Source: an uncultured Bacteroides sp. | GTDB lineage: Bacteria; Bacteroidota; Bacteroidia; Bacteroidales; Bacteroidaceae | Assembly (NCBI GenBank): GCA_900546355.1 | Contig: URCM01000012.1 | Coordinates: forward strand, 1-45,991 | DNA: 45,991 nt | Direction: 5' to 3' | In this document: positions 1-45,991 of the stretch, one piece after another | Layout: each line of letters opens with the position of its first letter | How positions within the stretch are numbered: position 1 is the stretch's first letter | Notes under the pieces: generated by a model | What the model was told of the DNA's origin: nothing | The model's database searches: none | Seen by the model: only the letters and a program-made list of their open reading frames with translations | Position numbers and translations under genes: made by a program

Positions 1-39
1 CTTGACTATTTACATTCTCTTTGGCGTGATTTTTTTATC

Positions 40-105
40 TCATGGAAATTTCATAATAAAATATGCCACTAATCCGATAATTATCTCAAGAATCAGAATC
101 CACAT
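40..105 (-). CDS. candidate 21-residue membrane micropeptide
   Basis: An ATG-to-TGA frame encodes 21 residues, MWILILEIIIGLVAYFIMKFP. Nearly all of it is hydrophobic and could make one membrane helix with a single lysine near the C-terminus. It lies 68 bases beyond the stop of the WG-repeat lipoprotein gene, on the same strand, so it could share that transcript. No ribosome binding site is convincing, and a frame this short and AT-rich can arise by chance. It was found by translating the gap by eye. No homology is known to me. Confidence 0.2.
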   Translation of the reverse strand: MWILILEIIIGLVAYFIMKFP

Positions 106-173
106 AATTTTATTTATTTTGAAAAAGTATCAGTAATTAATATCATAAATCTAATTTCCCTTTAACCGAGAAA

Positions 174-1421
174 TCACCAATAATAACTGTCAGCAGAATC
201 ATAAGCCACTGTATCTACCAACGCAGTATCACCTGCCAAAGAATCTTCATAAATGGTATCATCCGCTTCTAACTCAGGAGCGGGGCAGTCGCTTTTCACG
301 CCTATAATCTGTTGAAGTGAATATTCTGAGAAGTTTACTTTTATAGCATCCTCACCCTTGTCGTTTATCAGCGTTTTCGACTTTCCGTTGTCCACAAGGA
401 ATATGTTTCTGCGCAATCTTCCTATACCCTGATATTTAAAGTCAATAATGGGTTTGTCGTTGAAATCTATAATACCGAATTTCTTGTCCTTTTCCGCTAT
501 ATACATTCCATTGCCGATGCTGCTCAGATAATCATACTTGGCTCTTAGAATGATGTTGTTGTCTTTGTCTTTAAGACCGAACATATCGCCCTCACAAAAC
601 ACAGAACGTCCGTCGGCAAAGGTACAAAGAGCAAAACTGTATCGGGCTGTATCTGCAAGGTTGCACAACGTGTAGGCCTGTTTACCTGTACGGTCGAGAT
701 AAGTAACTTCTTTATCATCGGCAACAGGCAGGAAACCTTCACTGAACCGCCCTACAAGTTTATAGTCGTTTGACGTAAAGCTGTACAGCTCTTTCCCCGA
801 CTTGTCAATGACGTAATATGTCGCCAGTCCGTTATATTCATCATTTATCCAACACACTGATATTCCGTCATAAAAATATTGTCCGTCATCGTACTTTGCA
901 TCTATTACAATTTTTCCTGTCTCATCAACATATCCCAATTTACCTGAATATGTTATGAACGGCGCTAAACCTTCTCTGAACTTGAAACATGCTTTTATAG
1001 ACTTGTCAAGTGTGGCAACGACTTCACACTTGGTATTTATCAGAGTTATCTCTTTGTCTGGCAGTGTCGCAGGAGTAATGTCTGACCCCACAAAGTCAGA
1101 GGCCATGTAATACGACGTTTTATTTATCGGTGTTTTAATATTGTTTATGTTATAGTAATCGTAAGTGCCGTTGCCGTTCTCAACAACAAAAACATCGTGA
1201 TATATCGGAGAAGGTTGGTTTTTGAATTCATCTTTGAACAACACCTCACCCGTATTGACGTTCAATATGCTCCACATATCAGAACCTACCAGCTTTACCG
1301 GCAAATAATCATACTCAATCTCTGTGCTTTCTTGGCTATCTTTTATTTCAGGAGAACAAGAAAATGTGATAAGACACATTGCATACAACAGCAATAAACT
1401 AAATCCTGTAAAAGTTTTCAT
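174..1421 (-). CDS. WG-repeat lipoprotein
   Basis: The protein has 415 residues from the ATG at 1421. That start gives a clean lipoprotein signal (MKTFTGFSLLLLYAMCLITFSC, Cys22 in the lipobox); a longer frame from 1481 would put 20 extra residues before the signal. The body contains WG-type repeats of the pattern G-hydrophobic-[IV]-[DN]-x-x-G/N-[KN]-x-[IV]-I-x-x-K-Y-D. Examples are GYVDETGKIVIDAKYD, GLKDKDNNIILRAKYD and GIIDFNDKPIIDFKYQ. WG-repeat proteins are thought to fold as beta-rich surface modules, usually without a known ligand. The C-terminus is acidic and rich in Asp, Ser and Tyr. The protein is probably anchored in the outer membrane or periplasm. The gene stands alone, with no obvious promoter box directly upstream. 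The family call is solid; the role is unknown. Confidence 0.8.
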   Translation of the reverse strand: MKTFTGFSLLLLYAMCLITFSCSPEIKDSQESTEIEYDYLPVKLVGSDMWSILNVNTGEVLFKDEFKNQPSPIYHDVFVVENGNGTYDYYNINNIKTPINKTSYYMASDFVGSDITPATLPDKEITLINTKCEVVATLDKSIKACFKFREGLAPFITYSGKLGYVDETGKIVIDAKYDDGQYFYDGISVCWINDEYNGLATYYVIDKSGKELYSFTSNDYKLVGRFSEGFLPVADDKEVTYLDRTGKQAYTLCNLADTARYSFALCTFADGRSVFCEGDMFGLKDKDNNIILRAKYDYLSSIGNGMYIAEKDKKFGIIDFNDKPIIDFKYQGIGRLRRNIFLVDNGKSKTLINDKGEDAIKVNFSEYSLQQIIGVKSDCPAPELEADDTIYEDSLAGDTALVDTVAYDSADSYYW

Positions 1422-2072
1422 GAACAATGTTTTAGGCTGACAAATCCGCCAAAATTCAGCTGTTAAACTTGACGTTACCATACAGAAAAGGCGCGGACTT
1501 GATTATCGCCCACGTTCTCTTATTCTCAGTATCGCCAAACACTGTCACCAAAAGAACGGAAGAAAACAATCACCCCACGCCGTAACGATATGATGACAGG
1601 GGCAGAATTTGTCTTCCGTCCATGCTCATATACGAAAACAGCAAAAGGGGCATTCTTCACTTGTTGCTCTTTGGTGATTCTTAAATTTGGCGATTTTAGA
1701 ATAAAGAACTTAAGCTCAAATGCCTTTCTGCAAACTCCGGATTTCTCCCCGAAGTTGTTGGCAAATTTAGCTATTTTTTGTGAAGTTGCCCCATGAATAG
1801 ATGATTATTTTCTTCAAATATAAGGATTTTATGGCTTAACAAGCGTAAATATTTGATTTTAGTATATTTTAAACATATATTTAACGTGAATTCGACGAAA
1901 AGTTGTAGAGACGCATTCTTGCGTCTCAGCAAACCGCCAGGCCTTCGCAAGCGGCAATTTCATTCAGCGATCTTGCTTGCTGAGACGCAAGAATACGTCT
2001 CTACGCGTTGACCATGACAGATTATGTACACAAGTAGAGATTCGTCGAACTCGCGTTATTTACTTATAATGA
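1422..2072. other. 651-base intergenic gap with one inverted-repeat element
   Basis: No convincing gene is present. A 68-codon plus-strand frame at 1590-1796 has no recognisable domain and looks like chance. The right end holds the inverted-repeat element at 1882-2058. Two TAnnTTTG-like boxes on the minus strand, near 1754 and 1815, are too far from the WG-repeat gene to assign. Confidence 0.5.
1882..2058. repeat. 177-bp MITE-like inverted-repeat element
   Basis: The outer arms are TAACGTGAATTCGACGAAA at 1882 and, on the opposite strand ending at 2058, TAACGCGAGTTCGACGAA, which differ at two positions. Nested inside is a second pair of arms at 1905-1929 and 1980-2004 beginning GTAGAGACG, which can form a hairpin of more than 20 bp with one or two mismatches. 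No ORF lies inside and no transposase is nearby. It reads like a non-autonomous palindromic element of the kind dispersed in Bacteroides intergenic DNA. It ends only 14 bases before the etfA start codon. Confidence 0.65.
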
Positions 2073-3287
2073 ATGAATCTTATGAATGAACATACTATCT
2101 CTTTTGCGCTTCGGGTGCGCAAAGACCAATGCGTCGGTTGTGGAATGTGTGCGGACGCTTGTGCCTATGGAGCAATCCGTATGACGGAATATCCGGAAAT
2201 CGACCCGTATAAATGTCGTTTGTGTGGAAGTTGTATACAAGCCTGCCCTTCGGAGGCTTTGGTGTTGAATGAAGCGGAGTCCCAGACGCAAACTCCCGAC
2301 GGAACATCCAATGGAATCTGGGTGCTTGCCGAAACAGAAGCGGATGGAACCCTTTCTGCTGTTACAAAAGAATTGTTAGGGAAAGCTACCGTCTTGGCTG
2401 GAAAGTTGCATCAGGATGTTGAGGCTCTTTTAATCGGAAGCGGACTGGATGCGGTTGTTCCTTCTTTGATAGCGTATGGGGCACGGCGGATACACCTTGC
2501 AGAGCATTCATCATTGGCTTCGTTTGTTGAGGAAAACTATGCCCGTGCAGCCGTTCGGGTTATTCGCGAATGCCGTCCTGAAATCTTGCTGGTAGGCGCA
2601 ACACCTCGTGGGCGGGGATTGTCTGCCCGTATTCCAGCCTTGCTTCAAACGGGTTTGACTGCCGATTGTACGGAATTGGATATCGATAGTGAGACAGGCT
2701 TGCTTCAGCAGATACGTCCGGCTTTTGGCGGAAACTTAATGGCTACGATTGCTACTCCGGTGCATCGTCCGCAAATGGCTTCGGTACGTCCGGGAGTCAT
2801 GAAGGCGCGTGAAGCGGATAATGCATTGAAAGGGGAATGGATTCGGCATGATTTCTCAAATTTTAAGTGTGACGACCGCATTCGCTTATTGGATGAAGTA
2901 TTGGATATGTCCGGTGGAGATTCGCTGGGGAACAGCCGGATTGTGGTCGGAATAGGACGTGGCGTGAAGAAGAAGGAAACGGTAGAGCGTATCTGTCAGT
3001 GGGCTAAACAATGGGGAGCAGCTGTGGCCGGGTCACGTGCTGCGGTAGAAGCTGGCTTGATTGACGCGCATTTGCAAGTAGGACAGACCGGCCAGACCAT
3101 TGCTCCAGACTTGTATATCGCTATCGGTATCAGTGGGCAAATCCAGCACACGGCAGGCATTGCCGGTGCGAAACGGATTATCGCCATTAATCCGGACAAG
3201 ACTGCGCCGATATTTAATGTGGCGGATTACGGTTGGGCGGTTCCGGTAGAAGAAGCGCTTCCTCAACTAATGGCTGTACAGGTATGA
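2073..3287 (+). CDS. etfA: electron transfer flavoprotein alpha subunit with N-terminal 2[4Fe-4S] ferredoxin domain
   Basis: The protein has 404 residues from the ATG at 2073; an in-frame ATG at 2082 is an alternative. Residues 20-30 (CVGCGMCADAC) and 48-58 (CRLCGSCIQAC) are two C-x2-C-x2-C-x3-C cluster motifs of a bacterial ferredoxin. An EtfA N-terminal domain follows, then the C-terminal FAD-binding domain with its signature GQTGQTIAPDLYIAIGISG and ending NPDKTAPIFNVADYG. EtfA pairs with EtfB to pass electrons between a flavin dehydrogenase and a quinone or ferredoxin. Ferredoxin-fused forms are known from anaerobes with electron-bifurcating complexes. No etfB or acyl-CoA dehydrogenase gene lies next to it, so its partner must be elsewhere or lost. 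The gene itself is intact. Its stop codon overlaps the start of the porin pseudogene (ATGA). Confidence 0.87.
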   Translation: MNLMNEHTISFALRVRKDQCVGCGMCADACAYGAIRMTEYPEIDPYKCRLCGSCIQACPSEALVLNEAESQTQTPDGTSNGIWVLAETEADGTLSAVTKELLGKATVLAGKLHQDVEALLIGSGLDAVVPSLIAYGARRIHLAEHSSLASFVEENYARAAVRVIRECRPEILLVGATPRGRGLSARIPALLQTGLTADCTELDIDSETGLLQQIRPAFGGNLMATIATPVHRPQMASVRPGVMKAREADNALKGEWIRHDFSNFKCDDRIRLLDEVLDMSGGDSLGNSRIVVGIGRGVKKKETVERICQWAKQWGAAVAGSRAAVEAGLIDAHLQVGQTGQTIAPDLYIAIGISGQIQHTAGIAGAKRIIAINPDKTAPIFNVADYGWAVPVEEALPQLMAVQV

Positions 3288-3920
3288 AGAAAATCGTATC
3301 TGGATTGTTGAGTGCCATTCTCCTGTTGGGAGGAGTGACAGCGCAGGCACAAGAGCAGTTGAAGGTAAAGTTCCGTTCGCGTGCCCTGCTCGATGCCGCC
3401 GTGTCGGGCTATGGCAAAGAAGACGTGCAAGGCTATTATCGGCTGGAAGATTTCCGGGTCGGGTTCAAAGCGGCTTACGGACAGTGGGAGGCAAAAGCCG
3501 ATATCGGATTGGGAGGAGGAAAAGTAGCAATCAAGGATTTGTTGCTGAATTACCACTTTAAGAACAGTGTGCTTTCGTTTGGAAACGCATACGAACCTTT
3601 CTCAATGATACATTCAAGGCGGTTTCTTGCTGAAAGGACGTGGATTTGAATACGATGCGATGTATGGCATACCGAGCCGTCCGGCTACTCCACAAGCTAT
3701 CGAACTGGTCGCCCGCTTGAATTATACGGACATGAACGATAACCGTGCGGGAATTTATGGAGGTGAGGAGACCGACTTGTCTTTGGGTGTAAACTGGTAC
3801 ATCAACCCATATTTAGGAGTGAAGTTGAACGGCAGCTATGTATGGGTAGGGGAGCATTGCAACGCTTTTTATAAGAAAGACTTCTTTCTTGCCCAGATTC
3901 GGTTGCAGTATATTTTCTGA
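3284..3920 (+). pseudogene. Porin_O_P-type outer membrane porin, internally deleted and frameshifted
   Basis: The first frame, from the ATG at 3284, has a signal peptide (MKKIVSGLLSAILLLGGVTAQAQ). It continues as a porin N-terminus through LEDFRVGF and FGNAYEPFSM until a stop near 3649. The second frame (codons visible from about 3615) reads QGGFLLKGRGFEYDAMYG, then GGEETDLSLGVNWYINPY, and ends FFLAQIRLQYIF, a typical porin C-terminal strand with terminal Phe. From memory, intact Bacteroides porins of this family have about 390 residues, whereas both pieces together give only about 212. The junction near 3605-3620 therefore marks a deletion of roughly 150-180 codons plus a frame change. The ATGA overlap with etfA implies former translational coupling. 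The gene is very unlikely to make a working barrel. Confidence 0.8.
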
Positions 3921-3925
3921 AAAGG

Positions 3926-3971
3926 AAAAGGCGCGGAAAGAATCAGAATCCTGATTGTTTCTGCGCCTTTG
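3926..3971. terminator. bidirectional hairpin terminator
   Basis: The arms AAAGGCGC and GCGCCTTT, with further pairing GGAAA/TTTC and ATCAG/CTGAT inside, form a long stem between the convergent porin remnant and the clostripain gene. A-rich sequence on one side and T-rich on the other suits termination in both directions. Confidence 0.6.
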
Positions 3972-3991
3972 CAACTTATGTGTCATAAACC

Positions 3992-5215
3992 TTATTCACT
4001 CCATACTGCTTGATACCACGAAATGGCGGAACGGTAATAATCGTTCCATCGGGTATCGGGGACGGCGTCAGGAATGTACATGCCTATGCCGCAATACTTG
4101 CTTTCATCAGTTAATATCGAACCATACGGATAGGAATGACTATTCGTGATGCAGCTTTTGGCAAGTACAGTTTGATCAAGTGTTTGTTGGAATAAGACCG
4201 GAAGTTCTCCTTCATTCAATTGTTTAATGAAATCGGCAACATCGAATGAGAAATATCTAAAATCAGTAGATCCATTCACTCCATATTGTTGGATAGAATG
4301 AAGCGAAAGGTTTTCAAGGGCGGAAGCATGTTGGTCTATCTGCTCTTTTACGGTATTGGCAAAAGCATCCATTTGTGTGCAATCAACGGCGGCGTATGTC
4401 CCCCATAGCCCCATTTCTTTATTGAACGAAATGACATCTGTGCATATTTGGTTGAAGTCGATTTCATCTTGATATAACTCGGATAAGATGCGATGATAAG
4501 GGAACCCCACTCTGGGCGTCTCCATTACGGATGCGATACAATAATGTGTAGCATTTCGTAGTTCGTAACAAACTTCGGCGGTTTGCATCATGCAGGCATC
4601 AAACAAGACAAAATCAAGATTACCGGGGAAGCTAGCTTCTAGTACATCGGCAAACTCGGGTATGTTAATGGAATTGTATGCTCCATCCTGACCGAATGAT
4701 TTTGTGGAAATAAACGGATTTTCTTCAGCAGGCATCCAGCTGGTGGCGTGCGAACCGAAAATCAGCCCGTAGTTTTCTGCCGGGATAATATCTGTCATGG
4801 CTTGCAAATTTGCCTGCATGACTTCCGTATCGGTAGCGGTACCCGGAATTGCCGCGTATTTCAAGGCTTGTTCTACGACATTCCCTGTTGTCATCTCGCT
4901 TCCTTCTAATGCAGGCTGGCCGTTTATCTGTCCGTGTCCATCGGTGAAGAATGTCAGGATTTGGGCTTCTTCTATGTAGTTATTGCTTGAAGAAGGTTTA
5001 TAATAAATGGCCAACGAACAAGAATCTTGGCTTTCTGCCAGGCTTTCGTACATCCATACTACATTGTTCATGATATCTGTATCCAAATTATTGTTGGCTA
5101 TCAGATAGGCAAGTATTGCCCGTTTGGACTGTACGGGACGTTCATGTTCGGGAATTTCGTCCGAACATCCCGCCAAGATGAAGAGTGAAACAATGTATAG
5201 GAACAGTTTCTTCAT
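3992..5215 (-). CDS. clostripain-family (peptidase C11) lipoprotein
   Basis: The protein has 407 residues from the ATG at 5215. The frame can be read two codons further up from a TTG at 5221, but the ATG directly precedes the signal MKKLFLYIVSLFILAGC (lipobox Cys17). The catalytic dyad of family C11 is visible: His156 in LIFGSHATSW and Cys208 in FVLFDACMMQTAEVCYEL. C11 enzymes cleave after basic residues and usually self-activate. Here the enzyme is expected to be lipid-anchored on the cell envelope, and its substrate is unknown. The gene starts 2 bases after the stop of the upstream secreted protein, so the two form an operon and are probably translationally coupled. Confidence 0.8.
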   Translation of the reverse strand: MKKLFLYIVSLFILAGCSDEIPEHERPVQSKRAILAYLIANNNLDTDIMNNVVWMYESLAESQDSCSLAIYYKPSSSNNYIEEAQILTFFTDGHGQINGQPALEGSEMTTGNVVEQALKYAAIPGTATDTEVMQANLQAMTDIIPAENYGLIFGSHATSWMPAEENPFISTKSFGQDGAYNSINIPEFADVLEASFPGNLDFVLFDACMMQTAEVCYELRNATHYCIASVMETPRVGFPYHRILSELYQDEIDFNQICTDVISFNKEMGLWGTYAAVDCTQMDAFANTVKEQIDQHASALENLSLHSIQQYGVNGSTDFRYFSFDVADFIKQLNEGELPVLFQQTLDQTVLAKSCITNSHSYPYGSILTDESKYCGIGMYIPDAVPDTRWNDYYRSAISWYQAVWSE

Positions 5216-5217
5216 AA

Positions 5218-5625
5218 TCAATATAATATGGCTTTTTCGAACTTGAATTCAGGGTTTACGTCAAGAAGTACCAACGAATTACCTTTTTGGTATTTCTCTT
5301 TCAATTTATTGATTTCTTTTTGTACATTCTTTTTTTTCTTATCGTAATAAACAAAGCAAGTACGATTCTTGCCGTTTTCTTTTTGTTCCAAGTATTCTTT
5401 TAGTTGGATGCTGTATTGCGCGCGTCCTAACAATAATCCGTCTCCACCCACTGCAGCACTGTCCACAAACTGGATGTCTGTGAAATATACCAACGAATCG
5501 CTGAACGATGCCGATACGCCAGCGATGTATATGCCATATTTGTTTTTATCTTTCGGCGACTTGGCAAAAGCCGGGATTACGATAGATGCGATAAGCAAAA
5601 AGCAAAGCAGTTTTATTTGTCTCAT
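5218..5625 (-). CDS. conserved-looking secreted protein of unknown function
   Basis: The protein has 135 residues with an N-terminal signal peptide (MRQIKLLCFLLIASIVIPAFA, cleavage after AFA). The mature part begins with a short beta-rich stretch (YGIYIAGVSASFSDSLVYFTDIQFVD). A lysine-rich segment follows (YYDKKKKNVQKEINKLKEKY), and the protein ends VNPEFKFEKAILY. I do not recognise a named family. It is first in a two-gene operon with the clostripain-like lipoprotein, so it may be a partner, substrate or inhibitor of that protease, which is inference from position only. A TACTTTTG box lies 22 bases upstream of the start. Confidence 0.65.
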   Translation of the reverse strand: MRQIKLLCFLLIASIVIPAFAKSPKDKNKYGIYIAGVSASFSDSLVYFTDIQFVDSAAVGGDGLLLGRAQYSIQLKEYLEQKENGKNRTCFVYYDKKKKNVQKEINKLKEKYQKGNSLVLLDVNPEFKFEKAILY

Positions 5626-5646
5626 AAGTTTTCAAGTTTTGTGAAG

Positions 5647-5654
5647 CAAAAGTA
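5647..5654 (-). promoter_or_regulatory. -7 promoter box (TACTTTTG) for the secreted protein-clostripain operon
   Basis: The box matches TAnnTTTG exactly. A TTTC, close to the -33 TTTG consensus, lies 19 bases upstream (5674-5677). Confidence 0.5.
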
Positions 5655-5709
5655 AGCATTTGCGGGCATATATGAAACTCCCGCAAAAGAATTAACATAA
5701 AAAAATAAA

Positions 5710-5773
5710 GAATGAAGAATGAGGAGTGAAAAAGCCTGCTTTACAGGCATCCTTCATTCTTCGTTCTTCATTC
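5710..5773. terminator. long imperfect hairpin downstream of rpoD
   Basis: Outer arms built from GAATGAAGAATGA-type repeats face their complement, with a perfect inner stem GCCTG-CTTTA-CAGGC. It sits just past the rpoD stop and could end that transcript. The AATGAAGAA repeat character also suggests a dispersed element. Confidence 0.5.
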
Positions 5774-5798
5774 TTGTTCAATTCGGAAACCGATGTTT

Positions 5799-6659
5799 TT
5801 ATCCTAAATAAGATTTGAGCAGTTTGCTACGCGAGTTTTGTCTTAATCTTCTGATAGCTTTTTCCTTAATCTGGCGCACGCGTTCACGTGTTAATCCAAA
5901 TTTGTCGCCAATTTCTTCCAACGTCATTTCTTGCGTTCCAATACCGAAAAACATCTGGATAATTTCCTTCTCTCTGTCGGTTAACGTAGAAAGCGCTCTG
6001 TCGATTTCCCTCGAAAGTGATTCATTTACCAAGGAGCGGTCTGCCATAGGAGAGTCGTCATTCACCAGCACATCCAGCAGGCTGTTGTCTTCTCCTTCTA
6101 CAAAAGGAGCGTCTACGGAGATATGGCGTCCGGACACTTTCAATGTATCCGAAATCTTGTCTACCGGAATCTCCAGTTCGTCTGCCAACTCTTCGGGAGA
6201 CGGACGGCGTTCGTTCTCTTGTTCGAATTTAGAGAAAGCTTTACTGATTTTATTCAGCGAGCCTACCTGGTTGAGCGGTAACCGCACGATACGTGATTGC
6301 TCAGCCAATGCTTGCAGGATGGATTGCCTGATCCACCATACGGCATAACTGATAAATTTGAAACCACGGGTCTCGTCAAACTTCTCCGCTGCCTTAATCA
6401 AGCCTAAGTTTCCTTCATTTATCAAGTCGGGAAGGCTCAGGCCTTGGTTTTGATACTGTTTGGCTACTGATACTACAAATCGCAGGTTGGCACGTGTAAG
6501 TTTCTCTAACGCCGCGCGGTCGCCTTTGCGAATACGCTGAGCGAGTTCCACTTCTTCCTCTACCGTAATCAGGTCTTCGCGTCCGATTTCCTGCAGGTAT
6601 TTGTCCAAAGAAGCGCTCTCTCGGTTAGTGATACTTTTGGTAATCTTAAGTTGTCTCAT
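5799..6659 (-). CDS. rpoD: primary RNA polymerase sigma factor, RpoD/SigA type
   Basis: The protein has 286 residues and directs core RNA polymerase to housekeeping promoters. Region 1.2 ([14 protein letters not shown]) begins near residue 16. Region 2 runs from about 58 to 125 with [37 protein letters not shown] and [13 protein letters not shown]. Region 3 follows, and region 4 ends with [20 protein letters not shown] and a basic tail. It lacks the acidic region 1.1 of proteobacterial RpoD, which fits the short primary sigma of Bacteroidetes. Those sigma factors read the unusual -7 TAnnTTTG element, seen throughout this window. The ATG at 6659 follows its own TATCTTTG box by 21 bases. The 160-base gap upstream also contains a tandem dyad array. 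Confidence 0.95.
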
Positions 6660-6680
6660 TATTTATACCGAATTTGGGAG

Positions 6681-6688
6681 CAAAGATA
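6681..6688 (-). promoter_or_regulatory. -7 promoter box (TATCTTTG) of rpoD
   Basis: Exact TAnnTTTG match, 21 bases upstream of the rpoD ATG. No clear -33 TTTG is visible at the usual distance. Confidence 0.45.
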
Positions 6689-6819
6689 AGAAAAAACTCT
6701 GATATAATTGCATCTTCTTTAAGAAAGATTAAACTATTAGTTTGTATTTCTATTCTTTTATTGCCGAAACTCGTTATGGCTTTGGCAAAGCAATGTAGTT
6801 TCACCTTAGTTTAGATATG

Positions 6820-6900
6820 TTGAAACTTTTGTTTCAGTGCATTGAAACTCTTGTTTCTACGCATTTGAACCGCAGTTTCAGTGTATTTGAACTCACCGGT
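6820..6900. repeat. tandem array of about 22-bp units carrying GAAAC-N4-GTTTC dyads
   Basis: Units begin with TTGAA at 6820, 6842, 6865 and 6887, so the period is 22, 23 and 22 bases. Unit 1 contains the perfect palindrome TGAAACTTTTGTTTCA, unit 2 contains GAAACTCTTGTTTC, and unit 3 a weaker TGAACCGCAGTTTCA. The fourth unit fades into the dinB stop codon. The array lies about 130-220 bases upstream of the rpoD box, at the 3' end of dinB. It looks like a set of helically phased operators but could also be a simple repeat. Confidence 0.55.
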
Positions 6901-7997
6901 CATTTAAATTCCAGTTGGAGTTGTATCCATTCGGGGGCGCGGGTAAGAGGAGGAGGGGCCGGAGTGTCTTCTTTGGGATTGGAGACTGAAAGCCCTAAAA
7001 GGCGGATAGGATGGTTTTGGTAGTCCACATGGGCAAGCAGTTGCTTGGCGAGCGGCAGGATCTCTTTCAGCGTATGGAGTGGGGTACCGGTACTGGTGCT
7101 TCGGGTGATTTGGGTAAAGTCGTGGAATTTGACTTTCAAGGTGAGGGTGTTGCCACGGAAGTCTTTCCGTTCCAGGCGTTCGCACAGTTCGCAAGCTACA
7201 TGGTATAGTTCGATAATGACGGCGGACTTGACGGAAATGTCTTTTCCCAATGTATGTTCGCATCCGATGGATTTGCGTATGCGGGTCGGTTCCACAGGAC
7301 GATGGTCAATGCCACGGGCAAAGTCGTAGTAAGTTTGTCCCGCTTTCCCGAACTGGCGGGTGAGCATATCCAGGGGACATTCGCGCAGTGTCCGTCCGTT
7401 GTAAATGCCTAAGGTGTGCATCTTTTTTGCGGTGGCAGGACCCACGCCCCAAAAAGACTCGATGGGCAGATGGTCGACAAACTCCTGTGCCTGGGCGGGA
7501 TGGATGGTGCATAATCCATCGGGTTTGCGCAGGTCGGACGCTACTTTGGCAAGGAATTTATTATAAGAGACGCCTGCCGATGCCACGAGGCGCAGTTCCT
7601 CACGGATGCTTTGTTTGATTTCGCGGGCGATGTCTACCGCCAGTTCGATGCCTCGCTTGTTCTCGGTGACATCCAGGAAAGCCTCGTCGAGCGAAATCGG
7701 TTCGATGAGGTCGGTATACCGGTGGAAGATTTCGTGTATTTGCGCCGACACTTCCTTGTATACTTCCATCCGTCCTTCCACGAAATGCAGGTGGGGGCAG
7801 AGCTTGAGGGCTTTTACTGAAGACATGGCAGAGCGCACGCCGTATTTGCGGGCTTCGTAGCTGGCTGCTGCCACTACGCCCCGTTTCTCGGCATGGCCTA
7901 CGGCGACAGGCTTCCCTTTCAGCTCGGGATGGTCGCGCTGTTCGACGGACGCATAGAAGGCATCCATGTCGATATGGATGATTTTTCGTTCGGTCAT
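6900..7997 (-). CDS. dinB: DNA polymerase IV, Y-family translesion polymerase
   Basis: The protein has 365 residues from the ATG at 7997; a longer frame would use a TTG that lies inside the likely promoter box. The palm motif IIHIDMDAFYASVEQRDHPEL carries the first metal-binding aspartates (Asp10, Asp12). The second acidic site is in SLDEAFLDVT, near residue 105. A helix-hairpin-helix region (FWGVGPATAKKMHTLGI) and a little-finger domain follow. The protein ends WIQLQLEFK, which resembles a beta-clamp-binding peptide (QLxLF type). The enzyme copies damaged templates with low fidelity. Its 3' end merges with the dyad array before rpoD. No SOS box is evident upstream. Confidence 0.93.
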   Translation of the reverse strand: MTERKIIHIDMDAFYASVEQRDHPELKGKPVAVGHAEKRGVVAAASYEARKYGVRSAMSSVKALKLCPHLHFVEGRMEVYKEVSAQIHEIFHRYTDLIEPISLDEAFLDVTENKRGIELAVDIAREIKQSIREELRLVASAGVSYNKFLAKVASDLRKPDGLCTIHPAQAQEFVDHLPIESFWGVGPATAKKMHTLGIYNGRTLRECPLDMLTRQFGKAGQTYYDFARGIDHRPVEPTRIRKSIGCEHTLGKDISVKSAVIIELYHVACELCERLERKDFRGNTLTLKVKFHDFTQITRSTSTGTPLHTLKEILPLAKQLLAHVDYQNHPIRLLGLSVSNPKEDTPAPPPLTRAPEWIQLQLEFK

Positions 7998-8021
7998 TAT
8001 GAAAGTAAACGTTTCTTCGTG

Positions 8022-8029
8022 CAAATTTA
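8022..8029 (-). promoter_or_regulatory. -7 promoter box (TAAATTTG) for dinB
   Basis: Exact TAnnTTTG match, 24 bases upstream of the dinB ATG. No clear -33 element. Confidence 0.35.
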
Positions 8030-8041
8030 ATGAAAGTTTTG

Positions 8042-8049
8042 TACTTTTG
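8042..8049 (+). promoter_or_regulatory. -7 promoter box (TACTTTTG) for the Sua5/YrdC gene
   Basis: Exact TAnnTTTG match on the plus strand. It is divergent from the dinB box and gives a leader of about 90 bases before the ATG at 8144. No good -33 element is seen. Confidence 0.35.
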
Positions 8050-8143
8050 TGCGACTGATTGAATGTGGAGGTGCAAAAATGCGGGATTTAGGAAATGATT
8101 TTGCGTTTTTCCGCTTGTCTGCATTCAATATAAAATAGGTATT

Positions 8144-8710
8144 ATGATGAAAGAAGAAATCAAGAAAGCGTGTGACGTAATGTATAAGGGAGGGGTAATT
8201 CTTTACCCTACCGATACCGTATGGGGCATCGGGTGTGACGCGACTAATGAAGAAGCTGTAAAGAGAGTGTACGAAATCAAACGGCGGGCAGACAGCAAGG
8301 CGATGTTGGTGCTGGTAGACAGTGCGGTGAAAGTAGACTTTTACGTCAAGGATGTCCCACCCGTGGCGTGGGATTTGATAGAAATGACCACGAAGCCGCT
8401 TACCATCATTTATGATGGGGCGCGCAATCTGGCTCCTAATTTGCTTGCCGAAGACGGGAGCGTAGGCATACGGGTCACTTCCGAAGCTTTCTCGAAAGAA
8501 CTCTGTTTTCGTTTCCGCAAGGCGATTGTCTCTACTTCGGCGAATATCAGCGGCCAGCCTTCGCCTGCGGTGTTCAGCGAAATAAGTGAGGAGATAAAGA
8601 ATGCCGTGGATTACGTAGTAGACTACCGGCGCGATGAGACAGGACACCCCAAGCCTTCCAGCATCATCAAGCTGGGCAAGGGAGGTGAAGTGAAGATTAT
8701 CCGTGAATAA
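8144..8710 (+). CDS. L-threonylcarbamoyladenylate synthase, Sua5/YciO/YrdC family
   Basis: The protein has 188 residues. It belongs to the family that makes threonylcarbamoyl-AMP from threonine, bicarbonate and ATP, the first step of t6A37 formation in ANN-decoding tRNAs. Family signatures are visible: GGVILYPTDTVWGIGCDA near residue 16, the basic IKRRADSKAMLVLV segment, GSVGIRVTS, and STSANISGQPSP near residue 126. The length fits the short TsaC-like form without the C-terminal Sua5 domain. Two adjacent ATGs (8144, 8147) are equally possible starts. The divergent dinB gene shares the upstream region. YciO-type paralogues look alike, so I leave the symbol blank. Confidence 0.88.
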   Translation: MMKEEIKKACDVMYKGGVILYPTDTVWGIGCDATNEEAVKRVYEIKRRADSKAMLVLVDSAVKVDFYVKDVPPVAWDLIEMTTKPLTIIYDGARNLAPNLLAEDGSVGIRVTSEAFSKELCFRFRKAIVSTSANISGQPSPAVFSEISEEIKNAVDYVVDYRRDETGHPKPSSIIKLGKGGEVKIIRE

Positions 8711-8725
8711 AGTAAACCGAACACA

Positions 8726-8796
8726 GGGCACAAAGGCACGGGGGTGAATTTGAGGATTGAAATGTGATTGTCCCCGTATCGGGTGGCTTTGTGCCC
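8726..8796. terminator. bulged hairpin between the Sua5/YrdC and ClC genes
   Basis: Outer arms GGGCACAAAGGC and GCTTTGTGCCC and inner arms CGGGG and CCCCG make a two-part stem. It begins 15 bases after the upstream stop codon. Without a clear T-run it may be a terminator or a dispersed palindromic repeat. Confidence 0.4.
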
Positions 8797-8820
8797 ATAT
8801 AATCAAAAACAACGATAGAA

Positions 8821-10620
8821 ATGAGGATTTCCGAAGAGAAATGGGATGTGCTTCAGCGTTTCATCGCATGGCGCGAGAAGCACATCAAAGACAAGCAATT
8901 CATTTTAATACTGAGTCTGCTGGTGGGCGTGTTTACGGCACTTGCGGCTTATGTGCTTAAGTTTTTGGTAGAATATATCAAGGAGTTCCTGACCGACCGT
9001 TTCGATCCGATGGGAGCCAACTGGTTGTATTTGGTCTATCCTGTGGTTGGCATTTTCATTACAGGACTGTTTATCCGTAAGGTGGTGCGCGATGATATCA
9101 GCCACGGCGTGACTAAAATTCTTTATGCCATTTCGCGGAAGCAGAGCCGTATCAAGCGCCACAATATCTGGTCATCGGTGTGCGCATCGGGCATTACCAT
9201 TGGTTTTGGTGGGTCGGTAGGGGCGGAAGCTCCGATTGTGTTGACAGGCTCAGCTATCGGCTCCAATCTGGGAAGCTTGTTCCGCCTTGATCATAAGACA
9301 CTGATGTTGTTGGTGGGATGTGGTGCCGCAGGGGCGGTGTCGGGCATCTTCAAGGCACCTATTGCCGGATTGGTATTTACGCTGGAAGTGCTGATGATTG
9401 ACCTGACGATGGCTTCTTTGCTTCCGTTGCTCATTACGAGCGTGACGGCGGCATCGGTGTCCTATCTGTTGACAGGTACGGAAGCGATGTTTCAGTTTCA
9501 TCTTGATTATCCGTTTTCGCTGGAACGCATTCCGTATGCCATTGCGCTGGGGGTATTCTGCGGGCTGGTGGCGTGGTATTTCACACGTGCGATGAACTGG
9601 ATAGAAAATATTTTCCGCCGCTATTCAAATCCGTATGTAAAGTTTGTCATCGGTGGTGCGATGCTGAGTGTCTTGATATTTCTTTTCCCGCCGCTTTATG
9701 GTGAAGGATATGACACGATTACGTTGTTGCTGAACGGGACGACCGAGTCGGAATGGGATACCGTAATGAATAATTCGTTTTTTTATGGCAACTCTCATTT
9801 GCTGGTGCCTTATTTGTTGTTAATCATCCTATTTAAGGTGTTTGCTTCGAGCGCGACCAACGGAGGAGGCGGATGTGGCGGTATCTTTGCACCAAGTTTG
9901 TTTTTAGGCTGTATTGCGGGTTTTGTGTTCTCTTATGTGTGCAATGAATTCCACATCGGCAATACGTATGTTCCGGAAAAGAACTTTGCTTTGATGGGTA
10001 TGGCCGGCTTGATGTCGGGAGTGATGCATGCGCCGTTGACGGGTGTCTTTCTGATAGCTGAACTGACGGGAGGTTATGGTTTGTTTCTTCCGCTGATGAT
10101 TGTGTCGGTATGTGCTTATCTGACTATCATCGTGTTCGAACCTCACAGTATCTATTCCATGCGATTGGCCAAGAAAGGTGAATTGATAACGCACCATAAA
10201 GACAAGGCGGTGCTCACCTTGATGAATATTGAAAGCATCGTGGAGACCGATTTTCTGAAAGTACGCCCAGATATGGACTTGGGTGAAATGGTGAAGGTCA
10301 TTTCCCAGTCGCGACGCAACCTGTTTCCCGTGGTGGATGTAAACGACGAGCTGATTGGTATTGTGGAGTTGAACGATATCCGTAATATCATCTTCCGTCA
10401 GGAATTATATCGCCGCTACCGGGTGGATGGATTCATGAAAAGCCCTAAGGCACGTATCGTCAAGACCGATTCAATGGAAGAAGTGATGCAGAAATTTGAT
10501 AGTACGGGGGCCTGGAATTTGCCTGTAGTGGACGAGGCGAACCGTTACTTGGGCTTTGTATCGAAATCAAAGATGCTGAATACTTACCGTCAGGTATTGG
10601 TGGACCTTTCGGCGGAATAA
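8821..10620 (+). CDS. ClC-family chloride channel/transporter with two CBS domains
   Basis: The 599-residue inner-membrane protein has hydrophobic helices from about residue 27 to 440 and two CBS domains from about 455 to the end. In GFGGSVGAEAPIVLTG, Glu136 corresponds to the gating glutamate of the usual GREGP motif. GGGGCGGIFAPSLFLG near residue 350 is the GIFAP anion-binding motif. The N-terminal GSGIP motif is not canonical; the region reads DDISHGVTKILYAISRKQSR. ClC proteins move chloride or other anions, either as channels or in exchange for protons. CBS domains often bind adenine nucleotides and set the gate. The gene stands 110 bases after the Sua5/YrdC gene with a hairpin between, and fmt follows on the same strand. 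Confidence 0.92.
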   Translation: MRISEEKWDVLQRFIAWREKHIKDKQFILILSLLVGVFTALAAYVLKFLVEYIKEFLTDRFDPMGANWLYLVYPVVGIFITGLFIRKVVRDDISHGVTKILYAISRKQSRIKRHNIWSSVCASGITIGFGGSVGAEAPIVLTGSAIGSNLGSLFRLDHKTLMLLVGCGAAGAVSGIFKAPIAGLVFTLEVLMIDLTMASLLPLLITSVTAASVSYLLTGTEAMFQFHLDYPFSLERIPYAIALGVFCGLVAWYFTRAMNWIENIFRRYSNPYVKFVIGGAMLSVLIFLFPPLYGEGYDTITLLLNGTTESEWDTVMNNSFFYGNSHLLVPYLLLIILFKVFASSATNGGGGCGGIFAPSLFLGCIAGFVFSYVCNEFHIGNTYVPEKNFALMGMAGLMSGVMHAPLTGVFLIAELTGGYGLFLPLMIVSVCAYLTIIVFEPHSIYSMRLAKKGELITHHKDKAVLTLMNIESIVETDFLKVRPDMDLGEMVKVISQSRRNLFPVVDVNDELIGIVELNDIRNIIFRQELYRRYRVDGFMKSPKARIVKTDSMEEVMQKFDSTGAWNLPVVDEANRYLGFVSKSKMLNTYRQVLVDLSAE

Positions 10621-10740
10621 ACAACCGGGTGGTATGCAGAGGAGCGGAAGCAAAGTGTTTGGCCGGGGAGAATCGAAGGCTTTCCATGGCCTGTGTATCT
10701 CTGTATCCGATAGCGTGAAAATATAAAAAAGAAAAACAAT

Positions 10741-11712
10741 ATGGAAAAGAAAGACTTACGGATTGTGTATATGGGAACTCCCGAGTTCGCGGTAGAGAGC
10801 CTGAAACGTTTGGTGGAAGGTGGCTATAATGTGGCAGGTGTCATTACGATGCCCGATAAACCAATGGGACGGCACGGAAGTGTGCTTCAGCCCAGTCCGG
10901 TAAAGACGTATGCCGTGTCGCAAGGCTTGAAGGTATTGCAGCCGGAGAAGTTGAAAGATGAACAGTTCCTTGAGGAGCTACGGGCGTTGCGTGCCGATTT
11001 GCAGATTGTGGTGGCATTCCGAATGTTGCCCGAAGTGGTGTGGCAGATGCCTCGGTTAGGGACTTTTAACCTTCATGCATCTTTATTGCCTCAATATCGG
11101 GGGGCAGCTCCTATTAATTGGGCGGTCATCAACGGCGAGACGGAAACGGGTGTTACAACCTTTTTCTTGAAGCACGAAATCGATACGGGCGAGATTATCG
11201 ACCAGGTGCGGGTACCCATAGCCGATACAGATAATGTGGGAATTGTGTATGACAAACTGATGATGTTGGGAGGCGACTTGGTCTTGAAAACAGTGGATGC
11301 CATCTTGACTGGAACGGTAAAGACCGTGGCGCAAGATAAGCTGGCGGAGGGAGAGGTGCTTCATCCGGCTCCGAAGATATTCAAGGATACGTGCCGTATC
11401 GACTGGAGTAAAGGAGTGAAGCCGGTATACGACTTTGTACGTGGGTTGTCGCCCTATCCGGCTGCATGGACAGAATTGTGTGAGCCGGATGCTGCTCCTG
11501 TCGCAATAAAAATATATGAGGCCAGCAAAGAGTTTGCAGTGCATTCATTAGCTCCCGGAACGATTTTAACCGACAGAAAGACGCATTTGAAAATCGCTTC
11601 GGTCGATGGCTATGTCCATATCTTGTCGCTTCAGCTGGCAGGTAAAAAACGAATGGAGATAGCCGACTTTTTGCGTGGTTATCGTCATTCGGAGCAAGCG
11701 ATGGTGAAATGA
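10741..11712 (+). CDS. fmt: methionyl-tRNA formyltransferase
   Basis: The protein has 323 residues and transfers a formyl group from 10-formyl-tetrahydrofolate to initiator Met-tRNA. The N-terminal Rossmann domain opens IVYMGTPEFAVESL. The catalytic triad matches the family: Asn110 and His112 in NLHASLLPQYRGAAPINWA, and Asp148 in IDTGEIIDQ. The C-terminal OB-like tRNA-binding domain (about residues 210-320) includes KDTCRIDWSKG and ends in the ADFLRGYR segment. The length is normal and the ATG at 10741 is unambiguous. It lies 120 bases after the ClC gene. A strong bidirectional hairpin follows. Confidence 0.95.
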   Translation: MEKKDLRIVYMGTPEFAVESLKRLVEGGYNVAGVITMPDKPMGRHGSVLQPSPVKTYAVSQGLKVLQPEKLKDEQFLEELRALRADLQIVVAFRMLPEVVWQMPRLGTFNLHASLLPQYRGAAPINWAVINGETETGVTTFFLKHEIDTGEIIDQVRVPIADTDNVGIVYDKLMMLGGDLVLKTVDAILTGTVKTVAQDKLAEGEVLHPAPKIFKDTCRIDWSKGVKPVYDFVRGLSPYPAAWTELCEPDAAPVAIKIYEASKEFAVHSLAPGTILTDRKTHLKIASVDGYVHILSLQLAGKKRMEIADFLRGYRHSEQAMVK

Positions 11713-11720
11713 AGCAGGAT

Positions 11721-11765
11721 GAAAAATGAAGAGTCGGCTTGTCTTTTGCCGGTTCTTCATTTTTC
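11721..11765. terminator. strong bidirectional terminator hairpin
   Basis: The 18-base arms at 11721-11738 and 11748-11765 differ at only two positions, and GAAAAATGAAGA pairs perfectly with TCTTCATTTTTC. The flanking A and T runs let it end both fmt and the NigD-like gene. The right arm overlaps the last codons and stop of the latter. Confidence 0.75.
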
Positions 11766-12488
11766 GTCCTTCCAGACTTTCCATTCGGCGCGGCTGTTAG
11801 CTCCGCTGTTGTAGAAGATACGGAATCCTTTGCAGGCGGAAGAAGTGTAAGTTTCCAGGCTTTCCAATGCAAACGAGATGATAGATTCGCGGGTTTCGCT
11901 TGAACTATCGTTGCGTGCATCGTGTTTGAACTCGGCGGTCAGCAGTCCTTCGGCATCTATCGTTTCATTTTCTTTTATTGCCAGACTGAAGCAATGATAA
12001 GCGTCAGGGGTCCCGTTGTAACGATATTGGATGTTGAGGTGATTTTTGCCTGTTGTGGCTTCCACGATTTGCAAAGGGGCGTTGCCGAAGCTATCACTTG
12101 TCTCTTCGTCAGTCAAGATATCGGGATGTCGTGTCTCTACCTTATATAATAAGTCGACAATTCGTATCGGATAACTTTCGTGTACGCTAAAGGTGCTTGC
12201 TTCATTTAAAAAGACGAATCCAATCAGTATTCGTTGTCCTGTAGAGTCGGCGTCTATAGCTGTGATTGTTTCTGTATTTTCGGGTATCAGGGTACCATAC
12301 CGGTCTGATTCAATCGTGATATATCCTTCGTTTTCATAAACGGTACCTAAGGTAGAGAATGTGCCGGCGGCATTGCCCTCCAAGTTGGCAAGGTCATCGT
12401 CTTGGTCTAATGTACAGGAGGTGAAAGACAAACTCAAACCGGTAATTAGCGTACAGGCTATTTGCAAAAGGCATTTCGTTTTTATCAT
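11757..12488 (-). CDS. NigD-like lipoprotein
   Basis: The protein has 243 residues with a lipoprotein signal ending LSFTSC (Cys25) followed by the acidic stretch TLDQDDDLANLEG. The next part resembles the NigD N-terminal beta-barrel domain (GTVYENEGYITIESDRYGTLIP). The C-terminal part (HPDILTDEETSDSFGNAPLQI, then HLNIQYRYNG) resembles the NigD C-terminal domain. NigD was named from an operon linked to a bacteriocin, but most Bacteroides copies are lone surface lipoproteins of unknown function. This copy is also alone and convergent with fmt. Its last codons lie inside the shared terminator. The family assignment is from memory of sequence patterns and is fairly confident. Confidence 0.75.
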   Translation of the reverse strand: MIKTKCLLQIACTLITGLSLSFTSCTLDQDDDLANLEGNAAGTFSTLGTVYENEGYITIESDRYGTLIPENTETITAIDADSTGQRILIGFVFLNEASTFSVHESYPIRIVDLLYKVETRHPDILTDEETSDSFGNAPLQIVEATTGKNHLNIQYRYNGTPDAYHCFSLAIKENETIDAEGLLTAEFKHDARNDSSSETRESIISFALESLETYTSSACKGFRIFYNSGANSRAEWKVWKDEK

Positions 12489-12626
12489 AAGCTCGTATTT
12501 TTATCGTTTGTCTTATAAATGCGGCGTGACGCTGATTACTGCATCTTTCATAGTTAAAACTATTTAACGAAATATTTTATTGGAAGTGATGCAGTATTTG
12601 GCAACGTAAATCGTTTCCTAGTAAAG

Positions 12627-13196
12627 ATGCAATTGAAAGCAGACATATCGGAAGAAGAACTTGTGCTTCGCTGCAAGCAGAAGGACAGACAGGCACTCCG
12701 TTTGCTCTATGAGCGCTACGGTGGTGGCTTGATGGCTATTTGCCTTCGCTATACGGCAGACAGAGAAACGGCTGAAGATGTTTTGCACGATGGTTTTTTA
12801 CGTATATTCGAGTCGATAAGTTTGCAGTTCGTCTACCAAGGAGAGGGGTCGCTGAAGGCGTGGCTTTCTCGGGTGATGGTGAATGAAGCTTTAGGTTTCC
12901 TGCGACGTAGGAATGTACGAATGCAACAGGAAGTACAGGTGGACGATGTTCCCGATATGCCCGATGATGGGAATGAAGAAGATTTTGACGGCATTCCGTC
13001 TTCGGCATTGATGCAGATGGTGCGTGAGTTGCCTGATGGGTATCGTACCGTATTCAATTTATATGTGTTCGAAGACAAAAGTCATAAAGAAATCGCTCAA
13101 ATGTTAGGAATAACCGAACATACTTCGTCGTCGCAGTTTTATCGGGCGAAGATGTTGCTGATGAAGAAGATAAACGAGTATAAGAAGAAATTATAA
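12627..13196 (+). CDS. ECF-type RNA polymerase sigma factor
   Basis: The protein has 189 residues. Region 2 spans about 12-85 (CKQKDRQALRLLYERYGGGL, TADRETAEDVLHDGFLRIFE). An acidic linker follows (DDVPDMPDDGNEEDFDG). Region 4 spans about 125-185 (LPDGYRTVFNLYVFEDKSHK, then the helix-turn-helix MLGITEHTSSSQFYRAKMLL). The absence of region 3 marks it as an extracytoplasmic-function factor. Thirteen bases separate its stop from the next gene, which has an anti-sigma-like N-terminus, so the pair probably works together in envelope signalling. The ATG at 12627 is preceded by AT-rich sequence without a clear TAnnTTTG box, so another sigma, perhaps itself, may read its promoter. Confidence 0.9.
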   Translation: MQLKADISEEELVLRCKQKDRQALRLLYERYGGGLMAICLRYTADRETAEDVLHDGFLRIFESISLQFVYQGEGSLKAWLSRVMVNEALGFLRRRNVRMQQEVQVDDVPDMPDDGNEEDFDGIPSSALMQMVRELPDGYRTVFNLYVFEDKSHKEIAQMLGITEHTSSSQFYRAKMLLMKKINEYKKKL

Positions 13197-13209
13197 AGAA
13201 AGGATTGAG

Positions 13210-14484
13210 ATGAAGGATAAGGATAAATGGGCAGAACGCCTGAATAAAAAGATGGAGGGTTATTCCGAATCTCTACCCGACGGATTGTGGGAAAGGTTGG
13301 AAATGGAATTGCCGCCTCCGCATCAGGTAGTACCAATGTGGCGCACCCGTCGTTTTGCCATAGTGGCTGCGGCGGCATTGATTGTCATGGTCTCTGGACT
13401 TGCTGTCTGGTTGGCAGGCTTTTGGGCAGAGGATACGGTATATCCCGATGCTGCGATGGCACGAAAAGAGTTTTCTCCTTTTTTGCCAGATGTGCAGCCT
13501 TCGTCTTCCACGCAAGCGTTTCCTTTGGTCAAAGCCCGTCCTCAAGCTCCTTTGACAGCATCTGTTGTCACGGTGCAGGTGGCAGAGCGGCCGGTGAAAC
13601 TGATGTCCTTGGACGCAGAACCAGAAACCATGAAAACAGCGGCAAGAGAAGAAGAACCGCAAGAGGAAGAATATGTATCTGCGCATACGACTTCTATGGC
13701 GAGAGCAGACCAGCAAATGCGTGACCGCGAACGGATGCGACGCAACCGGCAAGCTTTGAGCCGACAAATAGATGAGGAAAAACACTCATGGTCGATAGGT
13801 GTCCATACGGGTAATACACCCATTAGCTCTTCCGGTTCGTTTAATGGGGTGAGACGGTTGGGAATGCCTGCCGCACAACTTTCGGCATCAGATATGGCAA
13901 TAGCTTCGGATGATGACGGACGAACGGCATATAATCAAGTGCTGTTTAATAACCGCGATCAAGCATCGAAAACCGAAGTGCGGCACCGGATGCCTATTAC
14001 GGTAGGTGCGTCTTTCCGGTGGAATTTCGCTTCTCATTGGGCACTTGAGACCGGGTTGGCTTACACCTTGCTTTCGTCTGATTTGCGTTCGGGAAACGAA
14101 ACTTATTTAGAAGAAGAGCAGAAACTGCATTATGTAGGTGTTCCGTTAAAGTTGCACCGCTCGCTGTTTGACAGTCGTTGGGTGTCGGTTTATGCTTCGG
14201 CAGGTGGCATGGTAGAGAAATGTGTGTCCGCCAGTCGGGATGTGGTTTATGTGAATGGAATGTCTTCGCGCGAGACTGAGCATAACTCGTTACATATTCG
14301 TGAGTGGCAATGGTCTGTTTTGGCGGCCGCGGGCATTCAGGTGAACTTTACTCCGCAAATAGGATTGTATGCCGAACCGGGTATCGCCTATTATTTTGAT
14401 GACGGAAGTGAGATAGAAACCATACGGAAAGAACATTCTCTTAATTTCAACTTACAGGTAGGTTTGCGGTTCAGTTTCCCGTAG
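13210..14484 (+). CDS. membrane-anchored protein with C-terminal outer-membrane beta-barrel domain, partner of the ECF sigma factor
   Basis: The protein has 424 residues. Residues 1-48 are charged and cytoplasmic in style (WAERLNKKMEGYSESLPDGL). One membrane helix follows at about 49-70 (FAIVAAAALIVMVSGLAVWLAG), then a Pro/Ala/Glu-rich linker to about 190. From about 195 to the end, SWSIGVHTGNTP, ASFRWNFASHWALETGLAYT and NFNLQVGLRFSFP look like alternating beta-strands of the porin/OMP_b-brl family, ending in Phe-Pro. The first part resembles anti-sigma factors and the gene lies 13 bases after the sigma gene. The layout therefore suggests an inner-membrane anchor fused to a beta-barrel-like periplasmic or outer-membrane domain. 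The topology is unresolved. Confidence 0.72.
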   Translation: MKDKDKWAERLNKKMEGYSESLPDGLWERLEMELPPPHQVVPMWRTRRFAIVAAAALIVMVSGLAVWLAGFWAEDTVYPDAAMARKEFSPFLPDVQPSSSTQAFPLVKARPQAPLTASVVTVQVAERPVKLMSLDAEPETMKTAAREEEPQEEEYVSAHTTSMARADQQMRDRERMRRNRQALSRQIDEEKHSWSIGVHTGNTPISSSGSFNGVRRLGMPAAQLSASDMAIASDDDGRTAYNQVLFNNRDQASKTEVRHRMPITVGASFRWNFASHWALETGLAYTLLSSDLRSGNETYLEEEQKLHYVGVPLKLHRSLFDSRWVSVYASAGGMVEKCVSASRDVVYVNGMSSRETEHNSLHIREWQWSVLAAAGIQVNFTPQIGLYAEPGIAYYFDDGSEIETIRKEHSLNFNLQVGLRFSFP

Positions 14485-14499
14485 AAGCAATATGAACAC

Positions 14500-14532
14500 G
14501 GAGACGCAAAAACTTTAGGGTTTTACGTCTCC
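14500..14532 (+). terminator. hairpin after the sigma-partner gene
   Basis: GGAGACGCAAAAAC faces GTTTTACGTCTCC and is followed by a T-containing run. It begins 15 bases after the stop codon. Confidence 0.5.
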
Positions 14533-14601
14533 AAGTTTTATAAAACGCACAATTCATCTATATTTTTTCGGTTAACAGATGGAAATATGAAGAATTTTGT
14601 G

Positions 14602-14609
14602 TATGTTTG
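14602..14609 (+). promoter_or_regulatory. -7 promoter box (TATGTTTG) for rpe-comEC
   Basis: Exact TAnnTTTG match, 14 bases before the rpe ATG and after the upstream terminator. The -33 element is unclear. Confidence 0.4.
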
Positions 14610-14623
14610 TTTCCTGTTAAAAG

Positions 14624-15295
14624 ATGAATCATATGAAAACAGATTTGAAAATAGCTCCTTCGTTGCTTTCTGCCGACTTTGGCAATTTGGAGCGTGAGTT
14701 GGCTAAGGTAAATCAAAGTGGTGCCGACTGGTTGCATCTCGATATTATGGATGGTGTATTCGTGCCGAACATTTCTTTTGGATTTCCTGTGTTGAAATAT
14801 GTAGCGAAACTTTCGGAGAAACCGCTTGATGTGCATTTGATGATTGTCCAGCCAGAGAAGTTTATCCACGAGGTGAAGGATTTAGGAGCAATGATGATGA
14901 ATGTACATTACGAAGCGTGTGTGCATCTGCATCGGGTAGTACAGCAGGTTAAAGATGCAGGGATGAAGGCAGGCGTCACGTTGAATCCTGCAACGCCTGT
15001 ATCGGTATTGGAAGATATTATCGGTGATGTAGATATGGTGTTGTTGATGAGTGTCAATCCGGGTTTCGGCGGACAGAAGTTTATCGAACATACGATAGAT
15101 AAAGTGCGTGCACTGCGTCAATTGATAAACCGTACGGGGTCGGGGGCATTGATTGAAGTAGATGGCGGAGTAAACCTCGATACGGGAGCGCGTTTGGCAG
15201 AAGCAGGTGCGGATGTGCTGGTTACGGGTAGTACGGTGTTTAAAGCTCCTGATTTTAGTGAGATGGTCCGTCTGCTGAAACAAGTGGGGGGCTGA
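14624..15295 (+). CDS. rpe: ribulose-phosphate 3-epimerase
   Basis: The protein has 223 residues and interconverts ribulose 5-phosphate and xylulose 5-phosphate in the pentose phosphate pathway. It is a TIM barrel. IAPSLLSADFGNLERE opens the barrel. The metal- and substrate-binding strands are WLHLDIMDGVFVPN and PLDVHLMIVQP. The phosphate-binding loops are MSVNPGFGGQKFI and IEVDGGVNLDTG, with TGSTVFKA at the end. The start may be the ATG at 14624 or the in-frame ATG at 14633. The stop codon is one base away from the TTG start of comEC, so the two form an operon. Confidence 0.95.
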   Translation: MNHMKTDLKIAPSLLSADFGNLERELAKVNQSGADWLHLDIMDGVFVPNISFGFPVLKYVAKLSEKPLDVHLMIVQPEKFIHEVKDLGAMMMNVHYEACVHLHRVVQQVKDAGMKAGVTLNPATPVSVLEDIIGDVDMVLLMSVNPGFGGQKFIEHTIDKVRALRQLINRTGSGALIEVDGGVNLDTGARLAEAGADVLVTGSTVFKAPDFSEMVRLLKQVGG

Positions 15296-15296
15296 C

Positions 15297-17249
15297 TTGC
15301 TTTCCCGGCTTGCATCTTATCCTTTATTCCGGCTGACAATGGCGTTGGTGGCTGGGATTCTTGTATCCGATAGTTTATTTTCGGACGCAACATGCTTGTT
15401 GTGGCTGGCAGGAGCGTGGGGTATTACGTTTCTGTGTGCGATAATATTGTATTTTTCCAGCCATTACGAGCGGCGTATGCTTTTTGGAGCGGTAGTCTTT
15501 CTGAACGTGGCTTTATCAGGAAGTATATTGTATCTTGTAGAGCGGGAAACGGTTCGTTTTGATTGGGCTGAAGGAGAATCGGTATATATCGGTACGATAA
15601 TGGATGTGCCTCATCGGAAACCGAAAACGATGCAGGCTGTCGTAGAAGTGGAGCGAATGCGGACGGAAACTGATACGGTCTGGCGGAAGGTAGAAAGGCG
15701 GATTATGTTGTATTGGATGCCCGATTCCATACAAGGTGAATTAGAGTGTGGCAGCCGTGTTTGTTTTCGTGCAAATGTCAGTCGTCCTGTATCGGATGTT
15801 GATTTTTCAGGTTTCGATTACGGGCTGTATTTAGAGCGTCAGGGAATTGGCGGAACGGCTGTGGCATACGTGGGGCAATGGCAGAAACTGGAGACAAGGC
15901 TTCCGCTTCCGTTAAGATTGCGTGCGCTGTTATGGCGTGAAGAAATTGTCGATACTTTCCGTGCATGGGGACTGGAGGGGGAAGTCTTGGCAGTGGTATC
16001 GGCACTGACCGTCGGAGATAAAAGCGAGTTGACCCGTGAATTAAAAGACAGTTATACGGCAGCAGGTACCAGTCACATACTGGCACTTTCGGGGACACAT
16101 ATTGTTTTATTGGCTATGATAGTGTCATGGCTGCTTTTCCCGTTACGCTATCTTCGTGGCGGTAAGCAGATAACAGGCTTGTTGATAGTGGTGTTTTTAT
16201 GGCTTTTCGCTTTTCTTTCCGGTTTGAGTCCTTCTGTTATTCGGGCAGTGGTGATGTATTCGCTTTGTGTGGTAGCGGCAGTGGTATCAGAGGGCAGGTT
16301 TGCTGCAATTTCTTCGGTTTCGTTGGCTGCTTTTCTGATGCTGGTTTACCGTCCGATGTATTTGTTCGATGTCAGTTTCCAGTTATCTTATGTGGCTGTT
16401 TTATCCTTGCTGTTAATTTATCCGTTGGTTGAAAAGCTTTTTCATTGCCGTTGGAAGTTCGTGAATTATCTTTGGCAGACAATCGCATTGTCATTTGCGG
16501 CCCAATTAGGAACGTTACCTTTTGTTTTGTGCTATTTCGGTACCTTTCCCACTTATTTTCTGTTAGCTAATTTAGTGGTGGTTCCCTTGTCGGTCGTGAT
16601 TTTAGGATTGTCGCTTGTCTGTTTGGCTTTCGGCGCGTTTCCTTGGCTGGTGAAAGGGTTGGAATGGTCTGTACAGTTACTCAACGGAACGATGGAATGG
16701 GTACAGGGATTATCAGGGTCTCAGATTACTTCTGTCTATTTTTCACCTTTTCAGGCTTGCTTGTTTGCTTTGGCTTTGGTGCTTCTATTGCTGTATCTCG
16801 CGCGTCGGTCCGCTTGGCGGCTGATAAGGGTATTGTGTTGTCTGAATTTGCTGATTGTCACTTTCTTAATCGAACGTTTCACTCCGGTTGAAGATTATCT
16901 GTATTTCACGCGTGCGGGTATTTATACGAAACGAGAGCGGAATATTTCACGATTGTTGTCGGACGAGCGTATTTATCAGATAAACCAATTACGGGTAGCG
17001 TTGGCGGACGATGCCCGTTGGCGGGACAAGCAGGCGAAAGAACGTCTTCCGTTGGATTACATATATATCTGCCGGGGCTTTCGGGGAAGTGTAAAGGATT
17101 TGAACGGGCTGTTCCAGATAAAGCGTGTCGTGTTCGATGATTCGTTGAATGAAAGTTTCAAAGAGCAGTTGAAACGGGAATGTGAACTGGCAGGACTGGC
17201 ATACGTGGATATGAACGAAACGGGTTCATATGCAGTGTTGATAAAATAA
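15297..17249 (+). CDS. comEC: ComEC/Rec2-family DNA uptake channel protein
   Basis: The 650-residue inner-membrane protein has a TTG start one base after the rpe stop. The G-rich 3' end of rpe can serve as ribosome binding site. An ATG 42 bases further in would remove most of the first helix. The N-terminal part contains membrane helices and a soluble DUF4131-like domain (ERRIMLYWMPDSIQGELECG, residues ~60-200). The competence domain core follows (SHILALSGTHIVLLAMIVSW, GLSPSVIRAVVMYSL). No metallo-beta-lactamase domain is present at the C-terminus; the protein ends in a short soluble tail. ComEC carries single-stranded DNA across the inner membrane in transformable bacteria. Shorter forms without the nuclease-like domain occur in the family. 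Confidence 0.88.
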   Translation: MLSRLASYPLFRLTMALVAGILVSDSLFSDATCLLWLAGAWGITFLCAIILYFSSHYERRMLFGAVVFLNVALSGSILYLVERETVRFDWAEGESVYIGTIMDVPHRKPKTMQAVVEVERMRTETDTVWRKVERRIMLYWMPDSIQGELECGSRVCFRANVSRPVSDVDFSGFDYGLYLERQGIGGTAVAYVGQWQKLETRLPLPLRLRALLWREEIVDTFRAWGLEGEVLAVVSALTVGDKSELTRELKDSYTAAGTSHILALSGTHIVLLAMIVSWLLFPLRYLRGGKQITGLLIVVFLWLFAFLSGLSPSVIRAVVMYSLCVVAAVVSEGRFAAISSVSLAAFLMLVYRPMYLFDVSFQLSYVAVLSLLLIYPLVEKLFHCRWKFVNYLWQTIALSFAAQLGTLPFVLCYFGTFPTYFLLANLVVVPLSVVILGLSLVCLAFGAFPWLVKGLEWSVQLLNGTMEWVQGLSGSQITSVYFSPFQACLFALALVLLLLYLARRSAWRLIRVLCCLNLLIVTFLIERFTPVEDYLYFTRAGIYTKRERNISRLLSDERIYQINQLRVALADDARWRDKQAKERLPLDYIYICRGFRGSVKDLNGLFQIKRVVFDDSLNESFKEQLKRECELAGLAYVDMNETGSYAVLIK

Positions 17250-17274
17250 GAATGTTTTTCGCCTTATCGTTCCG

Positions 17275-17433
17275 AATAAATGTCCGCATTCAGCCGATAC
17301 ATGCCCTTGAAAACGAAGATATATTTTACCGGCATTCCAGTTAACTGCTACAGCTCCCGGAGATAACTGAAACGGCAAGTAATATATATATTCATTTCGC
17401 GGGTCATTGTCGGGGCCGATTGCGGACATTTCT
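17275..17433. repeat. about 160-bp inverted-repeat element with a possible decayed short ORF
   Basis: The ends contain the perfect inverted pair AAATGTCCGCA (17278) and TGCGGACATTT (17421), extended by imperfect matches to about 20 bases. On the minus strand an ATG at 17429 opens a frame reading MSAIGPDNDPRNEYIYYLPF and on through VNWNAGKIYLRFQG. It then runs across the other end to a stop at 17226, overlapping comEC. A one-base shift near 17309 would instead give MYRLNADIYSER and a stop inside the element. It may be a mobile repeat or a degraded small gene. Confidence 0.4.
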
Positions 17434-17454
17434 TTCGTTCTTTCTTCTATAATG

Positions 17455-18816
17455 TTATTTATGCCCTTCTTTGATGAATCCGACACAGCATGCACCGATG
17501 AAAAGCAATATACCTGCAAGTACCAACATATTTACTTCGGGCGGAACACTGCCTTCACGAGTGAATAAATGCAGAATCTGTCCTCCTGCCGCGGCTGCTA
17601 CAATTTGAGGTACACAGATGGTGCCATTGAATAAACCTAAGTAAGTACCCATGTGTCCTCCTGTCAGCGAATTGGTCAGGATGGTGAAAGGAAGAGCTAA
17701 CATGGCGGCCCATGCACAACCTATCAGCAGGAAGGAAATGAACAGCATGTATTGGTTATGGACATAGAAAGTTGAAATAAAACCGATGCCTCCCAGTATC
17801 AGGCTTAATGAATAAACCAGTTTGCGGTTTTTGAAAGACGGCAGTACTACCGCCCAAATCACCGAGCCGATGGCTTGTACGGCGAAAAGAATACCTACCC
17901 AGTCGCTGGCATTCTGATATTCTTGCGACTGTGTGTTGAGCACAAAGGAAGTGACTCCGTCTTTCACTATTTCGACGGCAGGTGTACCGAAGGCGTTGGC
18001 TGCTACTGTCCCATTGGTATAAGTCCACATGAACATGAATGCCGACCAGCAGAAAAACTGCACTAACCCTACAGTCCAGAATGCCTTTGGCGCTTTGATT
18101 AACAGTTTGAATACATTGATTTTCTCTTCTTTTTCATTGTTGGTGATGCCGTGATATTCGGCGTAAAGCTGCGGAGGATATTCTTTGACTTTCACGGTAG
18201 TATAGATGACGCACAGTATCAGGATACCTGCGCCTACGTAGAAAGAGTAGATGACGGAGTCGGGGATGATGCCTTTGGGGGCAATGTTACTGATGCCGAT
18301 GGTAGCAAAGATGAAAGGGAAGAGATATCCCGCCAGGCTTCCTGCATTGCACAGGAAGCTTTGGATGGAATAAGCAAGTCCTTTCTGTTTTTCATTCACC
18401 ATGTCGCCTACCATCATCTTGAATGGTTGCATGGCAATATTAATAGAGGTGTCGAGTAACATTAGCGAGATAAGTCCGAATACCATGGCAGCTGATACAG
18501 TCATGCCGAAACTGCCGGCATTAGGTAGCATGCACATTACCAAAACGGCTATGATGGCACCGATAAACAGATAAGGGATGCGTCGGCCGAAACGGCACCA
18601 CGTGCGGTCGCTAAACATACCGATAAGGGGTTGCACGATAATGCCCATCAGCGGAGGAAGTATCCAGAAATAACTTAGGCTGTGCGGGTCGGCTCCCAAA
18701 GTAGAGAAGATACGACTGATATTGGCACTCTGCAAGGCGTAGGCTATCTGTACGCCGAAAAAACCGAAACTGATATTCCACAGTTTCCAAAAACTTAGGT
18801 TGGGTATTTCTTTCAT
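17455..18816 (-). CDS. MFS sugar transporter of the SLC45/GPH type, probable maltooligosaccharide uptake
   Basis: The protein has 453 residues from the ATG at 18816; a longer frame would run 20 codons upstream without a membrane-protein start. About 12 hydrophobic helices are visible. The cytoplasmic loop 2-3 signature WCRFGRRIPYLFIGA matches sucrose/maltose-type SLC45 carriers, and FSDRTWCRFGRR precedes it. The inner-membrane symporter probably imports maltose or longer glucans. The malQ gene lies 133 bases upstream in the same direction and pulA is divergent beyond it, which supports an alpha-glucan role. The gap to malQ holds a long inverted repeat, so it may be transcribed separately or regulated by read-through. 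The exact substrate is inference. Confidence 0.82.
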   Translation of the reverse strand: MKEIPNLSFWKLWNISFGFFGVQIAYALQSANISRIFSTLGADPHSLSYFWILPPLMGIIVQPLIGMFSDRTWCRFGRRIPYLFIGAIIAVLVMCMLPNAGSFGMTVSAAMVFGLISLMLLDTSINIAMQPFKMMVGDMVNEKQKGLAYSIQSFLCNAGSLAGYLFPFIFATIGISNIAPKGIIPDSVIYSFYVGAGILILCVIYTTVKVKEYPPQLYAEYHGITNNEKEEKINVFKLLIKAPKAFWTVGLVQFFCWSAFMFMWTYTNGTVAANAFGTPAVEIVKDGVTSFVLNTQSQEYQNASDWVGILFAVQAIGSVIWAVVLPSFKNRKLVYSLSLILGGIGFISTFYVHNQYMLFISFLLIGCAWAAMLALPFTILTNSLTGGHMGTYLGLFNGTICVPQIVAAAAGGQILHLFTREGSVPPEVNMLVLAGILLFIGACCVGFIKEGHK

Positions 18817-18853
18817 GGTGGTTTTAAGTATTGAAGTTATATATACAGAATAT

Positions 18854-18936
18854 AACACAGAGGCATGAAGACACAAAGGAGGGTTTCTTAAATTCGGGTC
18901 ATTCCCAGGAGATTTGTGTCTTCTTGTCTCTGTGTT
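18854..18936. repeat. palindromic repeat with arms starting AACACAGAG
   Basis: The 24-base arms at 18854-18877 and 18913-18936 match with two differences and flank a 35-base loop. The element lies between malQ and the transporter gene. The last 14 bases of the window repeat the arm start (AACACAGAGACACA), so this is probably a dispersed family. It could also act as an attenuator between the two genes. Confidence 0.6.
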
Positions 18937-18949
18937 TAAGATTCGGATG

Positions 18950-21622
18950 TTATCTTCCGCTTTCGTCTATCATTTGGCGCACTTTATCATTGAAATCCTT
19001 CTGTTTCATCAACTCTTCTAATGTAAGGTGCATCCGCCAGCGCCAGTAATGTCTTGGGTTGGCTGGCACATTGATACGTTCGATGGCAATATCGGGATTG
19101 CGGAGGTTTTCATCCATCGACAGCCAGTCTTGCCAAGTCAGGATGCAGAGCATGGAAGGACTATACAAGTGGCGGCGTATCACATCTTCGCACAACCAGC
19201 CAGGCGCGTGTTCAGGCAAGTTTCCCCAATGACCTAATTCATGGTAGAAGAAACGGGCTGCTACATCGCGGTCTTCTTCCCACCAGCCGCGGAATGTCGA
19301 CATATCATGTGTGCCGATGGTGCATACCGAGCGGAACGGATAAGCGTATACATGACCGAACTCATCTTGCGGATTCTTTGGCATACGCTGGATTTCAAGC
19401 GAGAGTATTTGCAGTTGTTCCATAACCCAAGGTACACAGTCGGGCACCATTCCTAAGTCTTCACCGCATACCAGCATGGAGGTAGCTTGAGTCAGGATAG
19501 GCAATTTTTTCATGGCCTCTTGATACCAGAACTCGTTGTGGCGGCGATAGTAATAATCGTTATACAGGCGGTTGAAAGCATCTTTCTCTTGTTGGTTCAA
19601 CCGGCGGTATACGAAATCGTTTTGCACGGCGATGCGCGGATGATACATCTCTGCATTGTCACGGTCAGGGATAAACAGTACGTCACTAACCAATGCATAT
19701 AATCCTTCTTTCAGGTTGTTGGTCTCTGTATCGCTTTTCCCTGTGAAGTAAGCTTCAATCTTTCGTTGTGTGTCGAATTCTGGACGCATTTCATAAATGT
19801 CGTGGTGCAAGTGTTGCACGAACGTGTCTTTTACTTCTTGGCTGCGTTCGCCGAACATACAATCCAACATTTCATCATTAATGAACGGTCGGGTCATAAA
19901 GTCTTTCTGGAAATGCAATCCGTAGCTTTCGATTTCTGCCACGCTCATTGGCAGTGAGGGAACGAACTGTCCCAGCAGTCCATGAACGGAATGGATAGGT
20001 ATTTCCCAAATGCGGAAAAAGCCTAAGATGTGGTCGATACGATAGGCTGTGAAATAATCTGCCATCTTACGGAAACGGCGTTGCCACCATTGGTAACCAT
20101 CTTGTTCCATAACTTTCCAGTTATAGGTAGGCATTCCCCAATTCTGTCCTTTGGTAGAGAATGCATCAGGTGGTGCTCCTGCCTGTCCGTTCATATTGAA
20201 ATAATAAGGTTCTACCCATGCTTCTACACTGGTGCGGCTGATGCCAATGGGAATGTCTCCTTTGACAATCACACCCAATTGACGTCCGTAGTCGCAAGCG
20301 TCTAACAGTTGGATGTGGAGCAGGTATTGTACGTAACAGTGGAACATCGTTTCGGGATAGGCTTCGTTACCGGGTGTGCACAGTTGTTCGGTCAGTTCTG
20401 TACGGTAAGTGCTGTATGTTTGCCAGCGGTGGAAATCTGGTGTACCATATTTGTCACGCAGGTAGCAGAAAGCGGCATACGGTTGTAGCCAGTCGATGTT
20501 GTTGTTATAAAATGCTTGAAAAGCTTCCGAAGTAAGGACTGCTTCTTGCTCTTGGTGGAAAACAGCTTTCAAGTAGGTACGTTTCCAGTGGTTGACGGCT
20601 TCGTAATCTACTTGTGGCAGGGCGTTTAGTTCGATGCGTTTCTGTTCGAACTCGGCTGCGGCTGCCGCATCGTTCAGTGTGGGTAGTTGACGCAGGTCGA
20701 CGTACATCGGGTGGAAAGCGTAGATAGAAATACTGCTGTAAGGATACGAATCGGTCCACGAGCCTGTCATGGTCGTGTCATTGATAGGAAGCACTTGTAC
20801 GGCACGCTGATGTGTATCAGCTGCCCAGCGGATAAAAGTCTTCAGGTCGCCAAAGTCGCCTACACCGTAACTGCCTTCCGAACGGAGGGAGAATACAGGG
20901 ATGGCGCATCCTGCTATCTTATAGTTTTCACTGGCGAAGAATACTTCTTCTTCCGGGGTGACATAAGTTTCACCGGGCTGTAACGACGGAGGTGCTATGT
21001 AGCGGTTGTCGTGTGCTTCCCATTCGTTTACACTGTCGTCTTCGGATGAAATTGTTACATATTTATAAGTAAAGCTTGGCGGAAGTTTAGAAGCTTCTAC
21101 TGTGACTTGCCATACATTGGGCTTTATTTCGTGCATACGGAGCGGGGAGTCCGTTTTCCAGCTGCCTAAAGCTTTGCAGTCGCCACTGATTCCAAGGATA
21201 CGTTTTGTTTTTCCGCCCGACGGACACAAGGCTCGAAACAGGATGCAGGTGTCGCTGTCTGCTTGTAGATGGTTTCCGGCTTGTTCTTCGTGTGTACCGC
21301 AAAATGCCGAACTGAAGCGGTAAGATGCGGCTGGCAGGTCTCGCCACGTGTCTTTTACTAAATAATAGTTATCAGGACGATTGGCTATATGCAAGATATG
21401 AGGAAGTGCTCCGAATTCTTTCCGTATGCAATGGTTGTCACGATGGACTTCATAACGGTAAGTGAGGAAAGAGGCTGGAGTATCCAGATGATAATCGATT
21501 TCGCCTTGCCAGTCGTATCCATTCGTTGTAGACAGTTCGACTGTGGTTTTTTCATCAATAAGGACATGCAGGCTTTCGCCCCATGTAGTGTGGTACTGAA
21601 TTCGAAATATTATTGTCATCAT
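18950..21622 (-). CDS. malQ: 4-alpha-glucanotransferase (GH77) with two N-terminal CBM20 domains
   Basis: The protein has 890 residues; two adjacent ATGs (21622, 21619) could start it. The N-terminus holds two starch-binding CBM20-like modules. The first spans about 1-100 (FRIQYHTTWGESLHVLIDE). The second spans about 130-235 (KRILGISGDCKALGSWKTDS and KLPPSFTYKYVTISSED). The GH77 domain follows with the catalytic aspartate in YRIDHILGFFRIWEIP, the acid/base glutamate in CGEDLGMVPDCVPW, and the stabilising aspartate in IGTHDMSTFRGWW. It transfers glucan chains between maltooligosaccharides and releases glucose, and should act in the cytoplasm since no signal peptide is seen. It is divergent from pulA and followed by the sugar transporter. 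The length suits the CBM20-GH77 architecture. Confidence 0.95.
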   Translation of the reverse strand: MMTIIFRIQYHTTWGESLHVLIDEKTTVELSTTNGYDWQGEIDYHLDTPASFLTYRYEVHRDNHCIRKEFGALPHILHIANRPDNYYLVKDTWRDLPAASYRFSSAFCGTHEEQAGNHLQADSDTCILFRALCPSGGKTKRILGISGDCKALGSWKTDSPLRMHEIKPNVWQVTVEASKLPPSFTYKYVTISSEDDSVNEWEAHDNRYIAPPSLQPGETYVTPEEEVFFASENYKIAGCAIPVFSLRSEGSYGVGDFGDLKTFIRWAADTHQRAVQVLPINDTTMTGSWTDSYPYSSISIYAFHPMYVDLRQLPTLNDAAAAAEFEQKRIELNALPQVDYEAVNHWKRTYLKAVFHQEQEAVLTSEAFQAFYNNNIDWLQPYAAFCYLRDKYGTPDFHRWQTYSTYRTELTEQLCTPGNEAYPETMFHCYVQYLLHIQLLDACDYGRQLGVIVKGDIPIGISRTSVEAWVEPYYFNMNGQAGAPPDAFSTKGQNWGMPTYNWKVMEQDGYQWWQRRFRKMADYFTAYRIDHILGFFRIWEIPIHSVHGLLGQFVPSLPMSVAEIESYGLHFQKDFMTRPFINDEMLDCMFGERSQEVKDTFVQHLHHDIYEMRPEFDTQRKIEAYFTGKSDTETNNLKEGLYALVSDVLFIPDRDNAEMYHPRIAVQNDFVYRRLNQQEKDAFNRLYNDYYYRRHNEFWYQEAMKKLPILTQATSMLVCGEDLGMVPDCVPWVMEQLQILSLEIQRMPKNPQDEFGHVYAYPFRSVCTIGTHDMSTFRGWWEEDRDVAARFFYHELGHWGNLPEHAPGWLCEDVIRRHLYSPSMLCILTWQDWLSMDENLRNPDIAIERINVPANPRHYWRWRMHLTLEELMKQKDFNDKVRQMIDESGR

Positions 21623-21646
21623 GTTATTGGTATTAGAAATGATTCA

Positions 21647-21654
21647 CAAAGATA
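21647..21654 (-). promoter_or_regulatory. -7 promoter box (TATCTTTG) for malQ
   Basis: Exact TAnnTTTG match, 24 bases upstream of the malQ ATG. There is no clear -33 TTTG, which would suit an activator-dependent promoter. Confidence 0.45.
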
Positions 21655-21971
21655 GTTGGAGTATCTGATAACCTTTGCTTAAAGAATGAAAATATAAATA
21701 AATATAAATTCTAATCGCCTCTGTAAGCTATTGTAAGGCTGTTTTTCCCAGATGAAAATATAAAAATATTGTAGCGGTTTAAGGCTGTTGTACAAGCGTT
21801 AGAACCGGATTAATTCATTTTATCTCACTTCCCTTTATAAGAGTGTTCTTTTGTTGACAGGTTCTATAAAGGCATGAAACATTACTTTATTATTATTTGA
21901 ATATCAGTAGAATAGATGTTTACTGCATTCTATTTTTATTCAAACGGGTTTTTCCTATACAAATAAAGGGG

Positions 21972-21979
21972 TATTTTTG
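21972..21979 (+). promoter_or_regulatory. -7 promoter box (TATTTTTG) for pulA
   Basis: Exact TAnnTTTG match, 37 bases before the pulA ATG, with a T-run near the -33 position (about 21950-21953). Confidence 0.45.
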
Positions 21980-22016
21980 GGAAAAATTCTTTATTAACAT
22001 TTAATTGATACGTTCC

Positions 22017-24008
22017 ATGAATTTAAAACATGTATTGATTTTGCCGGTATTGGCAATGATGGGTTGCCAATCTGTGCAACGCGAGTACGACTCGTATGCC
22101 GATTATCCCGTAGTGGAAGGTGATTGGGAGGAAATGGTTTATGCTCCCGAAGAAACAAAGTTTGCCCTTTGGGCACCTACGGCGGAAGAAGTCAATTTAA
22201 AGCTGTATGCCGAAGGGCAGGGAGGAGAACCTGCTCAAGTCTTGCCAATGAAAGCGGATAAAGACGGATTGTGGTGTACGACTGTTGACGGAGATTTAAA
22301 CGGACAGTTCTATACTTTTGATGTAAAAGTAAAAGGTGAATGGTTGGGCGATACGCCGGGTGTATGGGCAAAGGCGGTAGGTGTGAACGGTAATCGTGCA
22401 GCGATTATTGATTTAGACGCTACCAATCCTGAAGGCTGGGAACAGGACAAGCGTCCGGAACTGAAGAATTTTGCCGATATTGTGCTTTACGAGATGCATC
22501 ATCGGGATTTCTCTATCGATTCGTTATCGGGTATTGAACACCGGAGCAAATTTTTAGCTTTAACGGAAGAAGGCACAGAGAGTGCCGATGGCCAAAAGAC
22601 GGGTATTGATCATTTGAAGGAATTGGGTGTAACACACGTGCACATTTTGCCTTCGTTCGATTATTCATCGGTGGACGAGACTCGGCTGGATACTCCGCAA
22701 TACAATTGGGGGTATGACCCGAAGAACTACAATGTACCCGATGGTTCTTATGCTACCGATCCTTATGACCCAGAGGTACGTATCCGCGAATTCAAGCAAA
22801 TGGTGATGGCAATGCACCGGGCAGGCATCCGTGTGGTAATGGATGTGGTTTATAATCATACGGCTGTGACCGATGGTGGGAACTTTGAACGTACAGTACC
22901 GGGTTATTTCTATCGTCAGGCTCCAGACGGGACTTTCGCCAATGCGTCGGGTTGTGGCAATGAGACTGCTTCCGAACGGGCGATGGTCCGTAAGTTTATG
23001 GTAGAAAGTGTGAAGTATTGGGTAGAAGAATATCATGTGGATGGCTTTCGTTTCGACCTGATGGGTATTCACGATTTGGAGACGATGCGTGCCATTCGCG
23101 AGGCGGTAGACGAGATAGATCCCACTATCTATATATATGGAGAAGGCTGGGCGGCCGGTGCGCCACAATGGCCTATGGATTCATTGGCAATGAAGAACAA
23201 TGTTGACCGCCTGGTGCGCATCGCTGCTTTTAGTGATGAGTTCCGCGACAGTTTGCGTGGTCCGTTTGGCAACGATGCACAAGGTGCGTTCTTGGCAGGA
23301 GTGAAAGGAAACGAAGCAGGTATTCGTTTCGGTATAGCCGGTGGGGTTGAGCATCCGCAGGTGAATGGTGAAGGTGGGCACAAGGTGCCTAAGTTCTGGG
23401 CATTGCAGCCTACCCAGTTTATCAGTTACGTAAGCTGTCACGATGATATGTGTTTGGCAGACCGCTTGAAAGCGACTTTGCCTCAAGCATCGGCATCGGT
23501 GCGTAAGGATTTGCAGGAACTGGCGCTGACGGCAGTGTTGACTTCGCAAGGCGTTCCTTTCATCTTTGCGGGTGATGAAGTGATGCGCGACAAACAAGGT
23601 GTGCACAATTCGTTTAATAGTCCTGATGAAATCAATGCCATCCGTTGGAAGTTGAAGAAATCGAATCGCGATTTGTTCGATTACGTGAGCGGTCTGATTC
23701 ACATGCGTCGCAGTCATCCTGCTTTCCGTTTGGGTGATGCCGATGCGGTACGAAACAACCTGGAGTTCCTGTCGGGAACGGAAGACAATGTGGTTGCTTT
23801 TCGTTTGAAAGGGCAGCCTAATGGGGATGCCTGGACCGATATTACTGTCATATTGAATGCCCGTGACCAAGCTACGACAGTAGAAATTCCTGCCGCTACA
23901 TGGCAGGTAGTATGTCGCGACGGTCGTGTCAACATGGATGGTCTGGGCACTTTACAAGGAGGGAAAGTAAACATTGGTGCACGTTCAGCTTTGATTCTGC
24001 ATCGTTGA
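22017..24008 (+). CDS. pulA: type I pullulanase lipoprotein (GH13)
   Basis: The protein has 663 residues from the ATG at 22017; the frame extends four codons further up to a TTG, but the lipoprotein signal MNLKHVLILPVLAMMGC starts here (Cys17). A CBM48-like domain follows (KFALWAPTAEEVNLKLYAEG). The type I pullulanase signature YNWGYDPKNY is present. The GH13 catalytic residues are Asp347 (GFRFDLMGIH), Glu376 (IYGEGWAAG) and Asp476 (SCHDDMCLADR). The enzyme hydrolyses alpha-1,6 branch points of pullulan and branched starch fragments. It is predicted to be lipid-anchored in the envelope, whereas the divergent malQ acts inside the cell. A strong terminator follows directly. Confidence 0.95.
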   Translation: MNLKHVLILPVLAMMGCQSVQREYDSYADYPVVEGDWEEMVYAPEETKFALWAPTAEEVNLKLYAEGQGGEPAQVLPMKADKDGLWCTTVDGDLNGQFYTFDVKVKGEWLGDTPGVWAKAVGVNGNRAAIIDLDATNPEGWEQDKRPELKNFADIVLYEMHHRDFSIDSLSGIEHRSKFLALTEEGTESADGQKTGIDHLKELGVTHVHILPSFDYSSVDETRLDTPQYNWGYDPKNYNVPDGSYATDPYDPEVRIREFKQMVMAMHRAGIRVVMDVVYNHTAVTDGGNFERTVPGYFYRQAPDGTFANASGCGNETASERAMVRKFMVESVKYWVEEYHVDGFRFDLMGIHDLETMRAIREAVDEIDPTIYIYGEGWAAGAPQWPMDSLAMKNNVDRLVRIAAFSDEFRDSLRGPFGNDAQGAFLAGVKGNEAGIRFGIAGGVEHPQVNGEGGHKVPKFWALQPTQFISYVSCHDDMCLADRLKATLPQASASVRKDLQELALTAVLTSQGVPFIFAGDEVMRDKQGVHNSFNSPDEINAIRWKLKKSNRDLFDYVSGLIHMRRSHPAFRLGDADAVRNNLEFLSGTEDNVVAFRLKGQPNGDAWTDITVILNARDQATTVEIPAATWQVVCRDGRVNMDGLGTLQGGKVNIGARSALILHR

Positions 24009-24020
24009 TTGCTTGCATGT

Positions 24021-24088
24021 TATAATGCATAAAGGGCACGAAATCTCTCAAAAGACTTTGCGGGGTTTCGTGTCCTTTATGCATTATA
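24021..24088 (+). terminator. long hairpin terminator after pulA
   Basis: The arms at 24021-24045 and 24065-24088 pair over about 23 bases with one mismatch (TATAATGCATAAAGG against its complement). It begins 12 bases after the stop codon. The length suggests it may also be a dispersed palindrome. Confidence 0.65.
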
Positions 24089-24569
24089 TTTCTCCGTGTG
24101 GTGATAAATGTACTAACAAACCTTAAACGATTTCAGGTTCATCCGACATTTGGAGTGATAACCCTATATGACTGAATATCAGCGTATATGGAACATATAC
24201 AATTTTGTATATTGTTGATAATCAATAAGACTGATATCTAAAAGCTATAATTCGCCCCTACAAATGGCTCAATTGTGTTTAAATGTGTAGAAGCGTAAGA
24301 ACAAGCTAAAATACAGATTGTTACACATAGGGCGTATAGATTGTCAATATACCATTCGCAATACCCATCACTCCAAATTCCAGAAGACCCGTAAAAAAGT
24401 ATAGCTTTTAGTTCTGCATTTCACAGAAAATGAGTATCTTTAAGTGCTATTAAAAAGGACTCAAATCTAAAAGCTGTGGCCAAAGGTAAACATATTATTT
24501 CAGGAATAGACTGATTTTTCTCTAAAAATGATTGTAACAGGGCAATTAATTGTATAATCGGTACAATAT
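24089..24569. other. 481-base AT-rich gap with interleaved inverted repeats
   Basis: No gene is visible. Two perfect 12-base inverted pairs are interleaved: ATTTGGAGTGAT (24148) with ATCACTCCAAAT (24367), and CTAAAAGCTATA (24238) with TATAGCTTTTAG (24400). A third CTAAAAGCT copy lies at about 24467. A small perfect hairpin GTATATG-GAA-CATATAC is at 24184-24200. The A-B-A'-B' order would form a pseudoknot if transcribed, or may be recombination or binding sites left by a mobile element. Confidence 0.45.
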
Positions 24570-25118
24570 ATGGACAATAAAAACTCTGCAACCACTATCG
24601 TGTTAGCTGCTATCGAAAAGAACGGTGGTAACCTTTCTTTCGACGAACTGGAGAGAGCCACCGGATTGGGTTTCACGGAACTGTCCACCGTTATCGGGCG
24701 ACTGATGAAAGAGGGTCGCCTGTTGGCACGCATTAATCATTTCGCCAAAGGCGCGTGTCTCTACAAGTCCTCGCAAGATGCCCTGTACGCACGGTTCATG
24801 GACTTGCTGTTCGTATATCACGGTTTGGAAAGAAGCGTGGCTTTCTACGCTTCCAAGATGTGTATCTCCTCCAAATACCTGACCACCGTGGTAAAGGCTG
24901 TTAGCGGCAAAACTCCGGCCGAATGGATACGGGAAAAAACCATCCGGAAAATTGAGCACATGTTATGCTATACGCAAATCTCCATCAAGGAAATAGCCTA
25001 TCGGCTTAATTTCCCCAACCTTTCCTTTTTCGGAAAGTATTTCAAGGCACAGAAAGGCATGTCGCCCAAGCGTTACAGAGAAACCCTTATCAATAACCCT
25101 CAATCTTTAAGCACATGA
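24570..25118 (+). CDS. AraC-type regulator with N-terminal winged-helix domain
   Basis: The protein has 182 residues. Residues 1-60 (IEKNGGNLSFDELERATGLG, then LSTVIGRLMKEGRLLARI) look like a winged helix similar to the DUF2582 family of Bacteroides. Residues 75-175 form an AraC/XylS double helix-turn-helix. The first helix-turn-helix is in CISSKYLTTVVKAVSGKTPA and the second in ISIKEIAYRLNFPNLSFFGK, followed by YFKAQKGMSPKRYRE. No ligand-binding domain is present. The stop codon overlaps the ATG of the truncated winged-helix ORF by 4 bases (ATGA). No TAnnTTTG box stands directly upstream. The targets are unknown; the flanking scar suggests accessory DNA. Confidence 0.75.
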   Translation: MDNKNSATTIVLAAIEKNGGNLSFDELERATGLGFTELSTVIGRLMKEGRLLARINHFAKGACLYKSSQDALYARFMDLLFVYHGLERSVAFYASKMCISSKYLTTVVKAVSGKTPAEWIREKTIRKIEHMLCYTQISIKEIAYRLNFPNLSFFGKYFKAQKGMSPKRYRETLINNPQSLST

Positions 25119-25171
25119 ACAAGGAACAGATTGGAGAAAACGCCGGCATCGTATGGCAAGGAAAAATATAA
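25115..25171 (+). pseudogene. truncated winged-helix (DUF2582-like) gene start
   Basis: The frame MNKEQIGENAGIVWQGKI stops after 18 residues. Its first 15 residues match the usual opening of DUF2582 winged-helix proteins (M-N-x-E-x-I-G-x-N-A-G-x-V-W), which normally have about 70 residues. It overlaps the AraC-like gene by ATGA, as a coupled second gene would. The rest of the gene is missing, and unrelated sequence follows. Confidence 0.5.
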
Positions 25172-25251
25172 TATGAATGTCCGCAATTAGCCAACGTAGG
25201 GGCGGGGGTAGCCCGGCCGTATGCGTCCAGGTGGATGTTTTCAGAAATGCG

Positions 25252-25365
25252 GAAATAATAAAGACATCGACAGGGCGTATGGCATCCATGCTGAACAGTC
25301 TCTTGGACAATTTCAGGATCGACAGCAAATTCAACGCTGTCCGGCTTTTTTATGAATATCCTTAA
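25252..25365 (+). pseudogene. fragment of an RteA-like sensor histidine kinase
   Basis: The frame ...EIIKTSTGRMASMLNSLLDN and FRIDSKFNAVRLF resembles the segment next to the phosphoacceptor helix in RteA-type hybrid kinases of Bacteroides conjugative transposons, where S-T-G-R-M-A-S-M-L-N-S-L-L-D-x-F-R-L-D-S is typical. Only about 35 codons remain; the frame upstream (from 25177) does not look kinase-like, and downstream it stops at 25365. It therefore seems to be a relic. The match is from memory of the family. Confidence 0.45.
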
Positions 25366-25367
25366 AT

Positions 25368-25405
25368 AAAAAAGAGATTGCAGGGGAAAACGCAATCTCT
25401 TTTTT
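25368..25405 (+). terminator. intrinsic terminator
   Basis: The arms AAAAAAGAGATTGC and GCAATCTCTTTTTT are perfect over 14 bases around a 10-base loop and end in a T-run. It closes the AraC-like region. Confidence 0.8.
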
Positions 25406-25810
25406 GTTAAGAGGCAAACGCTTTTGTCTCTTTCAGCTCAGACTTTCGCAAGCTTGAGCCGAACCAAAAACTATTACTATGAAAAACACTTAAAGTAACG
25501 CATATTTTTGTAATTAGGTTGCATAAAAGTGGAGTTTATTTTTGCTATTAAAATATTTTTAACACATAAAATTCAAGTTCTCGTGTTTGATAAACAAAAA
25601 TTCACACACCATGCTTAGAAGCTGTTTTGAATTTCTCCAAAAAGTTTTTCTTGGCTTGATGTATCCGTTTTCGTGTGTGCTTTGGGCGGTTTTTGGGTCC
25701 TTCCCGTTTCTGTCCTTCGTCAGATAGCCCGGCTATCTTCCTCATCACAGAAGCGGAAACGCCTCAAAAACTCATCCCAAAGCATCGCACGATAAATTCA
25801 AAACAGTTTC
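25406..25810. other. gene-free stretch before addB
   Basis: No coding frame is supported. The first 200 bases are AT-rich, with nothing I can name. The remainder is the palindromic repeat at 25615-25813. Confidence 0.5.
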
Positions 25811-25813
25811 TTA
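25615..25813. repeat. about 199-bp palindromic repeat reaching the addB stop codon
   Basis: The outer arms (GCTGTTTTGAATTT at 25621 and its complement near 25794-25807) match over 20 bases with two differences. Further paired blocks lie inside, including GTGTGCTTTGGG against its partner, GTTTCTGT/ACAGAA, and a central AGATAGC-CCG-GCTATCT hairpin. The whole could fold as one long stem. There is no ORF, so it resembles a MITE-like Bacteroides repeat. The right arm includes the TAA stop of addB. Confidence 0.65.
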
Positions 25814-28681
25814 TCTTTTACACAAATTCTTGAAATCGCAGAAAGTACACTTATCGGTAATAGCCGTTTGCCCGAAAGCGGTTTCAGGTGAAAAGATTTC
25901 TGTTATCAACTTGTTCAGATGTTCTCGGAACTCTGCTTCATAGCGGGCGAAGTCATACACTTCTTCTGCCTTTCCTTTACTACCCATCCGAATCACAGGC
26001 GTGTAGCTTTCCGAGGCGGCGTGGTGTATGTAGAGTAAAGAAGGAGCTACCCGGCGTGTGTCGTGGCTTTCACGAAGTTTACGACATACGATGGCGGCGT
26101 AAAGAAAGGTTTGGAACACATAGTTCGAACGTTTTTTATCGGGAGTGAAGAGCGACTCTACATCAGGAGGTGTATCAGCACTTCCTCCGGTTTTGTAATC
26201 TACGATGCGCAGGATGTCACCCTTTGCATCAATGCGGTCAATAATTCCTCCGATACGTGTCCGTAAGATTTCCCCTGCCGCTGATACTTCTAATTCTTCA
26301 TAAACGGGATATTCTGAAGCGGTAAAAGTAAAAGGTACATATTCCAAGTCTCTGCGCAGTAATTGTTTCACATAGCGTAGGATTACTGCCGAATTGATGA
26401 GCTGGATACCATTGTAGGAAGGCTTTTCTCCGGCCGGAAGATGGAAAAAAAGTCGTTTGAACCCATCGTCTACATAATTTTGTAGCCGTATGTCGTCTTT
26501 CAAGAGGGTTTCTATAGTTTGTTTGTCTATGTTTTTCCCATGTTTCGTAAGGTCTTTATAAATGTGTTCGGCGGCATCATGAAAAATACTTCCGAACTTG
26601 GCCGCGTCGATCTCAGATGATACTTCATCGGGGGCTTCAAGGCGTGCTACATATTTATAATAGAACTTCAGTGAACAATCCAAATAAGTATTCAATGCCG
26701 AGGGCGAAAGAACCGATTTGGGATTATAGCGTAGGTCGAATGTTTGCCACATACGGCGTAGCGTATTGACATTTTTTTCAATACGGATTAATTGAGTACC
26801 TTGAGGCGATTGGCCTGCTTCTAAGCGCAGCCGGCGTACAGAATATCCCCATTCGATAAGAAACTGGAGCATGAAACGCGACATTTCGCCCCGGTTTATG
26901 CCATCGGTAGCAGTATTAAAGACCAATGTCGCTTTTTCGGAGCGTTGCAGAAGACGGTAAAAATAGTAAGCATAAACAGCTATTTTATGGTCGATGGTAG
27001 TCATACCGAAAGCTTTCCGCAAGTTGTAGGGGATAAAGGAGGCATCGCTTCCTGTTTGGGGTAACTGGCCTTCGTTTACCGAAAGCATAATGAGGTGGCG
27101 GAAATCGAGATTACGTGTTTCCAATACTCCCATCACTTGTAAGCCGATGGCCGGTTCTCCATGGAATGGAATGCTTGAAGCCGCCATTACGCGGGTAAGC
27201 AGACGTTGAAAAGTATCCGGCTTCACATCGAGTTCTTTGTTTTCTATCAAAGCGTAAAAGCGGTTTGTCAAGGTGTATGCTTTGAAAAGGGCTTCACGGT
27301 AGAGTTGATCAAATGCGTCATTTGCTGGGGCCTTTTGCTGTTTGTAAAGAGTGGCGGTCAGTTCGAGTGTGGTTTTCAGCAGATGGCATAGTGCTTCGTT
27401 TGTAGTACGAGGCAGGAAAAACATTCCTAATATTTCGTCTTTCCCTAATTCGGATGGAAGAGGATAGAAACGGTTATCGCATACAAGGGTTTGTTCTAAT
27501 CGTTCTGCTTCGGACGAGAGTTTACGTGTATAAGGATGGCGCAGGAGACTGACTACCGATTCGAAACGGTATCGTCCGTTGCGTGCGTCGTAACCTGAAG
27601 TATGAAGTTCCAACAAAGTGTTTACGAAACTGTATACAGGGGTTTGCGAAAGAGGAAACCCCATTGTGATATTAGTATGCCTTATGTTTTCGGGAAGCGA
27701 GTGAAGCACAGGTTGAAGCAAGGCTTCGTTGCAGAGTACAACGGCGGTTTCCTTCTCTTCTACGGTAAGGTTTTCACGAAGCCATTGTGGCAAGTAACGT
27801 GCTTGTCCGTTTTCGGTAGGCGATTCTACAAAAGTGATGTCTTTGGGATGATTCAGGTTGTCGAATATCGAAGGAGGAAGTTCCGAAGGAAAGTCACGCA
27901 AATTACGACGGATAAACTCGCCTGCCTCATGGGGGGTACGTTCCAAATAGAAAATATCGTAATCCCAATAAAATAAAGCTTTGCCCGCCTCATTCAGTTT
28001 ATGAAAGAGGGTATGTTCTACTTTGTTTAATACGTTGAAGCCTACGAATATGTATTTCCGATAGGGGAGATTTTCCGTATCGAGTGTTTCGATGACTTTG
28101 CGGTACATCATTCCCTCGTAAGCTATGTTTTGGCTTTCAAGCAACGCTTTGTAATGGCTGTAAATATCGCCTAACGTATCCCATATCGAGATAAAACGTT
28201 GTTTCAGCTCGGTTACTCGGTCGATGGAAAAATTACGGAAAAATTGTGCTAAAGCATCTTTTTGTCCTTTCTCCAGAAAATCATAATTGTCAGTCAAGGC
28301 ATTCAAATCTTTCAGGTTACTGAATAGTGCTTGGGTATTTGCCAGATTTTTGTCTGCATCATCAAAATCGGCTATCAGCATTTCACCCCAAAAGTAGAAA
28401 TCATCGAGGGTTTCAGTGCTACCGGTCACTTCTCGGAATACTTTGTATAAGTCACATACCAATTTAATGGAGTCGCCTATTTGCCATGTAGCGCATTGGC
28501 GGAACAACTCGCTAATGCTAATATAAGTGGGCGACCAAAGCGGACGTTCACTTTCATGTGTCAAATATTCATTGAAAAACAAGCTGGCGCGCTTGTTGGG
28601 GAAAACCACTGCCACATCTGTAAAATCTCCATTTAGTTTTCTATATAAATCGTGTGCAGTCTCTTGTAGGAATGTTTTCAT
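25811..28681 (-). CDS. addB: AddB-like PD-(D/E)xK nuclease/helicase-like subunit
   Basis: The protein has 956 residues. The N-terminal half resembles an inactive UvrD-like helicase (VVFPNKRASLFFNEYLT at the start). The C-terminal part holds a PD-(D/E)xK nuclease core with LRIVDYKTGG. Four cysteines fit the AddB iron-sulfur staple: Cys669 in NTYLDCSLKFYYKYV, then Cys945, Cys948 and Cys954 in CTFCDFKNLC (C-x2-C-x5-C) at the very end. With AddA it would resect double-strand DNA ends for recombination, in place of RecBCD. AddA lies 90 bases downstream on the plus coordinate, upstream in transcription. The family call is solid; the Bacteroidetes form is divergent. Confidence 0.82.
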   Translation of the reverse strand: MKTFLQETAHDLYRKLNGDFTDVAVVFPNKRASLFFNEYLTHESERPLWSPTYISISELFRQCATWQIGDSIKLVCDLYKVFREVTGSTETLDDFYFWGEMLIADFDDADKNLANTQALFSNLKDLNALTDNYDFLEKGQKDALAQFFRNFSIDRVTELKQRFISIWDTLGDIYSHYKALLESQNIAYEGMMYRKVIETLDTENLPYRKYIFVGFNVLNKVEHTLFHKLNEAGKALFYWDYDIFYLERTPHEAGEFIRRNLRDFPSELPPSIFDNLNHPKDITFVESPTENGQARYLPQWLRENLTVEEKETAVVLCNEALLQPVLHSLPENIRHTNITMGFPLSQTPVYSFVNTLLELHTSGYDARNGRYRFESVVSLLRHPYTRKLSSEAERLEQTLVCDNRFYPLPSELGKDEILGMFFLPRTTNEALCHLLKTTLELTATLYKQQKAPANDAFDQLYREALFKAYTLTNRFYALIENKELDVKPDTFQRLLTRVMAASSIPFHGEPAIGLQVMGVLETRNLDFRHLIMLSVNEGQLPQTGSDASFIPYNLRKAFGMTTIDHKIAVYAYYFYRLLQRSEKATLVFNTATDGINRGEMSRFMLQFLIEWGYSVRRLRLEAGQSPQGTQLIRIEKNVNTLRRMWQTFDLRYNPKSVLSPSALNTYLDCSLKFYYKYVARLEAPDEVSSEIDAAKFGSIFHDAAEHIYKDLTKHGKNIDKQTIETLLKDDIRLQNYVDDGFKRLFFHLPAGEKPSYNGIQLINSAVILRYVKQLLRRDLEYVPFTFTASEYPVYEELEVSAAGEILRTRIGGIIDRIDAKGDILRIVDYKTGGSADTPPDVESLFTPDKKRSNYVFQTFLYAAIVCRKLRESHDTRRVAPSLLYIHHAASESYTPVIRMGSKGKAEEVYDFARYEAEFREHLNKLITEIFSPETAFGQTAITDKCTFCDFKNLCKR

Positions 28682-28771
28682 TTTGTCTGTTGCTTTAGTA
28701 TTAATTATAGGAGGGTATTGCTTACTCGGGAAGATTGTAATGGACTTGCTTCCTTAATCAGCCTTACCTTC

Positions 28772-31700
28772 TTATATTTTCTCCAATTCATTTTCAAACA
28801 CATACCACAGATATCCTTTTACATCGGCATATCCCATTTTATTGAGCAGTTCCATGTATTCTTTTACCTGCGCGCGGTAGATGCCTTTTTTCTTTCCGAA
28901 CTTAAAATCTACCACCGTTACTTGTCCGTCTTTCATCATTACACGGTCGGGACGCCGGGTTTGGAGATTGCCGGTTTCATCGGTATAGATAATGCTGCAT
29001 TCGCTATAAAGTGCTTGGGTTCCATTATACCAATCTTTTACTTGCGGATGGGCAAGCGCGCGGCGTGCCAATTGTTCGATACGGCAAGCTTGGGCATCCG
29101 ACTCTATTACGCCTTCGAATGTAAGATTAGCGATGGCTTCGGGCAAATCGGCTTCGGTCTTGATAGAAGCGAATACCTGATGCAAGAGCTGGCCTTGGCG
29201 GATGGAACGCATTTGCTCTTCCGTTTCATCGTCTTCTCCCTCGATAAAATCTGCCGAACGGTTCGATTGCTTGAACTCTATAGGAGTTTCTATCGATTCT
29301 ACATGTATGGAAAGTTTTTCGGGAGAAGCTCCTAATGGATTATCTGATTGCTGCGCTTTCACTTCTGCTGAAGGACAGAGTGTACCTAAGGTATAAACCG
29401 TGGGCGATGTTTCATCAAGAGCCTCATCTTTCGCATCCCATACCTTCAAATCAGGAACAGTCTGGGAAAGCAGTTCTGATACGGAACCTTTTTGCCCTGC
29501 CTTGCTCCAAATAATCAGATTCTTGCAGGCGCGGGTAAATGCCACGTAAAGCAAGTTCAGGTTGTCTACCCATAACTGAAGACGTTCATCGTGGTAGCTG
29601 TCCCGATAGACAGAATCTGCCATTGCCGACGAGTAATTTACGGGTACGATGTCCAGCTCGTTGAACGGAGCAATATCGGTTTCTTTTCCGGTTCCGGCCA
29701 CCGAACACCATATCAGGTGATTGTTCGTCTCGTTTTCCATCTTCCAGTCACAGAAAGGAAGGAGCACGGTATGAAATTCCAATCCTTTTGATTTATGGAT
29801 AGAGAGGATGCGGATACCGTCTATTTCACCCGAAGGAATGGTTTTTTCATGTAAGCGCTCGTCCCACCAAGCGATGAAAGCGGTCAGTTCCGACGAATGT
29901 TCTTCCACATATTCGGTTACAGCATCATAGAAAGCACATAAATAAGCATCTTGATGGTTTATCTTGTGCATATCGAAGAGGAGGAAGAGTTTCTCCAACA
30001 GCTCGTATAAGGGCATCAGACGTAATTCTTCTTGTTGCGCGATGAACGATTCGGGCAGGAATTTTCCAGTTTCATCTTGCAGGATATGGTTCAATCCGAT
30101 GTCGGTGTGGAGGATTTCATATTGGTAGGCTACGGCAAGGCGTGCTCCGGCAATACGGTCTTCAGGAACAGCGAGCAGACGTAATCCATCCATCATCATA
30201 CATACAGCCGTCGAAGCATCCAGACGAAAAGCCTCGTCCGACACGATACGGTAAGATGTATGTTTGTCAAAATAATCGGCTATGGCAGGGATAGACTTGT
30301 TTTTGCGCACCAAGATAGCAATGTCGGTGGTGTGTATGCCAGCTGCAACGAGCCGTTCCACCTCATTAGCCAGTTCTTCCAAAGTAGCTTCGGCATAAGG
30401 AAGCTCTTGAGAACCGGGCAGGAAAGTGAGGCGTACGTATCCTTGTTCGTCTTGCTTGGCGGTTTGTTGGCATACGTCGCTATAAGCATTTAACAATTGC
30501 AGGCAGGTTTGTCCCGTTTCGTCTTCATGACGGTGGTTCAAGATTTGTACGGCAGCGGTGAATATAGCATTGTTAAAAAGGACGATGCGTGCTTCACTTC
30601 GCCAATTGGTTTTCAGAGTCTGTTCGTGGATACGTAGGGTAGGGTCGTCACCCAGTCCTGCCAAAATCTTCCAGTCTCCATTGCGCCAACGGTAGATGCT
30701 CTGTTTGATATCACCTACAATCAGGCTGCCTTCCCGCTGAGAGAGACTTTCTTCTAAAAGCAGATGAAAGTTCTCCCATTGCATCCGTGAGGTATCTTGA
30801 AATTCGTCTATCATCACCGTATCAATAGCAGTACCTATTTTTTCGTAGATAAATGCTGCGTCGCCTTCGCGCATCAGACTATGTAGTAAAGCGTTGGTGT
30901 CAGCAAGCAAGAAGCGGTTATGTTGTTGGTTTTGAAGACGTAATTCCTCATCGATGTGTGCAAGAAGGCGTAAGTTGTTCAAGTGGCGCAGCGATAGGTT
31001 ACACGAGTTGACAATCAGGTTGTTTTTCGGGCGGAATGCTTCAGCAGTGGCGAGCAATGGCAGCAGTTCGGAAGAAGCAAGATCAAGAATATCAGCACGG
31101 CGTGGCGATGTCTTTGTAGCCCAGTTTTCTGCGCTTTCCAAGCATTTTTCTACGGTAGCGTTACGGATTTTTTCCGTCAAGTCGCCGTTTGCCAGTTTGG
31201 CGAAGTAACTGCCGATGCCTCGTTTGCCGTTCTTTAATTCTTCTGGAGCCAAGCCTTTCATTTCCAGCAAGCCTTCAAATTGCTCACTGAACCCTTTCAT
31301 TTCCTCTAATGCGTCTTGGCGGATGTTTTGCACCTGTTTGCGGTATGCCGGAATAAACGCCGGGTCTGCCAGCTTGCGTCGCAATCCTTCACCTCTTTCA
31401 ATGTAACTTTCATTTAAGATATTACGTCCGAAACTTTTTATTTCGCCCGATATGTCCCAACGTTTATCATCCGAAATACGTTCGTCGATATATTCCAACA
31501 ACCAATCCAATACAGGCGACAGGCGGTCCAGTTTTTCTATCATCGCATCTACAGCATCAGAGAGAGCATCGGTATCATTTAGTTCTATCGTCATGTTAGC
31601 CCCCAGTTCCAGTTCTCGTGCCAAGTTACGCAGCACGGCCTGAAAGAACGAATCAATCGTTTCGATACGGAACCGGTTGTAATCGTGTACGATATTTTCT

Positions 31701-31990
31701 AATGCTTTTTGTGCCGATTGCCGGATGATTTCTTCACTTTTAGAACATACTTTTTTCAGTTCGGCGAGGTATCCGTCTGATGTCTTCAGACCGTGAGCCA
31801 ATCCATAGAGTTGCTCCAAGATGCGGGTTTTCATTTCAGCGGTCGCCTTATTGGTAAAGGTTACGGCCAAGATGCGGCGATAGGCTGTAGGGTCTTCTAT
31901 CAGTTGCCGGATGTATTGTACGGCAAGTGTGAAGGTTTTTCCCGAACCTGCCGATGCTTTATAAACTAATAATTGCGGATAGTCTGTCAT
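28772..31990 (-). CDS. addA: AddA-like UvrD helicase/nuclease
   Basis: The protein has 1072 residues from the ATG at 31990; a longer frame would use a TTG four codons upstream. Walker A is ASAGSGKTFTLA near residue 12, followed by LAVTFTNKATAEMKTRI (motif Ia). Walker B/motif II is in VMIDEFQDTSRMQWENF. Later superfamily 1 motifs are LIVGDIKQSIYRWRNGD and IRILSIHKSKGLEFHTVLLP. The C-terminal nuclease includes RPDRVMMKDGQVTVVDFKFG, with the D-x-K signature. It translocates on DNA and cuts one strand as part of AddAB. Just upstream sit a TATCTTTG box and the 23-bp repeat array. Confidence 0.88.
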   Translation of the reverse strand: MTDYPQLLVYKASAGSGKTFTLAVQYIRQLIEDPTAYRRILAVTFTNKATAEMKTRILEQLYGLAHGLKTSDGYLAELKKVCSKSEEIIRQSAQKALENIVHDYNRFRIETIDSFFQAVLRNLARELELGANMTIELNDTDALSDAVDAMIEKLDRLSPVLDWLLEYIDERISDDKRWDISGEIKSFGRNILNESYIERGEGLRRKLADPAFIPAYRKQVQNIRQDALEEMKGFSEQFEGLLEMKGLAPEELKNGKRGIGSYFAKLANGDLTEKIRNATVEKCLESAENWATKTSPRRADILDLASSELLPLLATAEAFRPKNNLIVNSCNLSLRHLNNLRLLAHIDEELRLQNQQHNRFLLADTNALLHSLMREGDAAFIYEKIGTAIDTVMIDEFQDTSRMQWENFHLLLEESLSQREGSLIVGDIKQSIYRWRNGDWKILAGLGDDPTLRIHEQTLKTNWRSEARIVLFNNAIFTAAVQILNHRHEDETGQTCLQLLNAYSDVCQQTAKQDEQGYVRLTFLPGSQELPYAEATLEELANEVERLVAAGIHTTDIAILVRKNKSIPAIADYFDKHTSYRIVSDEAFRLDASTAVCMMMDGLRLLAVPEDRIAGARLAVAYQYEILHTDIGLNHILQDETGKFLPESFIAQQEELRLMPLYELLEKLFLLFDMHKINHQDAYLCAFYDAVTEYVEEHSSELTAFIAWWDERLHEKTIPSGEIDGIRILSIHKSKGLEFHTVLLPFCDWKMENETNNHLIWCSVAGTGKETDIAPFNELDIVPVNYSSAMADSVYRDSYHDERLQLWVDNLNLLYVAFTRACKNLIIWSKAGQKGSVSELLSQTVPDLKVWDAKDEALDETSPTVYTLGTLCPSAEVKAQQSDNPLGASPEKLSIHVESIETPIEFKQSNRSADFIEGEDDETEEQMRSIRQGQLLHQVFASIKTEADLPEAIANLTFEGVIESDAQACRIEQLARRALAHPQVKDWYNGTQALYSECSIIYTDETGNLQTRRPDRVMMKDGQVTVVDFKFGKKKGIYRAQVKEYMELLNKMGYADVKGYLWYVFENELEKI

Positions 31991-32014
31991 ATCTTGTCTC
32001 AAATTGTTTCTCTA

Positions 32015-32022
32015 CAAAGATA
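32015..32022 (-). promoter_or_regulatory. -7 promoter box (TATCTTTG) for addA
   Basis: Exact TAnnTTTG match, 24 bases before the addA ATG. The -33 position is not clear. Confidence 0.5.
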
Positions 32023-32105
32023 ATGGTTGCGGATTGAATTATCCCTATTAACCGGAACAAAAAATCAATGAATTTCGCATTTGTCATTTGACTGGCTATA
32101 TAAAC

Positions 32106-32220
32106 GCAGTAGTACTTACTTTGCCTATGAAGTATATATCCGTGGACGGTTGCAGTATATATTAAACCGCCCATGCAGTATATATTCATTTTCTGTGGGT
32201 ATATATTGGCTGGGGACGGT
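32106..32220. repeat. array of 23-bp units with core GTATATAT, upstream of addA
   Basis: Units start at 32106 (degenerate, GCAGTAGTACT), 32129, 32152 and 32175, and a shorter one near 32198. The core reads GCAGTATATAT or a close variant; the remaining 12 bases differ between units. GGACGGTT at the end of one unit and AACCGCCC in the next can pair across a core. Its near edge lies 84 bases upstream of the addA -7 box. A second array occurs upstream of serB. The 12-base gaps are too short and variable for CRISPR spacers. Confidence 0.7.
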
Positions 32221-32288
32221 AAATTACCCGCGTAAAGTCGGGAGTGCACCGACAGAAAACATGAAATGGCTGTGTACGGTAAAAAATA

Positions 32289-32327
32289 AACGCAGAGACA
32301 TCCTGGCGTAACGTATGTCTCTGCGTT
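32289..32327 (-). terminator. intrinsic terminator of lptG
   Basis: The perfect 13-base arms AACGCAGAGACAT and ATGTCTCTGCGTT are followed on the minus strand by a TATTTTTT run. Confidence 0.8.
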
Positions 32328-32350
32328 CGATTGGTTGTATTGCCTGCTAT

Positions 32351-33532
32351 TTACTTCGGTGCTTTATGATATAGATAAATCGCGATAAACAGATAAAGGA
32401 TATTCGGAATCCATACCGCAATGGCAGGCGGCATATTGCCGTTGATGGCAAAAGTAGACGAAATGGTCTGGAACAGGATGTACGAGAAACTCAATGCCAA
32501 TCCGATACCTAAATGCAATCCCATTCCACCCTTCACCTTCCGCGACGAAAGCGACAATCCGATAGCCGTCAAGATAAAAGCGGCAAACGACATGGCTATC
32601 CGTCGATGATACTCGACTTCGAATTCCTTGATGTTGGCAAAGCCACGTTGTTTTTGTTTTTGGATATAATCGCGCAGTTGCGGACTGGTCATGGTTTCTT
32701 GCTGTCCGCGCGTGATAAGGAAGTCTTGCGGTTCCATCTTGATGATAGAGTCTATTCGATCGCCACGTGTTATGATTTCCTTCATTCCACGCATTTCCCG
32801 TATCATGTAGTCGCGGATAATCCATTTATGATACGAAGCGGTGTCATACGTTACCCGACGAGCCGTAAGGTGTGACACCAGCTTATGGTCTTCGAACTTG
32901 TCGAGTGAAAACCGGTATCCGGTTTTATTATAGTTTTCGTAACGTTCCATATAAGCCACCACTCCCGTATCTACCTCCAACTGGATATTGCGTGCATAGT
33001 CTGCCGACTTTTTCTTTTTATACAGTTCTTCAAACTTCAGCCGGGTGACACTTCCGGTCGGAATCACTTCGGTGCCTAACACGAAAGTGACCGCCGAGAT
33101 GATAGCGGCTGAAATCATGTAAGGTACCATCAGTCGCTTGAAACTCATACCCGTAGAAAACATAGCGATGATTTCTGAATTCTCTGCCAGCTTCGAGGTA
33201 AAGAATATCACGGCAATGAAGACAAACAAGGGACTGAACAGGTTTGTATAATACGGGATGAAGTTCAGGTAGTAATCGAAGACAATGGCTTCCAACGGTG
33301 CCTTGTTGTTGATGAAACGGTCGATATTCTCGTTGACGTCAAACACTACCGCAATAGAGATAATCAAAGCAATAGCAAAGAAATACGTCCCCAAGAACTT
33401 GACAATGATATAGCGGTCTATCCGCTTCAGCCATTTTTGTCCGAATATAGGTTTCAAGGCTGCCAAGATAGCGTTTGGTTTGGACGAGTTTACCTGGAGC
33501 AATTTCTGTTTCAGTTTATCGAAGAGTTTCAT
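32351..33532 (-). CDS. LptF/LptG (YjgP/YjgQ) family permease
   Basis: The 393-residue protein belongs to the inner-membrane part of the lipopolysaccharide exporter LptB2FG. The first helix follows IDRYIIVKFLGTYFFAIALI. Two more helices are near residues 100-140, and the periplasmic jellyroll domain spans about 160-280. The C-terminal helices include FAAFILTAIGLSLSSRKVKG and ANSTI-like hydrophobic stretches to the end. It pulls lipopolysaccharide out of the inner membrane together with its partner LptF/G and ATPase LptB, which are not in the window. Its start is 14 bases after the tgt stop, so the two form an operon. LptG versus LptF is not certain. Confidence 0.85.
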   Translation of the reverse strand: MKLFDKLKQKLLQVNSSKPNAILAALKPIFGQKWLKRIDRYIIVKFLGTYFFAIALIISIAVVFDVNENIDRFINNKAPLEAIVFDYYLNFIPYYTNLFSPLFVFIAVIFFTSKLAENSEIIAMFSTGMSFKRLMVPYMISAAIISAVTFVLGTEVIPTGSVTRLKFEELYKKKKSADYARNIQLEVDTGVVAYMERYENYNKTGYRFSLDKFEDHKLVSHLTARRVTYDTASYHKWIIRDYMIREMRGMKEIITRGDRIDSIIKMEPQDFLITRGQQETMTSPQLRDYIQKQKQRGFANIKEFEVEYHRRIAMSFAAFILTAIGLSLSSRKVKGGMGLHLGIGLALSFSYILFQTISSTFAINGNMPPAIAVWIPNILYLFIAIYLYHKAPK

Positions 33533-33546
33533 CGGTATATTCTATT

Positions 33547-34677
33547 TTATAAACGGGTAGATATTCGTTTCACCATCATGGGTTTCCACGTCGAGAAGTC
33601 ACCTGCAAGGATATGTTTACGCGCTTCGCCTACCAACCACAGATAGAATGCCAAGTTGTGTATGGAAGCGATTTGCAATGCCAAAAGCTCTTGTGCATGA
33701 AATAAGTGGCGTAGGTAAGCACGGCTGTACATCGTGTCTACATAAGAGGCGCCATCCGCTTCAATGGGCGAAAAGTCGTTTTCCCATTTCTTGTTACGCA
33801 TATTCATGATGCCATCTTTGGTGAAAAGCATTCCATTGCGTCCGTTGCGGGTAGGCATTACACAGTCGAACATATCCACACCACGTTCGATTCCTTCCAA
33901 GATATTGACCGGTGTACCTACCCCCATCAGGTAACGAGGCTTATCGGTCGGGAGGATTTCATTGACTACTTCAATCATTTCGTACATCTTTTCGGTGGGC
34001 TCGCCTACAGCCAATCCGCCAATCGCATTTCCATCTGCGTTTTTTGAAGCAATGTATTCAGCCGATTGTTTACGTAAATCGGTGTATACACATCCTTGCA
34101 CAATGGGGAACAACGACTGATTATATCCGTATTTAGGTTCAGTTTCGTTGAAACGGGTGAAACAACGGTCCAGCCAGCGGTGAGTCAGTTCCATCGATTT
34201 GCGCGCGTAATCGTAGTCAGCAGTACCTGGCGTACATTCATCAAATGCCATCATAATGTCTGCTCCGATAGTCCGCTCGATATCCATTACACGCTCGGGG
34301 GTAAACAAGTGCTTCGAACCGTCGATATGTGAGCGGAATTCTACACCTTCTTCCCGCATCTTACGGATGCCAGAAAGGGAAAACACTTGAAACCCTCCGC
34401 TATCTGTTAACATCGGACGGTCGAATCCATTGAATTTATGCAATCCTCCAGCAGCTTCCAGCACATCCAATCCCGGACGAAGGTATAAATGGTAAGTATT
34501 TCCTAAAATAATTTGTGCTTTGATATCTTCTTTCAATTCGCGCAAATGGACGGCTTTCACGCTGCCCACAGTGCCGACAGGCATAAAAATAGGCGTTTCT
34601 ATCTGTCCGTGGTCAGTTGTAATCAGTCCTGCACGAGCGTTTGATTTCGGATCGGTATGTTGTAGTTCGAATTTCAT
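33547..34677 (-). CDS. tgt: tRNA-guanine transglycosylase, apparently without the zinc-binding cysteines
   Basis: The protein has 376 residues and swaps guanine-34 for preQ1 in GUN-anticodon tRNAs. Active-site motifs are present: Asp92 in LTDSGGFQVFSL, GGLAVGEPTEKM, and the nucleophile Asp271 in VDMFDCVMPTRNGR. In the E. coli-type enzyme the motif before YSRAYL is C-x-C-x2-C, with a later His. Here it reads DGASYVDTMYSRAYL, so Gly309, Ser311 and Asp314 stand in for the cysteines, while His340 (SIHNL) is kept. Either the zinc site is lost or it is built differently. The gene follows lon by 81 bases and is followed at 14 bases by the LptG-like gene. Confidence 0.93.
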   Translation of the reverse strand: MKFELQHTDPKSNARAGLITTDHGQIETPIFMPVGTVGSVKAVHLRELKEDIKAQIILGNTYHLYLRPGLDVLEAAGGLHKFNGFDRPMLTDSGGFQVFSLSGIRKMREEGVEFRSHIDGSKHLFTPERVMDIERTIGADIMMAFDECTPGTADYDYARKSMELTHRWLDRCFTRFNETEPKYGYNQSLFPIVQGCVYTDLRKQSAEYIASKNADGNAIGGLAVGEPTEKMYEMIEVVNEILPTDKPRYLMGVGTPVNILEGIERGVDMFDCVMPTRNGRNGMLFTKDGIMNMRNKKWENDFSPIEADGASYVDTMYSRAYLRHLFHAQELLALQIASIHNLAFYLWLVGEARKHILAGDFSTWKPMMVKRISTRL

Positions 34678-34713
34678 TATTTATATTCTGTAGTAATTTT
34701 ATGCCTCGAAGCT

Positions 34714-34749
34714 GCGGCTGCATACATTCAAGTTTACGCAAGCAGCCGC
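34714..34749 (-). terminator. hairpin between lon and tgt
   Basis: The arms GCGGCTGC and GCAGCCGC are perfect over 8 bases. No strong T-run follows, so termination is uncertain. Confidence 0.35.
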
Positions 34750-34758
34750 GTCCTCCGA

Positions 34759-37257
34759 TTATTTTTTCTCTGCCGCTTCGGCTTCTTTATCCTTTTTCAT
34801 AATAGCTTCAAAGTCGATGGCATCTGCTACTTTCTCATCAGTCAATGCCAACTGAAGCACCTCTTTTATATCTCTGACATAATGGAAAGTCAGCCCTTTC
34901 AGGTATAGTGGTTGAATTTCTTCGATATTTTTACGGTTTTCTTCACACAGGATTAAGTTGGTTATTCCCGCACGTTTAGCCGCCAATATTTTTTCGCGGA
35001 TTCCCCCTACCGGCAGCACTTTGCCTCGCAGGGTGATTTCTCCTGTCATGGCAAGGTTCGCTTTGACTTTTCGTTGCGTAAGCGCAGAGGCAAGCGATGT
35101 AACCATTGTAATACCGGCCGATGGACCATCTTTAGGTATGGCACCTTCGGGTACATGGATATGAATATTCCAGTTGTCGAAAATGCCGTCAGGCAAATCA
35201 AGCAAAGAAGAGTGTGCCTTCAGATATTCCAATGCCAACATTGCCGATTCCTTCATCACGTCGCCCAAATTTCCTGTCAGCGTAAGGCGCCCGCCTTTTC
35301 CTTTGCTCAAGCTGGTTTCCACAAAAAGAATTTCACCACCTGCGGCGGTCCATGCCAAGCCAGTCACTACACCTGCGTATTCGTTCCCTTGGTATTTATC
35401 CCGTGAATATTCAGGGACGCCTAAATATTGCTTGATATCGTCGGGCTTTAACTCATGCAGTCCGGCAAATTTGTTACTGGCTATCTCAAGGGCTATTCGG
35501 CGCATCACTTTGCCGATTTTCTTTTCCAATTCGCGCACGCCACTTTCACGAGTATAGTTCTCGATAATGTATTCAATGGCGAGTTTGGTGAATTTCACAT
35601 GCGTTTTTGTCAAGCCGTTTGCCAGCATCTCTTTGGGAATCAAGTGCCTTCTTGCGATTTCTATTTTTTCTTCGGTTATGTAACCACTTACTTCTATCAA
35701 TTCCATACGGTCGAGCAACGGGGTAGGAATCATGTCTAAGTTGTTTGCCGTGGCGATGAACATCACTTTCGAAAGGTCATAGTCCAAATCTACATAGTTG
35801 TCATGGAAAGCGTTGTTTTGTTCCGGGTCGAGTACTTCCAGCATGGCAGAAGCAGGGTCTCCCTGACGGTCGTTTCCCATCTTGTCTATTTCGTCAAGGA
35901 TGATGACAGGGTTCGATGATTCAGCTTTTATCAGACTTTTAATGATACGTCCGGGCATGGCGCCAATGTAGGTACGGCGATGTCCGCGTATTTCAGCTTC
36001 GTCGTGCACGCCTCCCAGCGACATACGGACATATTTCCGCTTCAAAGCCGAAGCAATGGAACGTCCCAATGAAGTCTTGCCCACTCCCGGAGGTCCATAA
36101 AGACAGAGGATTGGTGATTTCATATCGCCTTTCAGTTGCAACACCGCTAAGTGCTCTAAAATACGTTCTTTCACTTTTTCCAGTCCGTAATGGTCTTTGT
36201 TGAGCACTTTTTCTGCATTGAGGATGCTGAGGTTATCGGTTGTAAACAGATTCCAGGGAAGCGATAGCAATGTTTGCAGATAACTCAGCTGCACATTGTA
36301 ATCGGGCGATTGCGGATTGATGCGTTCCAGTTTCTGTACTTCCCGTTCGAAAGCGGCTGCTATCTCTTTGCTCCATTTCTTTGTTTTCCCTTTGGTGCGT
36401 AATCCGTCTATTTCGTATTCCTGGCTGTTTCCCAACTCATCTTGAATATTCTTGATTTGTTGTTGCAAAAAGTACTCCCGTTGTTGACGGTCCAAGTCTT
36501 CACGTGTCCGCATCTGGATATCGTGTTTCAACTCCGCCAGTTTTGTCTCGCGGTTCAGCACTTGAATCAAAGCGTACAGCCGGTCTTTCAAGGTCGGCTT
36601 ACAAATCAATTCGTATTTTTCATCCAGGCTGAACGGGAAATTAGTACAAATATAGTTTACCAGCACGTGTTCTCTTGGTAAGTTTTTCAATGCGAAAGTA
36701 ACATCCGGACTTAATCGGTCGCTGGCATCTACATACTGGTTTGCCAAGTCGAGGCAGGTATCCATCAATGCATTGAATTCGTCATTGTTTTCCATTTCCA
36801 TAAATTCGGGCAATACAGATACTTTGCCTTTCAGGAAAGGTTCCACGGAAGTCAGTTCTTCCAATTTCACTTTGACGTTGCTTGCCTGCAGGATGACGGT
36901 AGTCGTTCCTCCAGGCAATTCAAATATCCGAAGCACACGTCCGACAACCGCTACCGGATAAAGGTCTTTTAAAGTTGGGTCTTCTATGTCCGATGACCTC
37001 TGAGTCGCTATAATGATGTGTTGCTTATTCTTTGACGCGGAGTGAACCAACTTCAACGTGGCCTGTCTGCCTACCGTCACCGGCATGACGATACCGGTAA
37101 ACATAATCATATTGCGTAAAGTCATGACAGGTATTTCACCTTTTATTTCATCCGCGGAAAGTTGTTCGAGCTCGGGAGTGATTTCGGCTACCATTGACAC
37201 TTCTTCTGTAGCAACTCCGGATTCCATGTCGTTCTTTATCTTTTTTCTTCGTGCCAT
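34759..37257 (-). CDS. lon: ATP-dependent protease La
   Basis: The protein has 832 residues from the ATG at 37257 ([10 protein letters not shown]). A longer frame would start from a TTG that lies inside the promoter box. The N-terminal LON substrate-binding domain spans about 45-250 ([20 protein letters not shown]). The AAA+ domain has Walker [14 protein letters not shown] and Walker [12 protein letters not shown]. The serine protease domain carries the catalytic Ser713 in [11 protein letters not shown], with the lysine further on in [14 protein letters not shown]. The C-terminus is rich in Lys, Glu and Ala. Lon degrades misfolded and short-lived regulatory proteins in the cytoplasm. A TACCTTTG box stands 48 bases upstream. 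Confidence 0.96.
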
Positions 37258-37305
37258 AATTTGTGATTTGTCTCTACTCTTTGTATTTAAATTCCAAAAC
37301 GGGTA

Positions 37306-37313
37306 CAAAGGTA
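37306..37313 (-). promoter_or_regulatory. -7 promoter box (TACCTTTG) for lon
   Basis: Exact TAnnTTTG match, with a TTTC close to the -33 consensus 20 bases upstream. It also rules out the longer TTG start of the lon frame. Confidence 0.55.
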
Positions 37314-37400
37314 AACAATCTGCTCCGAATACGGAAACAGAAAAGTTGTAAATCCATGAAATAAATTGGAGATTTACACTTAAATCAAATAGGTTTTATT

Positions 37401-37408
37401 TATTTTTG
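37401..37408 (+). promoter_or_regulatory. -7 promoter box (TATTTTTG) for trmN6
   Basis: Exact TAnnTTTG match, 23 bases upstream of the ATG and divergent from the lon promoter. Confidence 0.4.
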
Positions 37409-37431
37409 GCGAAAATTTGAAAAGTTAGCTT

Positions 37432-38133
37432 ATGAGAAACCCTTTTTTCAGGTTCAAACAGTTTGAAGTATGGCATGACCGCTGCGCGATGAAAGTGGGA
37501 ACAGATGGCGTATTGTTAGGTGCATGGGTCGATGTCACCCGTTCAAGGCAAGTACTTGATATCGGTACGGGAAGCGGTTTGATAGCGCTGATGATAGCAC
37601 AGCGTTGTGATGCCCGGATAACCGGAATCGATATTGATGCGGATGCGGTAGGGCAGGCGTGCGAAAATGCGGATGCTTCACCGTGGAGTGAACGGATTCA
37701 TATCAGTCGGGCAGATGTCGCCGAATTTAATGAAGGAAAATATGATACCATTGTTTCGAATCCGCCTTTCTTTTGCGAACAGGTGCATTGTCCGGACAGA
37801 CAACGGAATGCCGCCCGGCATACGGAATCGTTGACTTTTGAATGCCTGTTGGACGCGGTGAAACGCTTATTGACAGATGATGGTTCTTTTTCAGTGATAA
37901 TACCGGCTGGCTTGATAGGTAGTTTTACGACATCGGCAGCCGAACGTCATTTGTATGCATCGCGTCGTACCGATGTCCTGACTAAGCCCGGCGTGCCTCC
38001 TAAACGTGTCTTACTGACTTTCTGTAGAAGTGTCCGGGCTTGTGATACGGATAATTTGGTTATAGAGTCATCTCCTCGTACATATAGTCCTGAATTTATT
38101 CAATTAATAAAAGATTTTTATTTACATGTATAA
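37432..38133 (+). CDS. trmN6: tRNA1(Val) (adenine(37)-N6)-methyltransferase
   Basis: The protein has 233 residues with the class I SAM-binding fold. VLDIGTGSGLIALMIAQR near residue 40 is motif I. The catalytic motif SNPPFF (NPPF) near residue 105 marks N6-adenine methylation. FRFKQFEVWHDRCAMKVGTD at the start is typical for the YfiC/TrmN6 group. The enzyme methylates A37 of tRNA1(Val). The start ATG at 37432 fits the family's opening. It is divergent from lon and convergent with the lipid kinase gene, with a single base between the two stop codons. Confidence 0.85.
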   Translation: MRNPFFRFKQFEVWHDRCAMKVGTDGVLLGAWVDVTRSRQVLDIGTGSGLIALMIAQRCDARITGIDIDADAVGQACENADASPWSERIHISRADVAEFNEGKYDTIVSNPPFFCEQVHCPDRQRNAARHTESLTFECLLDAVKRLLTDDGSFSVIIPAGLIGSFTTSAAERHLYASRRTDVLTKPGVPPKRVLLTFCRSVRACDTDNLVIESSPRTYSPEFIQLIKDFYLHV

Positions 38134-38134
38134 G

Positions 38135-39166
38135 TCATCTCTTGGCTAACCGGCGCAAGAGGTTTTGGTTTAGCTGCAGCAGCTTGCGATGTTTTTCAGC
38201 AATGGTGGCTGTAAGCGGACGCGTACCAAAGAAATCGGTGAAATGCTGAAGCACACTGAACGGTTCAACGGCATTGTGCCCTTTTTCGGGCGCAATGACC
38301 TTTAAGCCGCGATGAATCACTTCGACTTCCAAATCCTTTCCTCCCATCATCGGATCGCCATCAAAATGAAAGACACCAGCACTGTGTCGGTGGATGGTAA
38401 TTTTTTTCTCCTTCAGTGTCTTGATACGGCTGTTCTGGTCAATGGTTTTGTTAAACAGTTGAAAGGCAAGGGTAGGCACATCAAGCACTGTAAACGGTTC
38501 CAATATGGTAATATCCATCATGCCGTCGGTAAGCGACGCTTGCGGGGCAATGTAAGCATTGTTACCATATTGCGAAGCGTTGGCGCAAGCGATGAGGAAG
38601 GCTTTGTAACGCACTGTACCCAATTCGTTTTCGATTTCATAAGTCTCAGGACGGTAGGTCAGGCTTTCGTGCAACGTGTTTTCCAGATAAGTGCTCAAAC
38701 CCCGTTTGCCAGAATCGGCAAATTTCAAGCTGACAAATGCGTCAAATCCTACTCCACAAGTGCAAAAAAACGGATGTTGGTCGATTTTGCCATAATCTAT
38801 TTCTTTTATAAATCCTTTGTTTAATGTTTCGATGGCACCACGTGGTTCCATGGGGATATGCAAATGACGTGCCAGCCCATTGCCCGACCCGCATGGAATG
38901 ATTCCCATTGCGGTGTCGGTATGCACTAGTGAACGGCCTATTTCATTGATAGTACCATCGCCTCCGATGGCTACCACAATGTCGGTCTTTTCTTCTGCCG
39001 CCTGATATGCCAGTTGGCAAGCGTGTCCCGCATATTCGGTTTTCCGGACGGTGTAGTCATATCGTGTGCGGTCTATGTATTTGTCTATTAAGTGCAACAC
39101 GAATTCTTTCCCGTGTATGCCCGATATGGGGTTGACTATAAACAAGATGCGTTTCTTTAAGTTCAT
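38135..39166 (-). CDS. diacylglycerol/sphingosine-type lipid kinase (DAGK_cat family)
   Basis: The protein has 343 residues. The N-terminal catalytic domain shows ILFIVNPISGIHGKEFV, the ATP-binding loop VVAIGGDGTINEIGRSL near residue 66, and the substrate loop IIPCGSGNGLARHL. The C-terminal beta-sandwich domain ends AEKHRKLLQLNQNLLRRLAKR. The family phosphorylates diacylglycerol, ceramide or sphingoid bases. It is divergent from the serine palmitoyltransferase gene, with a 240-base gap. This supports a role in making phosphorylated sphingolipids such as ceramide phosphate, but that is inference. Its 3' end is one base from the convergent trmN6 stop. Confidence 0.82.
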   Translation of the reverse strand: MNLKKRILFIVNPISGIHGKEFVLHLIDKYIDRTRYDYTVRKTEYAGHACQLAYQAAEEKTDIVVAIGGDGTINEIGRSLVHTDTAMGIIPCGSGNGLARHLHIPMEPRGAIETLNKGFIKEIDYGKIDQHPFFCTCGVGFDAFVSLKFADSGKRGLSTYLENTLHESLTYRPETYEIENELGTVRYKAFLIACANASQYGNNAYIAPQASLTDGMMDITILEPFTVLDVPTLAFQLFNKTIDQNSRIKTLKEKKITIHRHSAGVFHFDGDPMMGGKDLEVEVIHRGLKVIAPEKGHNAVEPFSVLQHFTDFFGTRPLTATIAEKHRKLLQLNQNLLRRLAKR

Positions 39167-39198
39167 ATAGTTTTGAGTAGGTTTCTTAATTTGGAAAA

Positions 39199-39206
39199 CA
39201 AAAATA
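39199..39206 (-). promoter_or_regulatory. -7 promoter box (TATTTTTG) for the lipid kinase
   Basis: Exact TAnnTTTG match, 32 bases upstream of the kinase ATG. Confidence 0.4.
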
Positions 39207-39301
39207 AGACTATTTTGTTTATGAAACCTACATTTTATTCCAGAATTGCAGTTTTGAATATTTTTTTTGTCTTAATGACCTGTTGATTATGACAAAATTA
39301 T

Positions 39302-39309
39302 TATCTTTG
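39302..39309 (+). promoter_or_regulatory. -7 promoter box (TATCTTTG) for spt
   Basis: Exact TAnnTTTG match. It gives a leader of about 95 bases before the spt ATG. The -33 element is uncertain. Confidence 0.45.
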
Positions 39310-39406
39310 CACGTTCTTTTATTATATAATCTGCCGGAAGGATAATCCGGATTATTATTTAACAATGTAAATCTAAGCTCGAAAGAGATTTACCAAACAG
39401 TAGAAT

Positions 39407-40594
39407 ATGGGACTATTACAAGACAAATTGAGTAAATTCAGAGTGCCTCAGATGTATATGGAGAGAGGCGTTTATCCCTATTTCCGTGAAATAGACAGTG
39501 CCCAGGACACCGAAGTGATGATGGACGGAAAGAAAGTATTGATGTTCGGATCGAACTCGTACATGGGGCTGACTCATGATGAACGCATCATCAATGCTGC
39601 CATCGAAGCTACCCGCAAATACGGAACAGGATGTGCCGGTTCTCGCTTGTTGAACGGTACGCTCGACATTCATGTAAGATTAGAGAAGGAATTAGCTGAA
39701 TTTATCGGAAAAGACGAAGCTTTGTGTTTCTCTACAGGTTTTACAGTAAACGAAGGGGTCATTCCGCAGTTAGTGGGACGTGGTGATTATATCATTTGTG
39801 ATGACCGTGACCATGCTTCTATCGTTGACGGACGCCGTCTTTCTTTTGCTACTCAACTGAAGTATAAGCATAACGACATGGAAGCCTTGGAGCGTGAGCT
39901 TCAAAAGTGCGAACTAGATGCCATCAAGTTAATTGTGGTTGACAGCGTATTTTCAATGGAGGGTGATTTGGCGAATTTGCCAGAGATTGTCCGCCTGAAA
40001 AAGAAATACAACGCTACTATCTATGTGGACGAAGCGCATGGATTAGGTGTATTCGGACGTAACGGACGTGGTGTATGTGACCATTTCGGACTGACAAAAG
40101 ACATCGACCTGATTATGGGAACCTTCAGTAAATCACTTGCTTCTATAGGCGGGTTCGTAGCAGCAGACAAGGATACGATTAACTGGTTGCGTCATAATGC
40201 ACGTTCGTATATTTTCCAGGCAAGCAGCACACCAGCCGCTACAGCTGCCGCCATCGAAGCACTTCATATATTGCAGACCGAACCGCAGCGTCAGGAAAAT
40301 TTATGGAAGATTACTAATTATGCGTTAAAGCGTTTCCGCGAATGCGGATTTGAAATCGGTGATACGGAAAGCCCGATTATCCCGCTTTACGTACGTGATA
40401 CAGACAAGACATTCGAGGTGACCAAGCTGGCATTCGACGAGGGTGTATTCATCAATCCTGTGATTCCTCCTGCTTGTGCGCCGCAAGACACACTGGTACG
40501 TTTTGCTTTGATGGCTACTCATACGAAAGAACAGATAGATTTTGCCATCGAGAAGTTAGTGAAATGTTTCAAACAGTTAGACATTATTAAATAA
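39407..40594 (+). CDS. spt: serine palmitoyltransferase (alpha-oxoamine synthase family)
   Basis: The protein has 395 residues and belongs to the PLP-dependent alpha-oxoamine synthases. It condenses serine with a long-chain acyl-CoA to 3-keto-sphinganine, the first step of sphingolipid synthesis in Bacteroidetes. Family features are GSNSYMGLTHDERII near residue 48, the SGF/TGF turn in CFSTGFTVNEGVIPQ, DEAHGLGVFGRNGRG, and the PLP lysine Lys242 in MGTFSKSLASIGGF. The length and opening match the Bacteroides spt enzyme as I remember it. Glycine C-acetyltransferase (kbl) is the main alternative. The upstream lipid kinase favours sphingolipid work. A hairpin repeat follows directly. Confidence 0.85.
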   Translation: MGLLQDKLSKFRVPQMYMERGVYPYFREIDSAQDTEVMMDGKKVLMFGSNSYMGLTHDERIINAAIEATRKYGTGCAGSRLLNGTLDIHVRLEKELAEFIGKDEALCFSTGFTVNEGVIPQLVGRGDYIICDDRDHASIVDGRRLSFATQLKYKHNDMEALERELQKCELDAIKLIVVDSVFSMEGDLANLPEIVRLKKKYNATIYVDEAHGLGVFGRNGRGVCDHFGLTKDIDLIMGTFSKSLASIGGFVAADKDTINWLRHNARSYIFQASSTPAATAAAIEALHILQTEPQRQENLWKITNYALKRFRECGFEIGDTESPIIPLYVRDTDKTFEVTKLAFDEGVFINPVIPPACAPQDTLVRFALMATHTKEQIDFAIEKLVKCFKQLDIIK

Positions 40595-40596
40595 CC

Positions 40597-40656
40597 CCGT
40601 TTGCGATTTGCCATTGGCAGCTTGCATTTGCAGGCTGAATGGCAAGTCGCAAATGG
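40597..40656. repeat. 60-bp hairpin repeat between spt and the DUF2148 gene
   Basis: The two halves are near-complementary, starting with CCGTTTGCGATTTGCC on the left and ending GGCAAGTCGCAAATGG on the right, with further pairing to the loop. It starts 3 bases after the spt stop. It could act as terminator or mRNA-stabilising stem, or be a dispersed element. Confidence 0.6.
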
Positions 40657-40672
40657 TAAAACAATAAATAAG

Positions 40673-41206
40673 ATGATTCTTAACGAAAGAGACAACCGTC
40701 ACGAAGAGGTGTTGCGTATTGCCCAGGAAATGATGGTGGCTGCACGCACAGCACCCAAAGGGAAAGGAGTGGACATCATCGAGATAGCGATGGTGACCGA
40801 AAGCAATATCCGCATTCTTTCCGACACCATGAAACAGATGTATGAAGAAAACGGCTTTAAGTTTTTCTTGCGTGACGCCGATAATATCCTTCAGGCGGAG
40901 TGTATCATATTAATAGGTACACGTGCACAACCACAGGGCTTAGATTGCGGACATTGTGGCTACGAAACGTGTGCTTCACGCAAAGAAGGTGTGCCTTGTG
41001 CGATTAATAGTGTTGATGTAGGCATTGCTATCGGTTCGGCTTGTTCGGTGGCTGCCGACCATCGGGTAGATACCCGCGTGATGTTTTCCGCAGGTTTGGC
41101 TGCCCAGCAGCTCGACTGGTTGGATGGATGCCGACAGGTTTATGCCATCCCTGTCAGCGCTTCATCAAAAAATCCGTTCTTCGACCGTAAGCCTAAGACA
41201 GAATAA
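40673..41206 (+). CDS. DUF2148 ferredoxin-domain protein
   Basis: The protein has 177 residues from the ATG at 40673; a longer frame would run back through the hairpin repeat. MILNERDNRHEEVLRIAQEM opens the usual N-terminal helix. A cysteine cluster LDCGHCGYETCASRKEGVPC (C-x2-C-x4-C-x8-C) near residue 107 can hold an iron-sulfur cluster. The GIAIGSACSVAADHRVDTRV stretch and the C-terminal PFFDRKP fit the family. The function is unknown. It follows spt and overlaps the convergent HAD gene by 14 bases at their 3' ends. Confidence 0.8.
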   Translation: MILNERDNRHEEVLRIAQEMMVAARTAPKGKGVDIIEIAMVTESNIRILSDTMKQMYEENGFKFFLRDADNILQAECIILIGTRAQPQGLDCGHCGYETCASRKEGVPCAINSVDVGIAIGSACSVAADHRVDTRVMFSAGLAAQQLDWLDGCRQVYAIPVSASSKNPFFDRKPKTE

Positions 41207-42005
41207 ACTTCTTTACAGCGTATGCTACACCGTCTTCATCATTCGACAGCGTGATGAAGTCAGCATTGTCACGCACTACTTGTTGTGCATTAGCCATTGC
41301 TATGCCTAAGCCGGCATATTGAATCATCGACAAATCATTGAATCCGTCTCCCATCGCAATCATTTCTTCTTGGGTCAGTCCGATTTCTTTCAACAATACC
41401 GACAGCGACTGCGCTTTATCAATTCCTTTCGGTACCAGCTCCAAGAAATAAGGTTCCGAGCGGAATACGCCCATCTTGTCTTTTAACTGTTCATACATTT
41501 TCTTTTCCAGTTCAGCCAGGCGGGTCGGTTCGCCCACTATCAGGCATTTGGTGATGGGGCGGGGGATAGCTGCTAAAAAATTGTCCACCTTCTTTATTTT
41601 CATGACGTTCAGCAGAGCTTCTTTTAGCACATATTCGTCATCGGGCAATTCCGTCAGCACATATTCATGGTCGTAGGTTACAATGGCAAAGCCGTTGTCT
41701 TTGGCGCATTGATACAGATAAGGCAACACATCATCGTCCAACCATTTCTTGTACATCAGCTCCTTTGTCTTCCAGTCTATGATTTCTCCTCCGTTATACG
41801 ATAGAATGTATCCTTCGTAACGGTCCAATTCCAAAGCATCGGCAATGGGGGCTACACCATAAGTAGGCCGTCCTGAAGCCAGCACAATTCTTACGCCTTG
41901 TCTTTGCGCTTCTATCAGTGTATCGTGTGTATGCGCGGTTATTTTCTTTTTCGAATCGGTCAATGTTCCGTCTAAGTCGAGTACGAGTAATTTATAATTC
42001 ATCAT
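41193..42005 (-). CDS. Cof-type HAD-superfamily phosphatase
   Basis: The protein has 270 residues. The nucleophile motif LLVLDLDGTLTDSKKKI contains the two catalytic aspartates. SGRP is motif II, a lysine lies in the LVPKGIDKAQ region, and the metal-binding motif GDGFNDLSMIQYAG comes near residue 218. The large C2-type cap domain sits between. These cytoplasmic enzymes dephosphorylate sugar phosphates, nucleotides or cofactors, and the substrate cannot be told from sequence. An MM double start is present. The 3' end overlaps the DUF2148 gene. The DEAD-box helicase lies 43 bases upstream on the same strand. Confidence 0.85.
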   Translation of the reverse strand: MMNYKLLVLDLDGTLTDSKKKITAHTHDTLIEAQRQGVRIVLASGRPTYGVAPIADALELDRYEGYILSYNGGEIIDWKTKELMYKKWLDDDVLPYLYQCAKDNGFAIVTYDHEYVLTELPDDEYVLKEALLNVMKIKKVDNFLAAIPRPITKCLIVGEPTRLAELEKKMYEQLKDKMGVFRSEPYFLELVPKGIDKAQSLSVLLKEIGLTQEEMIAMGDGFNDLSMIQYAGLGIAMANAQQVVRDNADFITLSNDEDGVAYAVKKFILS

Positions 42006-42048
42006 ATCATTTTAAATTAAGAGATTTTGTGCCTTGGGCAGGGAAGAA

Positions 42049-43302
42049 TCATTGCTTGGTTCCACCTTTCTTTTGCGGACGTTTATTGTTGAACGAACGC
42101 CTTTTCCAGCCTCCTTTGCCTCTGCCTTCTTTGTTGCGGCTATTGGTGTGTGGAGCGTAAACCGGAGCCTCACCTGCTTCAGGCGGAAGAGGAAGTTTAT
42201 AAATAGCTTTCCCTAAGAAATCCTCTATCTGTTTGAAACGGGTCTGTTCAGTTTCGCTTACAAACGTGATGGCACATCCATCGTTATTGGCACGGGCGGT
42301 ACGTCCGATGCGGTGCACATAGTCTTCGTTATCATGCGGTACATCGTAATTGATAACCAATCGGATATCATCGATGTCGATACCTCGCGAAACGATATCG
42401 GTAGCTACCAGCATGCTGATGCGCCCGTTGCGGAACTCATGCATGATCTCATCGCGCTGGCTCTGCTCCAAGTCGGAATGCATTTCGCCCACATTCAGGC
42501 CAAGTCGCTTCAAGGCCTTTGCCACTTCTTTCACTTTCAGTTTCGACGAAGCGAAGATGATAACCCGTTCGGGCTTTTGTTCTTTAAACAGACTTTGAAT
42601 GATGTTTAATTTCTGTCCTTCGTAACACACGTATGCGGCTTGGATGATTTTGTCGGCTGGCTTTGATACGGCTATTTTCACTTCGGCAGGATTGTTCAGA
42701 ATGGTCTTTGCCAATTGCTGTATCTTTGCCGGCATAGTGGCAGAGAACATAATGGTCTGACGTTCTTTAGGCAGAAATTTCACAATTTGCATAATATCAT
42801 CTGAAAATCCCATATCCAGCATCCGGTCGGCCTCGTCGAGAATAAAGAAGGAGACTTTCGACAAATCGACATAGCCCAAGCTCAAGTGGCTGATGAGACG
42901 GCCTGGTGTAGCTATCACCACATCGGCACCCAGCGTCAAGCCTTTCTTCTCCTGCTCGAAGCGCACACCGTCGTTTCCTCCGTAAATAGCAACACTCGAT
43001 ATGGGCATGAAGTAAGAAAAACCTTCCATTTGCTGGTCTATCTGCTGCGCCAGTTCACGGGTCGGTGCCATGATGATGCAGTTGATGGCGTCAGTGGGAT
43101 AGCCTCCTTTACTTAGTTGGTTGATGACAGGAAGCAAGTAAGCGGCGGTTTTCCCTGTGCCGGTTTGTGCCACACCTATCAGGTCTCTCCCTTCTAATAT
43201 GACAGGAATGGTTTGCTCTTGCACCGGTGTGCATTCTGTAAAATTCATCGCGTCGAGTGCCTCCAAGACGCTTTCTTCCAAATTCAGTTCAGTAAACTTC
43301 AT
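42049..43302 (-). CDS. DEAD-box RNA helicase, RhlE-like
   Basis: The protein has 417 residues. The Q motif (FTECTPVQEQTIPVIL), motif I GVAQTGTGKTAAYLLPV, motif Ia APTRELAQQI, motif II DEADRMLDMGF, motif III SAT (FSATMPAKIQQL) and motif VI HRIGRTARANN are all in place. The C-terminal tail from about 385 is basic and rich in Arg, Lys and Asn (RNKEGRGKGGWKRRSFNNK), as expected for an RNA-binding extension. It unwinds RNA duplexes, probably during ribosome assembly or cold growth. It lies 21 bases after serB on the same strand, so both may share a transcript, and the HAD gene follows. Confidence 0.93.
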   Translation of the reverse strand: MKFTELNLEESVLEALDAMNFTECTPVQEQTIPVILEGRDLIGVAQTGTGKTAAYLLPVINQLSKGGYPTDAINCIIMAPTRELAQQIDQQMEGFSYFMPISSVAIYGGNDGVRFEQEKKGLTLGADVVIATPGRLISHLSLGYVDLSKVSFFILDEADRMLDMGFSDDIMQIVKFLPKERQTIMFSATMPAKIQQLAKTILNNPAEVKIAVSKPADKIIQAAYVCYEGQKLNIIQSLFKEQKPERVIIFASSKLKVKEVAKALKRLGLNVGEMHSDLEQSQRDEIMHEFRNGRISMLVATDIVSRGIDIDDIRLVINYDVPHDNEDYVHRIGRTARANNDGCAITFVSETEQTRFKQIEDFLGKAIYKLPLPPEAGEAPVYAPHTNSRNKEGRGKGGWKRRSFNNKRPQKKGGTKQ

Positions 43303-43323
43303 ATATTATATAATGTATAATCA

Positions 43324-44574
43324 TTAGCGGTTTGCTCGTTCGTCGAGGTACGAATCTTTGAATCCTAAGAAATACAGCACGCCGTCCAGTCCGATGGTAT
43401 TGATAGATTGGCGCGCATTGGCTTTCACCTTCGGCTTGGCGTGAAAAGCAATCCCCAGTCCGGCTACCGATAACATCGGCAGGTCGTTGGCTCCATCGCC
43501 CACCGCAATGGTTTGCGCAATGTCTACGTTCTCCACCTGAGCTATCAGTTGCAGCAATTCGGCCTTCCGCCTTCCGTCTACGATGTCGCCCAAATAACGT
43601 CCTGTCAGCTTGCCGTCCACGATTTCCAGGTTGTTGGCATACACATAATCGATGCCGAATTTCTCTTTCAGGTAATTACCGAAATAAGTGAATCCGCCCG
43701 AAAGAATGGCAATCTTGTAACCATACTTTTTCAACACATACATCATCCGTTCTACACCTTCGGTAATGGGCAAGTGTTCGGCAATGTCTTTCATTACGCT
43801 TTCATCCAGTCCCTTGAGCAATGCCACCCGCTCGGTAAAGCTCTCGCGGAAATCTATTTCGCCACGCATCGCCCGTTCGGTAATGGCCCGTACCTGTTCG
43901 CCTACACCTGCACGTTCCGCCAATTCGTCTATCACTTCGGTCTTGATCAGCGTAGAGTCCATATCGAAGCAAATCAAGCGGCGCATCCGTCGGTACATGG
44001 TATCTTTTTGGAACGAAAAATCCATTTCCAACCGATTGCTTAGCTTCATCAGGTCGCGTTGCAACTCTTCCGTATCGCGGGGAGTTCCTCTTACCGAAAA
44101 CTCAATGCAGGCACGCACCCTGGTCTTCCGCTCATCCAATGGGATACGTCCGGTCAGGCGCCGGATGGCATCGATGTTCAGTCCTTGGTCGGCAAGCAAC
44201 TGTGTAGCTCCCGCTATCTGCTGGGCGGTGAGTTTACGTCCTAACAAAGTCAGGATATAACGGTTCTTGCCTTGCATGTTTACCCATTCTTCGTATTCGT
44301 CTGCCGTGATGGGATAAAAACGGATGTTGATGCCCAGTTCCGAAGCCTTGAACAACAAGTCTTTCATTACATTGCCCGAGTCTTTCTCGTTGCATTTAAA
44401 AAGGATGCCCAATGAAAGCGTGCTGTGGATATCCGCCTGTCCGATGTCCATGATGTCAACCTCGTAGTGCGACAATATTTCGGTAATGGAAGCAGTCAGT
44501 CCCGGACGGTCCAGCCCACTGATGCGTATCAGGATAAGTTCGGTTTGTGTTATTTCCATGCTTTCTTCGTTCAT
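43324..44574 (-). CDS. serB: phosphoserine phosphatase with N-terminal ACT domains
   Basis: The protein has 416 residues and makes serine from phosphoserine. Two ACT-type domains come first (ILIRISGLDRPGLTASITEI, then YILTLLGRKLTAQQIAGATQ), which may sense amino acids. The HAD catalytic domain from about 205 has the nucleophile motif ICFDMDSTLIKTEVIDELA, the Ser motif ILSGGFTYFG, and VGDGANDLPMLSVAGLG. The start is the ATG at 44574; an in-frame ATG at 44559 is possible. Serine is also the substrate of Spt in this window, though the genes are not adjacent. The TATCTTTG box and the second 23-bp array lie upstream. Confidence 0.93.
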   Translation of the reverse strand: MNEESMEITQTELILIRISGLDRPGLTASITEILSHYEVDIMDIGQADIHSTLSLGILFKCNEKDSGNVMKDLLFKASELGINIRFYPITADEYEEWVNMQGKNRYILTLLGRKLTAQQIAGATQLLADQGLNIDAIRRLTGRIPLDERKTRVRACIEFSVRGTPRDTEELQRDLMKLSNRLEMDFSFQKDTMYRRMRRLICFDMDSTLIKTEVIDELAERAGVGEQVRAITERAMRGEIDFRESFTERVALLKGLDESVMKDIAEHLPITEGVERMMYVLKKYGYKIAILSGGFTYFGNYLKEKFGIDYVYANNLEIVDGKLTGRYLGDIVDGRRKAELLQLIAQVENVDIAQTIAVGDGANDLPMLSVAGLGIAFHAKPKVKANARQSINTIGLDGVLYFLGFKDSYLDERANR

Positions 44575-44591
44575 GCTGTTATTCTTGCCTA

Positions 44592-44599
44592 CAAAGATA
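44592..44599 (-). promoter_or_regulatory. -7 promoter box (TATCTTTG) for serB
   Basis: Exact TAnnTTTG match, 17 bases before the serB ATG. It gives a very short leader. Confidence 0.5.
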
Positions 44600-44689
44600 C
44601 ATGATTATTTTATAAGAATGTCGATTAAAGAAAAGAATTACGGTTTTACCGGCAAGAAAATCCCTGATAACCCCATGTCCTCTTTTTAT

Positions 44690-44804
44690 GCTACAGCACT
44701 TCATCGGACTATGCAGTATATATCCATTGGCAGTTGCAGTATATATCCATCGGCAGTTGCAGTATATATTCAACTGCCGATGCAGTATATATTACTTTTT
44801 GTTT
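44690..44804. repeat. array of 23-bp units with core GCAGTATATAT, upstream of serB
   Basis: Units start at 44690 (degenerate), 44713, 44736, 44759 and 44782, each exactly 23 bases. Four share GCAGTATATAT; the other 12 bases vary. ATCGGCAGTT at the end of one unit and AACTGCCGAT at the end of the next are perfect inverted repeats around a core. The near edge is 91 bases upstream of the serB -7 box, similar to the addA array. The sequence between array and promoter (ACCGGCAAGAAAATCCCTGA) resembles the corresponding addA stretch. Confidence 0.75.
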
Positions 44805-44897
44805 GTAATAATATTACCCTCCACGAGCAGGGAGATAATCAGCACCATTCCGATATGATTCTGTATCTGCAGACCACTTCCTTATCTCCCGTGCAGT

Positions 44898-45032
44898 TCA
44901 TTTGCGGACGGCTTTCCGGATAAGCCGTCCTATTCCTGTTCCTATCCAATAAAGAAAAGACAATGGAATCAGCAGAATAAAAATAAGGTATGGGATAACC
45001 TTCCCGATGTACTTGCTTAAACCTGTTCTCAT
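44898..45032 (-). CDS. 44-residue membrane peptide
   Basis: The frame reads MRTGLSKYIGKVIPYLIFIL, then LIPLSFLYWIGTGIG, and ends RLIRKAVRK. It is one hydrophobic helix flanked by positive charges, a typical small membrane protein. A TATCTTTG box at 45037-45044 ends only 4 bases before the ATG, so the mRNA would be nearly leaderless if that box is used. The 3' end contains a perfect 9-base hairpin (GGACGGCTT/AAGCCGTCC). A longer overlapping frame on the same strand (44839-45039) lacks this protein-like pattern. I know no family. Confidence 0.5.
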   Translation of the reverse strand: MRTGLSKYIGKVIPYLIFILLIPLSFLYWIGTGIGRLIRKAVRK

Positions 45033-45036
45033 GTTG

Positions 45037-45044
45037 CAAAGATA
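45037..45044 (-). promoter_or_regulatory. -7 promoter box (TATCTTTG) next to the 44-residue peptide start
   Basis: Exact TAnnTTTG match. Transcription would start at or within a few bases of the ATG at 45032. Confidence 0.4.
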
Positions 45045-45230
45045 GTTTTAAATAGGAACATGAGGAAATGTTGTTTGGGTAAAATCTGTGCCAATTCAGG
45101 TTTCACGCTGAAACGCATTGGAGAGTATTGCTTTGTCAGCCTGCGAACCGTTTGTCTTGAGCTACATCAAGTTTTATGTTGAAAAACATATTTTTTATTC
45201 TTTTTAGATACAATGAAAGCCCAAAACACC

Positions 45231-45238
45231 TATCTTTG
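45231..45238 (+). promoter_or_regulatory. -7 promoter box (TATCTTTG) for the redoxin-like gene
   Basis: Exact TAnnTTTG match. It predicts a leader of about 120 bases. The -33 region is T-rich but not consensus. Confidence 0.45.
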
Positions 45239-45361
45239 CAGCGATTTCAATGAAAAGTGGGAGAGTATGGCAGGGTTGCCGTTTCTTTCATGAGATAATG
45301 TTCCGGGTAGAAATCACTGTAGAACGACGGTCCCGGATAGTATTAACTAAAATCAAATTAC
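45239..45361 (+). other. about 120-base leader of the redoxin-like gene
   Basis: It contains a perfect 6-base hairpin, TCCGGG (45302) with CCCGGA (45332), and no ORF of note. No riboswitch class is recognised. The gap left of the promoter (45045-45230) shows nothing assignable. Confidence 0.3.
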
Positions 45362-45859
45362 ATGATTAAAAATGTAAAATGGTTTTTTGTTGTATTAGTA
45401 TTCAGTTCTTTGATTTCTCTTGCGTTTAGCAAAGAGAATGTTCATGCGGAGAAATTGCAGGAAGGTGACAAGATTCCTGCTTTGGTTCTTTGCGACACCG
45501 TGCAGCCGCTCAACCTGCACTCCGCCCGTGAAGGGTATACATTGTTGAGCTTCTGGGCAAGTTACGATGCGGTGTCCAGGCAAAACAATGCCGCATTGGC
45601 GCATTTGGTAGAAAAAACGAGCCAAGTGGAGATGGTCTCTGTTTCCTTCGACCGCTATGCATCGGTATTTGACGCAACGGTACAGCAGGACGGGCTTACA
45701 GACACCCGCTGCTATGTGGAGACAAACGGTTCCGATTCGGAGGCATTCCGCGCATTCGACCTGACTGGAGGTTTTACCAATTATCTGGTGGATGCAGAAG
45801 GGGTGATTGTTGCGAAAGACGTGACACCTGCCGAGTTGGCTTCTTACCTGAAAAAGTAA
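45362..45859 (+). CDS. redoxin/TlpA-like protein without catalytic cysteines
   Basis: The protein has 165 residues with an N-terminal signal or anchor (VKWFFVVLVFSSLISLAFS). The thioredoxin-like fold is suggested by GDKIPALVLCDTVQPLNLHS, the strand-turn TLLSFWASYDAVSRQNNAAL, VEMVSVSFDRY, and the C-terminal TNYLVDAEGVIVAKDVTPAE. In active TlpA-like proteins the turn reads W-C-x-x-C; here it is Y68-D69-A70-V71-S72, so both redox cysteines are missing. Two other cysteines (44 and 117) remain. It is probably a periplasmic binding or scaffold relative rather than a disulfide enzyme. A perfect terminator follows. The fold call is confident; the role is unknown. Confidence 0.7.
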   Translation: MIKNVKWFFVVLVFSSLISLAFSKENVHAEKLQEGDKIPALVLCDTVQPLNLHSAREGYTLLSFWASYDAVSRQNNAALAHLVEKTSQVEMVSVSFDRYASVFDATVQQDGLTDTRCYVETNGSDSEAFRAFDLTGGFTNYLVDAEGVIVAKDVTPAELASYLKK

Positions 45860-45897
45860 AGAAGGTTAGATTGACTTGAATACAACAAAAAGCAGAC

Positions 45898-45938
45898 AAA
45901 GCCCGCATAACGGAAGCCTTTCCAGTTATGCGGGCTTT
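45898..45938 (+). terminator. intrinsic terminator after the redoxin-like gene
   Basis: The perfect 14-base arms AAAGCCCGCATAAC and GTTATGCGGGCTTT surround a 13-base loop and end in a T-run. Confidence 0.85.
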
Positions 45939-45977
45939 TTATAGTAGAACAAAATTGGTTTGCGAAAAATGGAATGG

Positions 45978-45991
45978 AACACAGAGACACA
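45978..45991. repeat. start of another AACACAGAGACAC repeat copy, cut by the window edge
   Basis: The last 14 bases match the beginning of the palindrome arm at 18854-18936. The copy cannot be completed from this window. Confidence 0.4.

Follow-up and report, generated by a model that had tools for sequence, protein, structure and literature searches.

A 23-bp-Period Array Upstream of serB in an Uncultured Bacteroides sp. as a Probable Decayed Copy of a Dispersed MITE-like Element

Introduction

When a short sequence recurs at exact intervals upstream of a gene, the question arises of whether it is an operator of that gene or the trace of something that settled there for other reasons. Such a case is found upstream of a serB-type gene in the 45,991 nucleotides of contig URCM01000012.1 (uncultured Bacteroides sp., GenBank assembly GCA_900546355.1), a stretch referred to here, at its full length, as the window. 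An earlier note on this DNA had left two readings side by side, a regulatory operator array and a dispersed repeat.

Results

Array upstream of serB

The features of this locus are as follows.

44713..44792, + strand: array 1, four exact GCAGTATATAT cores at 23-bp steps (motif count and TRF)
44690..44712, + strand: degenerate fifth 23-bp unit at the left edge of array 1 (weak, by eye)
44793..44815, + strand: right edge of array 1, TACTTTTTGTTTG (by eye)
44748..44782, no strand assigned: inverted repeat CATCGGCAGTTG / CAACTGCCGATG with a 12-bp stem and an 11-nt loop, able to form a hairpin on either strand
43324..44574, - strand: serB-type phosphatase with ACT and HAD domains

Exact copies of GCAGTATATAT start at 44713, 44736, 44759 and 44782 (step 23), are separated by the variable 12-mers CCATTGGCAGTT, CCATCGGCAGTT and TCAACTGCCGAT, and are reported by TRF as a period of 23 with 3.5 copies and a score of 120. 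With up to one mismatch the motif has 8 matches in the window, a number reached by none of 100 shuffles (mean 0.76), and the array is real. The earlier note had counted four to five units with a fixed 11-bp core; four are exact, while the claimed fifth is very degenerate, and the core, although identical in these four units, has the variants GAAGTATATAT and GAAGTATATCT in relatives. Its proposal that neighbouring variable parts can pair agrees with the stem-loop listed above and with the folding of positions 44690-44820, which gives z values of -3.3 and -3.0 on the two strands, none of 200 shuffles being as good on either. A search of Rfam for known RNA families returned no match at the gathering score.

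The right edge resembles, by eye, GCAGTATATATTACTTTC, the right edge of a palindromic subtype found in the two genomes described below as G001 and G301. Neither recognisable inverted ends nor a target duplication were seen at array 1, whose membership of the family rests on unit sequence and period; its units and right edge being those of the family, we take it for a copy that has decayed or lacks ends. The intergenic region that holds it is divergent, and the array sits ~115 bp upstream of a TAnnTTTG match (~44592-44599, between array and gene) that we take to be promoter-like for serB. Between array 1 and the gene for a thioredoxin-like protein there is also a 44-codon ORF, MRTGLSKYIGKVIPYLIFILLIPLSFLYWIGTGIGRLIRKAVRK (44898-45032, - strand), perhaps encoding a small membrane peptide, in a segment that has no counterpart in the related genome G148.

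serB in related genomes

The serB stretch matches 58 of the 61 genomes of the genus of Phocaeicola intestinalis, with the highest identity in G005 (91% over serB), followed by G148 (84%) and by P. intestinalis Sa1CVN1 (G001) and G301 (83% each). G301 is a close relative of G001, most of their long matches showing 95-98% identity and others 77-90%. Upstream of serB, array 1 was not found in G148, G001 or G301, nor in the 157 bp that precede the contig end in G005, and in G148 only 82 bp separate the alignable flanks versus 511 bp in the window. When array 1 was locally aligned to these four upstream stretches, its score on the forward strand was reached by 35, 19, 38 and 263 of 300 shuffles (G148, G001, G301 and G005, respectively), none of the stretches resembling it clearly beyond shuffles. 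Among 20 serB loci scanned at a loose cut-off, two of them with only about 157 bp upstream, five contained tandem matches; the one in G301 is clear and is a 22-bp array with a different sequence, and those in the other four are weak, with steps of 21, 27, 23 and 18. A conserved position upstream of the gene, as expected of an operator, is thus not seen in these relatives, G005 being read over its 157 bp.

An operator array, in which a protein would bind the 11-bp cores cooperatively at two-turn spacing to control serB and perhaps a UvrD-type gene, could draw on the exact core spacing and on the distance to the promoter-like match. Nonetheless, since the array was not found upstream of serB in the four relatives (over 157 bp in G005) and alignments there do not clearly beat shuffles, and since equally rigid steps are found at many unrelated sites, irrespective of gene starts (4 of the 31 placeable G001 clusters lie between divergent genes and 11 between convergent ones), we consider this function very improbable, and the operator array suggested in the earlier note is not supported.

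Spread of the GCAGTATATAT family

When the species-genome collection was searched for pairs of GCAGTATATAT cores separated by 0-30 bp, 43 stretches were retrieved, 31 of them with the 34-bp span that corresponds to a 23-bp step; these came from 24 P. intestinalis contigs, 6 other Bacteroides/Phocaeicola assemblies and 1 MAG labelled Clostridia, while the remaining 12 had other spacings and belonged to other groups. G001 contains 112 exact cores (1 for the reversed-motif control) and 62 exact 23-bp doublets (0 for the control), and among 399 genomes of the family Bacteroidaceae exact doublets occur only in G001 and in G301, which has 12. Where exact cores on one strand follow each other within less than 120 bp in the fetched G001 loci, the distance is 23 bp in 59 of 60 cases and 67 bp in the other. 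The search that the earlier note had proposed for Bacteroidaceae finds the 23-base spacing again, mainly in P. intestinalis. As to its proposed refutation, the motif is indeed scattered irrespective of gene starts, but the 23-base period is conserved nonetheless.

With up to 3 mismatches, matches appear in 8 of the 61 genomes of the genus: 98 in G001, 21 in G301, 2 each in G005 and G190, and single ones in G002, G148, G424 and G422, the last looking like chance; the reversed control gave one match each in three genomes of the genus. In each of the order and phylum samples, 2 of 40 genomes besides G001 gave one 3-mismatch match. Among viral relatives, six viral contigs had spans of 33 or 45 and none had the 34-bp span. 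Separately, Acinetobacter contigs of about 9 kb (L020, L033 and L034) carry GCAGTATATAT pairs at 22-bp steps, two pairs per place; they are possibly plasmid iterons and presumably unrelated to the P. intestinalis family.

Anatomy of the element in P. intestinalis

Aligned G001 copies begin with a left end, ATGAATGTCCGCAATTAGCCAAT, followed by a palindromic first unit, GCAGTAGTACTGC, and frequently by a unit starting GAAGTATATAT ahead of the GCAGTATATAT units, and they finish with a right end, ATTGGCTGTTTGCGGACATTCAT, that is roughly an inverted copy of the left one. The fetched G001 loci contain 107 exact cores in 42 clusters. With at most 9 mismatches out of 23 allowed per end, inverted ends enclose 60 of these cores (25 clusters), whereas 17 clusters are not bounded by ends even at this tolerance. 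Among the 20 better-ended elements, 12 fall on exact 23-bp length steps, at 139 (1), 162 (7), 185 (1), 208 (1) and 231 bp (2), and the other 8 deviate from a step by 1-3 bp, at 161 (4), 182 (1), 184 (2) and 252 bp (1). Arrays in G001 hold 2-6 units each (31 arrays).

The end motif is itself abundant, with 208 matches in G001 (28 for the control) and 166 in G301 (25 for the control), and shorter elements of different interior have similar ends too; by eye, a GTAGGGGCG-type palindrome lies within 10 of the 14 pairs of ends that span 90-140 bp. As to the traits of a MITE, multi-copy terminal inverted repeats are present in the family, roughly so in the two window elements at 32066 and 17276 described below, and not recognisable at array 1, and a short length free of any internal transposase gene is seen in the 20 array-bearing elements (139-252 bp).

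At five loci (L089, L094, L117 and L118 in G001, L194 in G301) the GCAGTATATAT array adjoins a repeated downstream sequence that by eye is the 3' end of a gene, and in some of them an inverted first unit precedes the array.

Evidence of mobility

Target duplications were sought in the 20 array-bearing elements that had both ends together with 14 bp of sequence flanking each of them. Exact direct duplications of 8-10 bp flank 6 of them (e.g., TTAATAATA and TAATTGTTTT), and a clear one is absent in the other 14; wrongly paired flanks attain such a score in 0.26% of cases, and the observed mean was matched by none of 2000 permutations. Among 14 shorter same-ended elements, four show, by eye, 9-bp duplications (ATTAGTTTT, TAAAGATAT, AATTAATAA and TTTCATTTA).

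Comparison of G001 with G301 reveals sites that differ and sites that are shared. For one G001 element the right flank can be aligned to G301, where another repeat, of high copy number, takes the element's place, and the left flank gives no simple alignment; a search for exact empty sites by joined flanks was swamped by a high-copy repeat in one flank, and no such site was obtained. A second G001 element is also intact in G301, with the same units, and at a third site, within a 3.8-kb stretch 97% identical in both genomes, four units are present in each. Unit numbers being equal between these close species (4 and 4, and identical elsewhere), no live expansion was caught. The G301 locus L307 (G301:C1, about 3442874-3443242), whose flanking genes are 70-78% identical, matches the site of a G001 array element and contains two other long inverted repeats, of the GGGCGTATCGCATACGCCC and GTAGAGACGTCACATTGTGGCGTCTC types.

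To look for an autonomous partner, 600,666 bp of G001 and G301 loci were screened for paired ends separated by no more than 3.5 kb. This yielded 60 end pairs, 14 of them longer than 260 bp, and no autonomous element or transposase with the same ends was recognised in these loci; the one long candidate interval that was closely inspected holds a glycosyl hydrolase family 30 gene. As no transposase with these ends was found, we infer that movement would take place in trans.

Other elements in the window

Further features of the window are listed below; array 2 and the third element do not figure in the earlier note.

32066..32236, + strand: array 2 (32129-32185, units at 32129, 32152 and 32175) within a full-length but worn element
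28772..32002, - strand: UvrD/Rep-type helicase gene, upstream of which array 2 lies
17276..17433, + strand: third element of the GCAGTATATAT family, with inverted ends ATAAATGTCCGCA...TGCGGACATTTCT and a diverged interior
25173..25250 (end approximate), + strand: left end of an element that shares the ends but has a different interior (GTAGGGGCGGG)
6803..6890, + strand: 22-bp palindromic array, TTGAAACTCTTGTTTC-like, belonging to the wider class described below and outside the GCAGTATATAT family

The array 2 element retains a left end, a first unit GCAGTAGTACTTAC, three units and a right end GGGTATATATTGGCTG, has up to 86% identity to G001 and G301 elements over about 110-118 bp and aligns over its length with G001 copies, L091 being by eye the closest; its outer ends are worn. 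At the corresponding site G005 carries a different 23-bp array, of the AAGATTATTAATCTT type, in which neighbouring units differ at 4, 3 and 8 positions and which is also present at three G001 sites. No right end was seen for the element starting at 25173. The region 6800-6895 folds with z values of -6.2 and -2.8, and the array within it resembles a G001 array at L156 (about 8703-8790). The window also contains a complete-looking copy of another MITE-like repeat at 25618-25810 (about 190 bp, ends AGAAGCTGTTTTGAATTT / AAATTCAAAACAGTTTCT), with at least about 40 full-length G301 matches at 95-98% identity among the matches listed, and with copies in G148 and G005.

Arrays of period 22-23 bp in intergenic DNA

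In noncoding DNA pooled from the window and ten other Phocaeicola genomes, with G001 left out and G301 represented by tiles picked around arrays, exact 8-mers recur most often at lags of 22 (27), 44 (17), 21 (16), 46 (14) and 23 (13), over a background of 2-10 at lags 8-20, 0-7 at lags 24-43 and 10 at lag 52; coding DNA mainly exhibits a three-base rhythm. An array detector covering periods 9-60 in noncoding DNA, applied to genome stretches some of which are very short (from 422 bases), found 9 of 11 arrays at period 22 (the others at 19 and 21) in nine Phocaeicola genomes whose tiles were not chosen for arrays. The corresponding figures were 4 of 9 in 20 Bacteroidaceae genomes (others at 11, 18, 33, 44 and 54), 1 of 7 in 20 Bacteroidales genomes, where two more are at 21, and 1 of 8 in 20 Bacteroidota genomes, with another at 21; 100 kb of E. 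coli K-12, only 10 kb of it noncoding, contained none. A replicate drew on another eight Phocaeicola genomes, with 8.4 kb of noncoding DNA in 80 kb; both arrays detected there were at 22, as were 4 of 5 at a looser cut-off.

When 37 arrays of period 22-23 were compared, 13 of 62 same-genome pairs were alike versus 18 of 604 between-genome pairs, and 13 of these 18 fall among the window, G001 and G301. Same-genome pairs being more often alike, unit sequences recur within lineages. Of 39 arrays of period 21-23, 19 have palindromic units, with their value reached by no more than 3 of 60 column shuffles.

Placement was evaluated with long ORFs, rather than curated annotation, taken as genes. Of the 33 arrays of period 21-23 that could be placed, 18 are flanked by convergent genes and 3 by divergent ones; among 370 intergenic regions the corresponding counts are 77 (Fisher p 7e-6) and 114 (p 0.005). 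When the G001 and G301 tiles, which had been selected for ends or arrays, are set aside, convergent placement accounts for 10 of 18 (binomial p 0.0013); L222 and L224, both in this count, may represent a single locus shared by two close species. Within the GCAGTATATAT family, 3 of the 41 G001 clusters are inside predicted ORFs and 7 at edges, the others being distributed as 11 convergent, 16 tandem and 4 divergent against a background of 17, 37 and 15; relative to tandem genes, the core is opposite in 10 cases and in the same orientation in 6.

Discussion

Considering that copies of the GCAGTATATAT family (i) lie in many cases between inverted ends, (ii) change in length mostly by 23-bp steps, unit by unit, and (iii) are in part flanked by target duplications, we regard them as MITE-like elements with a 23-bp minisatellite inside. 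They are, moreover, dispersed in many copies and differ in presence between relatives, so that the dispersed-repeat alternative of the earlier note gains the upper hand. Array 1 itself is in all likelihood (a probability of roughly 0.8) a decayed copy of this small non-autonomous element, its interior being the 23-bp-unit minisatellite. Intact copies, of the kind present in the relatives, have inverted ends starting ATGAATGTCCGCA and generate on insertion a target duplication of 8-10 bp, probably 9 bp; a transposase acting in trans and recognising these ends would move them, and their units may be gained or lost by slippage or unequal recombination. The copy upstream of serB would have lost its ends, and any effect on its neighbours would be a by-product of hairpins or AT-rich DNA.

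Porphyromonas gingivalis, a member of the same order, Bacteroidales, harbours the nearest described system. BrickBuilt, a MITE of that species, is intergenic and has 23-nt tandem units between a leader and a tail, the units being partly conserved and partly variable, with predicted stem-loops and a varying unit number, and its ends are nearly shared with PgRS, a MITE of different interior (Klein et al. 2015, PMC4596501). It resembles the P. intestinalis family in its dispersed intergenic 23-nt tandem units, in the inverted ends formed by leader and tail, in the varying unit number, and in that one end type bounds several interiors. It also differs from that family: its ends are GAGACCTTTGCA (IS5-like; PMC4596501, Table 2) rather than ATGAATGTCCGCA; the flanking duplications reported are CT, GAAA and an A-run rather than 8-10 bp; and its size spans 1 to 22.8 units and 84-991 nt versus 2-6 units and 139-252 bp here. 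Relatives are reported there only from P. gulae, plus weak BLASTx matches of the tail in two Prevotella, and the unit sequence appears there only as a logo figure (PMC4596501). Since ends and target duplications differ, BrickBuilt is a system of the same kind and not of the same family, while the 23-bp step that it shares, in another family of the order, fits a wider class.

Such a class, in which short and often palindromic Bacteroidaceae intergenic arrays with array 1 among them would conserve a 22/23-bp step set by a shared machine while their sequence is specific to the lineage, each lineage having dispersed families of its own, is put forward tentatively, the odds being somewhat against it. 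A transposase could play the part of the machine, as could an architectural protein or a copying step with a measure of about two helical turns. Titles and abstract openings of the papers searched mention no arrays of 22-23 bp in Bacteroides or Phocaeicola.

A structured RNA or 3'-end element, in which serial hairpins would terminate transcription or protect mRNA ends and be retained for that purpose, is the alternative that survives best, although we judge it unlikely. REP/BIME elements and REPINs are short palindromic intergenic repeats placed away from promoters, and the present arrays are like them in these respects; to our knowledge, REP/BIME elements and REPINs do not form arrays in which units of 22-23 bp differ in sequence from lineage to lineage. 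The enrichment of period 21-23 arrays between convergent genes, their depletion between divergent ones, the palindromic units of about half of them and the folding of array 1 on both strands would all suit this function, but the same placement is expected if insertions are tolerated only away from promoters, the placement of the GCAGTATATAT family is not clearly different from background, and array 1 sits in a divergent region. In addition, none of the GCAGTATATAT arrays tested passes the palindrome test (for array 1, 56 of 60 shuffles reach its value), variable parts pair no better than shuffled ones (6.19 vs 6.10 of 10) and do not covary across the core above shuffles, and the array 2 element has no folding advantage over shuffles, of which 12 and 43 of 200 do equally well.

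Plasmid iterons are direct repeats near 22 bp. A CRISPR-like or iteron array has a negligible probability, since the constant core with variable parts and a step of about 22 bp that resembles that of iterons are outweighed by 12-nt variable parts that are versions of one sequence and not unrelated spacers, by the many copies dispersed over the chromosome, by 72,556 plasmid records that contain no match to array 1 or to the one G001 element compared with them, and by the neighbours of array 1 that were checked (serB, a DEAD-box helicase, a HAD hydrolase and the thioredoxin-like protein), none of them a replication initiator, as the earlier note had pointed out for replication genes.

Reading array 1 as a decayed MITE-like copy puts a mobile repeat in the place of what looks like an operator of serB, and a wrong regulatory annotation is thereby avoided. 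If the period-locked class holds, an unrecognised common cause would be shaping intergenic DNA in abundant gut bacteria, and the arrays might serve as strain markers.
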